A stretch of DNA of 64,000 nucleotides from Corynebacterium variabile. GTDB lineage: Bacteria > Actinomycetota > Actinomycetes > Mycobacteriales > Mycobacteriaceae. Shown here piece by piece: positions 1 through 64,000 of the stretch (positions within the stretch are counted from its first letter, which is position 1; the number at the start of each line of letters is the position of its first letter). The stretch spans positions 1 to 64,000 of the forward strand of contig NZ_BJNT01000005.1 in assembly GCF_006539825.1 (NCBI RefSeq), read 5' to 3'. Under the pieces are notes generated by a model that was given only the letters and a program-made list of their open reading frames with translations, did not search any database and was not told the origin of the DNA. The position numbers were made by a program, and so were the translations under genes.

Positions 1-41
1 AATTCCGTGGGCAGGCACCGGAGAATACAGTGAAGACGCCG

Positions 42-72
42 AAAAGCCGGGCCGGTCATGGACCAGCCCGGC
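42..72 (-). terminator. Probable terminator downstream of purT
   Basis: A hairpin with a GCCGGGC/GCCCGGC stem (46-52 and 66-72), extended by GGTC/GACC across one C-A mismatch with a 3-base loop, lies 17 bases after the purT stop. On the minus strand it is followed by TTTT (42-45) and then GC-rich sequence, so the T tract is short. Placement right after the gene supports a terminator; the strength is unknown. Confidence 0.5.
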
Positions 73-88
73 GTCTCCGGGGAGAAAA

Positions 89-1300
89 CTACTTCACGTG
101 CAGTGAGACGGCATCCGCCGCCTTCTTGGCCGTCTGACGCGCCAGGTCGGTGCTCTCGGCGGTCGTGAAGGCCACACCCATACGACGACGCTCATGGGCG
201 ACCGGCTTGCCGAAGATGCGGACGTCCGCCTCCGGCACGTTCAGCGCCTGGGCCAGGCCGGCGTAGGACGGGGCATCACCCTCCGTACCGCCGTAGATCA
301 CCGCAGAGGCACCCGGGGAGACCAGGGTCGTGTCGATCGGCAGGCCGAGGATCGCCCGGGCGTGCAGGTCGAACTCACTGAAGCGCTGCGAGCCCATGGT
401 CACCATGCCGGTGTCGTGCGGGCGGGGGCTGACCTCGGAGAAGTACACGTCATTGCCCTTGATGAAGAGTTCCACACCGAAGACGCCGCGTCCTCCCAGT
501 GCTCCGGTGATGCGGGCGGCGACGGAGCGCGCCGCACCCAGCGCCTCCTCGCTCATCTGCGCCGGCTGCCAGGACTCGACGTAGTCACCGTGCTGCTGAC
601 GGTGGCCGATCGGCTCGCAGAACCAGGTGGCGTCCTCGCCGGTGGCGGGGTCAACGGACCGGATGGTGAGCAGGGTGATCTCGTAGTCGAAGGGCACGAA
701 CTGCTCGATGATGACGCGCTCGGACCGGACCCGGCCGCCGCTCATCGCGTACTCCCACGCCGGGGCGATCTCCTCGGAGTCACGGATGTAGGACTGCCCC
801 TTGCCCGAGGAGCTCATGACCGGCTTGACTACGCACGGGATACCGATCTGGCGGACGCCGTCCTCGAACTCCTCGTAGGTGGAGGCGAAGACGTGGCGCG
901 AGTTCGGCAGGCCGAGCTCCTTGTCCGCCAGGGTGCGGATGCCTTCACGGTTCATGGTGAGCTGGGTGGCGCGGGCGGTCGGAACGACGGTGGCCAGCCC
1001 TGCGTCCTCGACCTCGGCCAGAGCATCTGTGGCCAGGGCCTCGATCTCCGGGACCACGAAATCCGGGCGGACCTGCTCGACGAGGGCACGGACCGCCTGC
1101 GGGTCGGTCATGTCGATCGTGTACTGGAAGTCAGCGACCCGCTGGGCGGGAGCTCCGGTGTACCGGTCGACGGCGTGTACCTCCACGCCGAGCCGCTGCA
1201 GGGCGATGGTCACCTCGCGGCCGAGTTCACCGGAACCCAGGAGGAGGACTTTCGTGGCGTTGGCGGCGCCCGGAGTGCCGATGGCGTCGGGAGTGTACAC
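89..1300 (-). CDS. purT: Phosphoribosylglycinamide formyltransferase 2 (formate-dependent)
   Basis: PurT makes formyl-GAR from GAR, formate and ATP, a tetrahydrofolate-free version of the third step of purine synthesis in the cytosol. The 403-residue product has the N-terminal nucleotide fold ([14 protein letters not shown]), the central ATP-grasp domain with [13 protein letters not shown], and the C-terminal [15 protein letters not shown] segment typical of the family; E. coli PurT has 392 residues. An ATG 58 codons upstream extends the frame, but its extra residues look non-coding. The GTG at 1300 has GAAAGGAA just in front and starts where the homologous protein starts. It is transcribed divergently from the heat-shock gene, with its own terminator. 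The second purine gene here, purA, is 27 kb away. Confidence 0.93.
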
Positions 1301-1454
1301 CGTGTTCCTTTCAGGAGGGTGGCAGTTGTCGTCACCCGAACGGTACCCCCAGGGGCTGGTCAACCACGAAACAAACAGACATTCCGGGCACCGACGGGGG
1401 ATAGTTCCCCACACCCGGTCACAGCCTGTCGGGAATAGATCCGGGGACGCCAGA

Positions 1455-1475
1455 GTTGAGCGTGGTGTAATCAAC
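1455..1475. promoter_or_regulatory. HAIR-like operator (candidate HspR box) of hsp20
   Basis: The inverted repeat GTTGA-N11-TCAAC ends 46 bases before the hsp20 start. HspR boxes in actinobacteria (HAIR) follow CTTGAGT-N7-ACTCAAG, whose core is TTGA-N11-TCAA; spacing and core match here, while the outer positions differ. A second, better match sits in front of clpB at 57529, which makes a shared heat-shock regulator more likely. HspR itself is not in the window. Confidence 0.5.
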
Positions 1476-1521
1476 TTCGACCGACGGTCCCGGGTTTTAC
1501 CGGGACAGACAGGACAGCACC

Positions 1522-1977
1522 ATGAGCACTCTCCGCCTCGACCCCTTCGCCCCGCTCGACCATGTCGCCCGCGGATTCTTCGGCACCCCCGCCGACCGCA
1601 CCCCGCGCTTCATGCCGATGGATCTCGCGAAGTCCGAGGAGGGCTTCACCCTCACCGCCGACCTCCCGGGTGTGGACCCACACTCCGTCGACATCGACAT
1701 CGACAACGGACTCCTCACCATCTCCGCGGCACGGACCACCGGCCCGGCGGACGCCGAGCGGGACGACGGCACCACCTGGCTCGCTGCCGAGCGCTTCTCC
1801 GGCACCTACCGCCGCCAGGTCGCCGTCGGGGACACCGTGGACACCAGCAGGATCTCCGCGGACTACGCCGACGGTGTGCTCACCGTGACCCTTCCGGTCG
1901 CCGAGCGGGCGAAGTCCCGCCGCATCGAGGTCTCCCACCGCGGTGACTCCCCCGCCGAAATTCCTGCCGGCGAGTAA
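1522..1977 (+). CDS. Small heat-shock protein, Hsp20/alpha-crystallin family
   Basis: This is an ATP-independent holdase chaperone of the cytosol, 151 residues, normal for the family. The alpha-crystallin domain runs from about residue 30 to 140, with the hallmark ADLPGV near residue 46 and the closing GVLTVTLPV near residue 118. It is a single-gene unit: the divergent purT lies upstream and a strong terminator follows at 2037. The spacer holds an HspR-type inverted repeat, so heat induction together with clpB is likely. An AGGA lies 8 bases before the ATG. Confidence 0.92.
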
Positions 1978-2036
1978 GTAACACCCTCTGACGAGGTGCC
2001 GATAGTCCGGGTGAGACACACGACATCTCAGTGAAC

Positions 2037-2075
2037 GACCCGGCCGCCCCCACAACTGCGGCCGGGTCTTTTTTT
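2037..2075 (+). terminator. Rho-independent terminator of hsp20
   Basis: A perfect 11-bp stem (GACCCGGCCGC at 2037-2047, its complement at 2058-2068) with a 10-base loop is followed by seven T. It lies 60 bases after the hsp20 stop and also separates hsp20 from the convergent ECF ATPase gene. Confidence 0.92.
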
Positions 2076-2080
2076 CCTGT

Positions 2081-3217
2081 TCAGGGCCGGTTCCGCAGCT
2101 CCACCGACACATCGCTGACCGCTGCGGCGAACTCCGCGTCGTGACAGGTCCACAGCACCGCCGGACGTTTCTCCCCCACCCCGAGAGCGCGGTGGTACTC
2201 CCCCGCCGCGTAGCCCCGCAGGACGCGGGCGAGCCAGCGGTGCCCCGGCGCATCCAGGCCGACGGTCGGCTCATCGACGAGCAGCAGCTCGGGCCCCCGG
2301 ACCAGTGCGGCAGCCACCGCCACCATCCGTCGGGCGGCACTGGGCACGTCCAGGGGGTGGACGTCCGCCCACTGCTCCAGCCCCACCCATTCGAGGGCGG
2401 CGCGCGCATGGGCGGCATCCGTGCCCACCATGAGTTCCCGGAACACCGACCGCTTCGAGAACGCGGCGTCCATCCCGGTCGGCGCCCACCCCGGAGTCGG
2501 CGATGACGGCGCGACCAGGCGTCCGGTGTGCGGGAGCAGCCCGAGCACGGCGAGCATGAGCGTGGTCTTGCCTGAGCCGTTCGGCCCGGCGAGGTGGGTG
2601 ACCTGCCCGGCGCGGGCGACCAGCGTCGCGTCCAGGATGAATGACCCGTTCGTTGCGGTGAACCCGGCGTCCAGCACCGGCTCCCCGGGGGACGCCGGTG
2701 TCATCTCCGGCAGCTCCGGTCCCGGTGCCGGGGCAGGCGTCAGTGTTCCGTCGACCAGAGCGAACTGCTCGTCAGCCAGGACCGCCAGTGGTGTGGCGAC
2801 CCGGTCGTAGACGGTCACGTCCCCGGCGAACCGGCCCAGGGTCTCCACCAGCGTGTCCACTGCCGCAGCGTCCAGCCCGTCGGTCGGACAGTCGAGGACC
2901 AGCGCCCCGGGGTCGCGCAGCAGTGCCGCCGCGACAGCGACCCGGCGCGTCTGCCCGGTGGACAGTCGCGACGGGTCCCGGTCGATGATCTCCCCCAGCC
3001 CCCAGAGGTCCACGGCGTCGTCGATGCGGGACGCCATGACCTCGCGGGGAACCCCCTGCTGCTCCATCCCGAAGGCGAGCTCCTCGCGGACGGTCGGGCG
3101 CAGCAGGGTGATGTGCGCTGCGGCGTCATTCCCGACCCACGCGGCGCCGGACGACTCGGCCGCGGCCCAGGCGTGCTCGGACAGGCCTGAGCCCGAGGTC
3201 CCCCAGATGTAGCTCAC
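2081..3217 (-). CDS. Duplicated ABC ATPase of an ECF-type (YkoD-like) vitamin transporter, with asymmetric sites
   Basis: This should be the energising subunit of the ECF importer whose S and T subunits are encoded upstream. The 378-residue protein is two ABC ATPase halves in tandem. The first half starts abruptly: its Walker A position reads GTSGSGLSE, with Leu in place of the essential Lys, while its signature LSTGQ is intact and its Walker B ends LDCP instead of LDEP. The second half has a perfect Walker A (GPNGSGKTT) and Walker B (LLLVDEP), but its signature has become VPSAAR. Only one composite site (second-half Walker A plus first-half LSTGQ) can be catalytic. The GTG start overlaps the OsmC stop as GTGA, implying translational coupling. 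The N-terminus is short for the family, so some loss of the first strands is possible. Confidence 0.8.
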   Translation of the reverse strand: MSYIWGTSGSGLSEHAWAAAESSGAAWVGNDAAAHITLLRPTVREELAFGMEQQGVPREVMASRIDDAVDLWGLGEIIDRDPSRLSTGQTRRVAVAAALLRDPGALVLDCPTDGLDAAAVDTLVETLGRFAGDVTVYDRVATPLAVLADEQFALVDGTLTPAPAPGPELPEMTPASPGEPVLDAGFTATNGSFILDATLVARAGQVTHLAGPNGSGKTTLMLAVLGLLPHTGRLVAPSSPTPGWAPTGMDAAFSKRSVFRELMVGTDAAHARAALEWVGLEQWADVHPLDVPSAARRMVAVAAALVRGPELLLVDEPTVGLDAPGHRWLARVLRGYAAGEYHRALGVGEKRPAVLWTCHDAEFAAAVSDVSVELRNRP

Positions 3218-3636
3218 TCGAAGCGGATCTCCTTGGGCACGGACTTCAGCGCATTGGAGACCGGGCAGGTCTCCTTGGCCCAGCGGGCCTTCTCACGGAG
3301 CGCGTCGTCGTCGAGACCGGGGACCTCACCGCTGACGATGAGGGTGATGCCGGTGATCCCGCCCTTGTCCGGGTCGAAGGTGACGGCTGCCCGGGCATCG
3401 AGGGTGTCGGCCGGGTGGCCGTCCTCGGCGAGTCCGTTGGACAGCTGCATGAGGTAGCAGGACGCCAGGGCGGCGCCGAGGAGTTCCTCGGGGTTGGTTG
3501 TGCCGCCGGTGGCCTCGGTGCGGGCCTTCCAGTTGATGTCGACGGTGGCGATCTTCGACGTGTCCAGGCTGGCCTTGCCGGAGCCGTTGAACAGGTCGCC
3601 TTCCCAGTGTGCGCTGGCCTTGCTGACAGTTGCCAT
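3214..3636 (-). CDS. OsmC/Ohr-family peroxide-handling protein
   Basis: OsmC/Ohr proteins reduce organic hydroperoxides with two reactive cysteines. The 140-residue product is full length, with the first cysteine in AALASCYLMQL near residue 60 and the second in KETCPVSNAL near residue 125. The chosen ATG has AGGGAGA 6-12 bases upstream; the upstream extension of the frame is not protein-like. Oddly, it lies inside the ECF transporter operon, between the T-subunit and ATPase genes, and its stop overlaps the ATPase start. A perfect 20-bp palindrome sits just upstream and may give it separate control. Confidence 0.9.
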   Translation of the reverse strand: MATVSKASAHWEGDLFNGSGKASLDTSKIATVDINWKARTEATGGTTNPEELLGAALASCYLMQLSNGLAEDGHPADTLDARAAVTFDPDKGGITGITLIVSGEVPGLDDDALREKARWAKETCPVSNALKSVPKEIRFE

Positions 3637-3670
3637 GATCTGTCTCCCTCTGTGGTGTTCTCGGTGGTTA

Positions 3671-3690
3671 CGTACCCTGACCAGGGTACG
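3671..3690. promoter_or_regulatory. Perfect 20-bp inverted repeat upstream of osmC-like gene
   Basis: CGTACCCTG-AC-CAGGGTACG is a flawless 9-2-9 palindrome between the T-subunit stop and the OsmC start. It could be an operator or an RNA hairpin that trims the transcript. No T tract follows on either strand, so a classical terminator is unlikely. Confidence 0.55.
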
Positions 3691-3692
3691 CG

Positions 3693-4346
3693 TCACATCA
3701 CCGCGAGGACAGCGGCGAGGACGGACGCCACGATGAGCAGCCACCGGCCGATCCGTTGGACCGGCGGGTCGGCGACCGGGACGAGCACGGTGCGTGTCCC
3801 CGTCTCCCCGATGCCGGTGCGCTGCAGCGGGCGGGCGCGGTTGCCGGCGTCCACCACCAGACCGACGACCAGCGGGAGGACGCAGGACGTCCGGGCACGC
3901 CAGCTATCGGGGACGCCACGGCTGAGCTGGACCTGACGGATCGTCCGCCAGCGGTGCTGCGCCATGGGGAGCAGGCGCACCACCGAGCCGACCATGTAGA
4001 CCAGCGGGGCGGGGATGCGCAGCTGCAGGTCACGCATGAGATCGTCGGCGTTGACGAAGGAGAGCAGCAGCAGGCCGGAGACCGTCATCGCGGCGAAACG
4101 CAGTGAGAGGTCGCCGGTGGTGGCCCAGCCGTCGTCGGCGAAGGGAACGTAGATCAACGCGTAGGAGACCGTCGCCGGCACGGAGATCACCAGGGCGGCG
4201 AGCAGGGCGCGGCGGTGGCGGCGTCCTGCACACAGGGCCATCACTGCGGCGGCGATGAGGAAGATGCCGCTGACCACGGGTTCATGGGCGACCATGACCA
4301 CGACGACCGCGCAGATCGCGGCGGTCAGCGGGGTGAGGGGATTCAT
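3693..4346 (-). CDS. ECF transporter transmembrane T subunit (EcfT/CbiQ-like)
   Basis: The T subunit couples the ATPase to the substrate-binding S subunit in the membrane. The 217-residue protein has hydrophobic segments at the N-terminus, around residues 60-100 and at the C-terminus. A cytoplasmic stretch contains LSRGVPDSWRAR, in the position of the Ala-Arg-Gly coupling motifs of EcfT. The ATG overlaps the S-subunit stop as ATGA. A longer frame upstream is only the shadow of the S gene. Confidence 0.82.
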   Translation of the reverse strand: MNPLTPLTAAICAVVVVMVAHEPVVSGIFLIAAAVMALCAGRRHRRALLAALVISVPATVSYALIYVPFADDGWATTGDLSLRFAAMTVSGLLLLSFVNADDLMRDLQLRIPAPLVYMVGSVVRLLPMAQHRWRTIRQVQLSRGVPDSWRARTSCVLPLVVGLVVDAGNRARPLQRTGIGETGTRTVLVPVADPPVQRIGRWLLIVASVLAAVLAVM

Positions 4347-5101
4347 ACGTCCGCCGGATCGAAGGTGCGTCGGGTTCGCAACGGGAGGGCACGGTAGACC
4401 GCGAAGACCAGCAGGAAGATGATGACCTTGTCGATCGGGTCGGAGGTCCAGGACTGCAGGAAAACGGCGCTGGTATTGGAGAAACCGAGGGATTCGTAGC
4501 CGGAGACGAGCAGGCCGGTGCCGGTGCCCGCGGTGCCGCCGAAGATGAAGTTCGCGACCGGTGCGGAGACCAGGCCGGAGAGGAAACCGAGGACCAGGCC
4601 GGTGATGACGACCTTCCACCAGGAGGACTTCCACAGCTGACGGATCAGGCCGACGGCGAAGCCCATCATCGCGTAGCCGGCGGCGAAGCAGATGATCGTC
4701 GGGTTGAACGCGCCCCAGACGAGGGACGAGAGACCGCCGGTGGCCAGACCCGCGGCGGGACCGGCGAGCACGGCGACGAGGACAGTGCCGAAGGAGTCCA
4801 GGTAGAGCGGCAGGGGCAGACCCATCGTGCCGACGACCTGGCCGACGACGATATTGAGCACCAGGGCAACCGGGATGATGCTCAGGGTACGCACCGGCAG
4901 GGTGGGGACCACCGCGATCAGGGAGAGGATCGTGGGAACCAGGAAACCGACGAGGGCGATGGCCGTGGAGCGGGAGTCCGCGACGGAGGAGAAGTCGGAG
5001 TCGTCCGGCTGGCTGAGGACGAGCCAGAGCCAGGTGATGACGAACAGGGCCACGCTGATGCTGATCAGCGTGATGCGGACAGGACGTGACAGAGGGCGCA
5101 C
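4343..5101 (-). CDS. ECF transporter substrate-specific (S) subunit
   Basis: The 252-residue membrane protein has about six hydrophobic segments and the stretch LPLYLDSFGTVLVAVLAGPA, typical of ECF S components that bind vitamins or their precursors. It heads the S-T-OsmC-ATPase operon and starts at GTG with CCAGGAAG upstream. A duplicated ATPase next to S and T genes resembles the B. subtilis YkoEDC arrangement for a thiamine precursor. I see no TPP or cobalamin aptamer in front of it, so the substrate is left open. The divergent neighbour is metE, which may share control but proves nothing about substrate. Confidence 0.75.
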   Translation of the reverse strand: MRPLSRPVRITLISISVALFVITWLWLVLSQPDDSDFSSVADSRSTAIALVGFLVPTILSLIAVVPTLPVRTLSIIPVALVLNIVVGQVVGTMGLPLPLYLDSFGTVLVAVLAGPAAGLATGGLSSLVWGAFNPTIICFAAGYAMMGFAVGLIRQLWKSSWWKVVITGLVLGFLSGLVSAPVANFIFGGTAGTGTGLLVSGYESLGFSNTSAVFLQSWTSDPIDKVIIFLLVFAVYRALPLRTRRTFDPADV

Positions 5102-5371
5102 AGGTGGGCTTCCTGGGTTCTACGACGGGGTTTCCGGCGCAGGGCGCCGGTGCGGCGCTCCCCTATGTCACCTCGGGGACGCCGCGCTGCTGTGTTGACG
5201 TGCTCATTCTGCCGAGTGCGGGTCACCAGGGCAAGGCGGCGGCGACCGGTGGGCAGTCGCAACCACCTGGACGCCGCCGGCCGCCGTCTCTGGACCGGTT
5301 AAGTCGATTCACCGTTACCCCCACTGACCTGTGCCTTCGCAGAAATCTTCCGGAATGGGCGGCAGGCGAAC

Positions 5372-5391
5372 TTGACAGACCAAGCGGTCTA
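5372..5391 (+). promoter_or_regulatory. metE promoter -35 overlapping an McbR-like operator
   Basis: TTGACA (5372-5377) overlaps CAGAC-N6-GTCTA (5376-5391). The C. glutamicum McbR box, which represses methionine and sulfur genes including metE, is TAGAC-N6-GTCTA; this site differs in one base. A repressor here would block RNA polymerase directly. The -10 is not obvious. The remaining roughly 240-base leader before metE shows no riboswitch I recognise. Confidence 0.65.
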
Positions 5392-5641
5392 CTGGTTCTC
5401 TTGGGCACCAAGCAGTCGACGAGAGTCGAAGTTCCCCTCCTGGAGCCCCGGACGAGGCGGAACCTGCGGGCAGGCCCCCACGGACCTGATTACCGCAGCA
5501 TGCAGGCCTGTTTCACCAGACCATTCCCGGGGCTTTCGCATACCCAGTGCGAACCCCGGGGGCGGGCAGTCACGGACACGGCACGCATGTGACTCACGTA
5601 TCGACGGCGAGACCCGTTCAACCACACGTGAAGGATCACAA

Positions 5642-7990
5642 GTGACCGCACAGATCAACGCCACCGTCGCCGGGGTTCCGCGCATCGGCCCGAAGCGCGA
5701 GCTCAAGAGGGCCCTGGAGACCTACTGGAAGGACGCCTCCACCGGGCGCAACCTCGCCACCGTCGCCACCCAGCTGGTCAACCAGCAGGCCGACCAGCTC
5801 ACCGCCGCCGGCCTGGACTCCGTCCCGACCATCGGCCGCAGCTTCTACGACGCCATGCTCGACACCTCCGCCCTGCTGGGCGCCCTGCCGGCCCGCGTCG
5901 CCGACATCGACGACCACGACAACGACGGCCTGCCCGCCTTCGTCGACCGTCTCTTCGCCGCCGCCCGCGGTACCGCCGAGCTCCCGGCATCCGCCATGAC
6001 CAAGTGGTTCGACACCAACTACCACTACATCGTCCCCGAGCTGGCCGCGGACACCGAGTTCCGTCTCGATGACGCCGCCCTGCTCGCCGACCTCCACGAC
6101 CAGATCACCCGCGGCACCGCCGCCCGCCCGGTCCTCATCGGCCCGCTGACCTACCTGGCCCTGGCCCGCACCACCGACGGCTCCGACGCGCTGACCCACC
6201 TCGAAGAGGTCTTCGACGCCTACGCCCGCCTGCTCCCCCGCATCGCCGAGCGCGGCGCCGCCTGGGTCCAGTTCGACGAGCCCTACCTGGTCACCGACGT
6301 CGACGCCGACGAGGACCGCAAGGCTGACCTCCTGGCCCGCACCCGCGCGGGCTACGGGAAGCTCGCCGCCGCGACCGACCTGAACATCCTGCTGCAGACC
6401 TACTTCGGTGACGGCGACCTCGCCATCAAGACCCTCACCGGCACCGGCATCGCCGCCTTCGGTGTCGACCTGGTCACCGGCCGCACCGATGAGCGTCAGG
6501 CCGACGAGACCAACATCGCCGACGCCGACCTGCTCCCGTCCTGGACCGGTGCCGAGCAGCTGCTCGCCGGTGTCGTCGACGGCCGCAACATCTGGCGCAC
6601 CGACCTGGCCCGCGCCCTGGAGACCCTCAAGGCCCTCGCCGCCCGCGGCCCGGTTGGCGTCTCCACCAGCGCGTCCCTGCTGCACGTCCCCTACTCCCTG
6701 GCCCAGGAGACCAGCCTCGACAACGATCCCGAGCTGCGCAGCTGGCTCGCCTTCGGCGCCGAGAAGATCGCCGAGGTCGCCCTGCTGGACCGCGCCCTGC
6801 GTGGCGAGGAGTCCGAGGGTGACGACGCCGCCGTCGCCGAGGCCCACGCCGCCGTGGCGTCCCGCAAGAACTCGGAGCGCACCCGCAACGCCGCGCTGCG
6901 TCAGCGCACCGCCGCCATCACCGAGGCCGACCGCCACCGCAATCCCTTCGACCAGCGTCGTGAGGTCCAGGAGCGCGAGCTGAACCTCCCGCCGCTGCCG
7001 ACCACCACCATCGGTTCTTTCCCGCAGACCACCGAGATCCGTGGTGCCCGCGCCAAGCTGCGCTCCGGTGAGTTCACTGCCGAGCAGTACCACGACGCGA
7101 TGGTCGCCGAGGTCAAGGACGTCATCGACCGTCAGGAGGCCCTGGGCCTCGACGTGCTCGTCCACGGTGAGCCCGAGCGCAACGACATGGTGCAGTACTT
7201 CTCCGAGCAGCTCGAGGGCTACCACTCCACCGATCTGGCGTGGGTCCAGTCCTACGGCTCCCGGTGCGTCCGTCCGCCGATCCTGTTCGGTGACGTCACC
7301 CGCCCGAAGGCCATGACCGTCGAGTGGTACAAGATCGCGCAGTCCTTCACCGACAAGATCGTCAAGGGCATGCTGACCGGTCCGGTGACCATGCTGGCCT
7401 GGGCCTTCGTCCGCGACGACCAGCCGCTCGGCGAGACCGCCGACCAGGTCGCCCTGGCCCTGCGCGACGAGATCGACGACCTGGTGGACGCCGGTGCGAA
7501 GATCGTCCAGGTCGACGAGGCCGCACTGCGTGAGCTGCTGCCGCTGCGCCGCGCCCAGCAGCCGTACTACCTGGAGTGGTCCGTCGGATCCTTCCGCCTG
7601 GCCACCTCCGGTGTCGAGGACGTCACCCAGATCCACACCCACATGTGCTACTCCGAGTTCAACGAGCTCATCGGCACCATTGCGGACCTGGACGGCGACG
7701 TCACCTCCATCGAGGCCTCCCGTAACGGCATGCAGGTGCTGCACGCCCTCAAGGACTCCGGCTTCGAGCTGGCCGTCGGCCCGGGCGTCTGGGACATCCA
7801 CTCCCCGCGCGTCCCGGAGCAGGCCGAGGTCGACAAGCAGCTCGCCGACGCCCTCGAGGCCGTGCCGGCCCGTCAGTTGTGGGTCAACCCGGACTGCGGT
7901 CTGAAGACCCGCGGTTGGGAAGAGACCACCGCCGCGCTGAAGGTGCTCGTCGCCGCCGCGCAGAAGGCCCGCGCGTCCGTCAACGCGTAA
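5642..7990 (+). CDS. metE: Cobalamin-independent methionine synthase
   Basis: MetE transfers the methyl group of methyltetrahydropteroyl-triglutamate to homocysteine, the last step of methionine synthesis. The 782-residue protein has both family barrels. The N-terminal part starts at GVPRIGPKRELK. The C-terminal part starts near LPPLPTTTIGSFPQT and carries the zinc ligands of IHTHMCYSEF and NPDCGLKTRGW. The GTG start has GAAGGA 6-11 bases upstream; the open frame to its left is leader sequence. Control by an McbR-type repressor is suggested by the box at 5376. A hairpin terminator follows. Confidence 0.96.
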   Translation: MTAQINATVAGVPRIGPKRELKRALETYWKDASTGRNLATVATQLVNQQADQLTAAGLDSVPTIGRSFYDAMLDTSALLGALPARVADIDDHDNDGLPAFVDRLFAAARGTAELPASAMTKWFDTNYHYIVPELAADTEFRLDDAALLADLHDQITRGTAARPVLIGPLTYLALARTTDGSDALTHLEEVFDAYARLLPRIAERGAAWVQFDEPYLVTDVDADEDRKADLLARTRAGYGKLAAATDLNILLQTYFGDGDLAIKTLTGTGIAAFGVDLVTGRTDERQADETNIADADLLPSWTGAEQLLAGVVDGRNIWRTDLARALETLKALAARGPVGVSTSASLLHVPYSLAQETSLDNDPELRSWLAFGAEKIAEVALLDRALRGEESEGDDAAVAEAHAAVASRKNSERTRNAALRQRTAAITEADRHRNPFDQRREVQERELNLPPLPTTTIGSFPQTTEIRGARAKLRSGEFTAEQYHDAMVAEVKDVIDRQEALGLDVLVHGEPERNDMVQYFSEQLEGYHSTDLAWVQSYGSRCVRPPILFGDVTRPKAMTVEWYKIAQSFTDKIVKGMLTGPVTMLAWAFVRDDQPLGETADQVALALRDEIDDLVDAGAKIVQVDEAALRELLPLRRAQQPYYLEWSVGSFRLATSGVEDVTQIHTHMCYSEFNELIGTIADLDGDVTSIEASRNGMQVLHALKDSGFELAVGPGVWDIHSPRVPEQAEVDKQLADALEAVPARQLWVNPDCGLKTRGWEETTAALKVLVAAAQKARASVNA

Positions 7991-8002
7991 CGGCCGTTCG
8001 GC

Positions 8003-8030
8003 AGAACCCCACCGCTTCCGGTGGGGTTCT
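8003..8030 (+). terminator. Hairpin terminator after metE
   Basis: A perfect 12-bp stem (AGAACCCCACCG and its complement, 4-base loop) begins 12 bases after the metE stop. The following TCGTCGTCTT is only moderately T-rich. Confidence 0.75.
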
Positions 8031-8092
8031 TCGTCGTCTTCGGGCAGGTCAGCGCGTAGCGTGGAGTGTGACGCAACACACTGGAGGTAGTC

Positions 8093-8527
8093 ATGTCACT
8101 CGCCGACCGCATCATCACCGGCTCCACGCTCGACGCGGTGGTCTACGCCGACCATTCCGGGACCATCCGGCTGTGGAACGACGCCGCGGTCCACATGTTC
8201 GGCTGGTCCGCCGAGGACGCGGTCGGCCAGTCGCTGGAACTCATCATCCCGGAGAAGATGCGGGGCGCCCACTGGACCGGTTGGGACCGGGTCATGGAGA
8301 CCGGCGTGACCAGGTACGGCCGGGAACCGTTGACCGCCCCTGGCGTCCGGAAGGACGGAACCCGCGTCTCCCTGGAGTTCTCCATCGTCATGCTGAAGGA
8401 CGCCGAGGGTCGCGTCGAGGGTGTGGCCGCCGTGCTCCGTGACGTCACGGCACGGTGGGAGAAGGACAGGGAGCTCAAGCGCCGGGTCCGGGAGCTGGAG
8501 AGTCAGCTCGCCGGGCAGGGCAGCTGA
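8093..8527 (+). CDS. Single PAS-domain protein
   Basis: The 144-residue soluble protein is almost entirely one PAS fold, from about residue 8 (STLDAVVYADHSGTIRLWN) to 122 (VLRDVTARWEK), plus a short charged C-terminal helix. PAS domains sense light, redox or small ligands or mediate dimerisation. There is no attached kinase, cyclase or DNA-binding domain, so any output must go through a partner. It resembles the FixL sensor, but the FixL heme histidine is not conserved at the matching place. GGAGG precedes the ATG. Its stop abuts the stop of the convergent chimeric gene. Confidence 0.8.
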   Translation: MSLADRIITGSTLDAVVYADHSGTIRLWNDAAVHMFGWSAEDAVGQSLELIIPEKMRGAHWTGWDRVMETGVTRYGREPLTAPGVRKDGTRVSLEFSIVMLKDAEGRVEGVAAVLRDVTARWEKDRELKRRVRELESQLAGQGS

Positions 8528-9748
8528 TCAGACCTCGAAGTTGCTGAACAGCAGTGTGGCGAGCGCCAGCCCGAGCACGATGTTGAACAGGGTGGCCGCA
8601 GCGAAGACCGCTACAGGCTTCATCCCTGCCTCCCGCAACGCCTTCGCCTCGAACTCGAGACCGACCGAGACGAAGGCGAGAGTCAGGAAGTAGTCCCGGA
8701 AACCCTTCACCGCACTGTCGACACCATCGAGGTCCGCCTCCGACAGGAACTCCGCCGCGACGGTCACGGCGACCGACGCTGCGATGAACCCCAGGACGAA
8801 CTTGGGGAACCGGTGCCAGAAGTCGATGGCCCTGATCCTGGGAGCACTCTCATCGCGCTCCACCCTGAGAGCGAACCAGGCGGTGAGCGCGACCGCGACC
8901 ACACCGATCAGGGCGTTCTGGGTGACCTTGACGATCGATGCGATCTGCAGCGAGTCCTCCCCCGCCGGTGCACCGGCCGCCGAGACAGCAGCCGTGGTGT
9001 CGATGTTGCCGCCGATCCATACACCCGCCACCGCCGGGGACAGCCCCAACAGGTCAGCCAACCAGGGCAGGATGGAGATCGAGGGCAACTCGAAGGCGAT
9101 GACCATCGTGGCTGTGTAGGCGAGGTGTTCCTTCTTCGCTTTCACCGCGCCGGCGGCGGCGATCGCCGCGCTCACGCCGCAGATCGAGACCGCCGAGGAG
9201 GCCAGGGCGTAGTTGAGTGCGTTGGCGTTGCCGATCTGGCTGAGGCCGGTGTAGATGTAACTGCCGAGTCCGGGGCCCAGAGCGTAGGCGGCGATGGCCG
9301 CCACCCCCATGGACATGTGTGCGGACACGCGGATTCCCGTGATGATGACCGGCCAGGCGAGAGGAAGGCGGACGCGGAAGAAGACCGCCACCGAACTCAT
9401 GCCCTGTCCCCGGGCAGCCTCGACCAGGTCAGGTGAGACCGCCTGGAGACCGACCACCGCGTTACGCAGAATCGGCAGGACAGCGTAGAACACGACGATG
9501 ATCACCGAGGGCAGGGTGCCGATGCCGACGAGTGGGATCATCAGGCCGAGGAGGGCGAGCCCCGGATTGGTCAGACCGATCGCGGGCAGGGCGTTGGCCA
9601 CCGGTGCCAGGGGCCGGTAGTTGGTCACCAGGACGGCGAGCGCCAGCGCGATCACGGTCGCCAGGATGATCGCCTGGACGACCAGACTCGTGTGTTGATA
9701 GGAGCGGAAGAGGATGTCCTGCCACCGCGCATCGAGGAATTCGCCCAC
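8528..9748 (-). CDS. In-frame chimera: OpuC-type ABC permease N-part fused to YeiH-type membrane protein C-part
   Basis: Residues 1 to about 180 read as an osmoprotectant ABC permease (OpuBB/OpuCB type): VTNYRPLAPVANALPAIGLT, GIGTLPSVIIVVFYAVLPIL, and the EAA-like loop EAARGQGMS before VRLPLAWPVIITGIR. From about residue 184 it is the second half of a YeiH/UPF0324 putative sulfate exporter: SSAVSICGVSAAIAAAG, GVWIGGNIDTTAAVSAAG, and FVSVGLEFEAKALREAGMKP. The first half of YeiH and the end of the permease are missing. The junction falls near 9195-9210 with no stop or frame change. No Opu ATPase or binding protein lies nearby. GTG start with GTAGGA upstream. Either part may be inactive. Alternatives are a natural fusion, a deletion scar or an assembly join. 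Confidence 0.75.
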   Translation of the reverse strand: MGEFLDARWQDILFRSYQHTSLVVQAIILATVIALALAVLVTNYRPLAPVANALPAIGLTNPGLALLGLMIPLVGIGTLPSVIIVVFYAVLPILRNAVVGLQAVSPDLVEAARGQGMSSVAVFFRVRLPLAWPVIITGIRVSAHMSMGVAAIAAYALGPGLGSYIYTGLSQIGNANALNYALASSAVSICGVSAAIAAAGAVKAKKEHLAYTATMVIAFELPSISILPWLADLLGLSPAVAGVWIGGNIDTTAAVSAAGAPAGEDSLQIASIVKVTQNALIGVVAVALTAWFALRVERDESAPRIRAIDFWHRFPKFVLGFIAASVAVTVAAEFLSEADLDGVDSAVKGFRDYFLTLAFVSVGLEFEAKALREAGMKPVAVFAAATLFNIVLGLALATLLFSNFEV

Positions 9749-9883
9749 AGGGTTCCTACCCGGGACTCGAAACAGACCGAACTGTCTCTAACCGGGAATC
9801 ACCTTTCCCTGCGCCTGGCGCGGCACACGAGAGTTCCATTCAGCCTGAAAAGTCGCCCACTGCGGGCTGCGGCTGCTCCGGGG

Positions 9884-10063
9884 TCAGCGGTCGATGGCCG
9901 CGTCCACCGCTCTGGCGACCCGCACCGTGCGTTCGACGAGAGTGCGCAGGACGCCGACGTCCACCTTGGCGAGACGGGTGATGTGCAGACAGCCGGTCGT
10001 CGCACGGTGCGGGCCGGTGACGCGGTCGAGTACCTCGGCGTACGGGGTGTCCGACGGGGACAT
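9884..10063 (-). pseudogene. Fragment resembling the C-terminus of a DUF1801-type protein
   Basis: A 59-codon frame from an ATG at 10063 ends at TGA and reads TTGCLHITRLAKVDVGVLRT followed by LVERTV, much like the closing part of DUF1801/YdhG-like domains. An in-frame TAG lies 18 bases before the ATG, so nothing of the domain's body remains. It sits between the chimeric permease gene and the acetyltransferase gene, fitting a local deletion. It might instead be an unrelated short protein. Confidence 0.35.
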
Positions 10064-10089
10064 CGCGGGGGCCTTGACCTACATGGACG

Positions 10090-10593
10090 TCAGCGTCCTG
10101 CGAGGTTGGCGAGGTTCTCGCCGACGAGACGCTGCGTGGTCCATTCGTCCTGCGGCGCTGCACCGATCGACCGGTAGAAGGCGATGGACGGCTCGTTCCA
10201 GTCCAGCACCGTCCACTCCAGGCGGGTGTAGCCACGGTCGACGCAGATCCCGGCGAGTGCTTTCAGCAGTGCGGTACCGTAGCCGTGTCCACGGTATTCC
10301 TGGTGGACATAGAGGTCCTCCAGCCAGATGCCGTGGCGTCCGGTCCAGGTGGAGTAGGAGAGGAACCACAGGGCGATCCCGCGGATCTGGCCGCCCTGCT
10401 CCACCACATGCGCGAAGGCCTGCGGGGTCTCCCCGAAGAGGGTTTTCGTGAGCATCTCCTCGGTGTTCTCCACCGCGTCCGGCTCCTTCTCGTAGACGGC
10501 GAGGGCACGGATGCAGTCGAGGATGCCGGGGACGTCGGCCGGGCGGGCGCGGCGCACGACAGCGCCGTCGAGGAGGGTGGTGGGGGCAGTCAT
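10090..10593 (-). CDS. GNAT acetyltransferase, diamine/SSAT-like
   Basis: The 167-residue protein matches the spermidine/spermine N1-acetyltransferase subgroup of GNATs: LAVYEKEPDAV near residue 31, LWFLSYSTWTGRHGIWLEDL near 75, the acetyl-CoA loop YRGHGYGTALL near 100, and EWTVLDWNEPSIAFYRSIGA near 125. It probably transfers acetyl from acetyl-CoA to a primary amine. The spacer upstream (10594-10752) is unusually AT-rich for this genome and contains repeated GTATAAA elements on the minus strand that could be its promoter. Confidence 0.88.
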   Translation of the reverse strand: MTAPTTLLDGAVVRRARPADVPGILDCIRALAVYEKEPDAVENTEEMLTKTLFGETPQAFAHVVEQGGQIRGIALWFLSYSTWTGRHGIWLEDLYVHQEYRGHGYGTALLKALAGICVDRGYTRLEWTVLDWNEPSIAFYRSIGAAPQDEWTTQRLVGENLANLAGR

Positions 10594-10752
10594 GTGGCTG
10601 ATGCTACGCGTGGCGCGAGTGGGAGCAGCGGCGGGCTTTTGCGTGTTTTATACCCTTTGTACTTTTTATACTTTCTCACGGTGAATGATGTGCTCTGGTC
10701 GGCCTCGCGGGACGTCAACCGACAAGAGGCGGGAGAGGAGCAGGTAGAGACG

Positions 10753-11556
10753 TCAGACGCCCACAGTGACGGCGGCAGTCAACCGGTCCAGGTCCTGCTC
10801 CGTCAGTCCCAGACCGTCGGTGGCGTACCCGCGGATGCCGCCGAACAGGGTGTCGACCTCGGCGAGAGCGGTACGCAGGTACTCCTCCCGCACGCCCAGC
10901 ACGGGCAGCAGTGCGTCGGGATCCCCGCCCTGCTCAGCGAAACGGTCGAGCACCGGCTGCAGTGCGGGCAGCAGGTCTGTGTTGGTGCGCAGGTAGTCCT
11001 CGGTGACGGCGTCCTCGTCCACCCCGAGCAGCAGCATCAGGGACGCCGCGGCCCAGCCGGTGCGGTCCTTGCCGGTCGTGCAGTGGAAGAGGACGCCACC
11101 GGTGTCCACGTCATGTCCGGTGACCTCGGCAGGTCCGGCGATCCCGAGGAACAGTTCCCGGTAGCTGCGCAGGGCACTCGGCAGGGTCACGATGTTCCGG
11201 TAGGTGCCGGTCATCCGCTCCACTGCCGCACCACCACCGAGAATCTCGGTGAGGCGACGGGGATCGGCCAGCACTTTCGCCAACTGTGCGCCCGTCGTTG
11301 CGCCGGAATCAGCCAGGACGTCGAGGTGGACAGTGGTCATCCCGTCCGGGAGCAGGTCAGGATGCTTCTCGATCTCGGCGGTGGTGCGCAGGTCAATGAC
11401 GCGGCGGATGCCGAGGTCACCGAGAGCGTCACCACCGGCGGGTTCCAGTCGACTCAGGTCGACGGAGCGGAACAGCACCCCCGGCGCGATGACCGTGCCG
11501 TGGCCGGTGCGGTGACCACCGAGGTCACGGAAATTGGGGAGTCCGGGGATGTCCAT
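10753..11556 (-). CDS. PtpB/LipA-type protein tyrosine (lipid) phosphatase
   Basis: The 267-residue protein has the P-loop HCTTGKDRTG (Cys-X5-Arg) near residue 165, preceded by GVLF. The opening LPNFRDLGG and the FRSVDLSRL and VIDLRTTAEIE segments define the MptpB-like family of triple-specificity phosphatases. It is expected to remove phosphate from phosphotyrosine, phosphoserine or phosphoinositides. The ATG chosen has GAGAGGA in front; an upstream ATG adds nine residues without a ribosome site. No signal peptide is visible. Confidence 0.88.
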   Translation of the reverse strand: MDIPGLPNFRDLGGHRTGHGTVIAPGVLFRSVDLSRLEPAGGDALGDLGIRRVIDLRTTAEIEKHPDLLPDGMTTVHLDVLADSGATTGAQLAKVLADPRRLTEILGGGAAVERMTGTYRNIVTLPSALRSYRELFLGIAGPAEVTGHDVDTGGVLFHCTTGKDRTGWAAASLMLLLGVDEDAVTEDYLRTNTDLLPALQPVLDRFAEQGGDPDALLPVLGVREEYLRTALAEVDTLFGGIRGYATDGLGLTEQDLDRLTAAVTVGV

Positions 11557-11623
11557 CGGCGTCCTCTCTCGGGAATCAGGCACTGGGTCCGGAGCCTACC
11601 CGGGTGCACGACAGAGATGCCGC

Positions 11624-12133
11624 TCAGGCGCGGACCATCTTCACGATGCCCACGACCGTTCCGCCGAGCAGGAGGACCAGGCCGGGCAGAAGAATGACCA
11701 GGATGTTGATGTCGGTGAGCATGCCGGCAGCGATGCCGAGGTAACAGACCACCAGCCCGGCATTCAGCCAGACCATCATCTGTTCACCGACGCGGTACAT
11801 CGCCTGGGCGTTGCCCTCCGTGAACTCCTTCGGATAGTTGAAGATCCGTGGGCGCGATGAGAGCCAGTGACATCCACCGATGCACGCCAGCATGATCAAC
11901 GAGAGCCACAGGATCGTCGACTTCGATCCCCAGTCGTCGGCGTCCCCACCGGTGCCGAAGTGGACGGGCACCGTGTCCGGCATGCCCGGGTAGCGGACGA
12001 GCACCCACACGGTGACGGCTGCGGTGGCTACCAGGACCAGTCGGCGGAGCCATACAGTGACCGGCCCGGTGGTGTGCGTCCGCTCCGGGCGCCCGGACCC
12101 GTTCTTCACTTTCGCCGCTGCTCCGCTCGCCAT
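11624..12133 (-). CDS. DUF1648-type membrane protein
   Basis: The 169-residue protein has about four hydrophobic segments (residues 27-46, 74-90, 120-136, 143-165). Between the first two is VPVHFGTGGDADDWGSKST, the hallmark loop of DUF1648, seen in anti-sigma-like and SdpI-type membrane proteins; the function is unknown. TAGCCT ends 6 bases before the ATG, so the mRNA is probably leaderless. Confidence 0.78.
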   Translation of the reverse strand: MASGAAAKVKNGSGRPERTHTTGPVTVWLRRLVLVATAAVTVWVLVRYPGMPDTVPVHFGTGGDADDWGSKSTILWLSLIMLACIGGCHWLSSRPRIFNYPKEFTEGNAQAMYRVGEQMMVWLNAGLVVCYLGIAAGMLTDINILVILLPGLVLLLGGTVVGIVKMVRA

Positions 12134-12209
12134 ATTCTCAGGCTAGCAGGGGGGATAGGAGGTCAATGGCTGTCTGACGGCTGCCTCCGGACCGCCCGGG
12201 CTCCCCGCA

Positions 12210-12280
12210 ATGTCGGCATCTTGGGGTCTGAGGATGGAAATCCAGCGCAAAACCATCCTGCGATCCCAAGATGCCGACAT
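12210..12280. repeat. 71-bp long hairpin element between genes
   Basis: The arms ATGTCGGCATCTTGGG (12210-12225) and their exact complement (12265-12280) are continued inward by GTC/GAT pairing, two mismatches, and AGGATGG/CCATCCT, leaving a 15-base loop. It sits 20 bases after the stop of the first acyl-CoA ligase gene. There is no T tract on either strand, so it is not a typical terminator. It may protect the mRNA end or be a dispersed palindromic element. Confidence 0.8.
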
Positions 12281-12300
12281 CGGCGGAAGGGAGAAGCAAG

Positions 12301-13917
12301 CTAAGCACTCAGCGGTACGTCCCGCAGGTCCTTACGCAGGATCTTGCCGGTGCCGGACTTCGGGATGACGTCCGTGAACTCGACCATCCGGATCTTCTTG
12401 TACGGTGCGACCCGCTGCGCCACCCACACCATCAGCTCCTCCTTGTCGATCTCCAGTACATTGCCGTCCAGACCGACCTGCGGCACGACGAACGCCCTCG
12501 GTACCTCCTCACCGTCAGACTCCCTGCGGTAGCCGACGACCGCGGCGTCCGCGATGGCTTCGTGGCTCATCAGCAGCGCCTCGAGTTCCGCCGGCGCGAC
12601 CTGGTAGCCCTTGTACTTGATGAGCTCCTTCGACCGGTCGACGACGTACACGTTGCCCTCGTGGTCGTACTGGACGATGTCACCGGTACGCAGCCAGCCG
12701 TCGCGCATGAGCGTGACCTCGGTGGCCTCCTCGTTGTTGAGGTAGCCCAGCATGACCTGCGGACCTCGGATCCACATCTCGCCGGCGTCGGACCGCTCCC
12801 CCTCGTTGCCCGGCGGCAGAATCTCGGCGAAGTCCGCATCGGTGAGGTCAACGACCTTGCACTCCGTGTTCGCGACCGGCAGGCCGATGGATGCCAGCGG
12901 AGTCTCACCGCGGGTGGACACGTGCGTCACCGGGGACGCCTCGGTCATCCCGAAGCCCTGCAGCACAGCGACCCCGAGCCGCTTCTGGACCGCATCGGCG
13001 AGCTTCTCGTCGAGCGCCGCCGCACCGGAGAGCACGGTGGTCAGCGAGGAGATGCCGTACTGGTCGACCAGCGGGTGCTTGGCCAGCACCACGGCGATCG
13101 GCGGGGCGACGAAGGTGAAGTCGATGTCGTGGACCTGGTGCAGTTCCAGGAACCGCGGCAGGTCGAAGGCCGGCATGGTGACGATGTGCAGCCGGTTGTA
13201 CAGCGAGGTGTTGAGCAGCACGTTCATCCCGTAGATGTGGAAGAACGGCAGCACGCACATGATCGTGGAGTCCGGCGTCTGACCGTTGGCCATGAGCAGC
13301 GGACCACACTGGACGATATTCGCGACCAGGTTCCGGTGGCTGAGCTCCACGCCCTTGGGGACGCCCGTCGTGCCGGAGGAGAACGGCAGTACCGCGATGT
13401 GGGTGGCCGGGTCGAACGCCACCTCCGGTGCGGCATGACCCTCCGCCAGCAGGGACGCCAGTCCGTTCGCCTCATCGGCGAGGTCGATGACGGCGTCCTC
13501 GGCGAGTCCGGCGTCCTTCGCTCCCTCGACACCGGCGGTCCCGAGCGCACCGACGGTGAGCATGAGGGACGCCCCGGACGCGGTGACCTGCTTGGCGATG
13601 TCCTGGGCGGTGCCGAGGGCACCGACGGTGGTGACGGTCGCCCCGGCCCGCATGATCCCGTGGAAGGTCACGACGAAGGCCAGGGAGTTCGGGGCGTGGA
13701 GCGCCACGACATCGCCGACGCCGAGTCCTCGGTGGGCCAGTGCCCCGGCGAAGGCGTCCACCTGGTCGCGGAGTTCACCGTAGGTGGTCACCGATCCGGT
13801 GGCCGAGTCGGTGACGGCGACCCGACCTTCTTCCTCGGGAGTCAGGCCTGCGAACAGCACGTCATAGACGCTGACCTCGGGAATCTCGATGGTGCGGTGG
13901 GGACTGGGGACTGGCAC
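12301..13917 (-). CDS. Acyl-CoA ligase (AMP-forming), 4-coumarate-CoA ligase-like
   Basis: The enzyme activates a carboxylic acid with ATP and CoA. The 538-residue protein has the AMP-binding P-loop LPFSSGTTGVPKGVELSH, the GFGMTEASP motif, and the C-terminal hinge GWLRTGDIV with YKGYQVAPAELE and catalytic PKSGTGKILRKDL. It is a close paralogue of the ligase at 19442. The GTG at 13917 has GAGGAG 5 bases upstream and is preferred to the GTG eight codons earlier. A -10 with a palindromic operator immediately after it points to repressor control. The position beside the TetR/ACAD operon suggests a fatty or aryl-aliphatic acid substrate. Confidence 0.92.
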   Translation of the reverse strand: MPVPSPHRTIEIPEVSVYDVLFAGLTPEEEGRVAVTDSATGSVTTYGELRDQVDAFAGALAHRGLGVGDVVALHAPNSLAFVVTFHGIMRAGATVTTVGALGTAQDIAKQVTASGASLMLTVGALGTAGVEGAKDAGLAEDAVIDLADEANGLASLLAEGHAAPEVAFDPATHIAVLPFSSGTTGVPKGVELSHRNLVANIVQCGPLLMANGQTPDSTIMCVLPFFHIYGMNVLLNTSLYNRLHIVTMPAFDLPRFLELHQVHDIDFTFVAPPIAVVLAKHPLVDQYGISSLTTVLSGAAALDEKLADAVQKRLGVAVLQGFGMTEASPVTHVSTRGETPLASIGLPVANTECKVVDLTDADFAEILPPGNEGERSDAGEMWIRGPQVMLGYLNNEEATEVTLMRDGWLRTGDIVQYDHEGNVYVVDRSKELIKYKGYQVAPAELEALLMSHEAIADAAVVGYRRESDGEEVPRAFVVPQVGLDGNVLEIDKEELMVWVAQRVAPYKKIRMVEFTDVIPKSGTGKILRKDLRDVPLSA

Positions 13918-13949
13918 AGGGGCTCCTCGGGCGTCGGGCACGGTTGGCG

Positions 13950-13967
13950 CGTTTCAGTTTTGAAACG
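13950..13967. promoter_or_regulatory. Palindromic operator of the first acyl-CoA ligase gene
   Basis: CGTTTCA-GTTT-TGAAACG is a perfect 7-4-7 inverted repeat directly after the -10 of the ligase promoter. It resembles but does not match the 19-bp operators at 15414 and 21090 (shared AACTGAA core on the minus strand), so the same or a related TetR repressor may bind. Confidence 0.6.
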
Positions 13968-13995
13968 AGACTAGCCCCTTGGGCCGGCTCCGTCA
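13968..13995 (-). promoter_or_regulatory. Promoter of the first acyl-CoA ligase gene
   Basis: TGACGG (13990-13995), a 16-base spacer and TAGTCT (13968-13973) fit a housekeeping promoter; the -35 overlaps the stop codon of the upstream phosphatase gene. Confidence 0.5.
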
Positions 13996-14721
13996 GCCGA
14001 AGGTCCGCAGCGGATGCCGTCCTTCCGCGTCCAGGCCATCCAGATGGGCGTGCTCATTGAGCGACCGCAGTGACAGCCGGGGCGCCCCGTCGACCCCGGG
14101 CTTCACCCCCAGCACCGTCACCGACGCATTGAGCACGGTGGAGATCAGGTCACTCCAGGACGCCCCGGGCAGTGTCTCGGCGACACAGGCCGCGATCGGA
14201 CCACCCGAGCTCACGACCACCACGGAATCGGCATCCAACGCCAGGTCGGCGGCGGCGAAGAGTCCGGTCCGGACGGTCTGCCGGAAGTCCCCGAACTCGG
14301 GTCCGGTCGTCCACTCGTCGATCGCGTCCGTGAGCGCCCGGTTGACCTCGTCAACCTGGGCGCGGGGCAGCTTGCCGGCCTTCGCCCGCTTCAGTGCCTC
14401 GGTATGGCCCGGGTTCTCCCGGAACCAGGGGGTGAGGATGTCGCCGAAGCGGATCTCCTTCCAGGCGTCGTCGACGGTGGGCGTGACGGAATCCAGGGCG
14501 GCGGCGACGGCGGCGGCGGTGTCCCGCTGCCTGACCAGGGGACCGTGGATGACCGGGGTGTGGGCGGGGACCCTGCGTGCCAGGGCACGTCCGACGGTCT
14601 CCGCCTGGTGTCTCCCCAGGTCACTCAGTCGGTCATAGGCTTCCTCAAAGCCTCCGTCGGAGGCGTTGTCCAGGGCGTTCTGCCCGGCCTGCCCGTGCCT
14701 GACCAGGTAAATAGCGGACAT
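13993..14721 (-). CDS. Histidine phosphatase (phosphoglycerate-mutase-like) family protein
   Basis: The 242-residue protein opens with YLVRHGQAGQN, the RHG phosphohistidine motif, followed by GPLVRQRDTAAAVA and the second catalytic histidine region VVVSSGGPIAACV. The last motif reads SGGP where many members have a His before GG, so the exact activity is uncertain. It is a general phosphatase rather than a glycolytic mutase. AAAGGAG stands 5 bases before the ATG; the longer frame upstream overlaps the tetR promoter and is rejected. It is divergent from tetR with 40 bases between starts. Confidence 0.78.
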   Translation of the reverse strand: MSAIYLVRHGQAGQNALDNASDGGFEEAYDRLSDLGRHQAETVGRALARRVPAHTPVIHGPLVRQRDTAAAVAAALDSVTPTVDDAWKEIRFGDILTPWFRENPGHTEALKRAKAGKLPRAQVDEVNRALTDAIDEWTTGPEFGDFRQTVRTGLFAAADLALDADSVVVVSSGGPIAACVAETLPGASWSDLISTVLNASVTVLGVKPGVDGAPRLSLRSLNEHAHLDGLDAEGRHPLRTFG

Positions 14722-14746
14722 GAATCTCCTTTCGATGCGGCCAGCG

Positions 14747-14752
14747 TATACG
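14747..14752 (+). promoter_or_regulatory. -10 element for a leaderless tetR transcript
   Basis: TATACG ends 9 bases before the tetR ATG and lies inside a small CGTATACG palindrome. No ribosome-binding site precedes the ATG, so transcription probably starts at or next to the start codon. Confidence 0.45.
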
Positions 14753-14761
14753 ATCTGCCCC

Positions 14762-15421
14762 ATGAGTGACTCAGGTAACACCACATCCTCCGACCGCGAA
14801 GCCCGCGCCGAGCGCCGCCGCGAGGGGATCCTCGCCGCCGCGCGGACGGTGTTCCTCCGCGACGGCTACCACGACGCGAAACTCACCGGAGTGGCCACCG
14901 AGGCCGGCTGCTCGGTGGGCACGCTCTACACCTACTTCGCCGACCGGGACGCCCTGCTCGCCGCGGTTCTCGCCGACGTGGAGAACGAGATGCGCTCGGC
15001 GGGCCACCAGGACCAACGACCCGACCGGAGCACCGGGGCCGGGGGTGCACGTCTCACCCCCGCCGATCAGATCAGTGCGACCAACCGCGCGTACCTGGCG
15101 TCCTACCGGAAGAACCGGTCGATCATGGCGCTCATGGAGCAGGTGGCCCAGGCCGACGAGAACTTCAGTCGGCAGCGGCTGCTGCGTGCGGACGGGTTCA
15201 TCGACCGCAACGCCCGCGCGCTGGAGCGCCTGACCACGGAAGGCGCGATCACGGTGGAGGACCCGGAAATGACCGCGATGGCACTGTCCGCCGCCGTGTC
15301 GCGGATGGCGTACATCGTCTGGGTCGACGGCAGGTACCCCGACACCGACGACGTCTTCGAGCGGCTGTGCGCCACCGCGGACCGCATCTGGCTCGGAACT
15401 CTCGGACTCCCGGTGAACTGA
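14762..15421 (+). CDS. TetR-family regulator of the acyl-CoA locus
   Basis: The 219-residue protein has an N-terminal helix-turn-helix (ILAAARTVFLRDGYHDAKLT, then GVATEAGCSVGTLYTYFADR) and a helical ligand domain. It heads the same strand as the SDR/ACAD/kinase operon 26 bases downstream. Its stop codon lies inside a perfect 7-5-7 operator; a nearly identical operator controls the second acyl-CoA ligase gene. The simple reading is a repressor released by an acyl-CoA, as for FadR/PaaR-type TetR proteins; this is inference. Confidence 0.88.
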   Translation: MSDSGNTTSSDREARAERRREGILAAARTVFLRDGYHDAKLTGVATEAGCSVGTLYTYFADRDALLAAVLADVENEMRSAGHQDQRPDRSTGAGGARLTPADQISATNRAYLASYRKNRSIMALMEQVAQADENFSRQRLLRADGFIDRNARALERLTTEGAITVEDPEMTAMALSAAVSRMAYIVWVDGRYPDTDDVFERLCATADRIWLGTLGLPVN

Positions 15422-15432
15422 ATCACAGTTCA
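15414..15432. promoter_or_regulatory. 19-bp operator of the SDR/ACAD/kinase operon
   Basis: TGAACTGAATCACAGTTCA is a perfect 7-5-7 inverted repeat covering the tetR stop codon. A plausible -10 (TAGGTT, 15436-15441) follows, so a bound repressor would cover the -35 and spacer. The copy at 21090 matches at 17 of 19 positions. Confidence 0.75.
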
Positions 15433-15447
15433 TGTTAGGTTGGTCGC

Positions 15448-16242
15448 ATGACCACCTACGATTTCACCGACCGCACCGCCGTCGTCACCGGCGGCTCTCG
15501 CGGCATCGGCTACGCCACCGCCCACCTCCTCGCCGCGTCCGGCGCGAACGTCTTCCTCACCTCGCGTATGGCGGAAGCCGCCGAGGAGGCCGCCGCACAG
15601 ATCACCGCCGACCTCGCCGACACCACCGGAGCCGGCACCGTCACCGGACTCGCCGGCCACGTCGCCCACCCGGAAGCCGCCGCCGCAGTCTGCGCCGCCG
15701 CCGTCGAGGCCACCGGACGCCTCGACATCCTCGTCAACAACGCCGGGACGAACCCCGCCTACGGCCCCGTCGCCGACCAGGACCCCGCGCTGGTCGCCAA
15801 GGTCTTCGAGATCAACTCCACCTCTCCCCTGGTCTGGATCCGCGCCGCCCTCGACGCCGGACTCGGCGCAGAAACCACCGGATCGATCGTCAACATCGCC
15901 TCCATCGGCGCACTGACCATGGAGGACGGCATCGGCATCTACAACTCCTCCAAGGCCGCCCTGCTCCACCTCACGAAGCAGCTCGCCCGCGAGCTCGGCC
16001 CCCGCGCCCGGGTGAACTCGGTCGCCCCCGGCGTGGTCCGCACCCGCCTGTCCGAGGCCCTGTGGAAGGACCACGAGGACGCGGCCGCCGCCACCTCCCC
16101 GCTCGGCCGGATCGGTGAGCCCGCCGACATCGCCGACGCCGTGGCCTTCCTCGCCGCCCCCAGCTCCTCCTGGATCACCGGCACCAACCTCGTCGTCGAC
16201 GGCGGGCAGCTCGTCGGCACCTCCAGCATCTCCGGAAAGTAG
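15448..16242 (+). CDS. Short-chain dehydrogenase/reductase (SDR)
   Basis: A 264-residue classical SDR, with TGGSRGIG cofactor loop near residue 15, NNAG near 97, catalytic Ser in VNIASIGA, and the YNSSK catalytic Tyr-Lys pair near 165. It ends with ITGTNLVVDGGQLVG as is usual. It is first in an operon with an acyl-CoA dehydrogenase and an ACAD11-type kinase, so it probably oxidises a hydroxyacyl intermediate. The ATG sits 7 bases after TAGGTT, suggesting a leaderless mRNA under the operator at 15414. Confidence 0.9.
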   Translation: MTTYDFTDRTAVVTGGSRGIGYATAHLLAASGANVFLTSRMAEAAEEAAAQITADLADTTGAGTVTGLAGHVAHPEAAAAVCAAAVEATGRLDILVNNAGTNPAYGPVADQDPALVAKVFEINSTSPLVWIRAALDAGLGAETTGSIVNIASIGALTMEDGIGIYNSSKAALLHLTKQLARELGPRARVNSVAPGVVRTRLSEALWKDHEDAAAATSPLGRIGEPADIADAVAFLAAPSSSWITGTNLVVDGGQLVGTSSISGK

Positions 16243-16250
16243 GCACCACC

Positions 16251-17459
<1,209 letters not shown>

Positions 17460-17469
17460 GAAGGACGCC

Positions 17470-18504
17470 ATGACCGCGAAGAGCACCGCCTCCCCCTTCG
17501 ACACCGTCGCCCTCACCGACTGGCTGACCTCCCTGCCCGACAGCGGGATCACCGGCCCGGTGGAACTCACCCGGATCGGTGCCGGCCAGTCGAATCTCAC
17601 CTACCTCGCCACCGATGACATCGGGAACTCCGTCGTCGTGCGGCGTCCCCCGCTGGGACACCTCGCCGCCTCGGCCCACGACGTCCTGCGGGAGGGCAGG
17701 ATCATGGCCTCGCTCGCGGACACGGACGTGCCGGTTCCGACCATCTACGGGGCGACCACGACCGCCGAGGAGGTTCCGGTCATCGCCATGTCCGTGGTGG
17801 ACGGCACCTCACTGAACTCGCCGAAGTCCGCGTCCCTGTTGAGCCCGGACGCCCGCCGCGCCGCAGCCCTCGGCCTGGTGGACGCCATGACCGCCGTGCA
17901 CCGGGTCGACCTCGAGGAGACCGGCCTGACCTCGCTGGCCTCCCACAAGCCCTATGCGCCGCGGCAGCTGCGCCGCTGGGCAGGCCAGTGGGACCAGACG
18001 AAGACCCGGGAGGCACCGGCCCTGGAGGCGCTCACCGGGCGACTGCGTGCCGCGGTGCCGGAGCAGTCCGAGACCGTCCTGGTCCACGGTGACCTGCACC
18101 TGGGGAACATCATCGTCGACGAGTCCACCGGGACGGTCAATGCCGTCGTCGACTGGGAGCTCACCACCCTGGGCGACCCGATGGCGGACATCGGTTCCCT
18201 GCTGGCCTACTGGCCGTCGGCGGACGGCCCGAACCTCCCCGGGTTCGACGCCGCACTCGCCGAGGGATTCCCCACCGCGGACGAGTTGGCCGACCGGTAC
18301 CTGGAGAAGACCGGACGCTCCCGGGATGCCCTGAACTACTGGCATGTCCTGGGGCTCTGGAAGGTCGCGATCATCATCGAGGGCGTCCTGCGTCGGGTCC
18401 GGGACACGCCCGAGAACGAGGCGACCTCCGGCGCGCCGACAGCCGCGGTGGCGGACGACCTTATCGAGCGGGCGACCCGCATCGCCGACGCCACCGGACT
18501 CTGA
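17470..18504 (+). CDS. APH-fold acyl-CoA kinase (ACAD10/11 N-domain-like)
   Basis: The 344-residue protein belongs to the aminoglycoside-phosphotransferase fold. It has an N-terminal ITRIGAGQSNLTYL-like nucleotide loop (RIGAGQSNLTYLA), the catalytic LVHGDLHLGNIIVD near residue 200, and the metal-binding VVDWELTTLGDPMADIG near 220. This set matches the kinase half of ACAD11 and bacterial LvaA, which phosphorylates 4-hydroxyacyl-CoA, rather than antibiotic-resistance enzymes. GGAAGGA stands before the ATG. It closes the SDR/ACAD/kinase operon. Confidence 0.85.
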   Translation: MTAKSTASPFDTVALTDWLTSLPDSGITGPVELTRIGAGQSNLTYLATDDIGNSVVVRRPPLGHLAASAHDVLREGRIMASLADTDVPVPTIYGATTTAEEVPVIAMSVVDGTSLNSPKSASLLSPDARRAAALGLVDAMTAVHRVDLEETGLTSLASHKPYAPRQLRRWAGQWDQTKTREAPALEALTGRLRAAVPEQSETVLVHGDLHLGNIIVDESTGTVNAVVDWELTTLGDPMADIGSLLAYWPSADGPNLPGFDAALAEGFPTADELADRYLEKTGRSRDALNYWHVLGLWKVAIIIEGVLRRVRDTPENEATSGAPTAAVADDLIERATRIADATGL

Positions 18505-18595
18505 CCGGCACGGTGCCAGTTCATCGAAGGTTCACCCGGGGATAGTGGGCGGGGTTACACTGGCGGGAAGTCCTCAGACGTCTCAGGAGTCCGTG

Positions 18596-19432
18596 ATGAC
18601 CGACCCGAACCAGAACCAGCCCCCGCAGAACCCCGGAAACTGGAACCCGAACTCGGGTGGCTGGAACCAGAATCCCTACGGTTCGCAGCCACCGCTGTAC
18701 GGCCAGCCGGGTCAGCCGGGGCAGGCGCCGATGTACGGCGCACCGGGCCAGCCGGGCCAGCCTGGTCAGTCAGGCGGCGGCAACGGCGGCAGCGGGAAGC
18801 TCGTCGCGATCATCGTCGGCGCCCTGGTCATCGTGATCATCATCGCCGTGGTCGCCATTTTCGCGCTGCGTGGCGACGATGACGACGACAACGACACCGC
18901 CCCGGACAACAGCACCAGTTCCGCACCGCTCGACGATTCCCTCGGGGACACCGGTGGTTCGGACAGCACGGACGACCCGTACGGATCGGATGATTCGTCC
19001 GGCACGGGTGGTGACGGGAGCCTGCCGTCGCAGTGGAGCGGTATCGTGCCGGCCTCCGTCGAGGAGTACCTCACCGAGTGCTTCGACACCAGCTTCAACA
19101 TGAACGATGTCGAGTCCTCGGAGCAGAGCGAAGTAGACGGCACCAGCTGCTACCTCGACGGCCCCGCCCCGCTCTCCGGCCAGCAGGTGGACATCCTCGC
19201 CGAGGACGCCCGCATCATCTACCTCCAGGACGCCCTCAACGGCGACGTCCCCGGCGCCTCCGGCACCGTCTTCGACCAGAGCGGTTCCGTGACCGTCGGC
19301 ATCTCCGACGTGGAGTCCAGCGGTCCCACCCTGTTCTACCTGGACTCCGATTCCTCGGTCTCCGTCGAAATCATCGAGTTCAACGACGAGAACGAGGCCC
19401 GGGACGCCGCCCGGGAGCTGGGGCTTCTCTAG
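18596..19432 (+). CDS. Membrane-anchored protein with Pro/Gln/Gly-rich N-tail
   Basis: I do not recognise a family for the 278-residue product. Residues 1-60 are cytosolic, rich in Asn, Pro, Gln and Gly with repeated GQPGQ units. One hydrophobic helix follows (about 65-88, KLVAIIVGALVIVIIIAVVA), then an acidic DDDDDN linker and an outside domain of about 150 residues containing two Cys. This build is common in actinobacterial envelope proteins. CAGGAG lies 7 bases before the ATG, and TACACT at 18555 is a plausible -10. It is not obviously linked to the operon upstream. Confidence 0.75.
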   Translation: MTDPNQNQPPQNPGNWNPNSGGWNQNPYGSQPPLYGQPGQPGQAPMYGAPGQPGQPGQSGGGNGGSGKLVAIIVGALVIVIIIAVVAIFALRGDDDDDNDTAPDNSTSSAPLDDSLGDTGGSDSTDDPYGSDDSSGTGGDGSLPSQWSGIVPASVEEYLTECFDTSFNMNDVESSEQSEVDGTSCYLDGPAPLSGQQVDILAEDARIIYLQDALNGDVPGASGTVFDQSGSVTVGISDVESSGPTLFYLDSDSSVSVEIIEFNDENEARDAARELGLL

Positions 19433-19441
19433 CCCCCTTCT

Positions 19442-21070
19442 CTAGGCGGTCACCTGCAGCGGGACCGCCTTGAGGTCCTTGCGCAGGATCTTTCCGGTGT
19501 TGGACTTCGGGATCGCCTCGACGATGTCGACGTAGCGGATCTTCTTGTACGGGGTCACCTGCTCGGCGACCCAGCCCATGAGTTCCTCGGCGTCGACCTT
19601 CACCGGTGACCCCTCGCGCACCTGCGGGACGATGAAGGCCCGGGGGACCTCCTCACCGTCGGACTCCCGCAGGACACCGACGACACCGGCGTCGGCGATA
19701 TCCGGGTGGGAGAGCAGCAGGGCCTCGAGCTCTGCCGGGGCCACCTGGTAGCCCTTGTACTTGATGAGTTCCTTCATCCGGTCGACGACGTAGACGTTGC
19801 CGTCGCGGTCGAGGTCCACGATGTCGCCGGTCCGCAGCCATCCCTCGGGGGTGATGGTCCGCGCGGTGGCCTCCTCGTTGTCCAGGTAACCGACCATGAC
19901 CTGCGGTCCACGGATCCACAACTCACCGGACTTCGAGCGCGCCTCCGGGTCGTCACTATCCGGGGCGGTGATCTCGGGCAGGGAATCATCGGAGACGTCG
20001 ACGACCTTCGCCTCGGTATTGGACACGGGGTGCCCGATGGACGCCGCCGGGGTCTCACCGAGAACCGCACAGTGGGTCACGGGCGAGGTCTCCGTCATGC
20101 CGTAGCCCTGCGCGACAGTGGACCCGATACGTCCGGACACGGAGTCCGCGAGATCACCGTCGAGTGCGGCCGCACCGGAGACCATGTGCTTCATGCTGGA
20201 GAGATCGTACTCGGCGACCACCGGGTGCTTCGCCAGGGCGACGGCGATCGGCGGGGCGATGTAGGTCAGGTCCACCCGGTACTTCTCGATGGCCGCCAGG
20301 AACTTCACCAGATCGAAGGTCGGCATGGTCACCAGGTGCATCCGGTGGAGCAGCGAGGCGTTGAGCAGCGAGTTCATCCCGTAGATGTGGAAGAACGGGA
20401 GCACCGCAAGCATGGTCCAGTCGTGGTCGACCCCGGAGACCTCGAGGGTGACGCCGATCTGGTACATGTTCGCGACCAGGTTGCGGTGGCTGAGCTTCAC
20501 ACCCTTGGCCATGCCGGTGGTGCCCGAGGAGAAAGGGATCACGGCAATGTCCGTGGCGGGGTCGAGATCGACCTCCGGTGCCGGACGACCCTCGGCGATG
20601 AGGGACGCCTGGCCGGCCTCGGGATCGTCGAGGACGATAACGGATTCCGCGGGGAGACCGGCGGACGCGGCACCGGTGATCCCGGCGTCCCCCAGGGCCT
20701 TCATGGTGAGCAGGTGGGACGCACCGGCCTGCTGCAGCTGCTTGTCGATATCGGAGGGTATGAGCAGCGAACCGAGAGTGGTGACCGTTCCCCCGGCGCG
20801 CATGATGCCGTGGAAGGCGACGGCGAAGGCGAGGCTGTTCGGCGCGTGGAGCCCCACGACCGACCCCTTCCCGACGCCGCGGGCGGCCAGTGCTCCGGCG
20901 GTGGCGTCCACCATGTCCTGCAGTTCCCCGTAGGAGACTTCCTGACCGGTGGCGCTGTCGGTGATCGCCGGGCGGGCGCGCTGGTCCTCGGTGAGCGACC
21001 CGAAGAGAGTCTGGTAGATGGTCTCGTCGGGAATGACGATCTCGGGGAAACGGCTGGGTGTGGTGGACAC
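19442..21070 (-). CDS. Acyl-CoA ligase (AMP-forming), second copy
   Basis: The 542-residue paralogue of the ligase at 12301 has the same motifs: PFSSGTTGMAKGVKLSHRN, GYGMTETSPVTH, WLRTGDIVDLDRDG, YKGYQVAPAELEAL and PKSNTGKILRKDL. It activates a carboxylic acid to its CoA thioester. The GTG chosen has CAGGAG 5 bases upstream; upstream ATG codons fall in the promoter. It has a clear promoter and an operator almost identical to that of the SDR/ACAD/kinase operon, so it probably supplies that pathway with substrate. Confidence 0.92.
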   Translation of the reverse strand: MSTTPSRFPEIVIPDETIYQTLFGSLTEDQRARPAITDSATGQEVSYGELQDMVDATAGALAARGVGKGSVVGLHAPNSLAFAVAFHGIMRAGGTVTTLGSLLIPSDIDKQLQQAGASHLLTMKALGDAGITGAASAGLPAESVIVLDDPEAGQASLIAEGRPAPEVDLDPATDIAVIPFSSGTTGMAKGVKLSHRNLVANMYQIGVTLEVSGVDHDWTMLAVLPFFHIYGMNSLLNASLLHRMHLVTMPTFDLVKFLAAIEKYRVDLTYIAPPIAVALAKHPVVAEYDLSSMKHMVSGAAALDGDLADSVSGRIGSTVAQGYGMTETSPVTHCAVLGETPAASIGHPVSNTEAKVVDVSDDSLPEITAPDSDDPEARSKSGELWIRGPQVMVGYLDNEEATARTITPEGWLRTGDIVDLDRDGNVYVVDRMKELIKYKGYQVAPAELEALLLSHPDIADAGVVGVLRESDGEEVPRAFIVPQVREGSPVKVDAEELMGWVAEQVTPYKKIRYVDIVEAIPKSNTGKILRKDLKAVPLQVTA

Positions 21071-21089
21071 GGAGACTCCTGTTCTGACG

Positions 21090-21108
21090 TGAGCTGAATC
21101 ACTGTTCA
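21090..21108. promoter_or_regulatory. Second copy of the 19-bp TetR-type operator
   Basis: TGAGCTGAATCACTGTTCA matches the operator at 15414 in 17 of 19 positions. It lies just downstream of the -10 of the second acyl-CoA ligase gene and covers the likely transcription start, a typical repressor site. Confidence 0.72.
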
Positions 21109-21117
21109 TTTCACGCC

Positions 21118-21146
21118 AATATAGGCCCACTTGCTTCCGAGGGCAA
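21118..21146 (-). promoter_or_regulatory. Promoter of the second acyl-CoA ligase gene
   Basis: TTGCCC (21141-21146), an exact 17-base spacer and TATATT (21118-21123) on the minus strand. The next element downstream is the operator at 21090-21108. Confidence 0.7.
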
Positions 21147-21157
21147 CGATCTCCCGA

Positions 21158-22165
21158 TTACCGGTCTGCCGGCGCCCCCAGCGCATCCCGGAAGCAGGCG
21201 AAGACCTCCGCCGTATCGAGTGCGGTGAGGATCCTCGCATTCGCCGGGCGTGCCCAGTACGGGCCGACCTCGCCGACCTCGCCGTTCTCGCCGGTGCGCC
21301 CCTCCCCCTGCGCCGTCCCGCCGGGCCAGTCCGCCACCGTGGTGCCGCGCAGCAGGTCAGACTCCGCCTCCACCCGCACCGTGGCGTCCTGCAGCTCCGC
21401 GTCGACCGCACCGCACAGCACGGTCGCCGCCGCCAGGTCGTGGATCTGCGCGACGTAGCCGACCCCCACCGACTCGTGGAACTCCATGTAGAACCGGAGC
21501 ACCTCATCGAGCAGGACCCCGACCTCCGGAGACGCGATGGAGACCCATTCCCGCAGTTCCGACGGGGTCAGCAGCACCCGCTCGGTGACGTTGAGCGGAC
21601 AGATCACGGGCGTCGGGGCGTCCTGCGGCCAGTTGTCCAGGCAGTACGCCAGGGCATGCGGGTCCGACCAGGCGTTCCACTCCGCGGTCGGGGTGGTGTT
21701 GCCCGGATAGAGGAACGCCCCGCACATCAGCGTCACCTGCGTGTCCCGCAGCAGATGCGGGGCATGCTCCACCGCCCACGCGAGGTTGGTCGCCGGCCCG
21801 ATGACGAGGATCTTCTCCGGGGACGCCGCCTCCCACGCCGCCACGGCCTGTGCGGCGCTGCCTTCCTCTTCCACCACCGGAGCAGCCGGAATGTGGTACC
21901 CCAGTCCCTCCGGCCCGTGGGTCTCGGGCGTCGTCGTCAACGGCAGCACCCGCGGCCGGGACGCGCCGACGGTCACCGGCACCTCCGGGGTGCCGGCCAG
22001 CCGCAGCACCTCGGCGGAGTTCCGGGCGGCGGTGGCAGCCGTCGTGTTCCCCGCGACCGTCGTGACGTGCAGATCGAGGACGCCGCGCCGGTGCAGCGAC
22101 GCCAACCACAGCAGGGCGAGCGCGTCGTCGATCCCGGTGTCGACGTCCGCGACGAGACTAGTCAT
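21158..22165 (-). CDS. Nucleoside hydrolase (inosine/uridine-preferring family)
   Basis: These enzymes split the N-glycosidic bond of nucleosides to ribose and base. The 335-residue protein begins with the calcium-binding signature DVDTGIDDALALL (residues 7-19), and carries GNTTAATAARNS and the LVIGPATNLAWAVEH segment of the family. Its ATG overlaps the preceding gene by 8 bases (ATGACTAG), so it ends a five-gene unit with the PH-domain and module proteins. A link between nucleoside salvage and those membrane proteins is not known to me. Confidence 0.88.
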   Translation of the reverse strand: MTSLVADVDTGIDDALALLWLASLHRRGVLDLHVTTVAGNTTAATAARNSAEVLRLAGTPEVPVTVGASRPRVLPLTTTPETHGPEGLGYHIPAAPVVEEEGSAAQAVAAWEAASPEKILVIGPATNLAWAVEHAPHLLRDTQVTLMCGAFLYPGNTTPTAEWNAWSDPHALAYCLDNWPQDAPTPVICPLNVTERVLLTPSELREWVSIASPEVGVLLDEVLRFYMEFHESVGVGYVAQIHDLAAATVLCGAVDAELQDATVRVEAESDLLRGTTVADWPGGTAQGEGRTGENGEVGEVGPYWARPANARILTALDTAEVFACFRDALGAPADR

Positions 22166-24020
22166 TGTCGACGAGATCCCAGCCGCGGGCGAGGAAGTCC
22201 TGCTCGGACTCGTCGATCCACGCGTGGATGAGGGACTCGGCGTCCTCCCGGGAATCGACGATCCGCCGGTAGTACTGCTCCTCGCCGTACCCGTGACCCC
22301 ACATCACCGACCAGCGGGTGCCCAGGTGCCGGTCGGCGGTGATGTAGTCGCCGAGCACCACCTGGTCGGCGACCTGGAACCAGTCCAGGTCCGGGGCGTA
22401 GTTCATCGGCACCGCGACATGCACCTCCACCTCACCGACGTTGAAGACATTGCCCACCGAATCGGAGAGCTGCCAGCGGGTCGTCTCGTCCGGCACGGTG
22501 CCCTCGGAGATGTCCTCCCACTCGCGGTCGAGCAGAACCGTGGCGTCCCCGGCCATGAAGCCGGTGAGCAGGTCCACGATGTCCTCCACGGTGCTGCCCG
22601 GATCGACCAGGGAAAGTCGTTCGCCCTCGGCGAGCCGGTGGACGATCCAGCGGTGGTCACCGATGCCGACCTGGACCTCCCGCACCCCGTCGACCGGTGC
22701 GGGGACGCCGCGCCCGGTGGGCTCCACCGACAGCACGAATCCCTCGGTGCCGGCGATGACCGCGGACTCGAGTGTCGCCCGGAGCGACTCCGGTGTCGCC
22801 GAGGCGACCAGTCCGCCGCCGCGGACACTGAACCGGCACAGTGTCGGGGGCGCACCGGGTGCCAGACCGCTGGCGTTGACCCACACCCGCCCGTTCTCCT
22901 CGAGCATGCACACTCCCGTGGTCGCGGCGTGCAGGATGAGGTCGGCGAAGGTGTCGTCGTGGATCTCCGCGGCCAACGGCACAGTGACCTTGAGGATCGC
23001 CCCTCGCGGACGCACCGGGTACGGGTCAAGGTCCATGTAGAGGTGGGACGGCGGGTTCTCCGGATCCTCGGCGGCCTGCAGGGCACGCCGGTTCATCCAC
23101 GCCGCGAGGTCATCGAGGACCTGCGGGGTCGCCGGGGTCGCCGGGGCCTCGGCATCGCGGGGTGCGCCGGAGGCGATGTCGGCGAACTCCCCCGCCGCAG
23201 CGGCGAAGTCCCGGGCGGTACGGAACTCCCCGGGGGCGTCATCGAAGTCCTCGGCGCGGAAGAAGAGGAAGGTCACCGGCTGGGGCTGCGTCGGTGCGGT
23301 GGTGGGGGCGGTGCCGTCGAGCGCGTCCACGGTGACGTCCGTCTCCTCCCACTCCAGGTCGAGGAACTCCTCGCCGTCACCGTTGATGAACAGGGACAGC
23401 ACGTCGATGAGGTACTCCACGGACACGACCGGGTACTCCAACGCCATGATGCGGTCACCGGACCGGTGTTCGATGATCCAGCGTCCTCCCGGGGTACGGG
23501 CCGCCTGGACGAACACCACCCCGGGCACCGGGGACAACGCCGGGTCCACCGGTTCGATGACGATGAACGGGCGCCCGTCGGGCCCCTCGTTCGCGGCGAT
23601 GTCCGCGCCGAGCGCGTCAGTGATGCTCTGGCGGCTGACGTGCAGGGTCACGGCGTCCTGCGAGGTCCGCATCCGGCAGTCGGTCGGCCCGCCGGTGGCG
23701 TTGACCAGCACATCGCCGACCGTTCCGCCGGCGATGTCGTAACCGACGAGGCAGAGACGGTTCGCCACCGCCAGGACGACCAGTGCTGCCACGGTCTCCG
23801 CGGTGCTGTCATCATCCTCGATGAGGACGCCCGCGTCTGTCGGGGAGGAGTGGTCGAAGAAGCCGAGGACACCGGGAATCTGCTGGATCTCACCGGCCAG
23901 TTCGACGAGATCCTGCTGCTCCTGCTCGTCCGGGACGCCGACCGCGGTCCGCACGAGTTCCGGCGGCCGGTAACCGACGCCGACGGCGGACGGGGCGATG
24001 AGCAGGAATCCGATGGCCAT
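22158..24020 (-). CDS. Unrecognised protein with two copies of a module shared with the gene at 25900
   Basis: I recognise no family. The 620-residue protein is two homologous modules plus a tail of about 110 residues. Anchor points are DVLVNATGGPTDCRMRT in module 1 and GRVWVNASGLAPGAPPTLCR in module 2, the shared SPVPGV / VPAPVDGV stretch, RWIIEH / RWIVHR, and the closing LEWEETDV / REWEDISE. The 279-residue neighbour has VWVNPTGGDSGLRMR, SPVPGV, GWIVEY and HRWEDVSA at matching places. No signal peptide or membrane helix is clear. It is cotranscribed with two PH-domain proteins and a nucleoside hydrolase. The repeated WVN...G and WED motifs suggest a ligand-binding fold. Confidence 0.8.
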   Translation of the reverse strand: MAIGFLLIAPSAVGVGYRPPELVRTAVGVPDEQEQQDLVELAGEIQQIPGVLGFFDHSSPTDAGVLIEDDDSTAETVAALVVLAVANRLCLVGYDIAGGTVGDVLVNATGGPTDCRMRTSQDAVTLHVSRQSITDALGADIAANEGPDGRPFIVIEPVDPALSPVPGVVFVQAARTPGGRWIIEHRSGDRIMALEYPVVSVEYLIDVLSLFINGDGEEFLDLEWEETDVTVDALDGTAPTTAPTQPQPVTFLFFRAEDFDDAPGEFRTARDFAAAAGEFADIASGAPRDAEAPATPATPQVLDDLAAWMNRRALQAAEDPENPPSHLYMDLDPYPVRPRGAILKVTVPLAAEIHDDTFADLILHAATTGVCMLEENGRVWVNASGLAPGAPPTLCRFSVRGGGLVASATPESLRATLESAVIAGTEGFVLSVEPTGRGVPAPVDGVREVQVGIGDHRWIVHRLAEGERLSLVDPGSTVEDIVDLLTGFMAGDATVLLDREWEDISEGTVPDETTRWQLSDSVGNVFNVGEVEVHVAVPMNYAPDLDWFQVADQVVLGDYITADRHLGTRWSVMWGHGYGEEQYYRRIVDSREDAESLIHAWIDESEQDFLARGWDLVDND

Positions 24021-24050
24021 GCCGCCAACGCTAACAAAACCCCGGGTCGG

Positions 24051-25448
24051 TCACCGGGACCGCCCGGTCGGCAACGCGCGCTGCCGCAGCCGGGTGAGCA
24101 GCTCCACCGCCTCCTCGGCAGGCAGGTCCCGGCCGACCATCCGCACCGGCCCTGGCACCAGGTCGAACCGTACCGTCGACAGCCCCAGCATCCGCCGCAG
24201 CGGGCCCCGCCGGTGGCTGAGCTCCTGGACGTGCACGGGGTCGATGACGGAGACCGACCGGCGCCACCGGCCGCGGTGACAGACCAGGGCTCTGTCCGTG
24301 GATGCATCTCCGTCCCCACCGACGAGGATCACGCCCTGGCGCGTCCGGTCGAGCGGGGAGACCCACCGGGCGGACGCCGGGCTGCGGTAGACCCGGACTC
24401 CCCCGGTGGAGCCGGCCCCGTCGGGTACTCCGTCAGGACGCATCAGAGCCTCGACCTCTCCGCGGTCCACCGGCCCCAGGTGAGCGGCCAGGGCGAGTGC
24501 CTGGTCCAGCGGGCCCACCGGGAGGACAGCGGTGGTCGCCCCGTCCTTCCCGGGCTCGCCGTATCCGGCGATGTCCACGTCGACCTTCCACCAGTCCAGC
24601 ATCCGCCACAGCAGCGGCTGGGAGATCTGGGCAGCATGGATCCGGTCCAGCGGAACCGTCTGCCGACGCCGTTCACTGAAGCCGAAGGTGATGCCCAGCA
24701 GGTGATTGTCAGAGGTGGCGGTGAACCGCCAGCTGCGGTTGAGTAGTCCCCAGATCCACGGGCCCAGGCCGGCGACCGCAGGCAGGAGCAGTGCCAGCCC
24801 GGCGGGCGTGGCGACCGAGACCAGGACGGCCAGCACGGTCGCCGCGGTCGGGCCGGTCAGCGCGGCAGCGACGATCGACCGGGTGACCGGGATCTCCGGG
24901 ACGACCACGGTGCCCTGGTCTGCATCTGGTCGGGGCTCGTCGGGTGCGGGCACGTCCGGCCGCCTGCGCACCCTGCCCAGCAGGGTGTCCCGCAGCTGCT
25001 CGGCCTGGACGCGCGGCAGATACTCCACACTCACCGCACTGTCCGCGCCACCGGCGGTCTCGACCTTCACTCCGGCCAGCCGGAACAGCCGGGGTGCGAG
25101 CGGTTCCACCAGGTCCACGGCCTGCACCCGGTCGAACCGGGCGGTGCGCAGCTGCGTCGACAGCACGCCCCGGCGCACCGAGATCTCCTCCTCACCGACC
25201 CGCCACCGGGTCGCCCGCCACCACGGCCAGGACAGCAGCCAGCCAAGCATGAAGACGACGACCAGCACGACGAGCGCCGCGGGGATGACGACGACACCCG
25301 GCAACGGGGAGTCCTCGATCCGGTCCCACGCCCAGCGCAGCGTCTCGGCCTGCTGGAACAGGATCACCGCGGCGACGCCGACGAGGGCCGCCCACATCCG
25401 CAGCAGCGGGCTCAGCGGATGGACGCGCTGCCACCCCCCGTCGCTCAC
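24051..25448 (-). CDS. Membrane protein with bacterial PH domains, YdbT-like
   Basis: The 465-residue protein has paired membrane helices near residues 15-30 and 50-75 and again near 190-225. These are followed by bPH2 (DUF304) domains: WRATRWRVGEEEISVRRGVL with RFDRVQAVDLVEPLAPRLF, a second from NRSWRFTATSDN, and a third degenerate one near the C-terminus. YdbS/YdbT pairs are linked to resistance to membrane-active bacteriocins in Bacillus; the biochemical role is not known. It overlaps the YdbS-like gene by four bases. Confidence 0.83.
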   Translation of the reverse strand: MSDGGWQRVHPLSPLLRMWAALVGVAAVILFQQAETLRWAWDRIEDSPLPGVVVIPAALVVLVVVFMLGWLLSWPWWRATRWRVGEEEISVRRGVLSTQLRTARFDRVQAVDLVEPLAPRLFRLAGVKVETAGGADSAVSVEYLPRVQAEQLRDTLLGRVRRRPDVPAPDEPRPDADQGTVVVPEIPVTRSIVAAALTGPTAATVLAVLVSVATPAGLALLLPAVAGLGPWIWGLLNRSWRFTATSDNHLLGITFGFSERRRQTVPLDRIHAAQISQPLLWRMLDWWKVDVDIAGYGEPGKDGATTAVLPVGPLDQALALAAHLGPVDRGEVEALMRPDGVPDGAGSTGGVRVYRSPASARWVSPLDRTRQGVILVGGDGDASTDRALVCHRGRWRRSVSVIDPVHVQELSHRRGPLRRMLGLSTVRFDLVPGPVRMVGRDLPAEEAVELLTRLRQRALPTGRSR

Positions 25449-25903
25449 AGGCCGCTCATCCTCTCCCGGGCGGCGACGGCGAGGCGGTCGCGCAGGGCGT
25501 CCGCGGTTGCGGCGTCCAACCCCACCACCTCGGAATCACTGGTGGAGGACGCGGTGTGCAGCTTCACCCTCTTCACCCCGAACAGCCGCTCCACCGGACC
25601 GGCGGTGACATCGACATACTGGATCCGTCCGTAGGGCACGACGGTGATCGTGCGCCACAGGCGTCCACGCGTGATGAGCAGTTCATCGGTGGTCTCCGCC
25701 CAACGGCGGTTGCGCGCCTGGGCCGGCAGCAGCCACAGCTGCCACACCAGAAGGACGCCGAGAACAGCCGCACCGGCCCAGAATCCCGGATCGACGACAA
25801 CAGCGAGGATGACGCAGGCGGTCAGCGGAATCAGCGTCCACGGCAGGATGCTGAGCATCTGGGCAGGCAGGTAGCCCCGGCTCACCGGGGTCATGTCGGT
25901 CAT
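25445..25903 (-). CDS. Membrane protein with one bacterial PH domain, YdbS-like
   Basis: The 152-residue protein has two membrane helices (about 17-37 and 41-60) and a bPH2 domain with RRWAETTDELLITRGRLWRT, VVPYGRIQYVDVTAGPVERL and GVKRVKLHTAS. It is the usual partner of the YdbT-like protein encoded next. Both gene borders overlap by ATGA, so expression is tightly coupled, and it is flanked by the two module proteins. Confidence 0.83.
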   Translation of the reverse strand: MTDMTPVSRGYLPAQMLSILPWTLIPLTACVILAVVVDPGFWAGAAVLGVLLVWQLWLLPAQARNRRWAETTDELLITRGRLWRTITVVPYGRIQYVDVTAGPVERLFGVKRVKLHTASSTSDSEVVGLDAATADALRDRLAVAARERMSGL

Positions 25904-26739
25904 ACGATGAGCTCGGCGGAGACGTCCTCCCAGCGGTGGTCGAAGAATCCTCCGTCTTCGCCGGCGGAGTACTGGCCGAGGACCTGGGAGATGTAGCCCA
26001 GCGCGTTCTCGTCGTCCAGGACCTCCTGGTCGAGCCGGAAGTGCCGGTTCGAGGTGCGGTACTCCACGATCCAGCCGGCACCGGTCAACGCGGCCTGGAC
26101 ATAGCGGACGCCGGGCACCGGGGACGTCGAGTCATCCCCGTGGACCTCGACGACGACGAAAGGGATGCCGTTGTCGGCGCGGCGCCGTCGGTCGACGTCC
26201 TCCCCCAGCACCGCCAGGATGCTCGCCCGGTCGACGTGGGTGGTGACAGTGTCCAGCGAATCACGCATCCGCAGCCCGGAATCGCCGCCGGTGGGATTGA
26301 CCCACACCTGCTCCATGTCGTCGACCATGCAGATTCCCAGGTCCGCAGCCTTGATCTGGATCTGACGTCCGGTCTCGTCCCCGGTGGAGAACGGCACGCC
26401 GACATGGAGGACGCCGCAGGTGGGTGTCACCGGGAATTCGGAGATCGACAGGAAACGGAACGCCGGAGGAAGGTTCGGGTCGTGTGCACCGAGGTCGGCG
26501 TGGTGGTTGATCCAGTCGGCGAGGTCGATGATCGGGGCCGGGGCGTTGGCTGCGGCCGCGTCCCAGCTGTCGAAGCTGCCGGTGCCGGAGAGGGCGGAAT
26601 CCATGGTGGTCGCGTTGTCTTCGGCCACCAGACTGTTCATGTGCTCGTTCGCCAGTGTGAGCAGGGCATTGTCCGGCAGGTAACCGTCCGGGGTTCCGGT
26701 GTCGGTCGTGGGGACGAAGAAGAGGAAGCCGAAGCTCAC
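25900..26739 (-). CDS. Unrecognised single-module protein, first gene of the PH-domain operon
   Basis: This 279-residue protein is one copy of the module found twice in the 620-residue product encoded at 22158. It begins SFGFLFFVPT, has DLGICMVDDMEQVWVNPTGG in the middle and ends FFDHRWEDVSAELIV. It has no clear signal peptide or membrane helix. The GTG start has CAGGAGG 8 bases upstream, one of the best ribosome sites in the window, and the next gene overlaps by four bases. The function is unknown; the fixed arrangement with YdbS/YdbT-like proteins suggests a joint membrane-surface role. Confidence 0.78.
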   Translation of the reverse strand: MSFGFLFFVPTTDTGTPDGYLPDNALLTLANEHMNSLVAEDNATTMDSALSGTGSFDSWDAAAANAPAPIIDLADWINHHADLGAHDPNLPPAFRFLSISEFPVTPTCGVLHVGVPFSTGDETGRQIQIKAADLGICMVDDMEQVWVNPTGGDSGLRMRDSLDTVTTHVDRASILAVLGEDVDRRRRADNGIPFVVVEVHGDDSTSPVPGVRYVQAALTGAGWIVEYRTSNRHFRLDQEVLDDENALGYISQVLGQYSAGEDGGFFDHRWEDVSAELIV

Positions 26740-27047
26740 TGGTGGCCCTCCTGAGGAAGCTGTAGGGGCGGGCGGACGTAAGACGAAATATGTTGGGGTA
26801 CCCGACCATCCTAGGGTGTGACAGCACTCACGGGTGGTTCAAACCTCCGGGGGTGTCACAGTAGGGGTGATGTGGACTCAGGGTTCTCTCCCTCCTACCA
26901 CCCACGGCCTCCGCCGGTCCCCCACAAAAGCCGATCCCCCACGACATGCACCGCTGAACGGGACGTCTGTATGCGGGGAGAATGGTACCCAGGTCACACA
27001 TCAGTCGATGTCAACGTGACAGCGGCCCGGGACATACCGGAGACAAC
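26740..27047. other. Intergenic region between divergent units
   Basis: About 300 bases separate the module/PH operon (leftward) from the Abi-like gene (rightward). The frames on both strands look random. GTGTGACAG and GTGTCACAG occur 44 bases apart near 26815-26867 and could be regulator half-sites. On the minus strand TAGGAT and CATATT are candidate -10 elements, but no -35 is convincing. Confidence 0.4.
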
Positions 27048-27644
27048 ATGACGTCCGCATCGCTGAAATTCGTGTCAGAGCAGCGCATGAAGCACTTTTT
27101 CACCGGAGCCTTCTACGACGAGCTGCAGGCCATCGCACTCTACGATCGGGACCGCCGACTCGCCGCAGCATTCTTCCAGGATATCTCCATCCTGGAGATC
27201 GCCATCCGAAATGCGATCGACCGCGCCCTGTCAGACAGATCCGGTGCAATGTGGTTCGCCAGCAGCCGCATGAACCGGGGCGCCCGCACCACCCGGCAAC
27301 TCTGCGACACCTGGGCGAGATTCCCGGCCGGATTCCGTCAGCCTACGGAACACAGTGGAACCATCAGAGGTCGACTGATCTCCACCTGCATGTTCGGCCT
27401 GTGGGTCTCCATCCTCGATTCCGGCGGCGGCACCGGACTACCTGAACCGCGCGACCTTGCCAGACACGACGAGATCCGGGACCGGAAACTGCTCCTCGCC
27501 GCTTTCCCCGGCGGTCAGCTGGTGGCTACCGCAGAGCACGGTGCGGCCGGAAAACTCACCGGGTCATGGGTCCATGAACAGGTGAGGAAGACCCACCTGT
27601 TCCGCAACCGGGTCGCCCACCACGAACCGCTGATCCTCGACTGA
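27048..27644 (+). CDS. Abi-family (AbiD/F-like) HEPN protein
   Basis: The 198-residue protein starts FVSEQRMKHFF, continues with ALYDRDRRLAAAFFQDISIL and the helical EIAIRNAIDRALS, and ends with FRNRVAHHEPL. The last motif is the R-X4-6-H HEPN ribonuclease signature found at the end of Abi_2 family proteins. Members are associated with abortive infection by phage, acting through RNA cleavage. GGAGA precedes the ATG; a longer upstream frame lacks one. No partner antitoxin or other defence gene is adjacent. Confidence 0.75.
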   Translation: MTSASLKFVSEQRMKHFFTGAFYDELQAIALYDRDRRLAAAFFQDISILEIAIRNAIDRALSDRSGAMWFASSRMNRGARTTRQLCDTWARFPAGFRQPTEHSGTIRGRLISTCMFGLWVSILDSGGGTGLPEPRDLARHDEIRDRKLLLAAFPGGQLVATAEHGAAGKLTGSWVHEQVRKTHLFRNRVAHHEPLILD

Positions 27645-27701
27645 GGTAATGCCCGAACCCGTCCGCACGGTGCGCTTATCCGAGGTCTCCGCCACCGACG
27701 A

Positions 27702-27789
27702 TGTCGGATATCACTCCCCTGATCAATGTACGGATACGATGACCTGCCTTTTGTCGATAGTCCTGCGCGCCGAGGGGCGGTATCCGACA
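27702..27789. repeat. Spaced 9-bp inverted repeat in a convergent spacer
   Basis: TGTCGGATA (27702-27710) and its exact complement TATCCGACA (27781-27789) flank 70 bases between the convergent Abi-like and Atl-like genes. It may form a long-range stem that ends one or both transcripts; I see no T tract. Confidence 0.35.
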
Positions 27790-27799
27790 CGTCGAAAGC

Positions 27800-28180
27800 T
27801 CAGGGCTCCGCCAGCCGCTCCATCAGCTCCCCGGCGTCGAGGCACTGCGAGGTGGGGATCAGGATGTTCTCCCCGTCCATCGTGAACGACACCGCCCGGC
27901 GCGCCAACGCCGCAGAGCGTGAATCAGTCCCCTCTCCCATCTCCGGGACGATGAAGCACCGGTGTCCGGCGCGTCCCCGCGTCCTGCCGACCGGAATCAC
28001 CGGGCAGGCGGCGTCCCATCCCCAGCCGCCGGACGCCATGACCCGGGCGACCGCACGGGCGCCGCGGGGTATCCCGAGCGCGCGGGCGATCTCTCCGTAA
28101 CCGGTGACCTCACCGTCCGCGATGACTGCGAGGACGGCCCCGACCTGCTCCTCCAGTGGAGAATCAGGCAAGCACGTCAT
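27800..28180 (-). CDS. Alkyltransferase-like (MGMT C-domain-related) DNA-binding protein
   Basis: The 126-residue protein keeps the DNA-binding helices of O6-alkylguanine transferases ([20 protein letters not shown], then VARVMASG). The catalytic PCHR motif is replaced by ACPVIPVGR, so it cannot transfer alkyl groups in the usual way. Atl proteins bind alkylated guanine and hand it to nucleotide excision repair. Its ATG lies inside the last codons of purA (17-base overlap), so it is probably cotranscribed. A GTG 13 codons later is an alternative start. Confidence 0.65.
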
Positions 28181-29450
28181 GCCGGACGATGGTCTCGTCG
28201 CGGCCCGGGCCCACACCGATGTAGGAGATCCGGCAGCCGGACAGCTCCTCGAGACGCAGGATGTAGTCGCGCGCCTTCTCCGGCAGCTCCTCGAAGGTGC
28301 GGCAGCCGGAGATGTCCTCGTCCCAGGCGGGCATGGTCTCGTAGACCGGCACGGCGTGGTGGAAGTCGGACTGGCTCATCGGCATCTCGTCGAAGCGCTG
28401 ACCGTCGACGTCGTAGGCCACGCAGATCGGGATCTCACCGATACCGGTGAGCACGTCGAGCTTGGTGAGGAAGAGGTCGGTGAAGCCGTTGACGCGGGAG
28501 GCGTAACGGGCGATGACCGAGTCATACCAACCGCAGCGGCGTTTGCGGCCGGTGTTCACGCCGACCTCGCCACCGGTGGTCTGCAGGTACTCGCCCCACT
28601 TGTCGAAGAGCTCGGTGGGGAACGGGCCGGCGCCGACGCGGGTCGTGTACGCCTTGATGATGCCCAGGGAGCTTGTGATCTTCGTCGGGCCGATACCCGA
28701 ACCCACGCAGGCGCCGCCGGCGGTCGGGTTCGAGGAGGTGACGAAGGGGTAGGTGCCGTGGTCCACGTCGAGCATGGTGGCCTGGCCGCCCTCCATGAGC
28801 ACCGACTTTCCCTCGTCGAGGGCCTGGTTGAGCACCCGCTCGGCGTCGATGAGCATCGGGGTGAGGCGCTCGGCGAAGCCCATGAAGTACTGGACGATCT
28901 CCTCGGGGTCGATCGCCTTGCGGTTGTACAGCTTCACCAGCATCTGGTTCTTCTGGTTCAGCGCGCCGGTGACCTTCTGCCGCAGGATCGACTCATCGAG
29001 GAGATCCTGGGCGCGGATGCCGATGCGGGAGACCTTGTCGGCGTAGGTCGGGCCGATGCCGCGACCGGTGGTGCCGATGGCCCGCTTGCCGAGGAACCGC
29101 TCGGTGACCTTGTCGAGCACCTGGTGGTACGGGGCGACGAGCTGGGCGTTCGCACTGACCTTCAGGCGGGAGGCGTTCGCACCGCGGGCCTCGAGGCCGT
29201 CGATCTCCTCGAACAGGGCCTCGAGGTTGACGACGCAGCCGTTGCCGATGACCGGGGTGGCGTTCTCACTGAGGACGCCGGCCGGCAGCAGCTTGAGTTC
29301 GTACTTCTCGCCGCCGACGACGACGGTGTGGCCGGCGTTGTTGCCGCCGTTGGGCTTGACGACGTAGTCGACCTTGCCGCCGAGGATGTCGGTCGCCTTA
29401 CCCTTGCCCTCGTCCCCCCACTGGGCACCCACCACGATGATTGCTGTCAT
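28164..29450 (-). CDS. purA: Adenylosuccinate synthetase
   Basis: PurA joins IMP and aspartate with GTP, the first committed step to AMP. The 428-residue protein is full length, with [16 protein letters not shown] at the N-terminus (GTP loop and catalytic Asp), [14 protein letters not shown], the [14 protein letters not shown] segment and the C-terminal [17 protein letters not shown] is 16 bases upstream of the ATG, slightly distant. It is divergent from a conserved hypothetical gene and overlaps the Atl-like gene at its end. Confidence 0.96.
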
Positions 29451-29525
29451 TGTTGTTCGTCGCTCCTCGACGGTTCAGCGTATTTGACCAAAGAAACAGT
29501 CTAGCCTGCCGCTAAGGTATACGCC

Positions 29526-30425
29526 ATGGCAACAGTGGTTCTGGCGTGTGGCGTCCTTCCTCCTTCCCTTCAGGACGCGGTGCATGACACCGTCCCGGAC
29601 CCGGTGACGCTCTCCGGGGTCCCCGGCCGGAAGGAACTCAAACTCCTCGACGAACTGGCCGCGACCTACCTGCCGGCGGATTCCACCCCCTCGCTCGACG
29701 AGATCGCCGCACAGCCCGATGTGCCGCACCAGGCGTCCCCGGTCAGCGCTCCCCAGGAGCCGGATGAGCCGGTACGGGTCGTGGTCGTCGGGTCGGACGC
29801 CGCGCTCGCGGCCGTGGTCACCCGGCTCATGCGGATCGACGCCCTGTGGATCTCGGTGGGATTCGTGCCGACGGACGCGACGTCCTCCATCGCGACGGTG
29901 TGGGGGTTGGACGCCGGGCAGTTGCCGGGCGCCGCGGCGCTCGACACGGCGCTGACCGGCGCGGCGCAGCCCACTGCCCTGATCCGGGACGATACCGGCA
30001 CCGTCACCCTCGGCTGCGCGGAGATCTTCCATGCCGGATCTACGATGGTCGGTGAGGTGATCGTGGACTCGGAGACCCTGTTCCTCAATGATTCGTCGGT
30101 CAGGTGGAACGGTCGGCCGGGACCCTACGGAGCACGTTTCGTCCCGACGACCGGTGCGCCCGGTCTGGCCGCCACGCCGCTGACCACACCCTCGACGCAG
30201 GACTCGGTGGCGGCACAGCATCCGCCGAAGAAGCGGCTGTTCGGGCTGCTCGGCGGGACGGCGCAGCCCGGCGGTGTGGACCCGGACACGGTGCTCACCG
30301 GTCGTGCCCTGCAGGCCGGTGGAGAGAAGCTCACCGTGGTGCGCGACGGGGTGGCCCATCCGCGGCCGGTGAGTTCAGTGACCTTCTACCGGCACCTGCG
30401 CGACGGCCAGTTCGTCCGGCGGTAG
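29526..30425 (+). CDS. Hypothetical protein divergent from purA
   Basis: I do not recognise the 299-residue product. It reads as soluble, with a Rossmann-like alternation around VRVVVVGSDAALAAVVTRLM (residue 82 on), WISVGFVPTDATSSIATVWG, a beta-rich middle (GTVTLGCAEIFHAG, EVIVDSETLF), a Pro/Gly linker near 230-255, and a C-terminal part ending SVTFYRHLRDGQFVRR. The beta-sandwich-like second half and the position recall lipid- or NAD-kinase-like folds, but no GGDG motif is present. TAAGGT ends 7 bases before the ATG, so the mRNA is probably leaderless. Confidence 0.72.
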   Translation: MATVVLACGVLPPSLQDAVHDTVPDPVTLSGVPGRKELKLLDELAATYLPADSTPSLDEIAAQPDVPHQASPVSAPQEPDEPVRVVVVGSDAALAAVVTRLMRIDALWISVGFVPTDATSSIATVWGLDAGQLPGAAALDTALTGAAQPTALIRDDTGTVTLGCAEIFHAGSTMVGEVIVDSETLFLNDSSVRWNGRPGPYGARFVPTTGAPGLAATPLTTPSTQDSVAAQHPPKKRLFGLLGGTAQPGGVDPDTVLTGRALQAGGEKLTVVRDGVAHPRPVSSVTFYRHLRDGQFVRR

Positions 30426-30436
30426 CTCAGCCCGGC

Positions 30437-30901
30437 TCAGTCCGCCGGACGGACCATGGTGATGTGGTCGATGCCGGCCTCGTCGAAGATCTCGCCGACC
30501 GGGGCGAAGCCGACGTTGACGTACAGCTGCCGCGCATGGAACTGGGCGTGCAGCATCATCGGTTCATTCCCATGCCGCTCGATCACCGCTGCCAGCAGGC
30601 GGGACGCCAGCCCCCGGCCCCGGTGCTCCGGGTCCGTCACCACGCGGCCGATGACCAGGTGCGCGGTCGGAAGACCGTCGATGATCTCGGCGTCCTCGTT
30701 GCGCAGGACGCGCAGGTAGGTGGTGGGGGCGGTAGGGGCCGCGTCACCCTCCACCCCGGTCCACCAGTGCTCGGTGGTCGGTTCGAGGTCGCGTCCGTCG
30801 AGTTCCTCGTCATCACACTGCTGCTCGCGGAGGAAGACCTCGGTGCGCAGCCGGGCGATCGCGTAGACCTCCTCCGGGGTGAGGTCGGTCCAGGGTTTCA
30901 T
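30437..30901 (-). CDS. ElaA-type GNAT acetyltransferase
   Basis: The 154-residue protein starts KPWTDLTPEEVYAIARLRTE with the ElaA hallmark LRTEVFLREQQ, then GRVVTDPEHRGRGLASRLL (acetyl-CoA loop) and ends YVNVGFAPVGEIFDEAGIDH. The substrate is unknown. An in-frame ATG nine codons earlier (30928) is an alternative start; neither has a good ribosome site, and homologues favour the inner one. The gene is divergent from the TPP-controlled operon. Confidence 0.82.
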   Translation of the reverse strand: MKPWTDLTPEEVYAIARLRTEVFLREQQCDDEELDGRDLEPTTEHWWTGVEGDAAPTAPTTYLRVLRNEDAEIIDGLPTAHLVIGRVVTDPEHRGRGLASRLLAAVIERHGNEPMMLHAQFHARQLYVNVGFAPVGEIFDEAGIDHITMVRPAD

Positions 30902-30972
30902 GGTTACGGTGTCGGTCGGGCGGTCCATCTGTCTATGATGACCGACGCAACTGAATATCCGACAACCAACCG

Positions 30973-31050
30973 ACACGGGGTGTCCCGGGCAACAGGACCC
31001 GGGGCTGAGATCACACCCGCCGAACCTGACCTCATTCACATGAGCGGAGG
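30973..31050 (+). ncRNA. TPP (THI-box) riboswitch
   Basis: The conserved parts occur in order: ACACGGGGTGTC at the 5' side, GGGGCTGAGATCACACCCG, then GAACCTGA, a short CTCA/TGAG stem, and GCGGAGGAA at the 3' end. The last part overlaps the GGAGG ribosome site of the next gene, so thiamine pyrophosphate binding should hide it and block translation, as in many actinobacteria. The downstream genes encode a thiamine-precursor-type importer, which fits. Confidence 0.9.
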
Positions 31051-31057
31051 AATGTCT

Positions 31058-31840
31058 GTGCCCACGCCACCTGCCGTGGCGGTGACGGTCGACCATGTCG
31101 ACCTCGCCTACCCGAAGAGCCCTGCCGTCCTCACCGACGTGCACCTCACCGTCCCAACCGGAGAACATCTCGCCGTCATCGGCCGCTCCGGCTGCGGGAA
31201 ATCCACCCTGCTCCACCTCATCGGTGGTCTCCTCGCCCCGACCGCGGGCGAGATCAGTGTCCTGGGGGACACCGACCCCACCGCCCGTCTCTCCCACTGC
31301 GCACTGATGCCCCAGGGCGACAGCATGTTGCCGTGGTTCTCGGTCCGTGACAATGTCGCCGTGCCGCTGCGCAACCGGGGCGTGTCCCGGCGTGTGGCAC
31401 GGGGTCGCGCCACTGCGATGCTGGAGCGCTGCGGTCTCGGCGACTGGGCCACGTCCCGACCGTCCGAACTGTCCGGCGGTATGCGTCAGCGCGCCGCCCT
31501 GGCCCGGGCGCTGCTGGCCGACAAACCGGTGCTGCTCGCCGATGAACCGCTCGGTGCCCTGGACGCCATCACCCGCGGCGAGATCCAGGACTGGCTGTCT
31601 GAGTTGCTCACCGGCACCGGCGCCACCCTCGTCATGGTCACCCACGATGTCGATGAGGCGCTGCTGCTCGCCGACCGGGTGATACTCCTGGCCGACGGGG
31701 CCGTCGCCGGAGACTGGCCAGGCTGGTTCTCCCGGCGCGCCGGGCGTCCCCGGTCGGAGATCCTCGCCGACCCGGACTTCGCCGCCGCACGTGCGGAGAT
31801 CCTCCGCTGCCTGGGTGGCTACGGGGAGGCCGTGGCATGA
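31058..31840 (+). CDS. ABC transporter ATPase, thiamine-precursor type (ThiZ-like)
   Basis: This is the ATPase of the nitrate/taurine/ThiXYZ family, 260 residues. Walker A is GRSGCGKSTLL, the signature LSGGMRQRAALARALL, and Walker B with D-loop LLADEPLGALDA, followed by the switch histidine in VMVTHDVDEALLLADR. The GTG start at 31058 is 7 bases after GGAGG; the in-frame ATG at 31052 is only one base from it and less likely. It is controlled by the TPP riboswitch and overlaps the permease gene by four bases. Confidence 0.88.
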   Translation: MPTPPAVAVTVDHVDLAYPKSPAVLTDVHLTVPTGEHLAVIGRSGCGKSTLLHLIGGLLAPTAGEISVLGDTDPTARLSHCALMPQGDSMLPWFSVRDNVAVPLRNRGVSRRVARGRATAMLERCGLGDWATSRPSELSGGMRQRAALARALLADKPVLLADEPLGALDAITRGEIQDWLSELLTGTGATLVMVTHDVDEALLLADRVILLADGAVAGDWPGWFSRRAGRPRSEILADPDFAAARAEILRCLGGYGEAVA

Positions 31841-32613
31841 CGCGTCTCCGACAGCAGGTCCTCCCGCCACTGGTCACGGTGGTCCTCATCGCTGCCGCAT
31901 GGGTGTTCGCCACCACCGGCGGACGCACCGAGGACTACATCCTGCCCTCCCCCGGATCCGTGTTCGCCGCACTCGGTGACAACTGGTCCGACCGCCTTGG
32001 ACCTGCGACCTGGGTGACCTTGGCCGAGACCCTGGCCGGTATGGCGCTGGGTATCGCTGCGGCACTGCTCATCGGTGTCGCCGCCGGACTACTGCCGGTG
32101 GTGGGCAACGCCTTCTCCCCGCTGCTCGTGGCGTCCCAGTCAATCCCGACGATCGTCATCGGCCCGGTGTTCACCATCGCCCTGGGCTACGGCATGGCAC
32201 CGAAGGTACTGGTCGTCGCCCTGGCCTGCTTCTTCCCGGTGGCGATGAACCTGCTGTCCGGGATCCGCTCGGCCGACCCGGTCCTCATCGACACCATGCG
32301 CAGTCTCCACGCCTCCCGCTCCGCCCTGTTCTGGCGGGTCCGTTTCCCCTCCGCCCTGCCGTCGGCCTTCGCCGGGCTGCGGATCACCGCCACCTACGCC
32401 CCGGTCGCCGCCGTCTTCTCCGAGTACACCGGCTCCACCGACGGCCTCGGATACCTGCTGCTGCAGGCCGTCCCCCGGCTTCAGACGGACTTCGTCTTCG
32501 CCCTCGTCATCGTCCTCACGGTCATGTCCGCAGCCCTGCTGCTCACCGTCACCGCCCTCGAACGCCTCTGCTGCCCCTGGAACGCACCACGGCAGCACCG
32601 GAAGGAATCATGA
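31837..32613 (+). CDS. ABC transporter permease, thiamine-precursor type (ThiX-like)
   Basis: A 258-residue inner-membrane permease of the BPD_transp_1 fold with about six helices. The cytoplasmic EAA-like loop is DTMRSLHASRSALFWRVRFP near residue 150, which contacts the ATPase. It starts at ATG overlapping the ATPase stop and overlaps the binding-protein start as ATGA, so the three genes are coupled. Confidence 0.87.
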   Translation: MTRLRQQVLPPLVTVVLIAAAWVFATTGGRTEDYILPSPGSVFAALGDNWSDRLGPATWVTLAETLAGMALGIAAALLIGVAAGLLPVVGNAFSPLLVASQSIPTIVIGPVFTIALGYGMAPKVLVVALACFFPVAMNLLSGIRSADPVLIDTMRSLHASRSALFWRVRFPSALPSAFAGLRITATYAPVAAVFSEYTGSTDGLGYLLLQAVPRLQTDFVFALVIVLTVMSAALLLTVTALERLCCPWNAPRQHRKES

Positions 32614-33641
32614 AGAACCGTATCCTCGCCTGCGCCGCCGCCACCCTCGTCGCGGCCACCACCGTCTCCCTCGCCTCCTGCTCCTCGGACGCAGACAGCA
32701 GCACGGACGCCGACCAGCTCAGCGTCCTGCTGGACTGGAACCCGAACCCCGACCACCTCGCGCTCTACACCGCCGACCACACCGGCGCCTACGAGGATCA
32801 CGGCGTGGACCCGGAGTTCATCCTGCCGGGCAACACCGCGGACGCCGCCAAGCTCGTCTCCCTCGGCCAGGCGGACGTGGCCGTCAGCTACGAGACGGAC
32901 ACGATCCTCGCCGCCTCCCAGGGGCTGGACGTGGTCAGCGTCGGCGCGCTGATCCCCACCCCGTTGAACTCGATCATCACGAAATCCGACTCCGGCATCC
33001 GCACCGCGAAGGACCTGGCAGGGAAGACTGTCGCCGGGTCCGGCACCCCGTCCCAGCAGGCGTCGATGGACTACATCGCACGGACCGCGGGCATCGATCC
33101 GGACAGCATCGAGATGCCGAATGTGCAGCAGAACCTCAACCAGGCACTGCTCAGTGACCAGGTGGACGCCATCGCCGGCGCCTACCCGAACATCGAGGGT
33201 GTGGAGCTGGCGGAGAAGACCGACATCACGGTCCTCTCCCCCGAGGAGCTGGGTATGCCGGACAACGCCGAGCTGGTCATCATCGCCAACCCCACCCGCC
33301 TGAAGGAGGACGCCGCCTACGCCGACCGCGTCCGTGGCTTCCTCGCCGGTACCGCCGAGGGGCAGGACGCCGCTCTGGCCGACCCGGATACTGCGGTAGA
33401 CGCGATGACTCCGGAAACGAAGGGCGCCTATGACCCGGACACCCTGACGAAGATGGTGGACGCCACGGTCGCGGTACTGCGGAAGGACGGAACTGCGCCG
33501 CTCTTCGGTGTCCAGGACCCCGCCGACTGGGCGGAGTATGCCGACTGGATGCGGGACAACGGGCTGCTCGACGGGCGAATCGACGGCGCGACGGCCACGA
33601 CGGCCACGACGGCCACGACGAACGACTACCTGCCGGCGTAG
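32610..33641 (+). CDS. NMT1/THI5-like substrate-binding lipoprotein (ThiY-like)
   Basis: The 343-residue protein has a lipoprotein signal ending LASC (Cys near residue 24), so the mature protein is anchored outside the membrane. The body matches the NMT1/THI5 family: LSVLLDWNPNPDHLALYTAD, YEDHGVDPEFILPGN, and LGQADVAVSYETDTILAA. With the TPP riboswitch it is expected to bind a pyrimidine precursor of thiamine. Near the C-terminus a 9-base repeat (three ACGGCCACG units) encodes a Thr/Ala stretch, a possible length-variable tail. Confidence 0.88.
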   Translation: MKNRILACAAATLVAATTVSLASCSSDADSSTDADQLSVLLDWNPNPDHLALYTADHTGAYEDHGVDPEFILPGNTADAAKLVSLGQADVAVSYETDTILAASQGLDVVSVGALIPTPLNSIITKSDSGIRTAKDLAGKTVAGSGTPSQQASMDYIARTAGIDPDSIEMPNVQQNLNQALLSDQVDAIAGAYPNIEGVELAEKTDITVLSPEELGMPDNAELVIIANPTRLKEDAAYADRVRGFLAGTAEGQDAALADPDTAVDAMTPETKGAYDPDTLTKMVDATVAVLRKDGTAPLFGVQDPADWAEYADWMRDNGLLDGRIDGATATTATTATTNDYLPA

Positions 33642-33642
33642 G

Positions 33643-34878
33643 TCAGTCGTTCTCCGGGTCCTGCGGCTCATCATCTGCACCCCACACCTCCGGGGTCTGC
33701 CAGGGATGGTCGACCGTCGGCTTCAGCGCCGCCATTGCCGACTCGCGCGACATGCCGCAGATCTGCAGCGCGTCCACGATGATCGACCGGCACTGCCCCA
33801 GCACCATCATCCCGGACAGACCCGAGCCGTCGGCGATCGACAGGTCGGTGCGTCCCGCGATGATCTGGAAGCGTCGGGTCAGCTCCGGGATCTTCAGCAA
33901 CTCCTGCCGGGTCTCCTTCGACCCACCCTCCTCGTACACCGCGCCGAGGTGTCCGAGGGTGTCCGCGATCTCCCTGATCGTCTTCGCCATCTCCGGGTCC
34001 GGGACGATGTGGTCGTCGACCATGATCTCGGCACGTCGGGCCAGCACCCGGGTATTGCGCATGACATTGTCCACCGGCACCAGCGCGCGGTTCAGCGATG
34101 TCGAATAGCGCTTCGCCGACCAGTAGATCGGAGACAGGGCGATGGTCTCGTCGCCACTGGTCATCGCCGCCTGCATCGCGTTGACCGCGGCCTGCGTCCC
34201 CCGGGCGGTCTCCAGTGCCTCACCGATCACCGTGGCGTCCCGGTCTTCGATACCCTCGGCAACATCGTCGAGTACCAGGGCCGCCTTCGAGATCAACCCG
34301 GCCATTTCCCGACGTACCGCCCGCAACGGGTTACGGGGGATCACCGCGAGGATGATCAGGCCGATGATCCCGCCGACCAGGGCGTCCACCACCCGGTCCA
34401 GAGCCCCCTGATCGCCCGGCGGAAGCAGTGTCGCCACCAGCACCGCAGAGCTCGCGGCCTGGGACGGGACGAGAATTCCCCGGTCGACGAAGGTGGCGAG
34501 CATGATCGCGACGAAGACGACGATGGTGATCTGCCACGGGCCACCACCGATCTGGGTGATGACGAGATCACCGATCGCGATGCCGATCGCCGCCCCGATG
34601 ACGATCTCCATACCGCGACGCATGTGCTTTCCGCTGTTGATGCCGATACTGATCACACCGGCGATCGGGGCGAAGAACGCCTGCTCGTGACCGATGACGT
34701 CGGTAGCGAACCAGAACGCCAACCCGGCGGTCAGCGCGGCCTGGAGGGCGAAGATTCCCATCGCCCGCATACGTTGGATGCCTCGGCGCGGAGCGATACG
34801 CCGCAGCGATTCAGTGGCGGCGCGCACACCGGCGCTTGCCCGCCTGCGGTGCCGGAACCAGCCCTTCTGATCAGCCAT
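33643..34878 (-). CDS. FUSC-family membrane protein (aromatic acid exporter-like)
   Basis: The 411-residue protein has six hydrophobic segments between residues 40 and 190 (LQAALTAGLAFWFATDVIGH, the first, continues with QAFFAPIAG) and a long helical cytosolic C-domain. This is the build of FUSC/ArAE efflux proteins. The ATG has ATAGGTGAC in front; a further-upstream ATG lies in the neighbouring gene. It is convergent with the importer genes with a single base between stops. The substrate is unknown. Confidence 0.82.
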   Translation of the reverse strand: MADQKGWFRHRRRASAGVRAATESLRRIAPRRGIQRMRAMGIFALQAALTAGLAFWFATDVIGHEQAFFAPIAGVISIGINSGKHMRRGMEIVIGAAIGIAIGDLVITQIGGGPWQITIVVFVAIMLATFVDRGILVPSQAASSAVLVATLLPPGDQGALDRVVDALVGGIIGLIILAVIPRNPLRAVRREMAGLISKAALVLDDVAEGIEDRDATVIGEALETARGTQAAVNAMQAAMTSGDETIALSPIYWSAKRYSTSLNRALVPVDNVMRNTRVLARRAEIMVDDHIVPDPEMAKTIREIADTLGHLGAVYEEGGSKETRQELLKIPELTRRFQIIAGRTDLSIADGSGLSGMMVLGQCRSIIVDALQICGMSRESAMAALKPTVDHPWQTPEVWGADDEPQDPEND

Positions 34879-34918
34879 GTCACCTATTCTGTCAGGTCTG
34901 CTCCCGACACCCCGCCGG

Positions 34919-35950
34919 TCACACCCGCAGATCCGCCCAGATGCCCGCGTGGTCGCTGCCCCGTACACCGACCACGCCGGAATCCTGACACGTCAGCCCG
35001 CGGACGAGGATGTGGTCCAGCCGCAGCACCGGCACCGGGGACGGTGTCCCGGCCCGCGGCCAGGTGGGCGCGGCGAACAACCCACCTCCGCAGTCGGTCA
35101 TCTCCGCCGAACGGCCGGCGAGTCGCCGCAGCTCCGGGTGCGCGGTGGTGGAGTTGAAGTCCCCCGCCATGACCAGCGGTCCGTCCACGCCGGAGGCCCA
35201 GTCCCGCAGGTCGGCCATCTCGGTGACCCACCCGTCGACCAGGTGACTGTGTGCCGGGGCGTTAGTGTGCACGCCCATCATCGTCAGGTTCTCCAGCTCG
35301 ACGACCGGGTTCTGGTGGCGGGTCAGGTGCAGGTCCGCCACGGACTCCGCGGTGGCCTCCGTCATCCAGGTCTCCCGGACCAGCAGCGCGGTCCCGCCAC
35401 CGCGCGTCCTCGTGGAGACCGGCTGCAGCAGTTCGAGATCCGTCGCGTCCGCCACCGCAGACGCCTGGACGTCGGAACTCTCCGGCAGGACGACGATGTC
35501 GGCGTCCATCTCCCGGGCGGTCTGCGCGAGGAACTCATCCGAGGCCTGGTGGTACCAGGTGTTCACCGAGAGGATCCGGACCGTGTCGGCGTCCTTCTCC
35601 TCCGGCATCTTCTGCGCGACCCGGCTGAGTGCCCCGGGCACCAGCACCGTCGCGGTACACACCACCACCGCCGCCACCGTCGCGCCGACGGCTGCCCGGC
35701 GGGACAGCGTCAACCACACCAGTGCCGCCAGAGCGGCGACCAGCAGGGCCAGGCCCACCGGCCACGCCGACTGGAGGAAGGGCACGATCCACGACCCGGT
35801 CTCCGGCACCCGGTCGGTGAACACACCCCACACCGGGGCGGTCATCCACCCCACGCCGAGGGCCAGCAGGAACACGACACAGCAGAGCCCCGCACGCTTC
35901 CAGGGGAAGGTGCGGGGCGGTGCTGCCGGGGTGGCGTCCGGTACAGACAA
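34919..35950 (-). CDS. Membrane-anchored endonuclease/exonuclease/phosphatase (EEP) family protein
   Basis: The 343-residue protein has three N-terminal membrane helices (about 20-38, 62-82, 88-108) and then an EEP domain. Visible motifs are VRILSVNTWYHQ, VLPESSD (metal-binding Glu), VMAGDFNST near residue 240, LDHILVRG and the final GSDHAGIWADL (catalytic His). The active domain probably faces outward. The start is TTG, two bases short of abutting the DUF3151 stop; the in-frame context supports it, but a start a few codons later is possible. Confidence 0.83.
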   Translation of the reverse strand: MSVPDATPAAPPRTFPWKRAGLCCVVFLLALGVGWMTAPVWGVFTDRVPETGSWIVPFLQSAWPVGLALLVAALAALVWLTLSRRAAVGATVAAVVVCTATVLVPGALSRVAQKMPEEKDADTVRILSVNTWYHQASDEFLAQTAREMDADIVVLPESSDVQASAVADATDLELLQPVSTRTRGGGTALLVRETWMTEATAESVADLHLTRHQNPVVELENLTMMGVHTNAPAHSHLVDGWVTEMADLRDWASGVDGPLVMAGDFNSTTAHPELRRLAGRSAEMTDCGGGLFAAPTWPRAGTPSPVPVLRLDHILVRGLTCQDSGVVGVRGSDHAGIWADLRV

Positions 35951-35954
35951 GAAG

Positions 35955-36401
35955 CTACTTCAGCATCTCGTCGGCGGCATCCGGGTCGCAGTCGTTGACG
36001 AGGTTGAGGCAGCGGATGTACTCGTCCTCCTCGCCGATGGCACGGGCGACGACGGCGAGCATCATGATCGCGCGCAGCACGCCACGGTTCGGCTCATGGG
36101 ACCACGGCACCGGGCCGGTACCCCGCCAGCCGTTGGAACGCAGGGCGTCCAGACCGCGGTGGTAGCCGGTACGGGCGCAGGCGTAGGCGGTGATCTTCTC
36201 GGAGGGAAGATCGCCCTGCTGCAGGTGGTACGCGGCCAGCGCGGCCCACACACCCGAGTCCTTCGGGTTCGCCACGGCCAGCGCCTCCAGCTCGCCCAGT
36301 GATTCGCCACCGGTGACGGCGGACGCCAGGGACGCCGGGAGTTTCACCTCCGGGTGCTCGGCACCGAAGAGGTCGCGTCCTTTACGGATCTGTTCAGCCA
36401 T
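35955..36401 (-). CDS. DUF3151 family protein
   Basis: A 148-residue soluble protein conserved in actinobacteria, usually immediately downstream of the aldolase gene as here (5 bases). It is helical and tetratricopeptide-like (DSGVWAALAAYHLQQGDL, GYHRGLDALRSNGWRGTGPV, GVLRAIMMLAVVARAIGEED). The function is unknown; the fixed neighbourhood suggests a role with central carbon metabolism. Confidence 0.9.
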   Translation of the reverse strand: MAEQIRKGRDLFGAEHPEVKLPASLASAVTGGESLGELEALAVANPKDSGVWAALAAYHLQQGDLPSEKITAYACARTGYHRGLDALRSNGWRGTGPVPWSHEPNRGVLRAIMMLAVVARAIGEEDEYIRCLNLVNDCDPDAADEMLK

Positions 36402-36406
36402 GCCGC

Positions 36407-37441
36407 TTACTTTGCCAGAGTGGTGCCGACGGAGTGGAGGTCGGTGCAGGCTTCGACGACGCGCACGCTCATGGCCTCCTCGGCCTTCTTGAGGTAGGAG
36501 CGGGGGTCGTAGACCTTCTTGTTGCCGACCTCGCCGTCGATCTTGAGGACGCCGTCGTAGTTGGCGAGCATGTGGCCGGCGATCGGGCGGGTGAAGGCGT
36601 ACTGGGTGTCCGTGTCGACGTTCATCTTGATGACGCCGTAGCGCAGCGCCTCCTCGATCTTCTCCTTCTCGGAGCCGGAGCCGCCGTGGAAGACGAAGTC
36701 GAAGGGCTGGGAGCCCTCGGGAAGACCCAGCTTGGCCGAGGCGGCCTTCTGACCCATGTCCAGGACCTCCGGGCGCAGCTTCACGTTGCCCGGCTTGTAC
36801 ACGCCGTGGACATTGCCGAAGGTCGCGGCGAGGATGTAGCGGCCGTTTTCTCCGGTGCCCAGGGCGTCCACGGTCTTCTCGAAGTCCTCGGCGGTGGTGT
36901 AGAGGTTGTCGCCGGCCTTGGCCTCGACGCCGTCCTCCTCGCCACCGACGACGCCGATCTCGACCTCGAGGATGATGTTCGCTGCGGCGCAGGCCGGGAG
37001 CAGGTCCTTCGCGATCTCGAGGTTCTCGTCGATCGGGATGGCCGAGCCGTCCCACATGTGGGACTGGAACAGCGGGTTCTCGCCGGCCTCGACGCGCTTG
37101 CGGGAGATCTCGACGAGCGGCCGGACGTAGGTGTCCAGCTTCTCCTTCTGGCAGTGGTCGGTGTGCAGGGCGACGTTGACCCCGTAGTGTTTCGCGGCAT
37201 GGTGGGCGAAGTGGGCCAGGGCCTCGGCGCCGGCGACCATGTTCTTCACGGCCAGGCCGGAGCCGAACTCGGCACCACCGGTGGAGAACTGGATGATGCC
37301 GTCGGATTCGGCGTCCGCGAAACCCTTGAGGGCGGCGTTGATGGTCTCTGACGAGGTGCAGTTGATGGCCGGGAAGGCGAAGCCGCTTTCCTTGGCCTTG
37401 TCGAGCATGTCCCGGTAGACGGCGGGGGTGGCGATAGGCAT
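36407..37441 (-). CDS. fba: Fructose-bisphosphate aldolase, class II
   Basis: This zinc aldolase splits fructose-1,6-bisphosphate in glycolysis and forms it in gluconeogenesis. The 344-residue protein is full length. VALHTDHCQKEKLD carries a zinc histidine and catalytic Asp, TFGNVHGVYKPGNVKL another zinc ligand, and DFVFHGGSGSEKEKIEEAL the third with the phosphate loop, ahead of VIKMNVDTDTQYAFTR. GGGAGGACC precedes the ATG. Upstream, CATACT near 37490 on the minus strand is a possible -10. Confidence 0.96.
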   Translation of the reverse strand: MPIATPAVYRDMLDKAKESGFAFPAINCTSSETINAALKGFADAESDGIIQFSTGGAEFGSGLAVKNMVAGAEALAHFAHHAAKHYGVNVALHTDHCQKEKLDTYVRPLVEISRKRVEAGENPLFQSHMWDGSAIPIDENLEIAKDLLPACAAANIILEVEIGVVGGEEDGVEAKAGDNLYTTAEDFEKTVDALGTGENGRYILAATFGNVHGVYKPGNVKLRPEVLDMGQKAASAKLGLPEGSQPFDFVFHGGSGSEKEKIEEALRYGVIKMNVDTDTQYAFTRPIAGHMLANYDGVLKIDGEVGNKKVYDPRSYLKKAEEAMSVRVVEACTDLHSVGTTLAK

Positions 37442-37505
37442 GGAGGTCCTCCCTAGGTGTCCTCTATTTGACGCATGGCTGCACCCCAGTATGCCCGTTT
37501 CGGCG

Positions 37506-38702
37506 TCAGCGGGTGGTGTCGGGTGTGTCTCCACTGATCTTCGCGGCCGCCTCCATGAGCATCCAGCCTGACAGCTGCACCGACAGGTCCCGTTCCGGCA
37601 CCCCCAGATCGGCCCCGGCACCGGTGGCGATGGTGGATCCGATCCGGTTGCCGGACTGCGGCAGGGCGGCGTCGTCCATCCAGGAGGACCCGAACAGCGG
37701 CAGACCGTCGACCTCCAGGCGGTGGTGCCACACCGAGTCGGCGGACTGCATCACCAGCCGCTTCGCCAACTGACGGGTCGCCCGGCTCATCCGGTCGTCA
37801 CTGGGCAGGTCGGTGACGACCAGGGCGAGGTAGCGGGCGAGAATGCCCTTGAACAGGCCACCGTCGCCACCACCGTTGCCGCTGCCACCCCGGCCGGTCC
37901 CCAGTCCGATGACGCCCTCCGGTGACGCCAGGTTCGACGCCACGGCCTGCACCAGCTGGTGGACGCGGGTGATCTGTTCGGTGCCGACCTCGCTCACCGC
38001 GCGCTGCGGGATCCCCGCCTCACGCCGCTGCGCCCGGGCGAGTTCGACGAGTGCCCCGAGAACGACGCCCTGGTTGTAGGTGTGGATCTGCGTGACGGGG
38101 TCCTCACCGTGCACACGCAGCCGCACCCCGTCCATGACGAGGCCCTCGGTGTTGATCAGGCGTGGGTAGATCCACTCCACCAGCTGCGCGGCGAGGTCGG
38201 TCCGCCCGGTGCGGGCGGCGAGGATCGCAGCCGGACCGTTGGTCGGGACATTGAAGAAGTTCTCGTCGACCTTCCACGGCAGGGCGCCGGTCAGCGGGTC
38301 GACGCCCTCGATGATCGACGCCTCGAGCCCCGGCAGGTAACGGACGGTCCCGTACTTCGGCAGGTCCTGCGCCCGGTGCATGGCCAGGGCCAGCCAGGTG
38401 CGGTCATCGTAGAAATCGTTGTAGGGCAGCGGCCGTCGGTTGCGGATCCTCATGCCACGGATGGTGCGGCGGATGGCGCGCAGCCGGAGCCCGGTGTCCC
38501 GGCGGGTCGCGGCGTCCACCTGGCAGTCGATGAAGTGGGCCTGCCACCAGTAGTGCCAGTGGTAGAAGAACTTGTCGCGGGTCGACGGCGGCCACGCGAT
38601 GACCCCCAGGGTCGTTTTCGGGATCCCCCAGAGCCGGGACGCATGCCGTTCAAAGACGGCCTGCTCGGCCAGATCTGCGCGGTGGTCCCAGAGTTCGTCC
38701 AT
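37506..38702 (-). CDS. Glycoside hydrolase family 76-like protein (alpha-1,6-mannanase type)
   Basis: The 398-residue protein has the (alpha/alpha)6-barrel features of GH76: FYHWHYWWQAHFIDC, the paired Asp in YNDFYDDRTWLALAM, FFNVPTNGPAAILAARTGR, and YNQGVVLGALVELARA. GH76 members cut alpha-1,6-mannan; corynebacteria have mannan-based lipoglycans, but no signal peptide is present, so a cytosolic role is possible. It lies between the aldolase and the SpoU gene on the same strand. Confidence 0.85.
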   Translation of the reverse strand: MDELWDHRADLAEQAVFERHASRLWGIPKTTLGVIAWPPSTRDKFFYHWHYWWQAHFIDCQVDAATRRDTGLRLRAIRRTIRGMRIRNRRPLPYNDFYDDRTWLALAMHRAQDLPKYGTVRYLPGLEASIIEGVDPLTGALPWKVDENFFNVPTNGPAAILAARTGRTDLAAQLVEWIYPRLINTEGLVMDGVRLRVHGEDPVTQIHTYNQGVVLGALVELARAQRREAGIPQRAVSEVGTEQITRVHQLVQAVASNLASPEGVIGLGTGRGGSGNGGGDGGLFKGILARYLALVVTDLPSDDRMSRATRQLAKRLVMQSADSVWHHRLEVDGLPLFGSSWMDDAALPQSGNRIGSTIATGAGADLGVPERDLSVQLSGWMLMEAAAKISGDTPDTTR

Positions 38703-38712
38703 GAGTCAGTTT

Positions 38713-39375
38713 CTACCAGGCATTTTCCAGGTCGGCGTGCTGTCTGATCCAGGCGTGCATGGCGATGCCCGCAGCCACCCCCGCGTTGATCGAGCGGGTC
38801 GAACCGAACTGGGCGATGCTCACCGTCATCGACGCCCCTGCCTGCGCTTCCGCGGTGACACCGGGCCCTTCCTGCCCGAACAGCAGCAGACAGCGCTCCG
38901 GAAGCTCCGCGGTCTCCAGGGGCACCGATCCGGGGGTGTTGTCCACGGCGACGACGGTGAGGTCGTGCGCGGCGGCGTAGGCCATGACCGAGCCTGTGTC
39001 CGGGTGGTGCTCGAGGTGCTGGTAGCGGTCGGTGACCATCGCACCGCGCCGGTTCCAGCGCTTCCGGCCCACGATATGGACGGTGTCCACGGCGAAGGCG
39101 TTGGCGGTGCGCACGACGGTGCCGATGTTCGAGTCGTTCTCGAAGTTCTCGATGGCGATGTGCAGGGCATGCCGACGCGTGTCGATGTCGGCGATGATCG
39201 CCTCCGTGCGCCACCAGCGGTAGGCGTCCACGACATTGCGACGGTCACCGTCGTCGAGCAGGTCCGGGTCATATTCTTCACCGGTGGGACGCGGGACGCC
39301 GGGATTCTCGACCTCCCAGGGACCTACCCCGACCGGGTGCGGGAACCACTCGGTGGGACCGCTGCCCTCAGCCAC
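38713..39375 (-). CDS. SpoU/TrmH-family RNA 2'-O-methyltransferase
   Basis: The 220-residue SPOUT protein has the three family motifs: NFENDSNIGTVVRTANAFAV (motif 1), LLLFGQEGPGV (motif 2) and STRSINAGVAAGIAMHAW (motif 3). It methylates a ribose in rRNA or tRNA using S-adenosylmethionine. The GTG chosen overlaps the preceding YhhN stop by 8 bases (GTGGCTGA), which fits translational coupling; a start 17 codons earlier lies well inside that gene. Confidence 0.9.
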   Translation of the reverse strand: MAEGSGPTEWFPHPVGVGPWEVENPGVPRPTGEEYDPDLLDDGDRRNVVDAYRWWRTEAIIADIDTRRHALHIAIENFENDSNIGTVVRTANAFAVDTVHIVGRKRWNRRGAMVTDRYQHLEHHPDTGSVMAYAAAHDLTVVAVDNTPGSVPLETAELPERCLLLFGQEGPGVTAEAQAGASMTVSIAQFGSTRSINAGVAAGIAMHAWIRQHADLENAW

Positions 39376-40057
39376 GGGTCGGCTTCCCGGTGAGTCCCTC
39401 GACAAGGAGCAGCTGCGCGGCGACATAGGTCGCCATGACCAGGCCGTCCACCAGCCCGTCGAGGACGCGGATCACCGGCTTCTCCCCGGTGAGGAAGGCC
39501 TGCCGGGCGAGGATCAGTCCGTCGGAGAGGACGAAGAGGTTGCCGCCGAGACCCAGCGGCGTGGTCTCTCCTTCCTCTGCGGCGAGCACCGAGGTTCCCG
39601 CGAGCAGGGAACCGTAGCCGACGGCGGCAGGCAGGGCTGCAGGTGCGCCGGTCGCCGCAGTCACCACACCGGACGCCAGGACCGGTGCACGCAGGGCGAC
39701 CGTGATCTTCCGCGGCCGATGTCCGGTGCGCCACAGCTCGGCGATGTAGGACACCTGGTTGAGCGCGAAGGCCGCCGAGCCGCGGTTGAGGTTGCGGGCG
39801 CGGACCCGGGAATCGTCGCTGCGACCGTCCGCACCCATGAGGATGATGTCGCCGACCCAGCCCCCGGTCAGGCCTGCGACCACGGTCGTGGTCGCCTTCC
39901 GCTGACCTCGCGCCAGCACGGTGCCGGCGAGCAGCGGCATCAGGGTGGGCTTGACGATCCGGGTGAGCCGGTCACCACGGCGTCCTGCCGCGGCGGCGGC
40001 AACGGACACCGCCCCGGCAGCAAGGTATGCGGTGCGCAGAGCGCGGGCGGTCGACAC
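39368..40057 (-). CDS. YhhN/TMEM86-family membrane protein (lysoplasmalogenase-like)
   Basis: A 229-residue multispanning protein with the family landmarks KPTLMPLLAG near residue 36, GGWVGDIILM near 66, FALNQVSYIAEL near 97 and GGNLFVLSDGLILARQAFL near 176. Animal members cleave the vinyl-ether bond of lysoplasmalogens; the bacterial substrate is unknown. It begins 2 bases after pyrE ends and overlaps the SpoU gene. Confidence 0.85.
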   Translation of the reverse strand: MSTARALRTAYLAAGAVSVAAAAAGRRGDRLTRIVKPTLMPLLAGTVLARGQRKATTTVVAGLTGGWVGDIILMGADGRSDDSRVRARNLNRGSAAFALNQVSYIAELWRTGHRPRKITVALRAPVLASGVVTAATGAPAALPAAVGYGSLLAGTSVLAAEEGETTPLGLGGNLFVLSDGLILARQAFLTGEKPVIRVLDGLVDGLVMATYVAAQLLLVEGLTGKPTRG

Positions 40058-40059
40058 AA

Positions 40060-40611
40060 CTAGGCCAGGCCGAGGTCGGACAGGCCGAGCAGGCTTCGGT
40101 ACTCCACACCCTCGGCCTCGATGACATCCCTGGCACCGGTGGCCCGGTCCACGACGGTGGCCACACCGACGACGGTCGCGCCGGCCGCCCGGACCGCGGC
40201 GACGGCGGTGAGCGGCGAGTTACCGGTGGTGGTCGTGTCCTCGACGACGAGGACGCGGCGTCCCTCGATGTCCGGCCCCTCGATACGGCGCTGCATGCCG
40301 TGCTTCTTGGCCTCCTTGCGCACCACGAAGGCGTCCACGCCGTCGCCGGTGTGCATGACCGAGGTGGCCACCGGGTCCGCACCCAGGGTCAGACCGCCGA
40401 CGGCGACATAGTCCCAGTCGGCGGTGAGCTCCCGCAGCAGCTCGCCGATGAGCTTCGCGGACTCACGGTGCAGCGTCGCACGACGCAGGTCCACGTAGTA
40501 GTCGGCTTCCTTGCCGGAGGAGAGAGTGACCTTCCCCCGGACGACGGAGAGTTCGGTGACCAGCTCAGCGAGCCGCTTCAGCTTCTCGGGGTTGACGGTG
40601 GGTGCGCTCAT
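40060..40611 (-). CDS. pyrE: Orotate phosphoribosyltransferase
   Basis: PyrE joins orotate and PRPP to orotidine monophosphate in pyrimidine synthesis. The 183-residue protein has YYVDLRRATLHRES, the flexible-loop VVRKEAKKHGMQRRIEG, and the PRPP motif VLVVEDTTTTGNSPL near residue 120. It leads a tight three-gene run with YhhN and SpoU. GTAAGGAG lies 5 bases before the ATG. Confidence 0.94.
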   Translation of the reverse strand: MSAPTVNPEKLKRLAELVTELSVVRGKVTLSSGKEADYYVDLRRATLHRESAKLIGELLRELTADWDYVAVGGLTLGADPVATSVMHTGDGVDAFVVRKEAKKHGMQRRIEGPDIEGRRVLVVEDTTTTGNSPLTAVAAVRAAGATVVGVATVVDRATGARDVIEAEGVEYRSLLGLSDLGLA

Positions 40612-40668
40612 GGCGGGCTCCTTACGGTGACGTGTTCGACCACCGATAGTACGGGCCCGGGCGACCGG

Positions 40669-42216
40669 TCAGTTGTCGGGGTCCGTGACGTCCGGATCGA
40701 CGACTTCCGGGTCGACGACGTCGTAATCGTCGGCGGAGTCGGCGGAATCACGGTCGGCACCGGCATGCCGCGCGTCCGGGCCGCGGTGGCGCCCCCGGGA
40801 GACCGTGCCGGTGGAGCCGGTGGAGCCGGTGGAGCCGGTGGAGCCGGTGGAGCCGGTGGAGCCGGTGGAGCCGGTGGAGCCGGTGGAGCCGGTGGAGTCG
40901 GTGGAGTCGGAGGAGTCGGAGAAGATCGTCGCGGACGTCCCGGCCCGCACGATCCGGGGCCCGTCGTCGTCGGAGGCGTTGGCCGTGGGCTCCTCCCCCA
41001 GTGCCGGGATGCTCGTCAGACCGTCCTCGGTGACGTCCTCAGGCCATGATCCGTCGAGATCGGCCTCGCCGTAGACCTGTCCGCGGGACCGGGTCGGGAA
41101 CTCCACCGGATCGGAGGGGCGCTCGACCTTCGGATGCGTGGGCTCTCCCGGTTCTCCGGGCTCTTCTGTTTCGGCGGCGTCCCCGGTCCCGATGTCGGGT
41201 TCGACCTCGGGTTCCGGCGCGGCGGGAACATCCGGCACGGCCCGCAGGTGCCCGGGGCGCGCGGTATCCCGGTCCTCGCCCGCCTCCTCCGCAGCAGGCT
41301 CAGCGGCGGGATCGACCGAGACGTGCACCCCGGATGCCGGACGCGGACGCGTCGGATCAGCGACGGCGATATCGAGAGTCGCCGTGGTCACCAGTGGCGG
41401 CAGGACCCTGGCAGCGGAACCGAGCGCCACCAGGTGCGGCAGGAGCGCGTCCCACCGGTCGGCATCGGTTCGACGTGCGCACCGCGCCACCACCCACGCC
41501 CCCGAGAAGGCCACGTCGGAGACCGTCCCGGACAGTGCGGTCAGGGCCCCTTCGACACGACTGTCGAGCATCCGCCCGACGGCCCGGTTGTCCGTGGCAT
41601 AGACCGTGAAGGGTGCCCGGTCGAGGTCGGCGTCGTGCCGCATTCCGGCCGGCATGGCGGCGGTGGTGGTGATGTGGACGTTCACCGGGGAGTACGCACC
41701 CCGACGCAGGGCGAGGAGGGTCGATCCTGCGACATCGGCGATATGCACCTGGTGACCGTCGAGGAACCCCGAGACCAGGTCACGGGCTGCCGGACCCTGG
41801 TCGGTCGCGGAGATCTCACGGATCAGGCTGACCGGCCATTCCGCGGTGAGGAAGGCGTCCTCCCGCGTGTACTCGAAGCCGTGGGCGGCTGCCCAGTGCC
41901 GACGCCCCCGACGGCCGGTGAAACCGGACGGTTCCGGGGCGGGCGCAGGGGTCGGCTCCGGCATCGGCTCGGGTGTGGTGTCCGTCCCGGACGGTTCTTC
42001 CTGGTCGAACGCCTCCTCCGGCTCAACGGCCGGAGACGGCGCCGCGGACGGCCAGGCAGCGGGCCTCACGCGGTCAGGTGACGGCGCCCCTGCCTCGTGG
42101 CGACCCGGTTCCCGATGTTCCCCCGGTGCCGCCGGTCGTGAGGCACGCAGGAACAGGCCCGCGGCCACGAGAAGCAGCACGAGCCCGAGAACGAGGGCGA
42201 CAACAGCGAAAGGCAT
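40669..42216 (-). CDS. Membrane-anchored protein with Gly-Ser-Thr tandem repeat tail
   Basis: The 515-residue protein has one N-terminal membrane helix (residues 3-24). A Pro/Glu-rich linker follows, then a folded domain of about 200 residues starting RRHWAAAHGFEYTREDAFLT and containing VSGFLDGHQVHIADVAGSTL, which resembles a domain common in actinobacterial envelope-linked hypothetical proteins. The acidic C-tail holds a run of Gly-Ser-Thr triplets encoded by a perfect 9-bp repeat. The function is unknown. It follows gcvH by 20 bases on the same strand. Confidence 0.8.
   Translation of the reverse strand: MPFAVVALVLGLVLLLVAAGLFLRASRPAAPGEHREPGRHEAGAPSPDRVRPAAWPSAAPSPAVEPEEAFDQEEPSGTDTTPEPMPEPTPAPAPEPSGFTGRRGRRHWAAAHGFEYTREDAFLTAEWPVSLIREISATDQGPAARDLVSGFLDGHQVHIADVAGSTLLALRRGAYSPVNVHITTTAAMPAGMRHDADLDRAPFTVYATDNRAVGRMLDSRVEGALTALSGTVSDVAFSGAWVVARCARRTDADRWDALLPHLVALGSAARVLPPLVTTATLDIAVADPTRPRPASGVHVSVDPAAEPAAEEAGEDRDTARPGHLRAVPDVPAAPEPEVEPDIGTGDAAETEEPGEPGEPTHPKVERPSDPVEFPTRSRGQVYGEADLDGSWPEDVTEDGLTSIPALGEEPTANASDDDGPRIVRAGTSATIFSDSSDSTDSTGSTGSTGSTGSTGSTGSTGSTGSTGSTGTVSRGRHRGPDARHAGADRDSADSADDYDVVDPEVVDPDVTDPDN
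40808..40897. repeat. 9-bp tandem repeat, ten perfect copies
   Basis: CCGGTGGAG is repeated ten times without a mismatch and followed by two decayed copies. It encodes Gly-Ser-Thr on the minus strand. The unit keeps the frame, so copy number can change by replication slippage without breaking the gene. Confidence 0.97.
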
Positions 42217-42236
42217 CAGGGCACAGTGTATGAGAC

Positions 42237-42620
42237 CTAGACGTTGTCTGCGGCGTAGGCCTCATGGTCCAGGAGGTCGCCGACCTCGGTGACGGTGACC
42301 TCGTAGAGCCAGCCGGCCTCGTAGGGGTCCTCATTGATGATGCCGGCGTTGTCGGCGATCTCCTCGTTGACCGCGGTGATCTCACCGGAGACCGGGGCGT
42401 AGATGTCGGAGACCGACTTGGTGGACTCGACCTCGCCGAAGGGCTCGCCGGCCTCGATCTCGGTGCCGACCTCTGGCAGTTCGGCGAAGACGATCTCGCC
42501 CAGGGCGTCGGCGGCGATGTGGGTGATGCCGACCCGCACGGTGTCACCGGCGTTGATGTCGGTCGAGTTCACCCACTCGTGCTCCTCGGAGTACAGGCGG
42601 TCGGTGGGAAGTGCAGTCAT
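42237..42620 (-). CDS. gcvH: Glycine cleavage system H protein
   Basis: The H protein carries lipoyl-bound aminomethyl groups between the P, T and L proteins. The 127-residue product is full length, with EEHEWV at the N-terminus, FAELPEVG, and the lipoyl lysine in [18 protein letters not shown] near residue 65. It is the last of gcvP-gcvT-gcvH, 30 bases after gcvT. GGAGAGA precedes the ATG. No L-protein or lipoate gene is in the window. Confidence 0.95.
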
Positions 42621-42650
42621 GGTTCTCTCCTCAGTGTGGTTGGGTGCAGT

Positions 42651-43836
42651 TTACTTTTCGCGGCTGTAGAACGGCAGCGCAATGACGGTGTACGGGAAGT
42701 CCTTGCCGCGGATGTCGACGATGACGGTCGACCCTTCGGTGGCGGATCCACCCTCGGACGCGGCCTCGGTGGTGACGTAGCCCATGGCGACCGGGTGGCC
42801 GAGCGTCGGCGACAGCGCGCCGGAGGTCACCTCGCCGATCCGGTTGCCGTCGGCGTCCCGGATCTCGTAGCCGCCACGCGCGGCACGCTTGCCCTCACCG
42901 GCCAGGCCGATGCGGATCTGCGTCGTGCCCTGCTCCTTGGCGGCGATGATGGCCTCGCGGCCGACGAACTTGTCCTTGGACTTCGTCGCGGCGAGGATGC
43001 CGAGGCCGGCGTCCACCGGGGTCAGGTCCAGCGACAGCTCGTTGCCGTAGAGCGGCATGCCGGCCTCCAGGCGCAGCGTGTCGCGGGCGGCGAGGCCGCA
43101 CGGGAGGACGCCGTACTGCTCGCCGGCGGCGAGCGCGGCGGCCCAGATCTTCGCGGGTGCTTCAGAGGGGACGCCGGTGGCGTCGTTGTCGACGAAGATC
43201 TCGAAGCCGTCCTCGCCGGTGTAGCCGGTGCGGGCGATGATCGCAGGGACGCCGGCGACGGTGCCCTGGAAGGCGGCGTAGTAGCCGAGCCCGGCGACCG
43301 CGGCGTCCACGGAGTTGTCGTCGCTGTGCGCACCGGAGGCCTCGGGGGCGTCGGTGACCTCGTCGACGATCTGCAGCATCACGTCGGCGGCCTTCGGGCC
43401 CTGCACGGCGATGAGCGAGATATCGGCGGTCTGGTCGACGAGGGTGACGTTGAAGTCCCCGACCCGCTCGGTGAGCGCGGCGAAGACCGCCGGGGCGTTC
43501 CCGGCGTTGGGGACGACCAGGTACTCCTCGGGGGCGAGCACGTAGGTGATGAGGTCGTCGATGATGCCGCCGTCCTCACGGCAGATCATCGAGTATTTCG
43601 CCTTGCCGACCTTCACCGCGGAGATGCGGGAGATCAGGGCGTGGTCGAGGAACGCGGCGGCGTCCGGACCGGTGACCCGGACCTCGCCCATGTGGGAGAG
43701 GTCGAAGAGGCCGACGGCCTCGCGCACGGCACGGTGCTCCTCGAGCTCCTTGCCGTACTTCAGGGGCATGTCCCAGCCACCGAAGTCGGTGAACTTCGCA
43801 CCGAGTTCGGCGTGGACGGGATGGAGTGCGGTCTCG

Positions 43837-43844
<8 letters not shown>
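42651..43844 (-). CDS. gcvT: Glycine cleavage system T protein (aminomethyltransferase)
   Basis: GcvT moves the methylene group from the H protein to tetrahydrofolate, releasing ammonia. The 397-residue protein has FTDFGGWDMPLKYG, LFDLSHMGEVRV, RTGYTGEDGFEIFVDND and the catalytic Asp context CGLAARDTLRLEAGMPLYG. The ATG lies in the last codons of gcvP (8-base overlap, ATGAGTAA), with GAGGAGAAC before it. Confidence 0.95.
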
Positions 43845-46743
<2,899 letters not shown>

Positions 46744-46811
46744 GTCTTCTTCTTCCTGCGCAGGGCTGAACCCCGACGCACGGAGGGTGCTGTGGATGGT
46801 AGTCCTCCCCA

Positions 46812-47039
46812 CTCTGTCGATGGTGCCTGAGAGCTTCAGCATGACCACGCTGGTGTGCTTTCTAGGGTGCCTTTCTCCTTCGGCGGCGGGTCACGGACGA
46901 CGGTGACCTGCTCTTTCCAGAGTTGCCTCACCATGGCGGTACGGGTGCCTGAGAGTGTCTGACGGGGAGGTGTTTGCTCCTACGGCGGCCGGTTGGCGCC
47001 AGGATTCCCTGACGCCAGAGCCTGCCTCTCCCACCACGG
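46812..47039 (-). ncRNA. Tandem glycine riboswitch upstream of gcvP
   Basis: Two glycine aptamers lie in series on the minus strand. The first (47039-46931) opens with CCGTGGTGGGAGAGG, has GCCGTAGGAGCAAA and CTCTCAGGCA, and closes with CCATGG. The second (46922-46812) opens with CTCTGGAAAG, has GCCGCCGAAGGAGAAAG and CTCTCAGGCACC, and closes with CAGAG. An 8-base linker joins them. Glycine binding usually switches the cleavage operon on. The 70 bases between the second aptamer and gcvP would be the expression platform. Confidence 0.95.
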
Positions 47040-47089
47040 TTGCGAGCGGCGCATGAAGTTGTGGATCGTGCTTGAGTTCGTGCGGGGTC

Positions 47090-47118
47090 AGTATAGCCGG
47101 TGCGGTGACGTGGAACAC
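47090..47118 (-). promoter_or_regulatory. Promoter of the gcv operon
   Basis: TATACT (47090-47095 on the minus strand) has GTGTTC 17 bases upstream (47113-47118). The transcript would start near 47083, about 45 bases before the first glycine aptamer. The -10 is strong, the -35 weak. Confidence 0.6.
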
Positions 47119-47187
47119 GCTGAACGGTGCCGCCGCCCCCGGGCGGTAACACGGACGATTGTCAGCGCTTCTGAAGCCAAGCGAGAA

Positions 47188-47300
47188 ATCGTACGCACCT
47201 TCACACGATCGGACCCGTAAAACACCAGGTCACGGAATCTCGTCCCGACTGAAAAACGTACGATCCTCAGCAGATGTGCTGCGACCTCCGGAATCGTACG
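47188..47300. repeat. Three copies of ATCGTACG in one intergenic region
   Basis: ATCGTACG occurs at 47188-47195 and 47293-47300, and as its complement at 47257-47264. Each contains the palindrome CGTACG. The copies lie between the gcv promoter and the rightward SDR gene and may be regulator sites. Confidence 0.5.
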
Positions 47301-47315
47301 TCTTCCCCTGTCACG

Positions 47316-47456
47316 GTGGCTGACTGTCAGCCCCCGACCGACACCCTGCGCAGCTGGTACGACGCACTCGAGATCGTCCTGGTGATCTGGCTGGTCACCG
47401 GACCGGTCTGGCAGCTCTTCAGCCGACCGGCGGCAGAACACAGCACACCCCGGTAA
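47316..47456 (+). CDS. Possible small single-span membrane protein
   Basis: A 46-codon frame from GTG reads as a short polar start, WYDALEIVLVIWLVTGPVWQ as one clear membrane helix, and a charged tail. It ends 10 bases before the SDR ATG. There is no good ribosome site and the start is uncertain; the helix is the only support. It may instead be leader sequence of the SDR gene. Confidence 0.3.
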   Translation: MADCQPPTDTLRSWYDALEIVLVIWLVTGPVWQLFSRPAAEHSTPR

Positions 47457-47466
47457 CAATGTAAGC

Positions 47467-48348
47467 ATGACGAAACGACACCTCCGTAACCCCTTCTCCC
47501 GCTTGAGTACCCCGGAGCTGCCCACGGTCGGCCCCGGAGACACCGCCCTCGTCACCGGAGCCACCTCGGGCATCGGTCAGGCCACCGCCACAGCTCTGGT
47601 GAACGCCGGCTTCCGCGTCATCGGCACCTCGCGCGATCCGGGGTCCCTCAACTCCGTGGCGAACACCCCGGAGGGCGTCACCCTCGTGCCCCTCGACCTC
47701 TCCGACCCCGCGAGCATCGACCGGCTCCCGGGTGAACTGGAGAAGGTCAGGGCAGGCACCGTCTCCGTCCTGGTCAACAATGCCGGTGAGTCGCAGAACG
47801 GCCCGCTCGAGGAACTCCCCCACGACGCGATGACCCGGCTGTTCCAGATCAACGTCATCGGCCAGGTCGAGGTCACCCAGAAGATCCTGCCCGCCATGCG
47901 TGACCAGGGCCGCGGCCGGATCGTCTTCGTCGGTTCGATGCTGGGAAGCTTCCCGCTGGCGCACCGCGGTTCCTACGGTGCGTCGAAAGCCGCGGTGAAG
48001 GCCTTCGGATTCTCCGCCCGCCGGGAACTCCGCCCCTTCGGAATCGGGGTCTCCGTCATGGAACCCGGTGCGATCGACACCGGCATCTCACAGCGCCGGA
48101 CCATCTACGTCGACAGGAACGGCCCCTACGCCGACGAATTCGCCACGATGCTGAAGAACCTCAACGCCAACGAGGCCGAGGGCATCTCCGCCGGGATTGT
48201 CGCCGACGAGATCATGGAAGCGGTCACCGACCCCCGGCCGAAGCCGCTGTACGCCGTCGGATCAAGCGCCGGCGTCGCTTTTCCGGCGTCCCGCCTGCTC
48301 CCGCGGGACGCCATGCACGGGATCATCGCGAAGCGGCACGGCATCTGA
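47467..48348 (+). CDS. Short-chain dehydrogenase/reductase (SDR)
   Basis: A 293-residue classical SDR with VTGATSGIGQATA near residue 29, VLVNNAGESQNGPLEEL near 101, catalytic GSM (Ser) and the YGASKAAVKAFG Tyr-Lys motif near 170. The C-terminal extension beyond the core fits the retinol-dehydrogenase-like or DltE-like subgroup. The substrate is unknown. TAACAAT stands just before the ATG with no ribosome site, so the mRNA may be leaderless. Its last 87 bases overlap the convergent membrane protein gene. Confidence 0.87.
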   Translation: MTKRHLRNPFSRLSTPELPTVGPGDTALVTGATSGIGQATATALVNAGFRVIGTSRDPGSLNSVANTPEGVTLVPLDLSDPASIDRLPGELEKVRAGTVSVLVNNAGESQNGPLEELPHDAMTRLFQINVIGQVEVTQKILPAMRDQGRGRIVFVGSMLGSFPLAHRGSYGASKAAVKAFGFSARRELRPFGIGVSVMEPGAIDTGISQRRTIYVDRNGPYADEFATMLKNLNANEAEGISAGIVADEIMEAVTDPRPKPLYAVGSSAGVAFPASRLLPRDAMHGIIAKRHGI

Positions 48349-48768
48349 CTCCGGCTCACCGTCCGGACGGCTCCCGTCGAAGCGACGGGAGTACAGCAGG
48401 TCACGCCAGGGAGATGAGGACACGGCCAGCAGTGCCGCCGCCATGCCGCCGGTGAACATGGACGCCCCGCTGATGACCGCCAACCACAACGGGCTTCCCC
48501 CGCCCGGCCCCTGCACGACCATGGCGGCCAGTCCACCGATGACGCCGACCCAGCTGAAGGCGATGAACATCCGGTTGACGGGATGGTGCCGCGGGCCGAA
48601 GTACGCGCGCTCGGTGCCCACCACACCGACCATGAACAGGAGCAGCTCGATGATGAAGAAGCCGTAGAACACGGCCGAGACATAGTCGGCGTCGAGGCGC
48701 TCGGCGACCCTGGTCATCGCGATGAGCATGAGGAAGGCCGCTGCAGTGGAGGTGAATCGGCGCAGCAT
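48262..48768 (-). CDS. Four-helix membrane protein of unknown family
   Basis: The 168-residue protein has hydrophobic segments at about 5-20, 30-50, 66-86 and 95-115, and a polar tail of about 50 residues. The tail is encoded in the stretch that overlaps, tail to tail, the 3' end of the SDR gene. I recognise no family motif. The helices are convincing; the exact C-terminus is less so, since only the frame supports it. Confidence 0.62.
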   Translation of the reverse strand: MLRRFTSTAAAFLMLIAMTRVAERLDADYVSAVFYGFFIIELLLFMVGVVGTERAYFGPRHHPVNRMFIAFSWVGVIGGLAAMVVQGPGGGSPLWLAVISGASMFTGGMAAALLAVSSSPWRDLLYSRRFDGSRPDGEPESDAVPLRDDPVHGVPREQAGRRKSDAGA

Positions 48769-48786
48769 GCACCTAGTGTGCCATGT

Positions 48787-49317
48787 CTACAACTCGAAAA
48801 GAACGTCCCCCGGTTCGCAGGGCTCACCCGGTAGGAGGCCCGTGGTCACGGCGTCCTGCTGCATGGCGATGACCGGCACCGACGGGTCGAAGCCGAGGCG
48901 TCCGAGCTGACGGGGTGCGTAAGTGGTGATCCGCTCCCCCACGGTCACCTGCTGTCCTTCGCTGGCATGCGGTGAGAAGCAGGTCCCGTCGAGCATGTCG
49001 GTGTCGATGCCGAGCTGGGTGTACACCGCGGTGCCGTCCTCGGTGACGATGAGGAAGAAGTGCGGCATGAGGCGCCGCAGCTCCCCGCTCACCGGGGCGA
49101 CCACGGTGACGTGTTCCACGTCGTAGTCCGGGATCACGGCCACGCCCGCACCGAACGCCCCGGAGGCGAACCGGGGATCCGGGACAGACTCCAGTGGGGC
49201 CACGGTGCCGGGCATCGGGGTGACGACCTGGAGTACGGGGCCGTCAGGGACGACTGCGGGGGTGTCTGCATCGTCGTCTGCAACGGAGGTGGCGAAGGGT
49301 TCCATGGGGGACAGCAT
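48787..49317 (-). CDS. EIIA-Glc-like protein without the phosphorylated histidine
   Basis: The 176-residue protein has the beta-sandwich pattern of PTS EIIA-Glc: PMPGTVAPLESVPDPRFASG, GVAVIPDY, VVAPVSGELRRLMPHFFLIV and GIDTDMLDG. In E. coli EIIA-Glc His75 lies in NHAF and the phosphorylated His90 in VHFGIDT. Here the first is kept (PHFF) but the second is Gln (TQLGIDT). It should not carry phosphate and may be a regulator or a binding protein. No EIIB/EIIC is nearby. GGGGAGA precedes the ATG. Confidence 0.8.
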   Translation of the reverse strand: MLSPMEPFATSVADDDADTPAVVPDGPVLQVVTPMPGTVAPLESVPDPRFASGAFGAGVAVIPDYDVEHVTVVAPVSGELRRLMPHFFLIVTEDGTAVYTQLGIDTDMLDGTCFSPHASEGQQVTVGERITTYAPRQLGRLGFDPSVPVIAMQQDAVTTGLLPGEPCEPGDVLFEL

Positions 49318-49365
49318 ATGGTCTCCCCGATCACTTCACCTGACAAACGCTCGGATTAACGGGTT

Positions 49366-50217
49366 TCACACGCCGAGCGCGACCGGCAGGTGCCGGTTGC
49401 CGGCCCACTGGGACCAGCCGCCGACGAAGTGGCGCGCCCCGGACAGCCCGGCGTGCTCCATGAGAGCCAGGAAGAGTGCCGAATCCACTCCGGATCCTGA
49501 GTAGACGGCGACCTTCGACGGATCGACACCGTCCGGTCCACCGATCCCACGGCGTGCCAGCCGCTCTGCCACGATCTCCGGATCAGCGACACCACCGGTC
49601 TCCAGGAGCAGCTCGACCGGGAAGTTCACCGCACCCGGGACGTGCCCGGCGCGACGGTCGTGGGGTTCGCGGCGTCCGATGAACCGGCCCTCGCCACGGA
49701 CGTCGACGAGCAGGTTGCCGGCCGCCACCCAGTCATCGAGCTCCTCGAGCTCGATGGTCGGCATGCCACCGGAGGAGATTTCGAAGGTGCCGTGTCCCCG
49801 CAGACAGCCGATACCACCGGCGACGTCACCACCGGCCGCCTCCCACGCGGGAGTGCCTCCGGAGATGATCTTCACGTCCTCGACCCCCGCCCAGCGGAGC
49901 ACCCACCAGGCACGGGCGGCCCAGAACATCCGGCCGGTGTCGTAGATCCGTACCGGTACGCCCGGGGAGATCCCCCAGTCAGTGACGTAGTGCTGGAGCA
50001 TCGCCGGGTTCGGCAGTGGGTTGCGGCCGGTCTCCGGGGAGGGCGTGCCGGCGAGCATGCGCAACGGGTCACACCAGAAGGCACCGGGGATGTGCTGCGA
50101 GACGTAGGCGTCCCAGGAGGCGTTGTCCTGCGGCGCCCAGTGGGAGTCGAGGATGATCATCCGGTCGCCGCGGGTGGTGGCGGCGAGAAGGTCGTCCGCC
50201 GAGAAGAAGGGGCTCAT
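49366..50217 (-). CDS. Two-domain rhodanese-like (thiosulfate/mercaptopyruvate sulfurtransferase) protein with Ser in the active loop
   Basis: The 283-residue protein has two rhodanese domains. The first has ILDSHWAPQDN and HIPGAFWCDPLRMLAG; the second has LLVDVRGEGRFIGRREPHDR and GHVPGAVNFPVE. The active loop reads YSGSGVDSALFLALMEHAG, where the catalytic residue of the family is Cys (CGSGV). The codon is TCA. Without Cys the protein cannot form a persulfide in the usual way. An ATG three codons upstream is an equal alternative start. Confidence 0.82.
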   Translation of the reverse strand: MSPFFSADDLLAATTRGDRMIILDSHWAPQDNASWDAYVSQHIPGAFWCDPLRMLAGTPSPETGRNPLPNPAMLQHYVTDWGISPGVPVRIYDTGRMFWAARAWWVLRWAGVEDVKIISGGTPAWEAAGGDVAGGIGCLRGHGTFEISSGGMPTIELEELDDWVAAGNLLVDVRGEGRFIGRREPHDRRAGHVPGAVNFPVELLLETGGVADPEIVAERLARRGIGGPDGVDPSKVAVYSGSGVDSALFLALMEHAGLSGARHFVGGWSQWAGNRHLPVALGV

Positions 50218-50276
50218 GCCCGCCATCTTAGGAGGACGGGGAAAGTTCTGCCGACCGGCTCGGACACTCTGGCGCC

Positions 50277-51023
50277 ATGGACTTCGTCGATCCGTCAGTC
50301 AGGACGGTCTACTCGGTACTGGACCTGACCGGTGTGGTGCTCTACGGGATGATCGGTGCGACGATCGCCCGTGCCCGCAACTTCGACTTCGTCGGCATCA
50401 TCTTCCTGGCGATCATCACCGCCCTTGGCGGCGGCATGGTCCGCGACGTACTCATCGACAACGGTCCCCCGGCGGCGCTGCAGGACATGCGCTGTTTCGG
50501 GCTCGCCCTGATCGGTGCGGCGCTGGCGACGGCCATCCACATGAACTCACGGTGGTGGGAGCTCTTCCGGGTCCACGGGGACGCCGTGGTGCTCGGCGTC
50601 TGGGCCGCGACCGGTTCCTCGAAGGCACTGGCCAACGGGCTTCCGTGGTCCTCCGCCCTGTTCCTCGGGGTGCTCACGGTCGTCGGTGGCGGCATGATCC
50701 GGGACGTGATGACCGGCTCGGTACCCGAGATCTTCGGCGGGGCGACGCTCTACGCCACCCCGGCGGCGCTGACCGCCGCACTGATGGTGGGGATCTGGTC
50801 GTTCAACGAGTCCGGGGTGTCCGGGGACGTTCCGGTGCTGTTCATCGGCATGATCGTCGCCCCGGTGCTCGGCGCCGGGATGATGATCCTGTCGTACTGG
50901 CGGGGCTGGAAACTGCCCGGCACCCAGGACCTGTCCTGGGCCGCACAACGCAAGCTGCAGCGTCCGATGACGCTCGCCCGGGACATGGCACGACGCCGCG
51001 GGCGGATGCGCCGGAAGAAGTGA
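50277..51023 (+). CDS. TRIC/UPF0126-family cation channel
   Basis: The 248-residue protein has about seven membrane helices arranged as two repeats, each with the signature GGG-M-hydrophobic-RD: ALGGGMVRDVLIDNGPPAAL near residue 50 and VVGGGMIRDVMTG near 137. Prokaryotic TRIC channels of this family form trimeric potassium or sodium channels. The basic C-tail (ARDMARRRGRMRRKK) is likely cytosolic. It stands alone between leftward genes. Confidence 0.87.
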   Translation: MDFVDPSVRTVYSVLDLTGVVLYGMIGATIARARNFDFVGIIFLAIITALGGGMVRDVLIDNGPPAALQDMRCFGLALIGAALATAIHMNSRWWELFRVHGDAVVLGVWAATGSSKALANGLPWSSALFLGVLTVVGGGMIRDVMTGSVPEIFGGATLYATPAALTAALMVGIWSFNESGVSGDVPVLFIGMIVAPVLGAGMMILSYWRGWKLPGTQDLSWAAQRKLQRPMTLARDMARRRGRMRRKK

Positions 51024-51036
51024 CCCGGCGTCGGCG

Positions 51037-51651
51037 TCACAGCCAGTCGCGCTCGCGGGCGATCCGCCACGCCTCGAAGCGGGTGGACGCCCCGGTCTTC
51101 CCCATCGCCGCGGACAGGTAGTTGCGTGTCGTCCCGGACGCCAGGTGCACCTGAGCGGCGATCTGCTCGACCGACCCGCCGCGTCCCGCCGCCTCGAGAA
51201 CCTCCGCCTCCCGCTCGGTCAGCGGGGACTCCCCGGCACCGATCGCCGCGGCCGCGAGATCCGGGTCGAGGTAGCGACGTCCGGCGTGGACGGTACGCAC
51301 CCCGGCCGCGAACTCCGCCGCGGTGGAGGTCTTGCGGATGAACCCGGGCACTCCGGCGGCAAGCGCCTGCCTGAGCTGACGGGGACGCCCCTGGCTGGTG
51401 ACGATGAGCACCGCGGCGGTGGTACCGGTCGTCCTCTCCCCCAGCCGCCGTGCGGTCTCCACCCCGTCGATCCCGCCGAGCTGCAGGTCCATGACCACCA
51501 CGTCGGCGGCGTGCCCGGCGTCCCACCAGTCCAGCAGTTCCTCGCCGGACCCGAGCGTGGCGAGGACGTCCAGGTCCTCCTCCAGCCCGAGCAGGGTGGA
51601 CAGGGAACTGGCGACGAGCGCCTCATCGTCGACGACGACCACGGTGATCAT
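51037..51651 (-). CDS. NarL/LuxR-type response regulator
   Basis: The 204-residue regulator has a receiver domain with VVVVDDEALV (acidic pocket), phosphorylatable Asp in DVVVMDLQLGG near residue 54, and IRKTS (Lys). The C-terminal LuxR helix-turn-helix starts at ESPLTEREAEVLEAAGRGGS. Its ATG overlaps the kinase stop (TGATG), with AGGAG 8 bases upstream; a GTG one codon earlier is also possible. It is the partner of the kinase encoded next to it and probably controls the ABC exporter operon through the inverted repeat at 54663. Confidence 0.9.
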   Translation of the reverse strand: MITVVVVDDEALVASSLSTLLGLEEDLDVLATLGSGEELLDWWDAGHAADVVVMDLQLGGIDGVETARRLGERTTGTTAAVLIVTSQGRPRQLRQALAAGVPGFIRKTSTAAEFAAGVRTVHAGRRYLDPDLAAAAIGAGESPLTEREAEVLEAAGRGGSVEQIAAQVHLASGTTRNYLSAAMGKTGASTRFEAWRIARERDWL

Positions 51652-52811
51652 CACGCCGCTCCTCTCAGGGTGACAGTGAAGAGGTTACCGTCACGTTCGG
51701 CCACCAGGGACGCCCCCGACGGCTCCGCGCGGCGCCGGATCCCGGCCAGCCCGGAGAGCCGCTCGATGTCACGCGCTACCCCGTCATTGGCGACGGTCAC
51801 CGTGTCCGGGGTGAGGGTGAGCCGGACCCATGTGGCGTCCGCATGCTTGACCACATTGGTCGTCGCCTCCCGCACCAGCCAGGCGGCGGTCTCGCGCAGC
51901 GGTTCGGGCAGCGCTGTCGGATCCCCCTCGACCGTCAGGGTGATGCCCGCGGACTCCAGGAGCTGCCGGGAACCGGTGATCTCGGTGGAGAGGTTCACGG
52001 TGCGGTAGCCCTCGACCACGTCGTGCATCTCGGCGACCGACGCCTGCGCCAGCGACTGCAGTTCGGCGAGTTCGGCGTCCAACCGGTCGTCCCCGCGGGC
52101 GGCGAGCGCCCGGGCGAGTTCGGTTTTCACGGAGATCGCGGCGAGCCGCTGGCCGAGGGTGTCGTGGAGTTCCTGGGCGAAGCGGAGGCGCTCCTCACTG
52201 ACCTGCAGGGCGCTCTCGGTGATCCGGGCACGGTCGAGCTGCTTGGCGATGTTCACGGTCCATGCCGAGAGCAGCGTCGTCATGAGGAAGAAGGGGATGA
52301 ACAGGGACATCCACCACATCTCACCGATAACGACCGCGGTCACCACGGCGGCGACCACTGTGACGGGCCAGTGGTACGGCAGCCACGGCATCACCGCGAG
52401 CGGCATGATGAACAGCGACACCACGATGAGCGGCAGACCGCCGTCGGAGATCCCGTCGGATCCCGACAGCATCAGGAGAAGACCGACCACCCAGCAGGAC
52501 GCCCCGAGGACCGTCGCCGTAGGCAGCAGCCAGGGCACCACGCGGCGCATCTCACGGCGTGGCGCGGTGGTGAACTCGGTGCGGAGTTCAAGGACTGCGA
52601 CACCGGCGACGAGGAGGAGCAGGGACGCCACGATGTCGAGGGCCGTGAGCCACGCCGGCGGGTTCGCGTCGTTGTCGGTGAACGCGACGACAGCCACGAT
52701 GTACAGGCCGAAGAACACGACCATCGCCTCGAGCGACAGCCGTGTGTAGACGGCGAGCTTGGCGCCACCGTCGAGGTCACGCCACATCCGGAAGGGGTTC
52801 ACGGCACCCAT
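51651..52811 (-). CDS. Sensor histidine kinase (HisKA_3, DesK/LiaS-like)
   Basis: The 386-residue kinase has six membrane helices (residues 20-190) with little outside sequence, so it may sense within the membrane. The dimerisation/phosphoacceptor helix is EERLRFAQELHDTLGQRLAA (His near residue 215). The ATP-binding part is short: LVREATTNVVKHADAT (N box) and VANDGVARD / GLAGIRRRAEPSGA (G boxes). It is cotranscribed with an ABC-2 exporter, as in bacitracin- or daunorubicin-type resistance modules. Confidence 0.88.
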   Translation of the reverse strand: MGAVNPFRMWRDLDGGAKLAVYTRLSLEAMVVFFGLYIVAVVAFTDNDANPPAWLTALDIVASLLLLVAGVAVLELRTEFTTAPRREMRRVVPWLLPTATVLGASCWVVGLLLMLSGSDGISDGGLPLIVVSLFIMPLAVMPWLPYHWPVTVVAAVVTAVVIGEMWWMSLFIPFFLMTTLLSAWTVNIAKQLDRARITESALQVSEERLRFAQELHDTLGQRLAAISVKTELARALAARGDDRLDAELAELQSLAQASVAEMHDVVEGYRTVNLSTEITGSRQLLESAGITLTVEGDPTALPEPLRETAAWLVREATTNVVKHADATWVRLTLTPDTVTVANDGVARDIERLSGLAGIRRRAEPSGASLVAERDGNLFTVTLRGAA

Positions 52812-52825
52812 TGTGTCAGTAACCC

Positions 52826-53626
52826 TCAGCTCCGGACGTCCCACTTCACGTACTTCGCGCCGGCCCACAGGCAGACGACCGCCCAGGCGGCGAGCATGAC
52901 CATCATCGGCCAGGTCTCGGACAGGACACCGGTGAAGTCCAACGGGGCGGGGCCGTCCTCGGCGATGCGGTCGGTCATGGTGTTGCCGGCCCAGCCGTAC
53001 TGGGAGAGGTCGAAGATCAGGGCGAAGGGGGTGCGTTCGATGATGCTGTTGACGCTGTCGGGGAACATCTGGCGGATGCTGCCCATCGAGGCGAACATGA
53101 GGATCATCACCGGAAGCGAGGTGATCTGGGCAGCCTCCGCGTTCTTCGTCATGCCGCTGGTCACCAGTGCCAGGCCGGTACAGACGGCGAGGCCGAGAAG
53201 GACGGCGACGATGATCGGGAGCACGTTCACCGGCCCCGGTGCGCCGAGAGCGACGAGGGCAACGGCCATGACGACGGTGAACAGGACGGTGAGGACTGCG
53301 CCGGGGAAGGAGAAGGCACCGAGGATCTCGGCGTCACGGGCCTCGCCGGTACGCAACCGCTTCATCACCCCTTCGTCGCGACGGGTCGTGGCCATCGACA
53401 GCACGATGTAGAACTGCACGAACATCAGGGCGAAGACCAGGAAGTACTCCAGGGCCATGGCTGCGGCGTCCGTGGTGCTGGCGTCGTCGGTCGCCCTGGT
53501 GACGAAGAACATCACCAGGCCGAAGCCGAGCGGGAAGACCGCGGCGTTGATGAGCAGCGTGCGGTTGCGGGCGAACTGGAGTGTCTCGGCGCGGGCGAGT
53601 GAGGTGGTCCGGGTTGCGGTGGTCAT
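52826..53626 (-). CDS. ABC-2 type transporter permease
   Basis: The 266-residue permease has an N-terminal cytosolic amphipathic stretch (LARAETLQFARNRTLLINAA) and six membrane helices, the ABC-2 exporter build. It starts 15 bases after the ATPase stop and is followed by the kinase gene. The substrate is unknown; the pairing with a two-component system suggests export of an antimicrobial or a lipid. Confidence 0.86.
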   Translation of the reverse strand: MTTATRTTSLARAETLQFARNRTLLINAAVFPLGFGLVMFFVTRATDDASTTDAAAMALEYFLVFALMFVQFYIVLSMATTRRDEGVMKRLRTGEARDAEILGAFSFPGAVLTVLFTVVMAVALVALGAPGPVNVLPIIVAVLLGLAVCTGLALVTSGMTKNAEAAQITSLPVMILMFASMGSIRQMFPDSVNSIIERTPFALIFDLSQYGWAGNTMTDRIAEDGPAPLDFTGVLSETWPMMVMLAAWAVVCLWAGAKYVKWDVRS

Positions 53627-53641
53627 GACGGGTGGTCCTTT

Positions 53642-54598
53642 CTAGTCGGTCTGGGCGTCCGCACCGGCGATGCGGTGGAAGACGCGCTCGAGGCTGGCGG
53701 GGCGGGCGGTGAAGTGGTCGAAGGCGATGCCCCGGCCGGCGGCCCAGTCGAGGAGCCGGTGCGTGTCCTCCTGCAACCGGGTGGTCTGGATGTGCAGCCG
53801 GTTGCCGTCGCGGCTGACGAGGGCCCCGGGAAACTCGGGGAACTCGGGAAGGCTCTTCACTCCGTTGCCGGGCAGGGTCGCGGTGATCTCCGCACCTTCG
53901 GCCGCGACGAGGTCGTCGAGGCTGCCTTCGACGGCGATGCGTCCGGCGTGCATGATCGCGATGCGGTCGGCGAGCCGTTCCGCTTCCTCGAGATAGTGCG
54001 TGGTGAGGACCATGGTGACGCCGCGGGCCTTGAGCCCGGCGAGCAGTTCCCAGGTCCGGGCGCGGGACTCGGGGTCCAGTCCTGTGGTGGGTTCGTCGAG
54101 GAAGATGACACGGGGGTCGTTGAGCAGGGCGCAGGCGAGGTCGAGGCGTCGCTGCTCGCCGCCGGAGAGGGAGCCGACGCGGGTGGTGAGCCGGTGGGTC
54201 AGGTCGACCTCGGCGAGGACCTCGTCGGTGGGACGCGGGGTGGAGCAGGTGCCGGCCCACATGCGCATGGTCTCGGCGACGGTGAGTTCCTTGGGCAGTC
54301 CGCCGTTCTGCAGCATGATGCCGAGGTCGGGGCGGACGAGGTCGCGGTCGGTCTGCGGATCGTGGCCGAAGATGGCGACGCTGCCGTCGGTCGCAGCGGC
54401 GAGCCCCTCGATAACTTCGAGGGAGGAGGTCTTTCCTGCGCCGTTGGTACCGAGGAGGCCGTAGACCTCGCCGCGGTGCACGTCGAAGCTGATGCCGTCG
54501 ACGGCGGTGTAGGCGTCCTTCTTCTTACCGGCGGGGCGGTAGGTGCGGGTCAGGTCCCGGACCCGGATGACGGGATCGGTGGCAGTTGCTGTGCTCAT
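53642..54598 (-). CDS. ABC-2 exporter ATPase (DrrA-like)
   Basis: The 318-residue ATPase has Walker A GTNGAGKTSSLE near residue 48, signature SLSGGEQRRLDLACAL, Walker B/D-loop VIFLDEPTTGLDPESR, and the switch VLTTHYLEEAERLADR. The C-terminal 80 residues are the extension of the DrrA/CcmA drug-exporter group. It is the first gene of a four-gene unit: ATPase, permease, sensor kinase, response regulator. Confidence 0.9.
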   Translation of the reverse strand: MSTATATDPVIRVRDLTRTYRPAGKKKDAYTAVDGISFDVHRGEVYGLLGTNGAGKTSSLEVIEGLAAATDGSVAIFGHDPQTDRDLVRPDLGIMLQNGGLPKELTVAETMRMWAGTCSTPRPTDEVLAEVDLTHRLTTRVGSLSGGEQRRLDLACALLNDPRVIFLDEPTTGLDPESRARTWELLAGLKARGVTMVLTTHYLEEAERLADRIAIMHAGRIAVEGSLDDLVAAEGAEITATLPGNGVKSLPEFPEFPGALVSRDGNRLHIQTTRLQEDTHRLLDWAAGRGIAFDHFTARPASLERVFHRIAGADAQTD

Positions 54599-54662
54599 GA
54601 CTCCGATCGTGCCGGGGACGCGTCGACGCTGGTAGAGGCGTTTGTCACCGGTTGTCGCGCAT

Positions 54663-54685
54663 CTGTCACGGGGTTTGTGTGACAG
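54663..54685. promoter_or_regulatory. Inverted repeat upstream of the ABC-2 exporter operon
   Basis: CTGTCAC-N9-GTGACAG is a perfect 7-bp inverted repeat 65 bases before the exporter ATPase start. A further GTGACA on the minus strand lies at 54645-54650. This is a reasonable site for the LuxR-type regulator of the same operon. Confidence 0.5.
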
Positions 54686-54755
54686 GTGTCATGTCAGAAC
54701 GGGGCCATGGACTCCTTCCCCTCGGACGCCGGGCAGCGGCGCCCCTCCACAGGAA

Positions 54756-54816
54756 AAGTCCTCACCATCTGAGGTGCGCCGGGAAACCCGGCGCGTACTT
54801 CAGATGGTGAGGACTT
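54756..54816 (-). terminator. Terminator of clpB
   Basis: A long hairpin 28 bases after the clpB stop: 17 perfect outer pairs (AAGTCCTCACCATCTGA and complement), then GCGCCGGG/CCCGGCGC closed by a 3-base loop, with one 2-base bulge. On the minus strand the stem runs into TTTTCC. It also shields the exporter operon from read-through. Confidence 0.88.
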
Positions 54817-54843
54817 CAGGGTGCACCGTCAGGACGGACGGCG

Positions 54844-57426
54844 TCAGGCCTCGTGGGCGACAGCCTCGATGACCAGGGAATCCACCCCGTCGGCGAGGTG
54901 CGGGTCAACATCGACCTGCACCGTGTCCCCGTCGTGGACCTCACCGGCGAGCAGCTTCTTCGCCAGTGCGTCCCCGATCGCCTTCTGGATCAGGCGACGC
55001 AGCGGGCGGGCACCGTAGGCCGGCTCGTAACCACGCTCGGCCAACCAGCTCTTCGCAGCCTCGGTGACCTGCAGGTCCAGGCGACGGGCGGCCAGCCGCT
55101 CGGCGAGCTGACGGACCTGGATCTCCACGATGGACTTCAGCTGTTCGGCGGACAGGGACTCGAAGATGACCACGTCGTCGAGACGGTTGATGAACTCCGG
55201 CTTGAAGGCGTGCTTCACCGCGTCCATCACCTCCTCATCCGTGCCACCGGCACCGAGGTTCGAGGTGAGGATCAGGATCGTGTTGCGGAAGTCCACGGTC
55301 CGGCCCTGGCCGTCGGTCAGGCGTCCTTCGTCGAGGACCTGCAGCAGTACGTCGAAGACATCCGGGTGCGCCTTCTCGACCTCGTCGAACAGCACCACGG
55401 TGTACGGGCGGCGCCGCACGGCCTCGGTGAGCTGTCCACCGGCGTCGTAGCCGACGTATCCGGGGGGAGCACCGACGAGACGCGCCACAGAGTGCTTCTC
55501 GCCGTACTCGGACATGTCGATGCGGACCATGGCGTGGTCGTCGTCGAAGAGGAACTCCGCCAGCGACTTCGCCAGCTCGGTCTTACCGACACCGGTCGGC
55601 CCCAGGAAGAGGAAGGAACCGGTCGGCCGGTCCGGGTCGGCGACACCGGCCCGGGAACGACGCACCGCGTCGGAGACCGCGGTGACGGCGTCCTTCTGAC
55701 CGACGACGCGGCCACCCAGCACCTGCTCCATGGCGAGCAGCTTCTCGGTCTCGCCCTGCAGCATCTTGCCGGCGGGGATGCCCGTCCAGGCGGCGACGAC
55801 CTCGGCGATGGTGTCCGGGGTGACCTCCTCGGTGAGCATGCGCTCCTCCTCTGCCTTGGCTGCGGACGCCTCGGCTCCGGCGAGCTCCTTCTCCAGTTCC
55901 GGGATCCGGCCGTAGCGCAGCTCGGCGACACGGGCGTAGTCCCCGTCGCGCTCGGCGATCTCAGACTCGGTCTTCAGCGAATCCAGTTCCTCCTTGATGG
56001 AGCGGACCGCGTCGATGGAGCCCTTCTCGTTCTCCCAGCGCGCGGTGAGTCCGGAGAGCTTCTCACGCTCGTCCTCCAGCTCTGCGCGCAGCTTCTCGAG
56101 ACGGTCCTTGGACGCGTCATCGGTCTCCTGGCTCAGCGCCATCTCCTCGATCTCGAGGCGACGGACGATGCGCTCGGCGTCGTCGATCTCCTCCGGGCGG
56201 GAGTCGATCTCCATGCGCAGCCGGGACCCGGCCTCATCGACGAGGTCGATGGCCTTGTCCGGCAGGAAACGGCTGGTGATGTAGCGGTCGGACAGGGTTG
56301 CGGCGGCGACCAGGGCGGAGTCCTGGATCCGGACGCCGTGGTGGACCTCGTAGCGCTCCTTGAGACCACGGAGGATACCGACGGTGTCCTCCACCGTCGG
56401 CTCACCGACGTAGACCTGTTGGAAACGACGCTCCAGGGCGGCGTCCTTCTCGATGTACTTGCGGTACTCGTCCAGCGTGGTCGCACCGACCAGGCGCAGC
56501 TCACCACGGGCGAGCAGCGGCTTGATCATGTTGCCGGCGTCCATCGCGGAATCACCGGTGGCACCGGCGCCGACGATGGTGTGCAGCTCGTCGATGAAGG
56601 TGATGACCTCGCCCTCGGCCTCCTTGATCTCGTCGAGGACGGCCTTGAGGCGTTCCTCGAACTCACCGCGGTACTTCGCACCGGCGACCATGGAACCGAG
56701 GTCGAGGGAGATGAGCTTCTTGCCGCGCAGCGACTCGGGCACGTCGCCGGCGACGATGCGGCGGGCGAGGCCTTCGACGATGGCGGTCTTGCCGACGCCG
56801 GGCTCGCCGATGAGGACCGGGTTGTTCTTCGTGCGGCGGCTCAGCACCTGGACGACGCGACGGATCTCCTGGTCGCGGCCGATGACCGGGTCGATCTTGC
56901 CTTCGCGGGCGCGGGCGGTGAGGTCGGTGGAGTACTTCTCCAGGGCCTGGAACTGGCCTTCGGGCTCCTCGGTGGTGACCTTGCGGTTGCCACGGACGGA
57001 CTCGAAGGCGCCGCGGACGGCCTCGAAGGTGCCGCCACGGTTCTGCAGCGCCTCGGCGGCGTCCCCGGAACCCTTGGCGATACCGGCGAGCAGTACCTCG
57101 GTGGAGACGTAGGTGTCGCCGAGTTCGGCGGCGAGTTCCTGGGCCGCGGTCAGGGCGTTGAGTGCGTCCCGGTTGAAGTTCGGGTTGGCCAGGCCGTCGC
57201 CGGCGGCGGTGGCGTAGCCGGCGACGAGGTCGCGGGCGTCGGCGAGGACGCCGTCAGCGTCCACACCGGCAGCCTGGAGGACCGGGCGGGCGATGGAATC
57301 CTCCTGCTCGAGGATCGCGACCAGCAGGTGGGCGGGCCGGATGTCCGGATTGCCCTTCGCCGAGGCAGACTGCAGTGCGGCCTGCATGGCCTCCTGGGTA
57401 CGGGTGGTGGGGGTGAAACTGCTCAT
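54844..57426 (-). CDS. clpB: ATP-dependent disaggregase ClpB
   Basis: ClpB is a hexameric AAA+ chaperone that pulls proteins out of aggregates with DnaK. The 860-residue chain has the Clp N domain, first AAA+ domain with [18 protein letters not shown] (Walker A), a coiled-coil middle domain (about 400-520, rich in EEMALSQE and [12 protein letters not shown]), and the second AAA+ domain with [14 protein letters not shown] and the arginine-rich end [24 protein letters not shown] precedes the ATG. The HAIR-like box about 100 bases upstream and the one at hsp20 suggest a shared heat-shock repressor. Confidence 0.97.
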
Positions 57427-57528
57427 GTGACTCCCTTTCTGTCTCGACGGCGCTCGACTGTGCTCTGCTGCTTTAGTTTAGCGCGATACTGTCAACTCTG
57501 TGTTTCTGCCTGTTCCAACGCGACTTAA

Positions 57529-57549
57529 GTTGAGCCTGTTCCACTCAGG
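57529..57549. promoter_or_regulatory. HAIR-like operator (candidate HspR box) of clpB
   Basis: GTTGAGC-N7-ACTCAGG agrees with the HAIR consensus CTTGAGT-N7-ACTCAAG at 11 of 14 fixed positions. It lies about 100 bases before the clpB ATG, upstream of TTGACA (57490-57495, minus strand), a likely -35. ClpB genes of actinobacteria are classic HspR targets. Confidence 0.68.
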
Positions 57550-57579
57550 TAGGGATATTAATGTGATGTGCGACACTTC

Positions 57580-57619
57580 TGTGGACAACTCTGTTCCGAT
57601 TCGCGGCAAGTTGTCCACA
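57580..57619. promoter_or_regulatory. Inverted pair of DnaA-box-like sequences
   Basis: TGTGGACAACT (57580-57590) and its exact complement AGTTGTCCACA (57609-57619) are 18 bases apart. Each contains TTGTCCACA, the DnaA box form preferred in high-G+C actinobacteria. It could be a chromosomal DnaA site or only a hairpin; it is not an origin by itself, since no dnaA/dnaN genes or AT-rich unwinding region are present. Confidence 0.45.
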
Positions 57620-57659
57620 GGTTCAACGGTCGCATTGGACGGACCGGCAAAGCTGCGCC

Positions 57660-57857
57660 ATCATCCCCAACAGCATTTCGGAAGCTTCGGCTGCAGGGCT
57701 GGAACTCAGCACGTCCAACGGCTACTCCACGATCTGGCTGGCGGACGCCCTCGTTGACGGCGCCCCCTTCACCACGGTCGACAACGACCCGGGCCGGGCC
57801 GGCGAGGCTACGGGGAAGATCGCCGCCGGACTGCAGGTCATCGCGAAGCAGGGCTGA
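57660..57857 (+). pseudogene. Remnant of an O-methyltransferase-type gene
   Basis: The frame reads GLELSTSNGYSTIWLADAL followed by APFTTVDNDPGRAGEATGKI, the SAM-binding motif I and the following acidic loop of class I O-methyltransferases. It then ends at TGA 20 codons later. There is no start codon with a ribosome site, and the rest of the domain is missing on both sides. It overlaps the end of the leftward frameshifted gene by 20 bases. Confidence 0.5.
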
Positions 57858-59519
57858 GTTTCTGCGGCCGCCCCACCAACGCGTCCGCCACCGCCTCCGC
57901 GACCCGCCGGTTCGCCGGGAAGACCCGGGTCCGCTGCCCAGGGCGTCCGAACCCCTCCCGCACCGGGTCGGAGGTCGACGGTCCCACCAGGAACAACCCG
58001 TCCCGCGCCACGCCGTCCGCTCCGACCGCCCGGTTGTCGCCGTCGACGACGAACACCGACTCCGCCGCACCGGACGCCCCGGTCCCGGCGACGAGTTCCC
58101 CGTCCGCCAGCAGACCACGCAGCACCGGATCCGTGACCCGCGGCACCGTGACCTGGGCCAGCCGGGCGTCCACCAGGTGGTCGGCGGTGACCGGGTCGCC
58201 GACCACGACGGGACTGTCGGCGAGGAAACGAGGACCGGCACCGGGGTTCCGACGGAACCGGGTATCCGGGCCGAGGCACCGGACCACCCCGGCGCGGTGC
58301 AGTGCCAGCAGGTTGCCGAGCCGTTCCGGTGGCGGACCGGAGCACACGTAGGAGAACGAGCCCTCCACCTGCGCGACGAGGTCACGGTCCGCATCATCGA
58401 GCAGCCCCTCGGCGAGCAGTGAGTGCAGCACAAAGTAGGACGCCACCAGCGTGCTGTACAGCAGGCCGTCCTGCGGGTGCCGCCGGTCGGTCGCCCGACC
58501 GAGGTTCGTCAGCACCACTGCCTCCACTTCGCGCTCCACGGCGTGGCGGTCCGGGAAAGCGAGACCGTCGAGCGGACGGTCGATGCGGCGCAGGTCCAGC
58601 GGCTCGTCGGTGACCGCCGACCACTGACCGTGCAGTTCGGCGGTCAGCAGTCGCCGCAGGTGACCGGGTTCCAGGTGCCCGTCGGGTGTCCGCGGTATCC
58701 CGTCGAGGGTCGCAGGGACCAGGTGGTGCAGTTCCACGGCCGGTGGCCCGTCGACCGGCTTGGACCGGTAGGGCACCCCGCGCCGTGAGCCGACCCACAG
58801 CACCGGTTCCCGCCCGGAGGGGACGTAGGTCGGGACAGCATCACCGGCACCACGCTCGAACCGGCCGCCGCGTCCTTCGGTGAGGATCTCCATGAGGTCG
58901 ATGAAGGCCAGACCGAACCCGCGGACGAGGACGCCCTCTCCCGCCGGTATCGCGGAGAAGTCCTGGTCGACGGTGTAGCCGGGCGGGATATGTCCCTCCC
59001 CGACTGTGCCGGGATCGCCCGGGTCGACATCGAGATGCCCCTGGGCCAGCAGCACCGCATCGGCCCGGAGTTCTGTGCCGTCTGCCAGACGCGCCGTCCG
59101 GACGCCGCCGTCCGGCGGGGTGACGTGCTCCGCGCGGTGCGGTGTTCGGTGACGGTGATGCCGGGGTGGGTCGCCGGGTCGGTGAGCACCGCGACTGCGC
59201 GGTCGAAGGCGTCCCGCAGGTAGGCGGCGGCGTCCCGGCGGGGGACGAAGCGCCGCTCCCCGGCCCACTCCGCGAGCCCGGGGCCGGGCACCGCCGCCGG
59301 TACGGCGGGGTCACCGTCGGCGTAGACGGTGATCTCGTCGGAGGTGTTGTTCATCCACACCTCGGTCGGCTGGGCGGCGCGCCAGATGCGGCCGGGACCG
59401 GCAGGGTACGGGTCGATGACGTGAATCTCGGTCGCCGGTACCTCCGGGAGGGCCGCCAGCGCCAGGAGGATACCCGTGGTCCGTGGCCCGGCACCGACGA
59501 TGACCAGTGCCCGGCTCAT
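57838..59519 (-). pseudogene. FAD/NAD(P)-binding protein gene broken by a frameshift
   Basis: The protein would have about 559 residues. It opens ALVIVGAGPRTTGILLALAA (dinucleotide-binding loop), continues IDPYPAGPGRIWRAAQPTEV and WMNNTSDEITVYADG. Then, after ITVTEHRTA, the sense frame changes and continues EHVTPPDGGVRTARLADGTE to the end. The break falls in CGCGCG at 59131-59136; removing one CG, or adding one base, restores a single frame. Both parts are well preserved, so the change is recent or a sequencing error. The family is the NAD_binding_9-type oxidoreductases. Its ATG overlaps the luciferase-like gene by four bases. Confidence 0.7.
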
Positions 59520-60208
59520 GCGCTGACCTGTGCTGCGAGGGCGAGGAGGCCGATGACGTCCGTGATGTGGCGAACCTCCCCTGCCACGCCGTCCGAGGTG
59601 TGGAAACGGTCGCCGAGGATGGTGACGGTCGGCAGCTCGCCCTGCGGGGGACGTGGCACGATGGACGGTCCCTTGACCGACCACGGCTGCCCGACCGAAT
59701 CAGTGCCGGTGACGTCGACGTAGTGGACCTTGTCCCGGTCGATGAACCGGTGGGTGACCTCGTCACGGATCTCCGCGTCCGACTCCCAGGAGGTCCACAG
59801 CGCCCGGACGGCGGCGACGACATCGGGGACCTCCCCCCCCCACGCCGCGTCGACGGAGGCGGCGGGTCGGCGCCCGACGGCGTCGGCGGCGGCATCCGTG
59901 GTCTGTGCGACAGGCGACCAGCCGGCACGCCCGGAGGCGGCGTAGTCCAGGGTGGCGGTGGAGGTGGCGACGTGGAACGGCTCGGTGTGCGTCACCGGCA
60001 CCTCGGGCACGATGCGCAACCGGGTGGTCTGCAGTGCGAGCCAGGCGACGAGGGTGACGGCGTTCTGGCCGGAGGTGTAGTCGTCGCCGAGGATGAGCAG
60101 GTAGTCGTCGGTGTCTGCACCGGACGCCGCGTCAAGTGCCCGGGCGGTGGCGGACAGCGCGTCGAAGTCGAGCGCGGCGGTCGGTGAGACGTGGTAGGCG
60201 GTGGTCAT
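59516..60208 (-). CDS. Short luciferase-like monooxygenase (LLM) family protein
   Basis: The 230-residue protein shows the LLM pattern TTRLRIVPEVPVTHTEPFHV, TLDYAASGRAGWSPVAQTTD, AVRALWTSWESDAEIRD and WSVKGPSIVPRPPQGELPTV. These are the first two thirds of a flavin-dependent TIM barrel. Full-length members have about 330-450 residues, so the C-terminal third is missing or this is a short subgroup. It is coupled by ATGA overlaps to the chimeric monooxygenase gene upstream and the FAD/NAD(P)-binding gene downstream. Confidence 0.72.
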   Translation of the reverse strand: MTTAYHVSPTAALDFDALSATARALDAASGADTDDYLLILGDDYTSGQNAVTLVAWLALQTTRLRIVPEVPVTHTEPFHVATSTATLDYAASGRAGWSPVAQTTDAAADAVGRRPAASVDAAWGGEVPDVVAAVRALWTSWESDAEIRDEVTHRFIDRDKVHYVDVTGTDSVGQPWSVKGPSIVPRPPQGELPTVTILGDRFHTSDGVAGEVRHITDVIGLLALAAQVSA

Positions 60209-61947
60209 GCGGAGACCTCCTGACTGGTGGAGTGGTTGTATGCGGGCAGGTCGAGGTTGTCGCGCAAGGTGGTGCTCCCGGCGTAGCTGGTCCGGTACAC
60301 ACCGCGGTCCTGCAGTTCGGGGACGACCCGGTCGACGATCTCGTCGAGCCCACCGGGGGTGATGTGCGGGACGACGATGAAGCCGTCAGCGGCACGCTGC
60401 TGCGTCAGGTCATCGAACTTCGCGGCGACCTGGGCCGGGGTGCCGATGAGGGTGCCGCCGCGCCCGGAAACCTCGGTGACCAGCTCACGGATGGAGAGGT
60501 TCTTCTCCTCCGCCAGCGCCCGCCAGCGCCGGGCGACCGCACCGTAGTCCTTCTCATGGCGGACGCGGCCACGGGTGATGTCGGCGTTGTCGAGGTCCGG
60601 CCCGACGTCCGGCAGTGGGCCGTCAGGGTCGTAGCCGGAGAGGTCGCGGCCCCACACCTGCTCGAGGAAGGCGATCGCGCCGGGTCCGTGGACCTGGGCG
60701 TGCCGGACCTCCCGGTACCGTTCCTGAGCCTCGGCCTCGGTGTCACCGAGGATGTCAGAGATACCGGGGTAGATCTTCAGGGAGTCGGGACGTCGCCCCA
60801 CCGCTGCGAGCCGCTGGTCGATGTCGGTGCGGAAGGCCTTCCTGTCCTCCGCTTCGGTGTGGGCGGAGAAGATGACCTCGGCATGACGGGCGGCGAAGTC
60901 GCGGCCCTCGTCGGAGTCCCCGGCCTGGAAGATGACCGGGGAGATCTGCGGGGTCTCGGGGACGGGGAAGGTGCCGTGGACGTCGAAGAAGTCGCTGTGC
61001 CAGTCGAAGGAACCGTCACTCCCGCGGTGGGACTCCCACAGGGTGCGGGCGAGGGAGACGAAGTCGGCGGCACGCCGGTAGCGGTCGGCGCCGTCGAGGT
61101 AACCGCTGCGCCGGAAGTTCGCCCCGGTGAAGGCGTTGTGGCTGGTGACCACGTTCCACGCGGCACGGCCGCCGGAGACGCGGTCGAGCGTGGCGAGGGT
61201 GCGGGCGAGGTCGTAGGGCTCGTTGAAGGTCGAGTTGAAGGTGCCGGTCACTCCGATGTGTGTGGTGACGGCGGCGAGGGCGGAGAGGACCGTGGCGGTC
61301 TCGGGGCGTCCGACGACGTCCTGGTCGAAGACCTGTCCCTTGTGTTCGCGCAGGCGCAGGCCCTCGGCGAGGAAGAGGAAGTCGAAGAGGCCGCGTTCGG
61401 CGGTGCGGGCGAAGTGCTCGAAGCCTGCGAACTCGATGTGGGAGCCGGAGTCGGGGTCGGCCCACACGGTGGTGTTGTTGACGCCCGGGAAGTGGGCGGC
61501 GAGGTAGGTCGAGCCCAGGGAGGATTTCGCGCCGAGGTCGACTATGCCCTCCAAGTTGTCCTTCACCGACTGTGCGGTGAACGGGGTGCCGTCGGTGAAG
61601 GTCACGCCGTAGCGCAGGTGGAAGGTGAAGGTGGTCGAGTCGTCACTGACGTCCCAGCTCTCGGCGAGCCAGGGAACGATCTCCCCTGTCTCCGGGTCCT
61701 GGTCGGTCAGGGAGTCGGCGATCTGCCGGGAGACGTTGAGGGCGGTGTTGTTGCCGGCCTGTTGGCCGTCGGCGCAGGTGATGTCCGCGTCGAAGGCGAC
61801 CCGCAGCGTCCCTCCGTTCACCGGTGGGCCGGTGTAGTCGTCGTCACCCTGACCGGCGGCCGTGCCGCAGGAGGTGAGGACGCCGAGGCAGAGGACCGCG
61901 GTGAGGGAGGCCGCCGCCGTCACTGTAATAGACCGAGCTGTCTGCAT
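60205..61947 (-). CDS. In-frame chimera: solute-binding lipoprotein N-part fused to NtaA/DszA-type monooxygenase
   Basis: Residues 1-27 are a lipoprotein signal with lipobox LTSC. Residues 40 to about 148 are the start of an SBP_bac_5 peptide-binding protein (VNGGTLRVAFDADI, GEIVPWLAESWDVSDDSTTF, RYGVTFTDGTPFTAQSVKDN). From about residue 149 the protein is an FMN-dependent NtaA/SnaA/DszA monooxygenase: AAHFPGVNNTTVWADPDSGS, ERGLFDFLFLAEGLRLREHK, SGGRAAWNVVTSHNAFTGAN, and the end RGGTLIGTPAQVAAKFDDL. The binding protein lacks its last 350 or so residues and the monooxygenase only a few at its start. The join is near 61503. A cytosolic flavoenzyme with an export signal is unlikely to work as it is. 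TAGCGT 8 bases before the ATG suggests a leaderless start. Confidence 0.78.
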   Translation of the reverse strand: MQTARSITVTAAASLTAVLCLGVLTSCGTAAGQGDDDYTGPPVNGGTLRVAFDADITCADGQQAGNNTALNVSRQIADSLTDQDPETGEIVPWLAESWDVSDDSTTFTFHLRYGVTFTDGTPFTAQSVKDNLEGIVDLGAKSSLGSTYLAAHFPGVNNTTVWADPDSGSHIEFAGFEHFARTAERGLFDFLFLAEGLRLREHKGQVFDQDVVGRPETATVLSALAAVTTHIGVTGTFNSTFNEPYDLARTLATLDRVSGGRAAWNVVTSHNAFTGANFRRSGYLDGADRYRRAADFVSLARTLWESHRGSDGSFDWHSDFFDVHGTFPVPETPQISPVIFQAGDSDEGRDFAARHAEVIFSAHTEAEDRKAFRTDIDQRLAAVGRRPDSLKIYPGISDILGDTEAEAQERYREVRHAQVHGPGAIAFLEQVWGRDLSGYDPDGPLPDVGPDLDNADITRGRVRHEKDYGAVARRWRALAEEKNLSIRELVTEVSGRGGTLIGTPAQVAAKFDDLTQQRAADGFIVVPHITPGGLDEIVDRVVPELQDRGVYRTSYAGSTTLRDNLDLPAYNHSTSQEVSA

Positions 61948-62033
61948 GGAGCGCAACGCTAGTCCGGGGTCCGCCCCAGCCCACACCCTTAGGATCACCG
62001 CGAACAGAAAACGCCCTGTGCCAGAATGAATCC

Positions 62034-63356
62034 ATGAGCCACGAGCCGTCCCACCCGGGGTCCCGACATTTCCGCGCCGTCAGCGCACCGGACCTGTCGA
62101 CCCTCTCCGGCGCCGTGAACGCGACCTATGACCGGCTCGACGACCTCGTCCGGGTCGCCCAACGGCACTACAGCCGTCTCGCACCTCCGGTCGGCGAGGT
62201 GCCGCAGCCGACCACCGCCGACGGCACCGTCCTGCCGCCCCATGTCCCGGACGTGGCCTGGGTTCGCCGCGCCGCCCTCATCGCGGCCGACGGCCTGACC
62301 ATCACCGCCAACGGCACCGCAAACTTCGACGGGAACAGCACCGCCTTCCTCGCCGATCTTGGCCGTGACCTGCGCAAGGACGGCATCACCGTCGCACACG
62401 TCGCGGCCGCCGCCGAGGCTCTCGGCCGGGCCCTCTGCGACCTCTACAACCACTCCTACCCCGGCACCGACCTCACCTACCAGGCCGCTGAACAGGCCGG
62501 TATCCCTGTCGGGCTCACCGAGCTACTGCAGACCGTGGACCTCGGCGTCCGCATCGCCGCCCTCGGCGCGGTCGAGGACGAGGACGCCGGCATCCCCGCC
62601 GCGGCCGACGCCGAAGTCCTCGAGATCCAGCACCGTTCACCCCGCGTGACGGTGGTCCGGCTGACCGCCACTCCGCCACAGACCGGCTGGGCCGGACAGT
62701 TCCTCGAGGTCCGCACCCCGGCAGAACCGGAGCAGTGGCGGTCCGCGGCGTCCGCCATCCCGCCGAACCACGGCGGCCTGCTGGAGTTCCCGCTTGTCCA
62801 CCCGGTCGGCGCCCCCCCACAGGTCACGGTCGGTGAACACTGGGTGGTCGCCAACCCGACCGGCGGGCTGGAACTGTCCACGGACACCCCGACGCTGATG
62901 ATCGCCCTCGGCGCCGGCCTCGCCCCGTTGCGCGCCCTCATCCTGGACGCCTCGACCCACGACACCGTCCCGCCGGTGCACCTCTACTGGCAGGTCGACA
63001 ATCCCGATGACCTGCACGAGTACACCGGCCTGTTGGGGCTCGCCGGTGTCTTCGACTGGCTGACCGTCACCCCGGTCGTCACCGACGCCACCGCCACCGG
63101 GGACGAGGACTGGTTCGCCACCCCCGAACGCGAACGCTTCACCATCTACTCGCGCCCCGGCCCCGAACAGCTGGTCAACGGCGAGGACCTGCGCCACGGC
63201 ACCGCCGCCGAGGTCGCGGTGGCAGACAACCGTCAGGCAGGACGCCGCGTCCTCGTCGCCGGTGGACCGGAGGACGCCACGGCAGTCAACGAGGCGGTCA
63301 ACGCCCTCACCGCTGCCGGCGTCGACCCGGCGATGATCACCGCGGAGCCGATGTGA
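62034..63356 (+). CDS. Globin-like/ferredoxin-reductase fusion (flavohemoprotein-like) without proximal heme His
   Basis: The 440-residue protein has an all-helical N-domain ending AFLADLGRDLRKDGITVAHV, in the place where flavohemoglobins have a proximal-His helix (HRK-G-type); Leu stands where His is expected. The C-domain is reductase-like: VVRLTATPPQTGWAGQFLEV, a degenerate FAD motif RSAASAIP in place of RxYS, and NAD-binding PTLMIALGAGLAPLRALILD. It may transfer electrons without heme, or be decaying. Its stop overlaps the next start as GTGA. Confidence 0.65.
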   Translation: MSHEPSHPGSRHFRAVSAPDLSTLSGAVNATYDRLDDLVRVAQRHYSRLAPPVGEVPQPTTADGTVLPPHVPDVAWVRRAALIAADGLTITANGTANFDGNSTAFLADLGRDLRKDGITVAHVAAAAEALGRALCDLYNHSYPGTDLTYQAAEQAGIPVGLTELLQTVDLGVRIAALGAVEDEDAGIPAAADAEVLEIQHRSPRVTVVRLTATPPQTGWAGQFLEVRTPAEPEQWRSAASAIPPNHGGLLEFPLVHPVGAPPQVTVGEHWVVANPTGGLELSTDTPTLMIALGAGLAPLRALILDASTHDTVPPVHLYWQVDNPDDLHEYTGLLGLAGVFDWLTVTPVVTDATATGDEDWFATPERERFTIYSRPGPEQLVNGEDLRHGTAAEVAVADNRQAGRRVLVAGGPEDATAVNEAVNALTAAGVDPAMITAEPM

Positions 63357-63844
63357 CCGACCTCGCCCTCGAACCGGCGGAGATCACCGCCCCCTTCGTC
63401 ATCCTCTCGGAAGGCCAGTGGCCGCGCGTCCCGGAGCACTGGCCGTGGCACACCCACTCGGTCCACGAGCTGGTCTGGGTCCGCCACGGGACAATGACCA
63501 CCCGGATCCGCACCGACGACGGCGAGCACCTGTTCACCGTTCCGGAAGGTCGGGGCATGTGGCTGCCCGCCGGGGTCCACCACGCCGGACAGCTCACCGC
63601 GGTGGCGGTCGTGGCGGTCGGGACTGTCGGCTTCGTCGGTCCGGTCGCCCCGCACCTGGCCCGCTCACTGGTCGGGGCGCGGCATGGGCGCGTCATCCCG
63701 GTGTCCATGCTGCTCGGCGCGGTTCTGGTCGGGGTGGCCGACATTCTCGGCAGGACGTTCATCGCCCCCTCCCAGATCCCGGTGGGCCTGATGATCGCCC
63801 TGATCGGCGCGCCGTACTTCGTGTGGCTGCTGCGGAAGAGCTAG
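63353..63844 (+). CDS. In-frame chimera: AraC-type cupin N-part fused to FecCD siderophore permease C-part
   Basis: Residues 1 to about 82 are the cupin domain of an AraC regulator: HWPWHTHSVHELVWVRHGTM, then FTVPEGRGMWLPAGVHHAGQ. From about residue 84 the protein is the end of an iron-siderophore permease: AVGTVGFVGPVAPHLARSL, then ILGRTFIAPSQIPVGLMIAL and IGAPYFVWLLRKS, the classic FecCD close. The AraC DNA-binding domain and most of the permease are gone. The join is near 63593-63611. GTG start overlaps the previous stop. An intact original locus would have held a regulator and a siderophore importer. Confidence 0.78.
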   Translation: MTDLALEPAEITAPFVILSEGQWPRVPEHWPWHTHSVHELVWVRHGTMTTRIRTDDGEHLFTVPEGRGMWLPAGVHHAGQLTAVAVVAVGTVGFVGPVAPHLARSLVGARHGRVIPVSMLLGAVLVGVADILGRTFIAPSQIPVGLMIALIGAPYFVWLLRKS

Positions 63845-64000
63845 TCCTTCTGCTCCCCCAGCGCCCGCACGCCCTCGGCGTGCACGTCGACTCCGCTGAC
63901 CTTCAGGTCACGGTCGTGTCCGGCGAGGACCGGCAGACCCTTTCGGACCTTGTCCACCCGGTTGGGGTCGATGTCGACGAGCAGCACCTGGGAGACATAG
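63841..64000 (-). CDS. Partial gene at the right edge, function unknown
   Basis: The last 52 codons of a leftward frame read YVSQVLLVDIDPNRVDKVRK, GLPVLAGHDRDLKVSGVDVH and EGVRALGEQKD before TAG. The composition is protein-like. Its stop overlaps the stop of the chimeric permease gene. The 5' part lies beyond the window, so I do not name it. Confidence 0.5.
   Translation of the reverse strand, partial: YVSQVLLVDIDPNRVDKVRKGLPVLAGHDRDLKVSGVDVHAEGVRALGEQKD

Follow-up and report, generated by a model that had tools for sequence, protein, structure and literature searches.

The window, by which we mean the whole 64,000-nucleotide stretch of Corynebacterium variabile DNA that was analysed, contains a run of five open reading frames, all on the minus strand (table 1). 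P1 and P2 overlap by 4 nt, as do P2 and P3; a gap of 30 nt separates P3 from P4, and P4 overlaps P5 by 8 nt. A preliminary description of this DNA had placed here, at the same positions, five overlapping or nearly touching genes, and had read them as an operon-like run: proteins with a repeated, undescribed module, the two members of a YdbS/YdbT-like bPH_2 pair and, at the end, a nucleoside hydrolase (NH). The computed gaps and overlaps, the Pfam matches and the comparison of the repeats bear this out. None of the five genes has a PADLOC match at E <= 0.1. On the 3' side of P5, and on the same strand, lies the gene of an AMP-binding enzyme. A weak promoter-like match (21146-21118) stands ahead of that gene.

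Table 1. Genes and protein domains of the operon and its downstream neighbour, with positions in the window.
Feature	Position	Strand	Description
P1	25900..26739	(-)	protein of 279 aa with a single module, starting at GTG; the N-half spans residues 1-143, the C-half residues 144-279
P1 N-half	26311..26739	(-)	ferredoxin-like model: strand and helices followed by strand-helix-strand-strand
P1 C-half	25903..26310	(-)	DddI-like predicted fold; anchors WVNPTG, SPVPGV, VQAA, GWIVEYR, RWED
P2	25445..25903	(-)	YdbS-like, 152 aa, one bPH_2 domain; Pfam PF03703 1.1e-15
P3	24051..25448	(-)	YdbT-like, 465 aa, three bPH_2 stretches; Pfam PF03703 1e-36
P4	22158..24020	(-)	N1-C1-N2-C2-C3 module protein, 620 aa
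P4 N1	23709..24020	(-)	residues 1-104; hhalign to P1 N-half 76.0%, first 28 columns only
P4 C1	23334..23714	(-)	residues 103-229; hhalign to P1 C-half 99.9%, E 8.3e-35
P4 N2	22881..23285	(-)	residues 246-380; hhalign to P1 N-half 99.5%, E 9.8e-23
P4 C2	22503..22886	(-)	residues 379-506; hhalign to P1 C-half 99.5%, E 8.7e-23
P4 C3 ('tail')	22164..22502	(-)	residues 507-619; third, divergent C-half
P5	21158..22165	(-)	nucleoside hydrolase (NH), 335 aa; DVDTGIDD intact; Pfam PF01156 IU_nuc_hydro 5.6e-64
AMP-binding enzyme gene	19442..21130	(-)	3' of P5

The repeated module and its predicted fold

What is the module that P1 and P4 have in common? It spans 230-280 residues, and the repeat is far above chance: phmmer aligns P1 with P4 at E = 2.4e-40 over two stretches, and profile-profile comparison with P1 (hhalign) recovers two C-halves and one N-half of P4 (table 1). 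The copies counted earlier, one in P1 and two in P4, stand. The remaining tail of P4 is better described as a third C-half. It matches C1 at 80.8% (E 1.3e-5) in hhalign, the P1 C-half at only 30.1% and C2 at 3.3%; part of it is found by the C-half superfamily profile (E 0.002), and in the model its order of strands and helices is that of the other C-halves. The anchors named at that time are present, but are partly degenerate: the first varies between WVN-x-(T/S)G and LVN-x-(T/S)G, copy 2 has APVDGV in place of SPVPGV, P1 has GWI for RWI and copy 1 has WEE for WED. Neither P1 nor P4 has a match in Pfam or NCBIfam at E <= 5. The module was rightly called unrecognised and, as far as these scans go, is undescribed.

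The AlphaFold2 model of P1 has a mean pLDDT of 86.3 and a pTM of 0.85. In it the C-half (model residues 156-273) aligns with chain 6u08_B of DddI, the immunity protein of the type VI secretion (T6SS) cytidine deaminase DddA, at Z 10.1 (99 of 120 residues, rmsd 3.0). The model of P4 C1 aligns with chain 6u08_D at Z 10.7 (98 of 121 residues, rmsd 2.8) and with 6anz at Z 9.1. The next structural matches, all to the N-half, stand at Z 7.1 and 7.2; the N-half of P1 reaches no more than Z 7.1, against ferredoxin-like chains, the arrangement of which is a common one. Foldseek alone gave no match for the P1 and P4 models at E <= 0.001, so the DddI match rests on re-alignment of Foldseek candidates. 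In two separate models, then, the predicted C-half resembles DddI, and most of the domain can be superposed on that protein.

Relatives of the C-half make up a wider superfamily in actinobacteria, in which it occurs as a standalone protein or is fused to DUF6891 or GNAT; the scans yielded no Pfam model for this domain. The superfamily profile matched 17 genomes. One is that of the window (G000), two were dropped as chance (G834, an ABC-permease-like ORF, and G873, an unrelated-looking ORF), and 14 belong to four other genera. In another search the matches besides G000 and G246 (G689, G698, G812, G841 and G873) were judged by eye to be chance. The N-half reaches 78.5% in hhalign against a distant Corynebacterium set; beyond that genus no kinship is supported, two g22 sequences reaching 22.2% and a Streptomyces-type set 0.8%. 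A literature search on DUF6891 returned no papers.

Several further matches were sub-threshold and were set aside as noise: Phage_attach (E 0.025, one of 15 P1-family members), DUF3659 (E 0.27, one of five P4-family members), a PHROG of unknown function (E 0.15, P4) and, in a profile search of the PDB, cyanuric acid amidohydrolase (E 0.019). P4 and a distant relative, searched against the sequences of the PDB, gave nothing credible, tblastn of P1 and P4 found none in plasmids, the viral structure library gave nothing at E <= 0.001, and none of 79 pattern matches of the P1 profile in viral contigs was confirmed.

The nucleoside hydrolase and its junction with the module gene

P5 matches PF01156 over profile positions 2-296 of 297. 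Its DVDTGIDD, which we take to be the metal-site motif, recurs as [DN]VDTGIDDALAL in the NHs of all 12 genomes that carry the module. The module was found in 12 of 201 genomes and an NH (E <= 1e-30) in 142 of the 201; many Corynebacterium NHs have no module beside them. A thirteenth candidate, G088, was left out, its short match lying in an ORF that adjoins recA and is recX-like by position; the family profile found nothing in that genome.

How constant is the neighbourhood? All 12 module genomes keep the NH. Measured from the module stop codon to whichever NH start codon is closest to the motif, the distance falls between -8 and +11 nt in every one. The neighbour purA is retained in 11, and the AMP-binding gene lies just downstream of the NH in nine. 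From one to three module genes stand between purA and the NH (the upstream side being unseen in G125), and the one directly before the NH varies: P4 in four genomes, a P1 paralogue in G147 and P1 in seven. The bPH_2 pair, an Abi_2-like gene and P4 come and go within this interval; the junction between module and NH never opens.

The bPH_2 pair, which the preliminary description had grouped with the module proteins, is not conserved in this way. It is embedded in the operon in three module genomes (G000, G024 and, at a different position, G147), lies elsewhere in the chromosome in seven and has no match in two, where no match means none for P3 at E <= 1e-5. The pair is a separate unit, in the operon of a few species only and outside its conserved core. 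A neighbourhood not conserved in other genomes, which the preliminary description had named as speaking against its view, is what we see for the pair but not for the NH.

In a tree of 29 NHs the module-bearing enzymes form one side of a single branch with support 88/98; the branch was recovered in 86% of 200 bootstrap trees and none of 500 shuffles scored as low, although it lies below the tree tool's star threshold. Pairwise identities of P1 and NH co-vary (r 0.80, 66 pairs), as common descent would also lead one to expect. Among 16 stretches with an NH orthologue and no module, seven also contain purA, with the NH of G158 standing immediately after that gene. The NH was therefore probably at the locus first.

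Possible roles of the module proteins

If the NH came first, what is the module protein doing in front of it? Our tentative preference, held at somewhat less than even confidence, is that the module proteins have an immunity fold and were recruited to be co-translated with the NH and to bind or inhibit it. P1 and P4 would be soluble, non-enzymatic binding proteins, each combining a ferredoxin-like N-half with a DddI-fold C-half. In one Corynebacterium clade such a protein would have come to stand before the chromosomal NH near purA, and its gene would since have been kept in translational coupling with the NH gene. The module protein may bind the NH during synthesis, perhaps on the active face of the enzyme as an immunity protein does, and so regulate it by inhibiting, stabilizing or assembling it. 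In favour of this reading we count the junction that stays close although the module gene at it differs, the single branch of module-bearing NHs, the resemblance of the C-half to DddI and the co-variation of P1 with NH. Against it, many Corynebacterium NHs lack a module, superfamily relatives outside the clade were not seen near an NH, and P1 and P4 stand together in four module genomes, where one partner would suffice.

Might the module proteins instead neutralise the toxins of competitors, in a polyimmunity locus where the NH is a chance neighbour or disposes of damaged nucleosides? We regard this, the main rival, as rather doubtful. The DddI-like predicted fold of the C-half in P1 and P4 C1 would suit it, as would a multi-domain protein accompanied by tandem paralogues, an arrangement known from described loci (PMC3482391). 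Streptomyces plasmids carry standalone relatives, and five of seven annotated regions of 8 kb around them contain transposase genes. About 3.3 kb from one such relative lies a gene annotated as polymorphic-toxin HINT, but this is so in only one of the seven regions. One standalone relative matches the TscA antitoxin model at E 0.13, a sub-threshold value that we otherwise treat as noise. On the other side, Pfam, NCBIfam and PADLOC recognise no toxin among the operon genes, and no deaminase toxin gene was recognised among these or their neighbours; a DddI-like immunity gene typically adjoins the gene of its deaminase toxin. The DddA-like domain PF14428 has no match in any of the 12 module genomes, a search that was silent in the controls too. 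Also against a polyimmunity locus are the unchanging position in the chromosome and the NH junction kept in all 12 module genomes, as is the failure to find an Imm1 match, detailed below.

The module could also be a passenger: an actinobacterial protein with some unrelated, probably housekeeping role, inserted once before the NH and kept there by synteny, the spacing being that of compact operons. Since the 12 genomes form one clade, the coupling of module and NH could indeed be one event inherited with its surroundings, and purA and the AMP-binding gene are conserved neighbours as well. Elsewhere, superfamily relatives have neighbours in common only where they are close kin, and no NH is among those neighbours; outside the clade, none of 23 fetched stretches placed a relative near an NH at E <= 1e-3. 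We nevertheless consider such hitch-hiking unlikely. The gene content of the interval before the NH varies, yet its last junction stayed closed, and different module paralogues have occupied the slot. A membrane complex of the module proteins with the YdbS/YdbT-like pair, conferring tolerance to membrane-active peptides as first proposed, is very improbable: the 4-nt overlaps on either side of P2 and the published bacteriocin tolerance or transport by YdbST-like pairs (PMC8144471, PMC8657885) favour it, but nothing ties those roles to the module, the pair also occurs in G088 without it, and the distribution of the pair among the module genomes leads us to reject the complex as a conserved unit; it does not hold in general.

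These observations have some consequences. What bacterial nucleoside hydrolases do physiologically has been described as not completely clear (PMC10526354), and a closely coupled, conserved partner gene offers a concrete way to approach the question within one clade. The immunity-like fold predicted for the C-half makes proteins hitherto called hypothetical testable as enzyme-binding proteins. A bolder version, in which the C-half superfamily, with its standalone, DUF6891-fused, GNAT-fused and two-domain forms, is a domesticated family of immunity-fold inhibitors and the Corynebacterium clade possesses a dedicated protein inhibitor of its chromosomal NH, we think quite improbable; were it true, immunity proteins would have become regulators of nucleoside salvage.

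Comparison with known systems

By its full-length Pfam match and its DVDTGIDD motif P5 resembles RihA, RihC and UriH, all of PF01156. It differs from them in score: the four NCBIfam equivalogs give at most 110.8 bits against cut-offs of 382-459 bits, and because these scores fall so far short we assign no substrate. A review of Rih hydrolases contains neither the term 'inhibitor protein' nor 'immunity'.

P2 and P3, a short protein with one bPH_2 domain adjacent to a long one with three, fit a YdbS/YdbT-like pair, and the two proteins are close in size to those of B. subtilis (159 and 493 aa; PMC8657885). YdbST is listed as protective against amylocyclicin (PMC8144471); homologues transport enterocin DD14, and the pair is also listed in C. 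glutamicum (PMC8657885). Unlike the known pair, that of the window is embedded in a module operon.

TY-chaperones (YbjN/CesT-like) offer another comparison, TY-Chap2 being built in tandem from a beta-meander domain with helices on its flanks (PMC9503650). Neither the window proteins nor the 15 P1-family and five P4-family members have a Pfam match to TY-chaperone or YbjN; these and other immunity folds are absent among the structural matches listed, an absence that is no evidence against them.

Imm1 (PF14430) is similar in length, with a domain of about 125 positions, and five full-length members show, by eye, a conserved W in the region that closes the sequence. We nonetheless reject membership: the window proteins have no match at E <= 5, the 15 P1-family and five P4-family members have none at E <= 1, and hhalign against seven sequences of Imm1, taken from the genus to which G455 belongs, gives a probability of at most 3.9%.

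DddI is like the C-half in predicted fold. Sequence identity is only 10-11%, and a profile search of the PDB gave no sequence link between the two. On DddA, DddI occupies a position that overlaps the DNA site, which has been taken as DNA mimicry (PMC10442228). The module proteins depart from it in adding an N-half and tandem copies, and their neighbour is a nucleoside hydrolase.

Finally, polyimmunity loci share with this operon the tandem immunity-like domains, the paralogues in the same orientation, the small gaps and a number of genes that varies among genomes (PMC3482391). What sets the Corynebacterium operon apart from them is a homogeneous, apparently undescribed domain, joined to a constant enzyme gene.

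The five-gene run and its repeated module

The five minus-strand genes P1 to P5 are present as the preliminary description proposed, with three overlapping junctions (4, 4 and 8 nt) and a single open one, a gap of 30 nt (table). The first and fourth indeed share a repeated module, the homology of P1 and P4 reaching E 2.4e-40. Neither protein matched Pfam or NCBIfam (E ≤ 5) or PADLOC (E ≤ 0.1), and a PHROGs scan of the two gave a single match, at E 0.15.

Features of the run and of related stretches
Feature	Position	Strand	Length	Assignment
P1–P5	window 21158-26739	minus		five-gene run
P1		minus	279 aa	module protein
P2		minus	152 aa	Pfam bPH_2, one stretch; YdbS-like
P3		minus	465 aa	Pfam bPH_2, three stretches; YdbT-like
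P4		minus	620 aa	module protein
P5		minus	335 aa	Pfam inosine-uridine nucleoside hydrolase (NH)
Abi_2-like protein	window 26982-27644	plus		Pfam 7.8e-7; PADLOC PD-T4-5 4.4e-10
AMP-binding enzyme	window 12301-13941	minus	546 aa	paralogue of the next
AMP-binding enzyme	window 19442-21130	minus	562 aa	directly downstream of NH
Further paralogue	L040 7743-8537		264 aa	genome G024, different locus
GNAT fusion	L162 1396-2319			C-half domain fused to GNAT acetyltransferase, E 1.8e-24

In profile-profile comparison the module falls into two parts, an N-half and a C-half, and P4 takes the layout N1-C1-N2-C2-C3. Of the 'two copies plus a tail' first ascribed to P4, the two modules stand; the tail is best read, from sequence and predicted model, as a third, divergent C-half. 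This segment, C3, scores 80.8% against C1 (E 1.3e-5) and low against the other C-halves (30.1% to P1, 3.3% to C2) in the same kind of comparison. It is also found by the wider superfamily profile (E 0.002), and in the P4 model its strands and helices follow one another as in the other C-halves.

Divergent from P1 lies the Abi_2-like gene. In a related record, L001, the homologous stretch reads as two shorter ORFs of 142 and 135 aa; most other related loci showed no match.

Do the module proteins and the PH pair form one unit, as had been suggested? The pair lies inside the operon in three of the 12 module-bearing genomes, after P1 in the window and G024 and before it in G147. It lies elsewhere in the chromosome in seven (G003, G030, G040, G095, G116, G125, G176), and in G028 and G128 P3 is unmatched at E ≤ 1e-5. 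The most fitting view of the PH pair is that it forms a YdbST-like unit of its own, found in this operon in a few species; an excerpt of PMC8657885 also lists C. glutamicum with such a pair.

The module gene before the nucleoside hydrolase

The records nearest to the window place it in Corynebacterium. A P1 query matched 13 of 201 genomes of the genus; the match in G088, in an ORF adjoining recA, is a chance one, leaving 12. With the full P1 profile, one of 251 family genomes was matched, the window's own. In the 12, P1 and its paralogues sit between purA and the NH gene, with an MGMT-like gene beside purA in most; purA itself was seen in 11, the contig of G125 ending just before P1 with the upstream genes out of view. 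P1 and P4 occur together in four genomes (the window's, G024, G028 and G128), G024 having an extra P1 paralogue upstream. In G147 P1 is accompanied by a P4-like gene of one module and by a paralogue of itself; P1 alone was seen in seven. The further paralogue of G024 in L040 had no NH match in its fetched stretch.

In all 12 genomes a module gene stops close to NH: −8 to +11 nt from whichever NH start codon is nearest to the DVDTGIDD motif, and 11 to 77 nt ahead of the motif itself, a measure independent of start choice. In nine of the 12, NH is followed just downstream by an AMP-binding enzyme, with an opposite-strand ORF between in G030.

Many Corynebacterium genomes have an NH relative (142 of 201 at E ≤ 1e-30). 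Among 16 stretches with NH and no module, purA is also present in seven, and in G158 NH directly follows purA. A tree was built of 29 NHs: the 12 found with the module, these 16, and a second NH of G147 on a very long branch. In it the 12 module-bearing enzymes occupy one side of one branch. Of the bootstrap trees, 86% had this branch, and 0 of 500 shuffles came out as low; its support of 88/98 falls below the tree tool's star threshold. Mean identities are 61.6% for P1 and 72.7% for NH (r 0.80), and in 50 of the 66 pairs P1 is the less conserved; the trend is reversed when the window is compared with its closest kin.

The evidence supports the view that a protein with an immunity-like domain has been kept directly before an NH with intact motif through the divergence of the clade, in which P1 falls to about 45% identity to that of the window. 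The simplest functional reading, by analogy with immunity proteins that bind enzymes, is that the module protein would bind NH and control or assemble it; we infer both the binding and the direction of control. The main rival holds that these are polyimmunity proteins directed against delivered toxins, for which the varying copy number of the module and its predicted DddI-like fold both speak. However, no toxin was recognised among the operon genes, membership of the immunity family Imm1 (PF14430) fails, and the enzyme partner is constant. A third explanation, hitch-hiking by synteny within one clade, may also hold, since all 12 cases may stem from a single event.

Relatives of the C-half

How far does the C-half extend beyond these genomes? 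Its profile matched 20 of 242 Corynebacterium genomes at E ≤ 0.001: the matches are strong in the 12 above and weak in eight more (E 7.4e-7 to 8.0e-4), all eight being open frames with a similar ending. Three of the eight (L131, L135, L137) are frames of 406–440 aa that read as two tandem modules; tandem duplication therefore recurs in the superfamily. Five of the eight neighbourhoods were fetched; they have no gene in common throughout, but an ABC-permease-like gene precedes the two-module relative in both G199 and G150.

At E ≤ 0.01, 17 of the 246 class genomes matched a profile of the C-halves with distant relatives (A4); setting aside the window's genome and two chance matches, 14 remain, in four other genera. 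By sequence, the relatives comprise standalone domains of about 100 residues, fusions to DUF6891, the GNAT fusion, and proteins of two domains whose sequence opens with MSFELAVW or a like stretch. The DUF6891 fusions are actinobacterial proteins of Streptomyces type; in L155, the one scanned, Pfam confirmed DUF6891 (E 4.2e-59), and in L157, L159, L161, L164, L165 and L170 the pairing is assigned by likeness. A literature search by the name of this domain of unknown function found nothing. The Corynebacterium-only P1 C-half profile matched an alignment of 13 relatives at 96.7% (E 4.7e-10), a result not fully independent because the relatives were found with a profile containing modules. Across the 15 rows of A4, one each of Q, E, R and W is invariant.

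Close relatives of one standalone form are carried by 12 Streptomyces plasmid records, and a phage search for them found none. Eight plasmid regions were fetched, one of them unannotated; transposase genes occur in five of the other seven. In one of these seven (L189, pSM17A) a gene with the annotation 'polymorphic-toxin HINT protein' stands about 3.3 kb upstream of the standalone homologue, which is followed by small unknown genes; a Pfam scan of pieces of L189 gave no match. Neighbours recur among close kin only (G721, G805 and G863, for example). Outside the 12-genome clade, NH was near a relative in 0 of 23 stretches, drawn from five of the eight Corynebacterium genomes with weak matches, 10 of the other 14 genomes and eight plasmids.

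Predicted fold and likeness to DddI

Is the module an Imm1 protein? We reject this: none of the family members scanned matched PF14430, and hhalign of the module with seven Imm1 sequences taken from the genus of G455 (presumably Streptomyces) reached at most 3.9%. A scan for Imm1 itself found it in seven of 101 genomes of that genus (six above the cut-off), and in none of the 151 Corynebacterium or the 149 phylum genomes scanned, both weak absences in that no control gave signal either. The coupling of module to NH was not met in the portions of the literature covered, the module having no name to search by.

The AlphaFold2 model of P1 is confident (pLDDT 86.3, pTM 0.85) and that of P4 moderate (pLDDT 68.6, pTM 0.40). 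Foldseek by itself gave no match to either at E ≤ 0.001. Upon re-alignment, DddI, the immunity protein of the deaminase toxin DddA (PDB 6u08), scored Z 10.1 over 99 residues of the modelled P1 C-half and Z 10.7 over 98 residues of the modelled C1 of P4; the hypothetical Neisseria gonorrhoeae protein 6anz scored Z 9.1 against C1. The next rows, at 7.1 and 7.2, are all for the N-half, so that alternative folds for the C-half were barely compared. According to an excerpt of PMC10442228, DddI covers the DNA site of DddA, which is read as DNA mimicry; a DddI-like fold does not by itself establish such a function for the C-half. The module itself is without a Pfam or NCBIfam model in our scans; what is already known is the immunity fold that its C-half, as modelled, appears to resemble.
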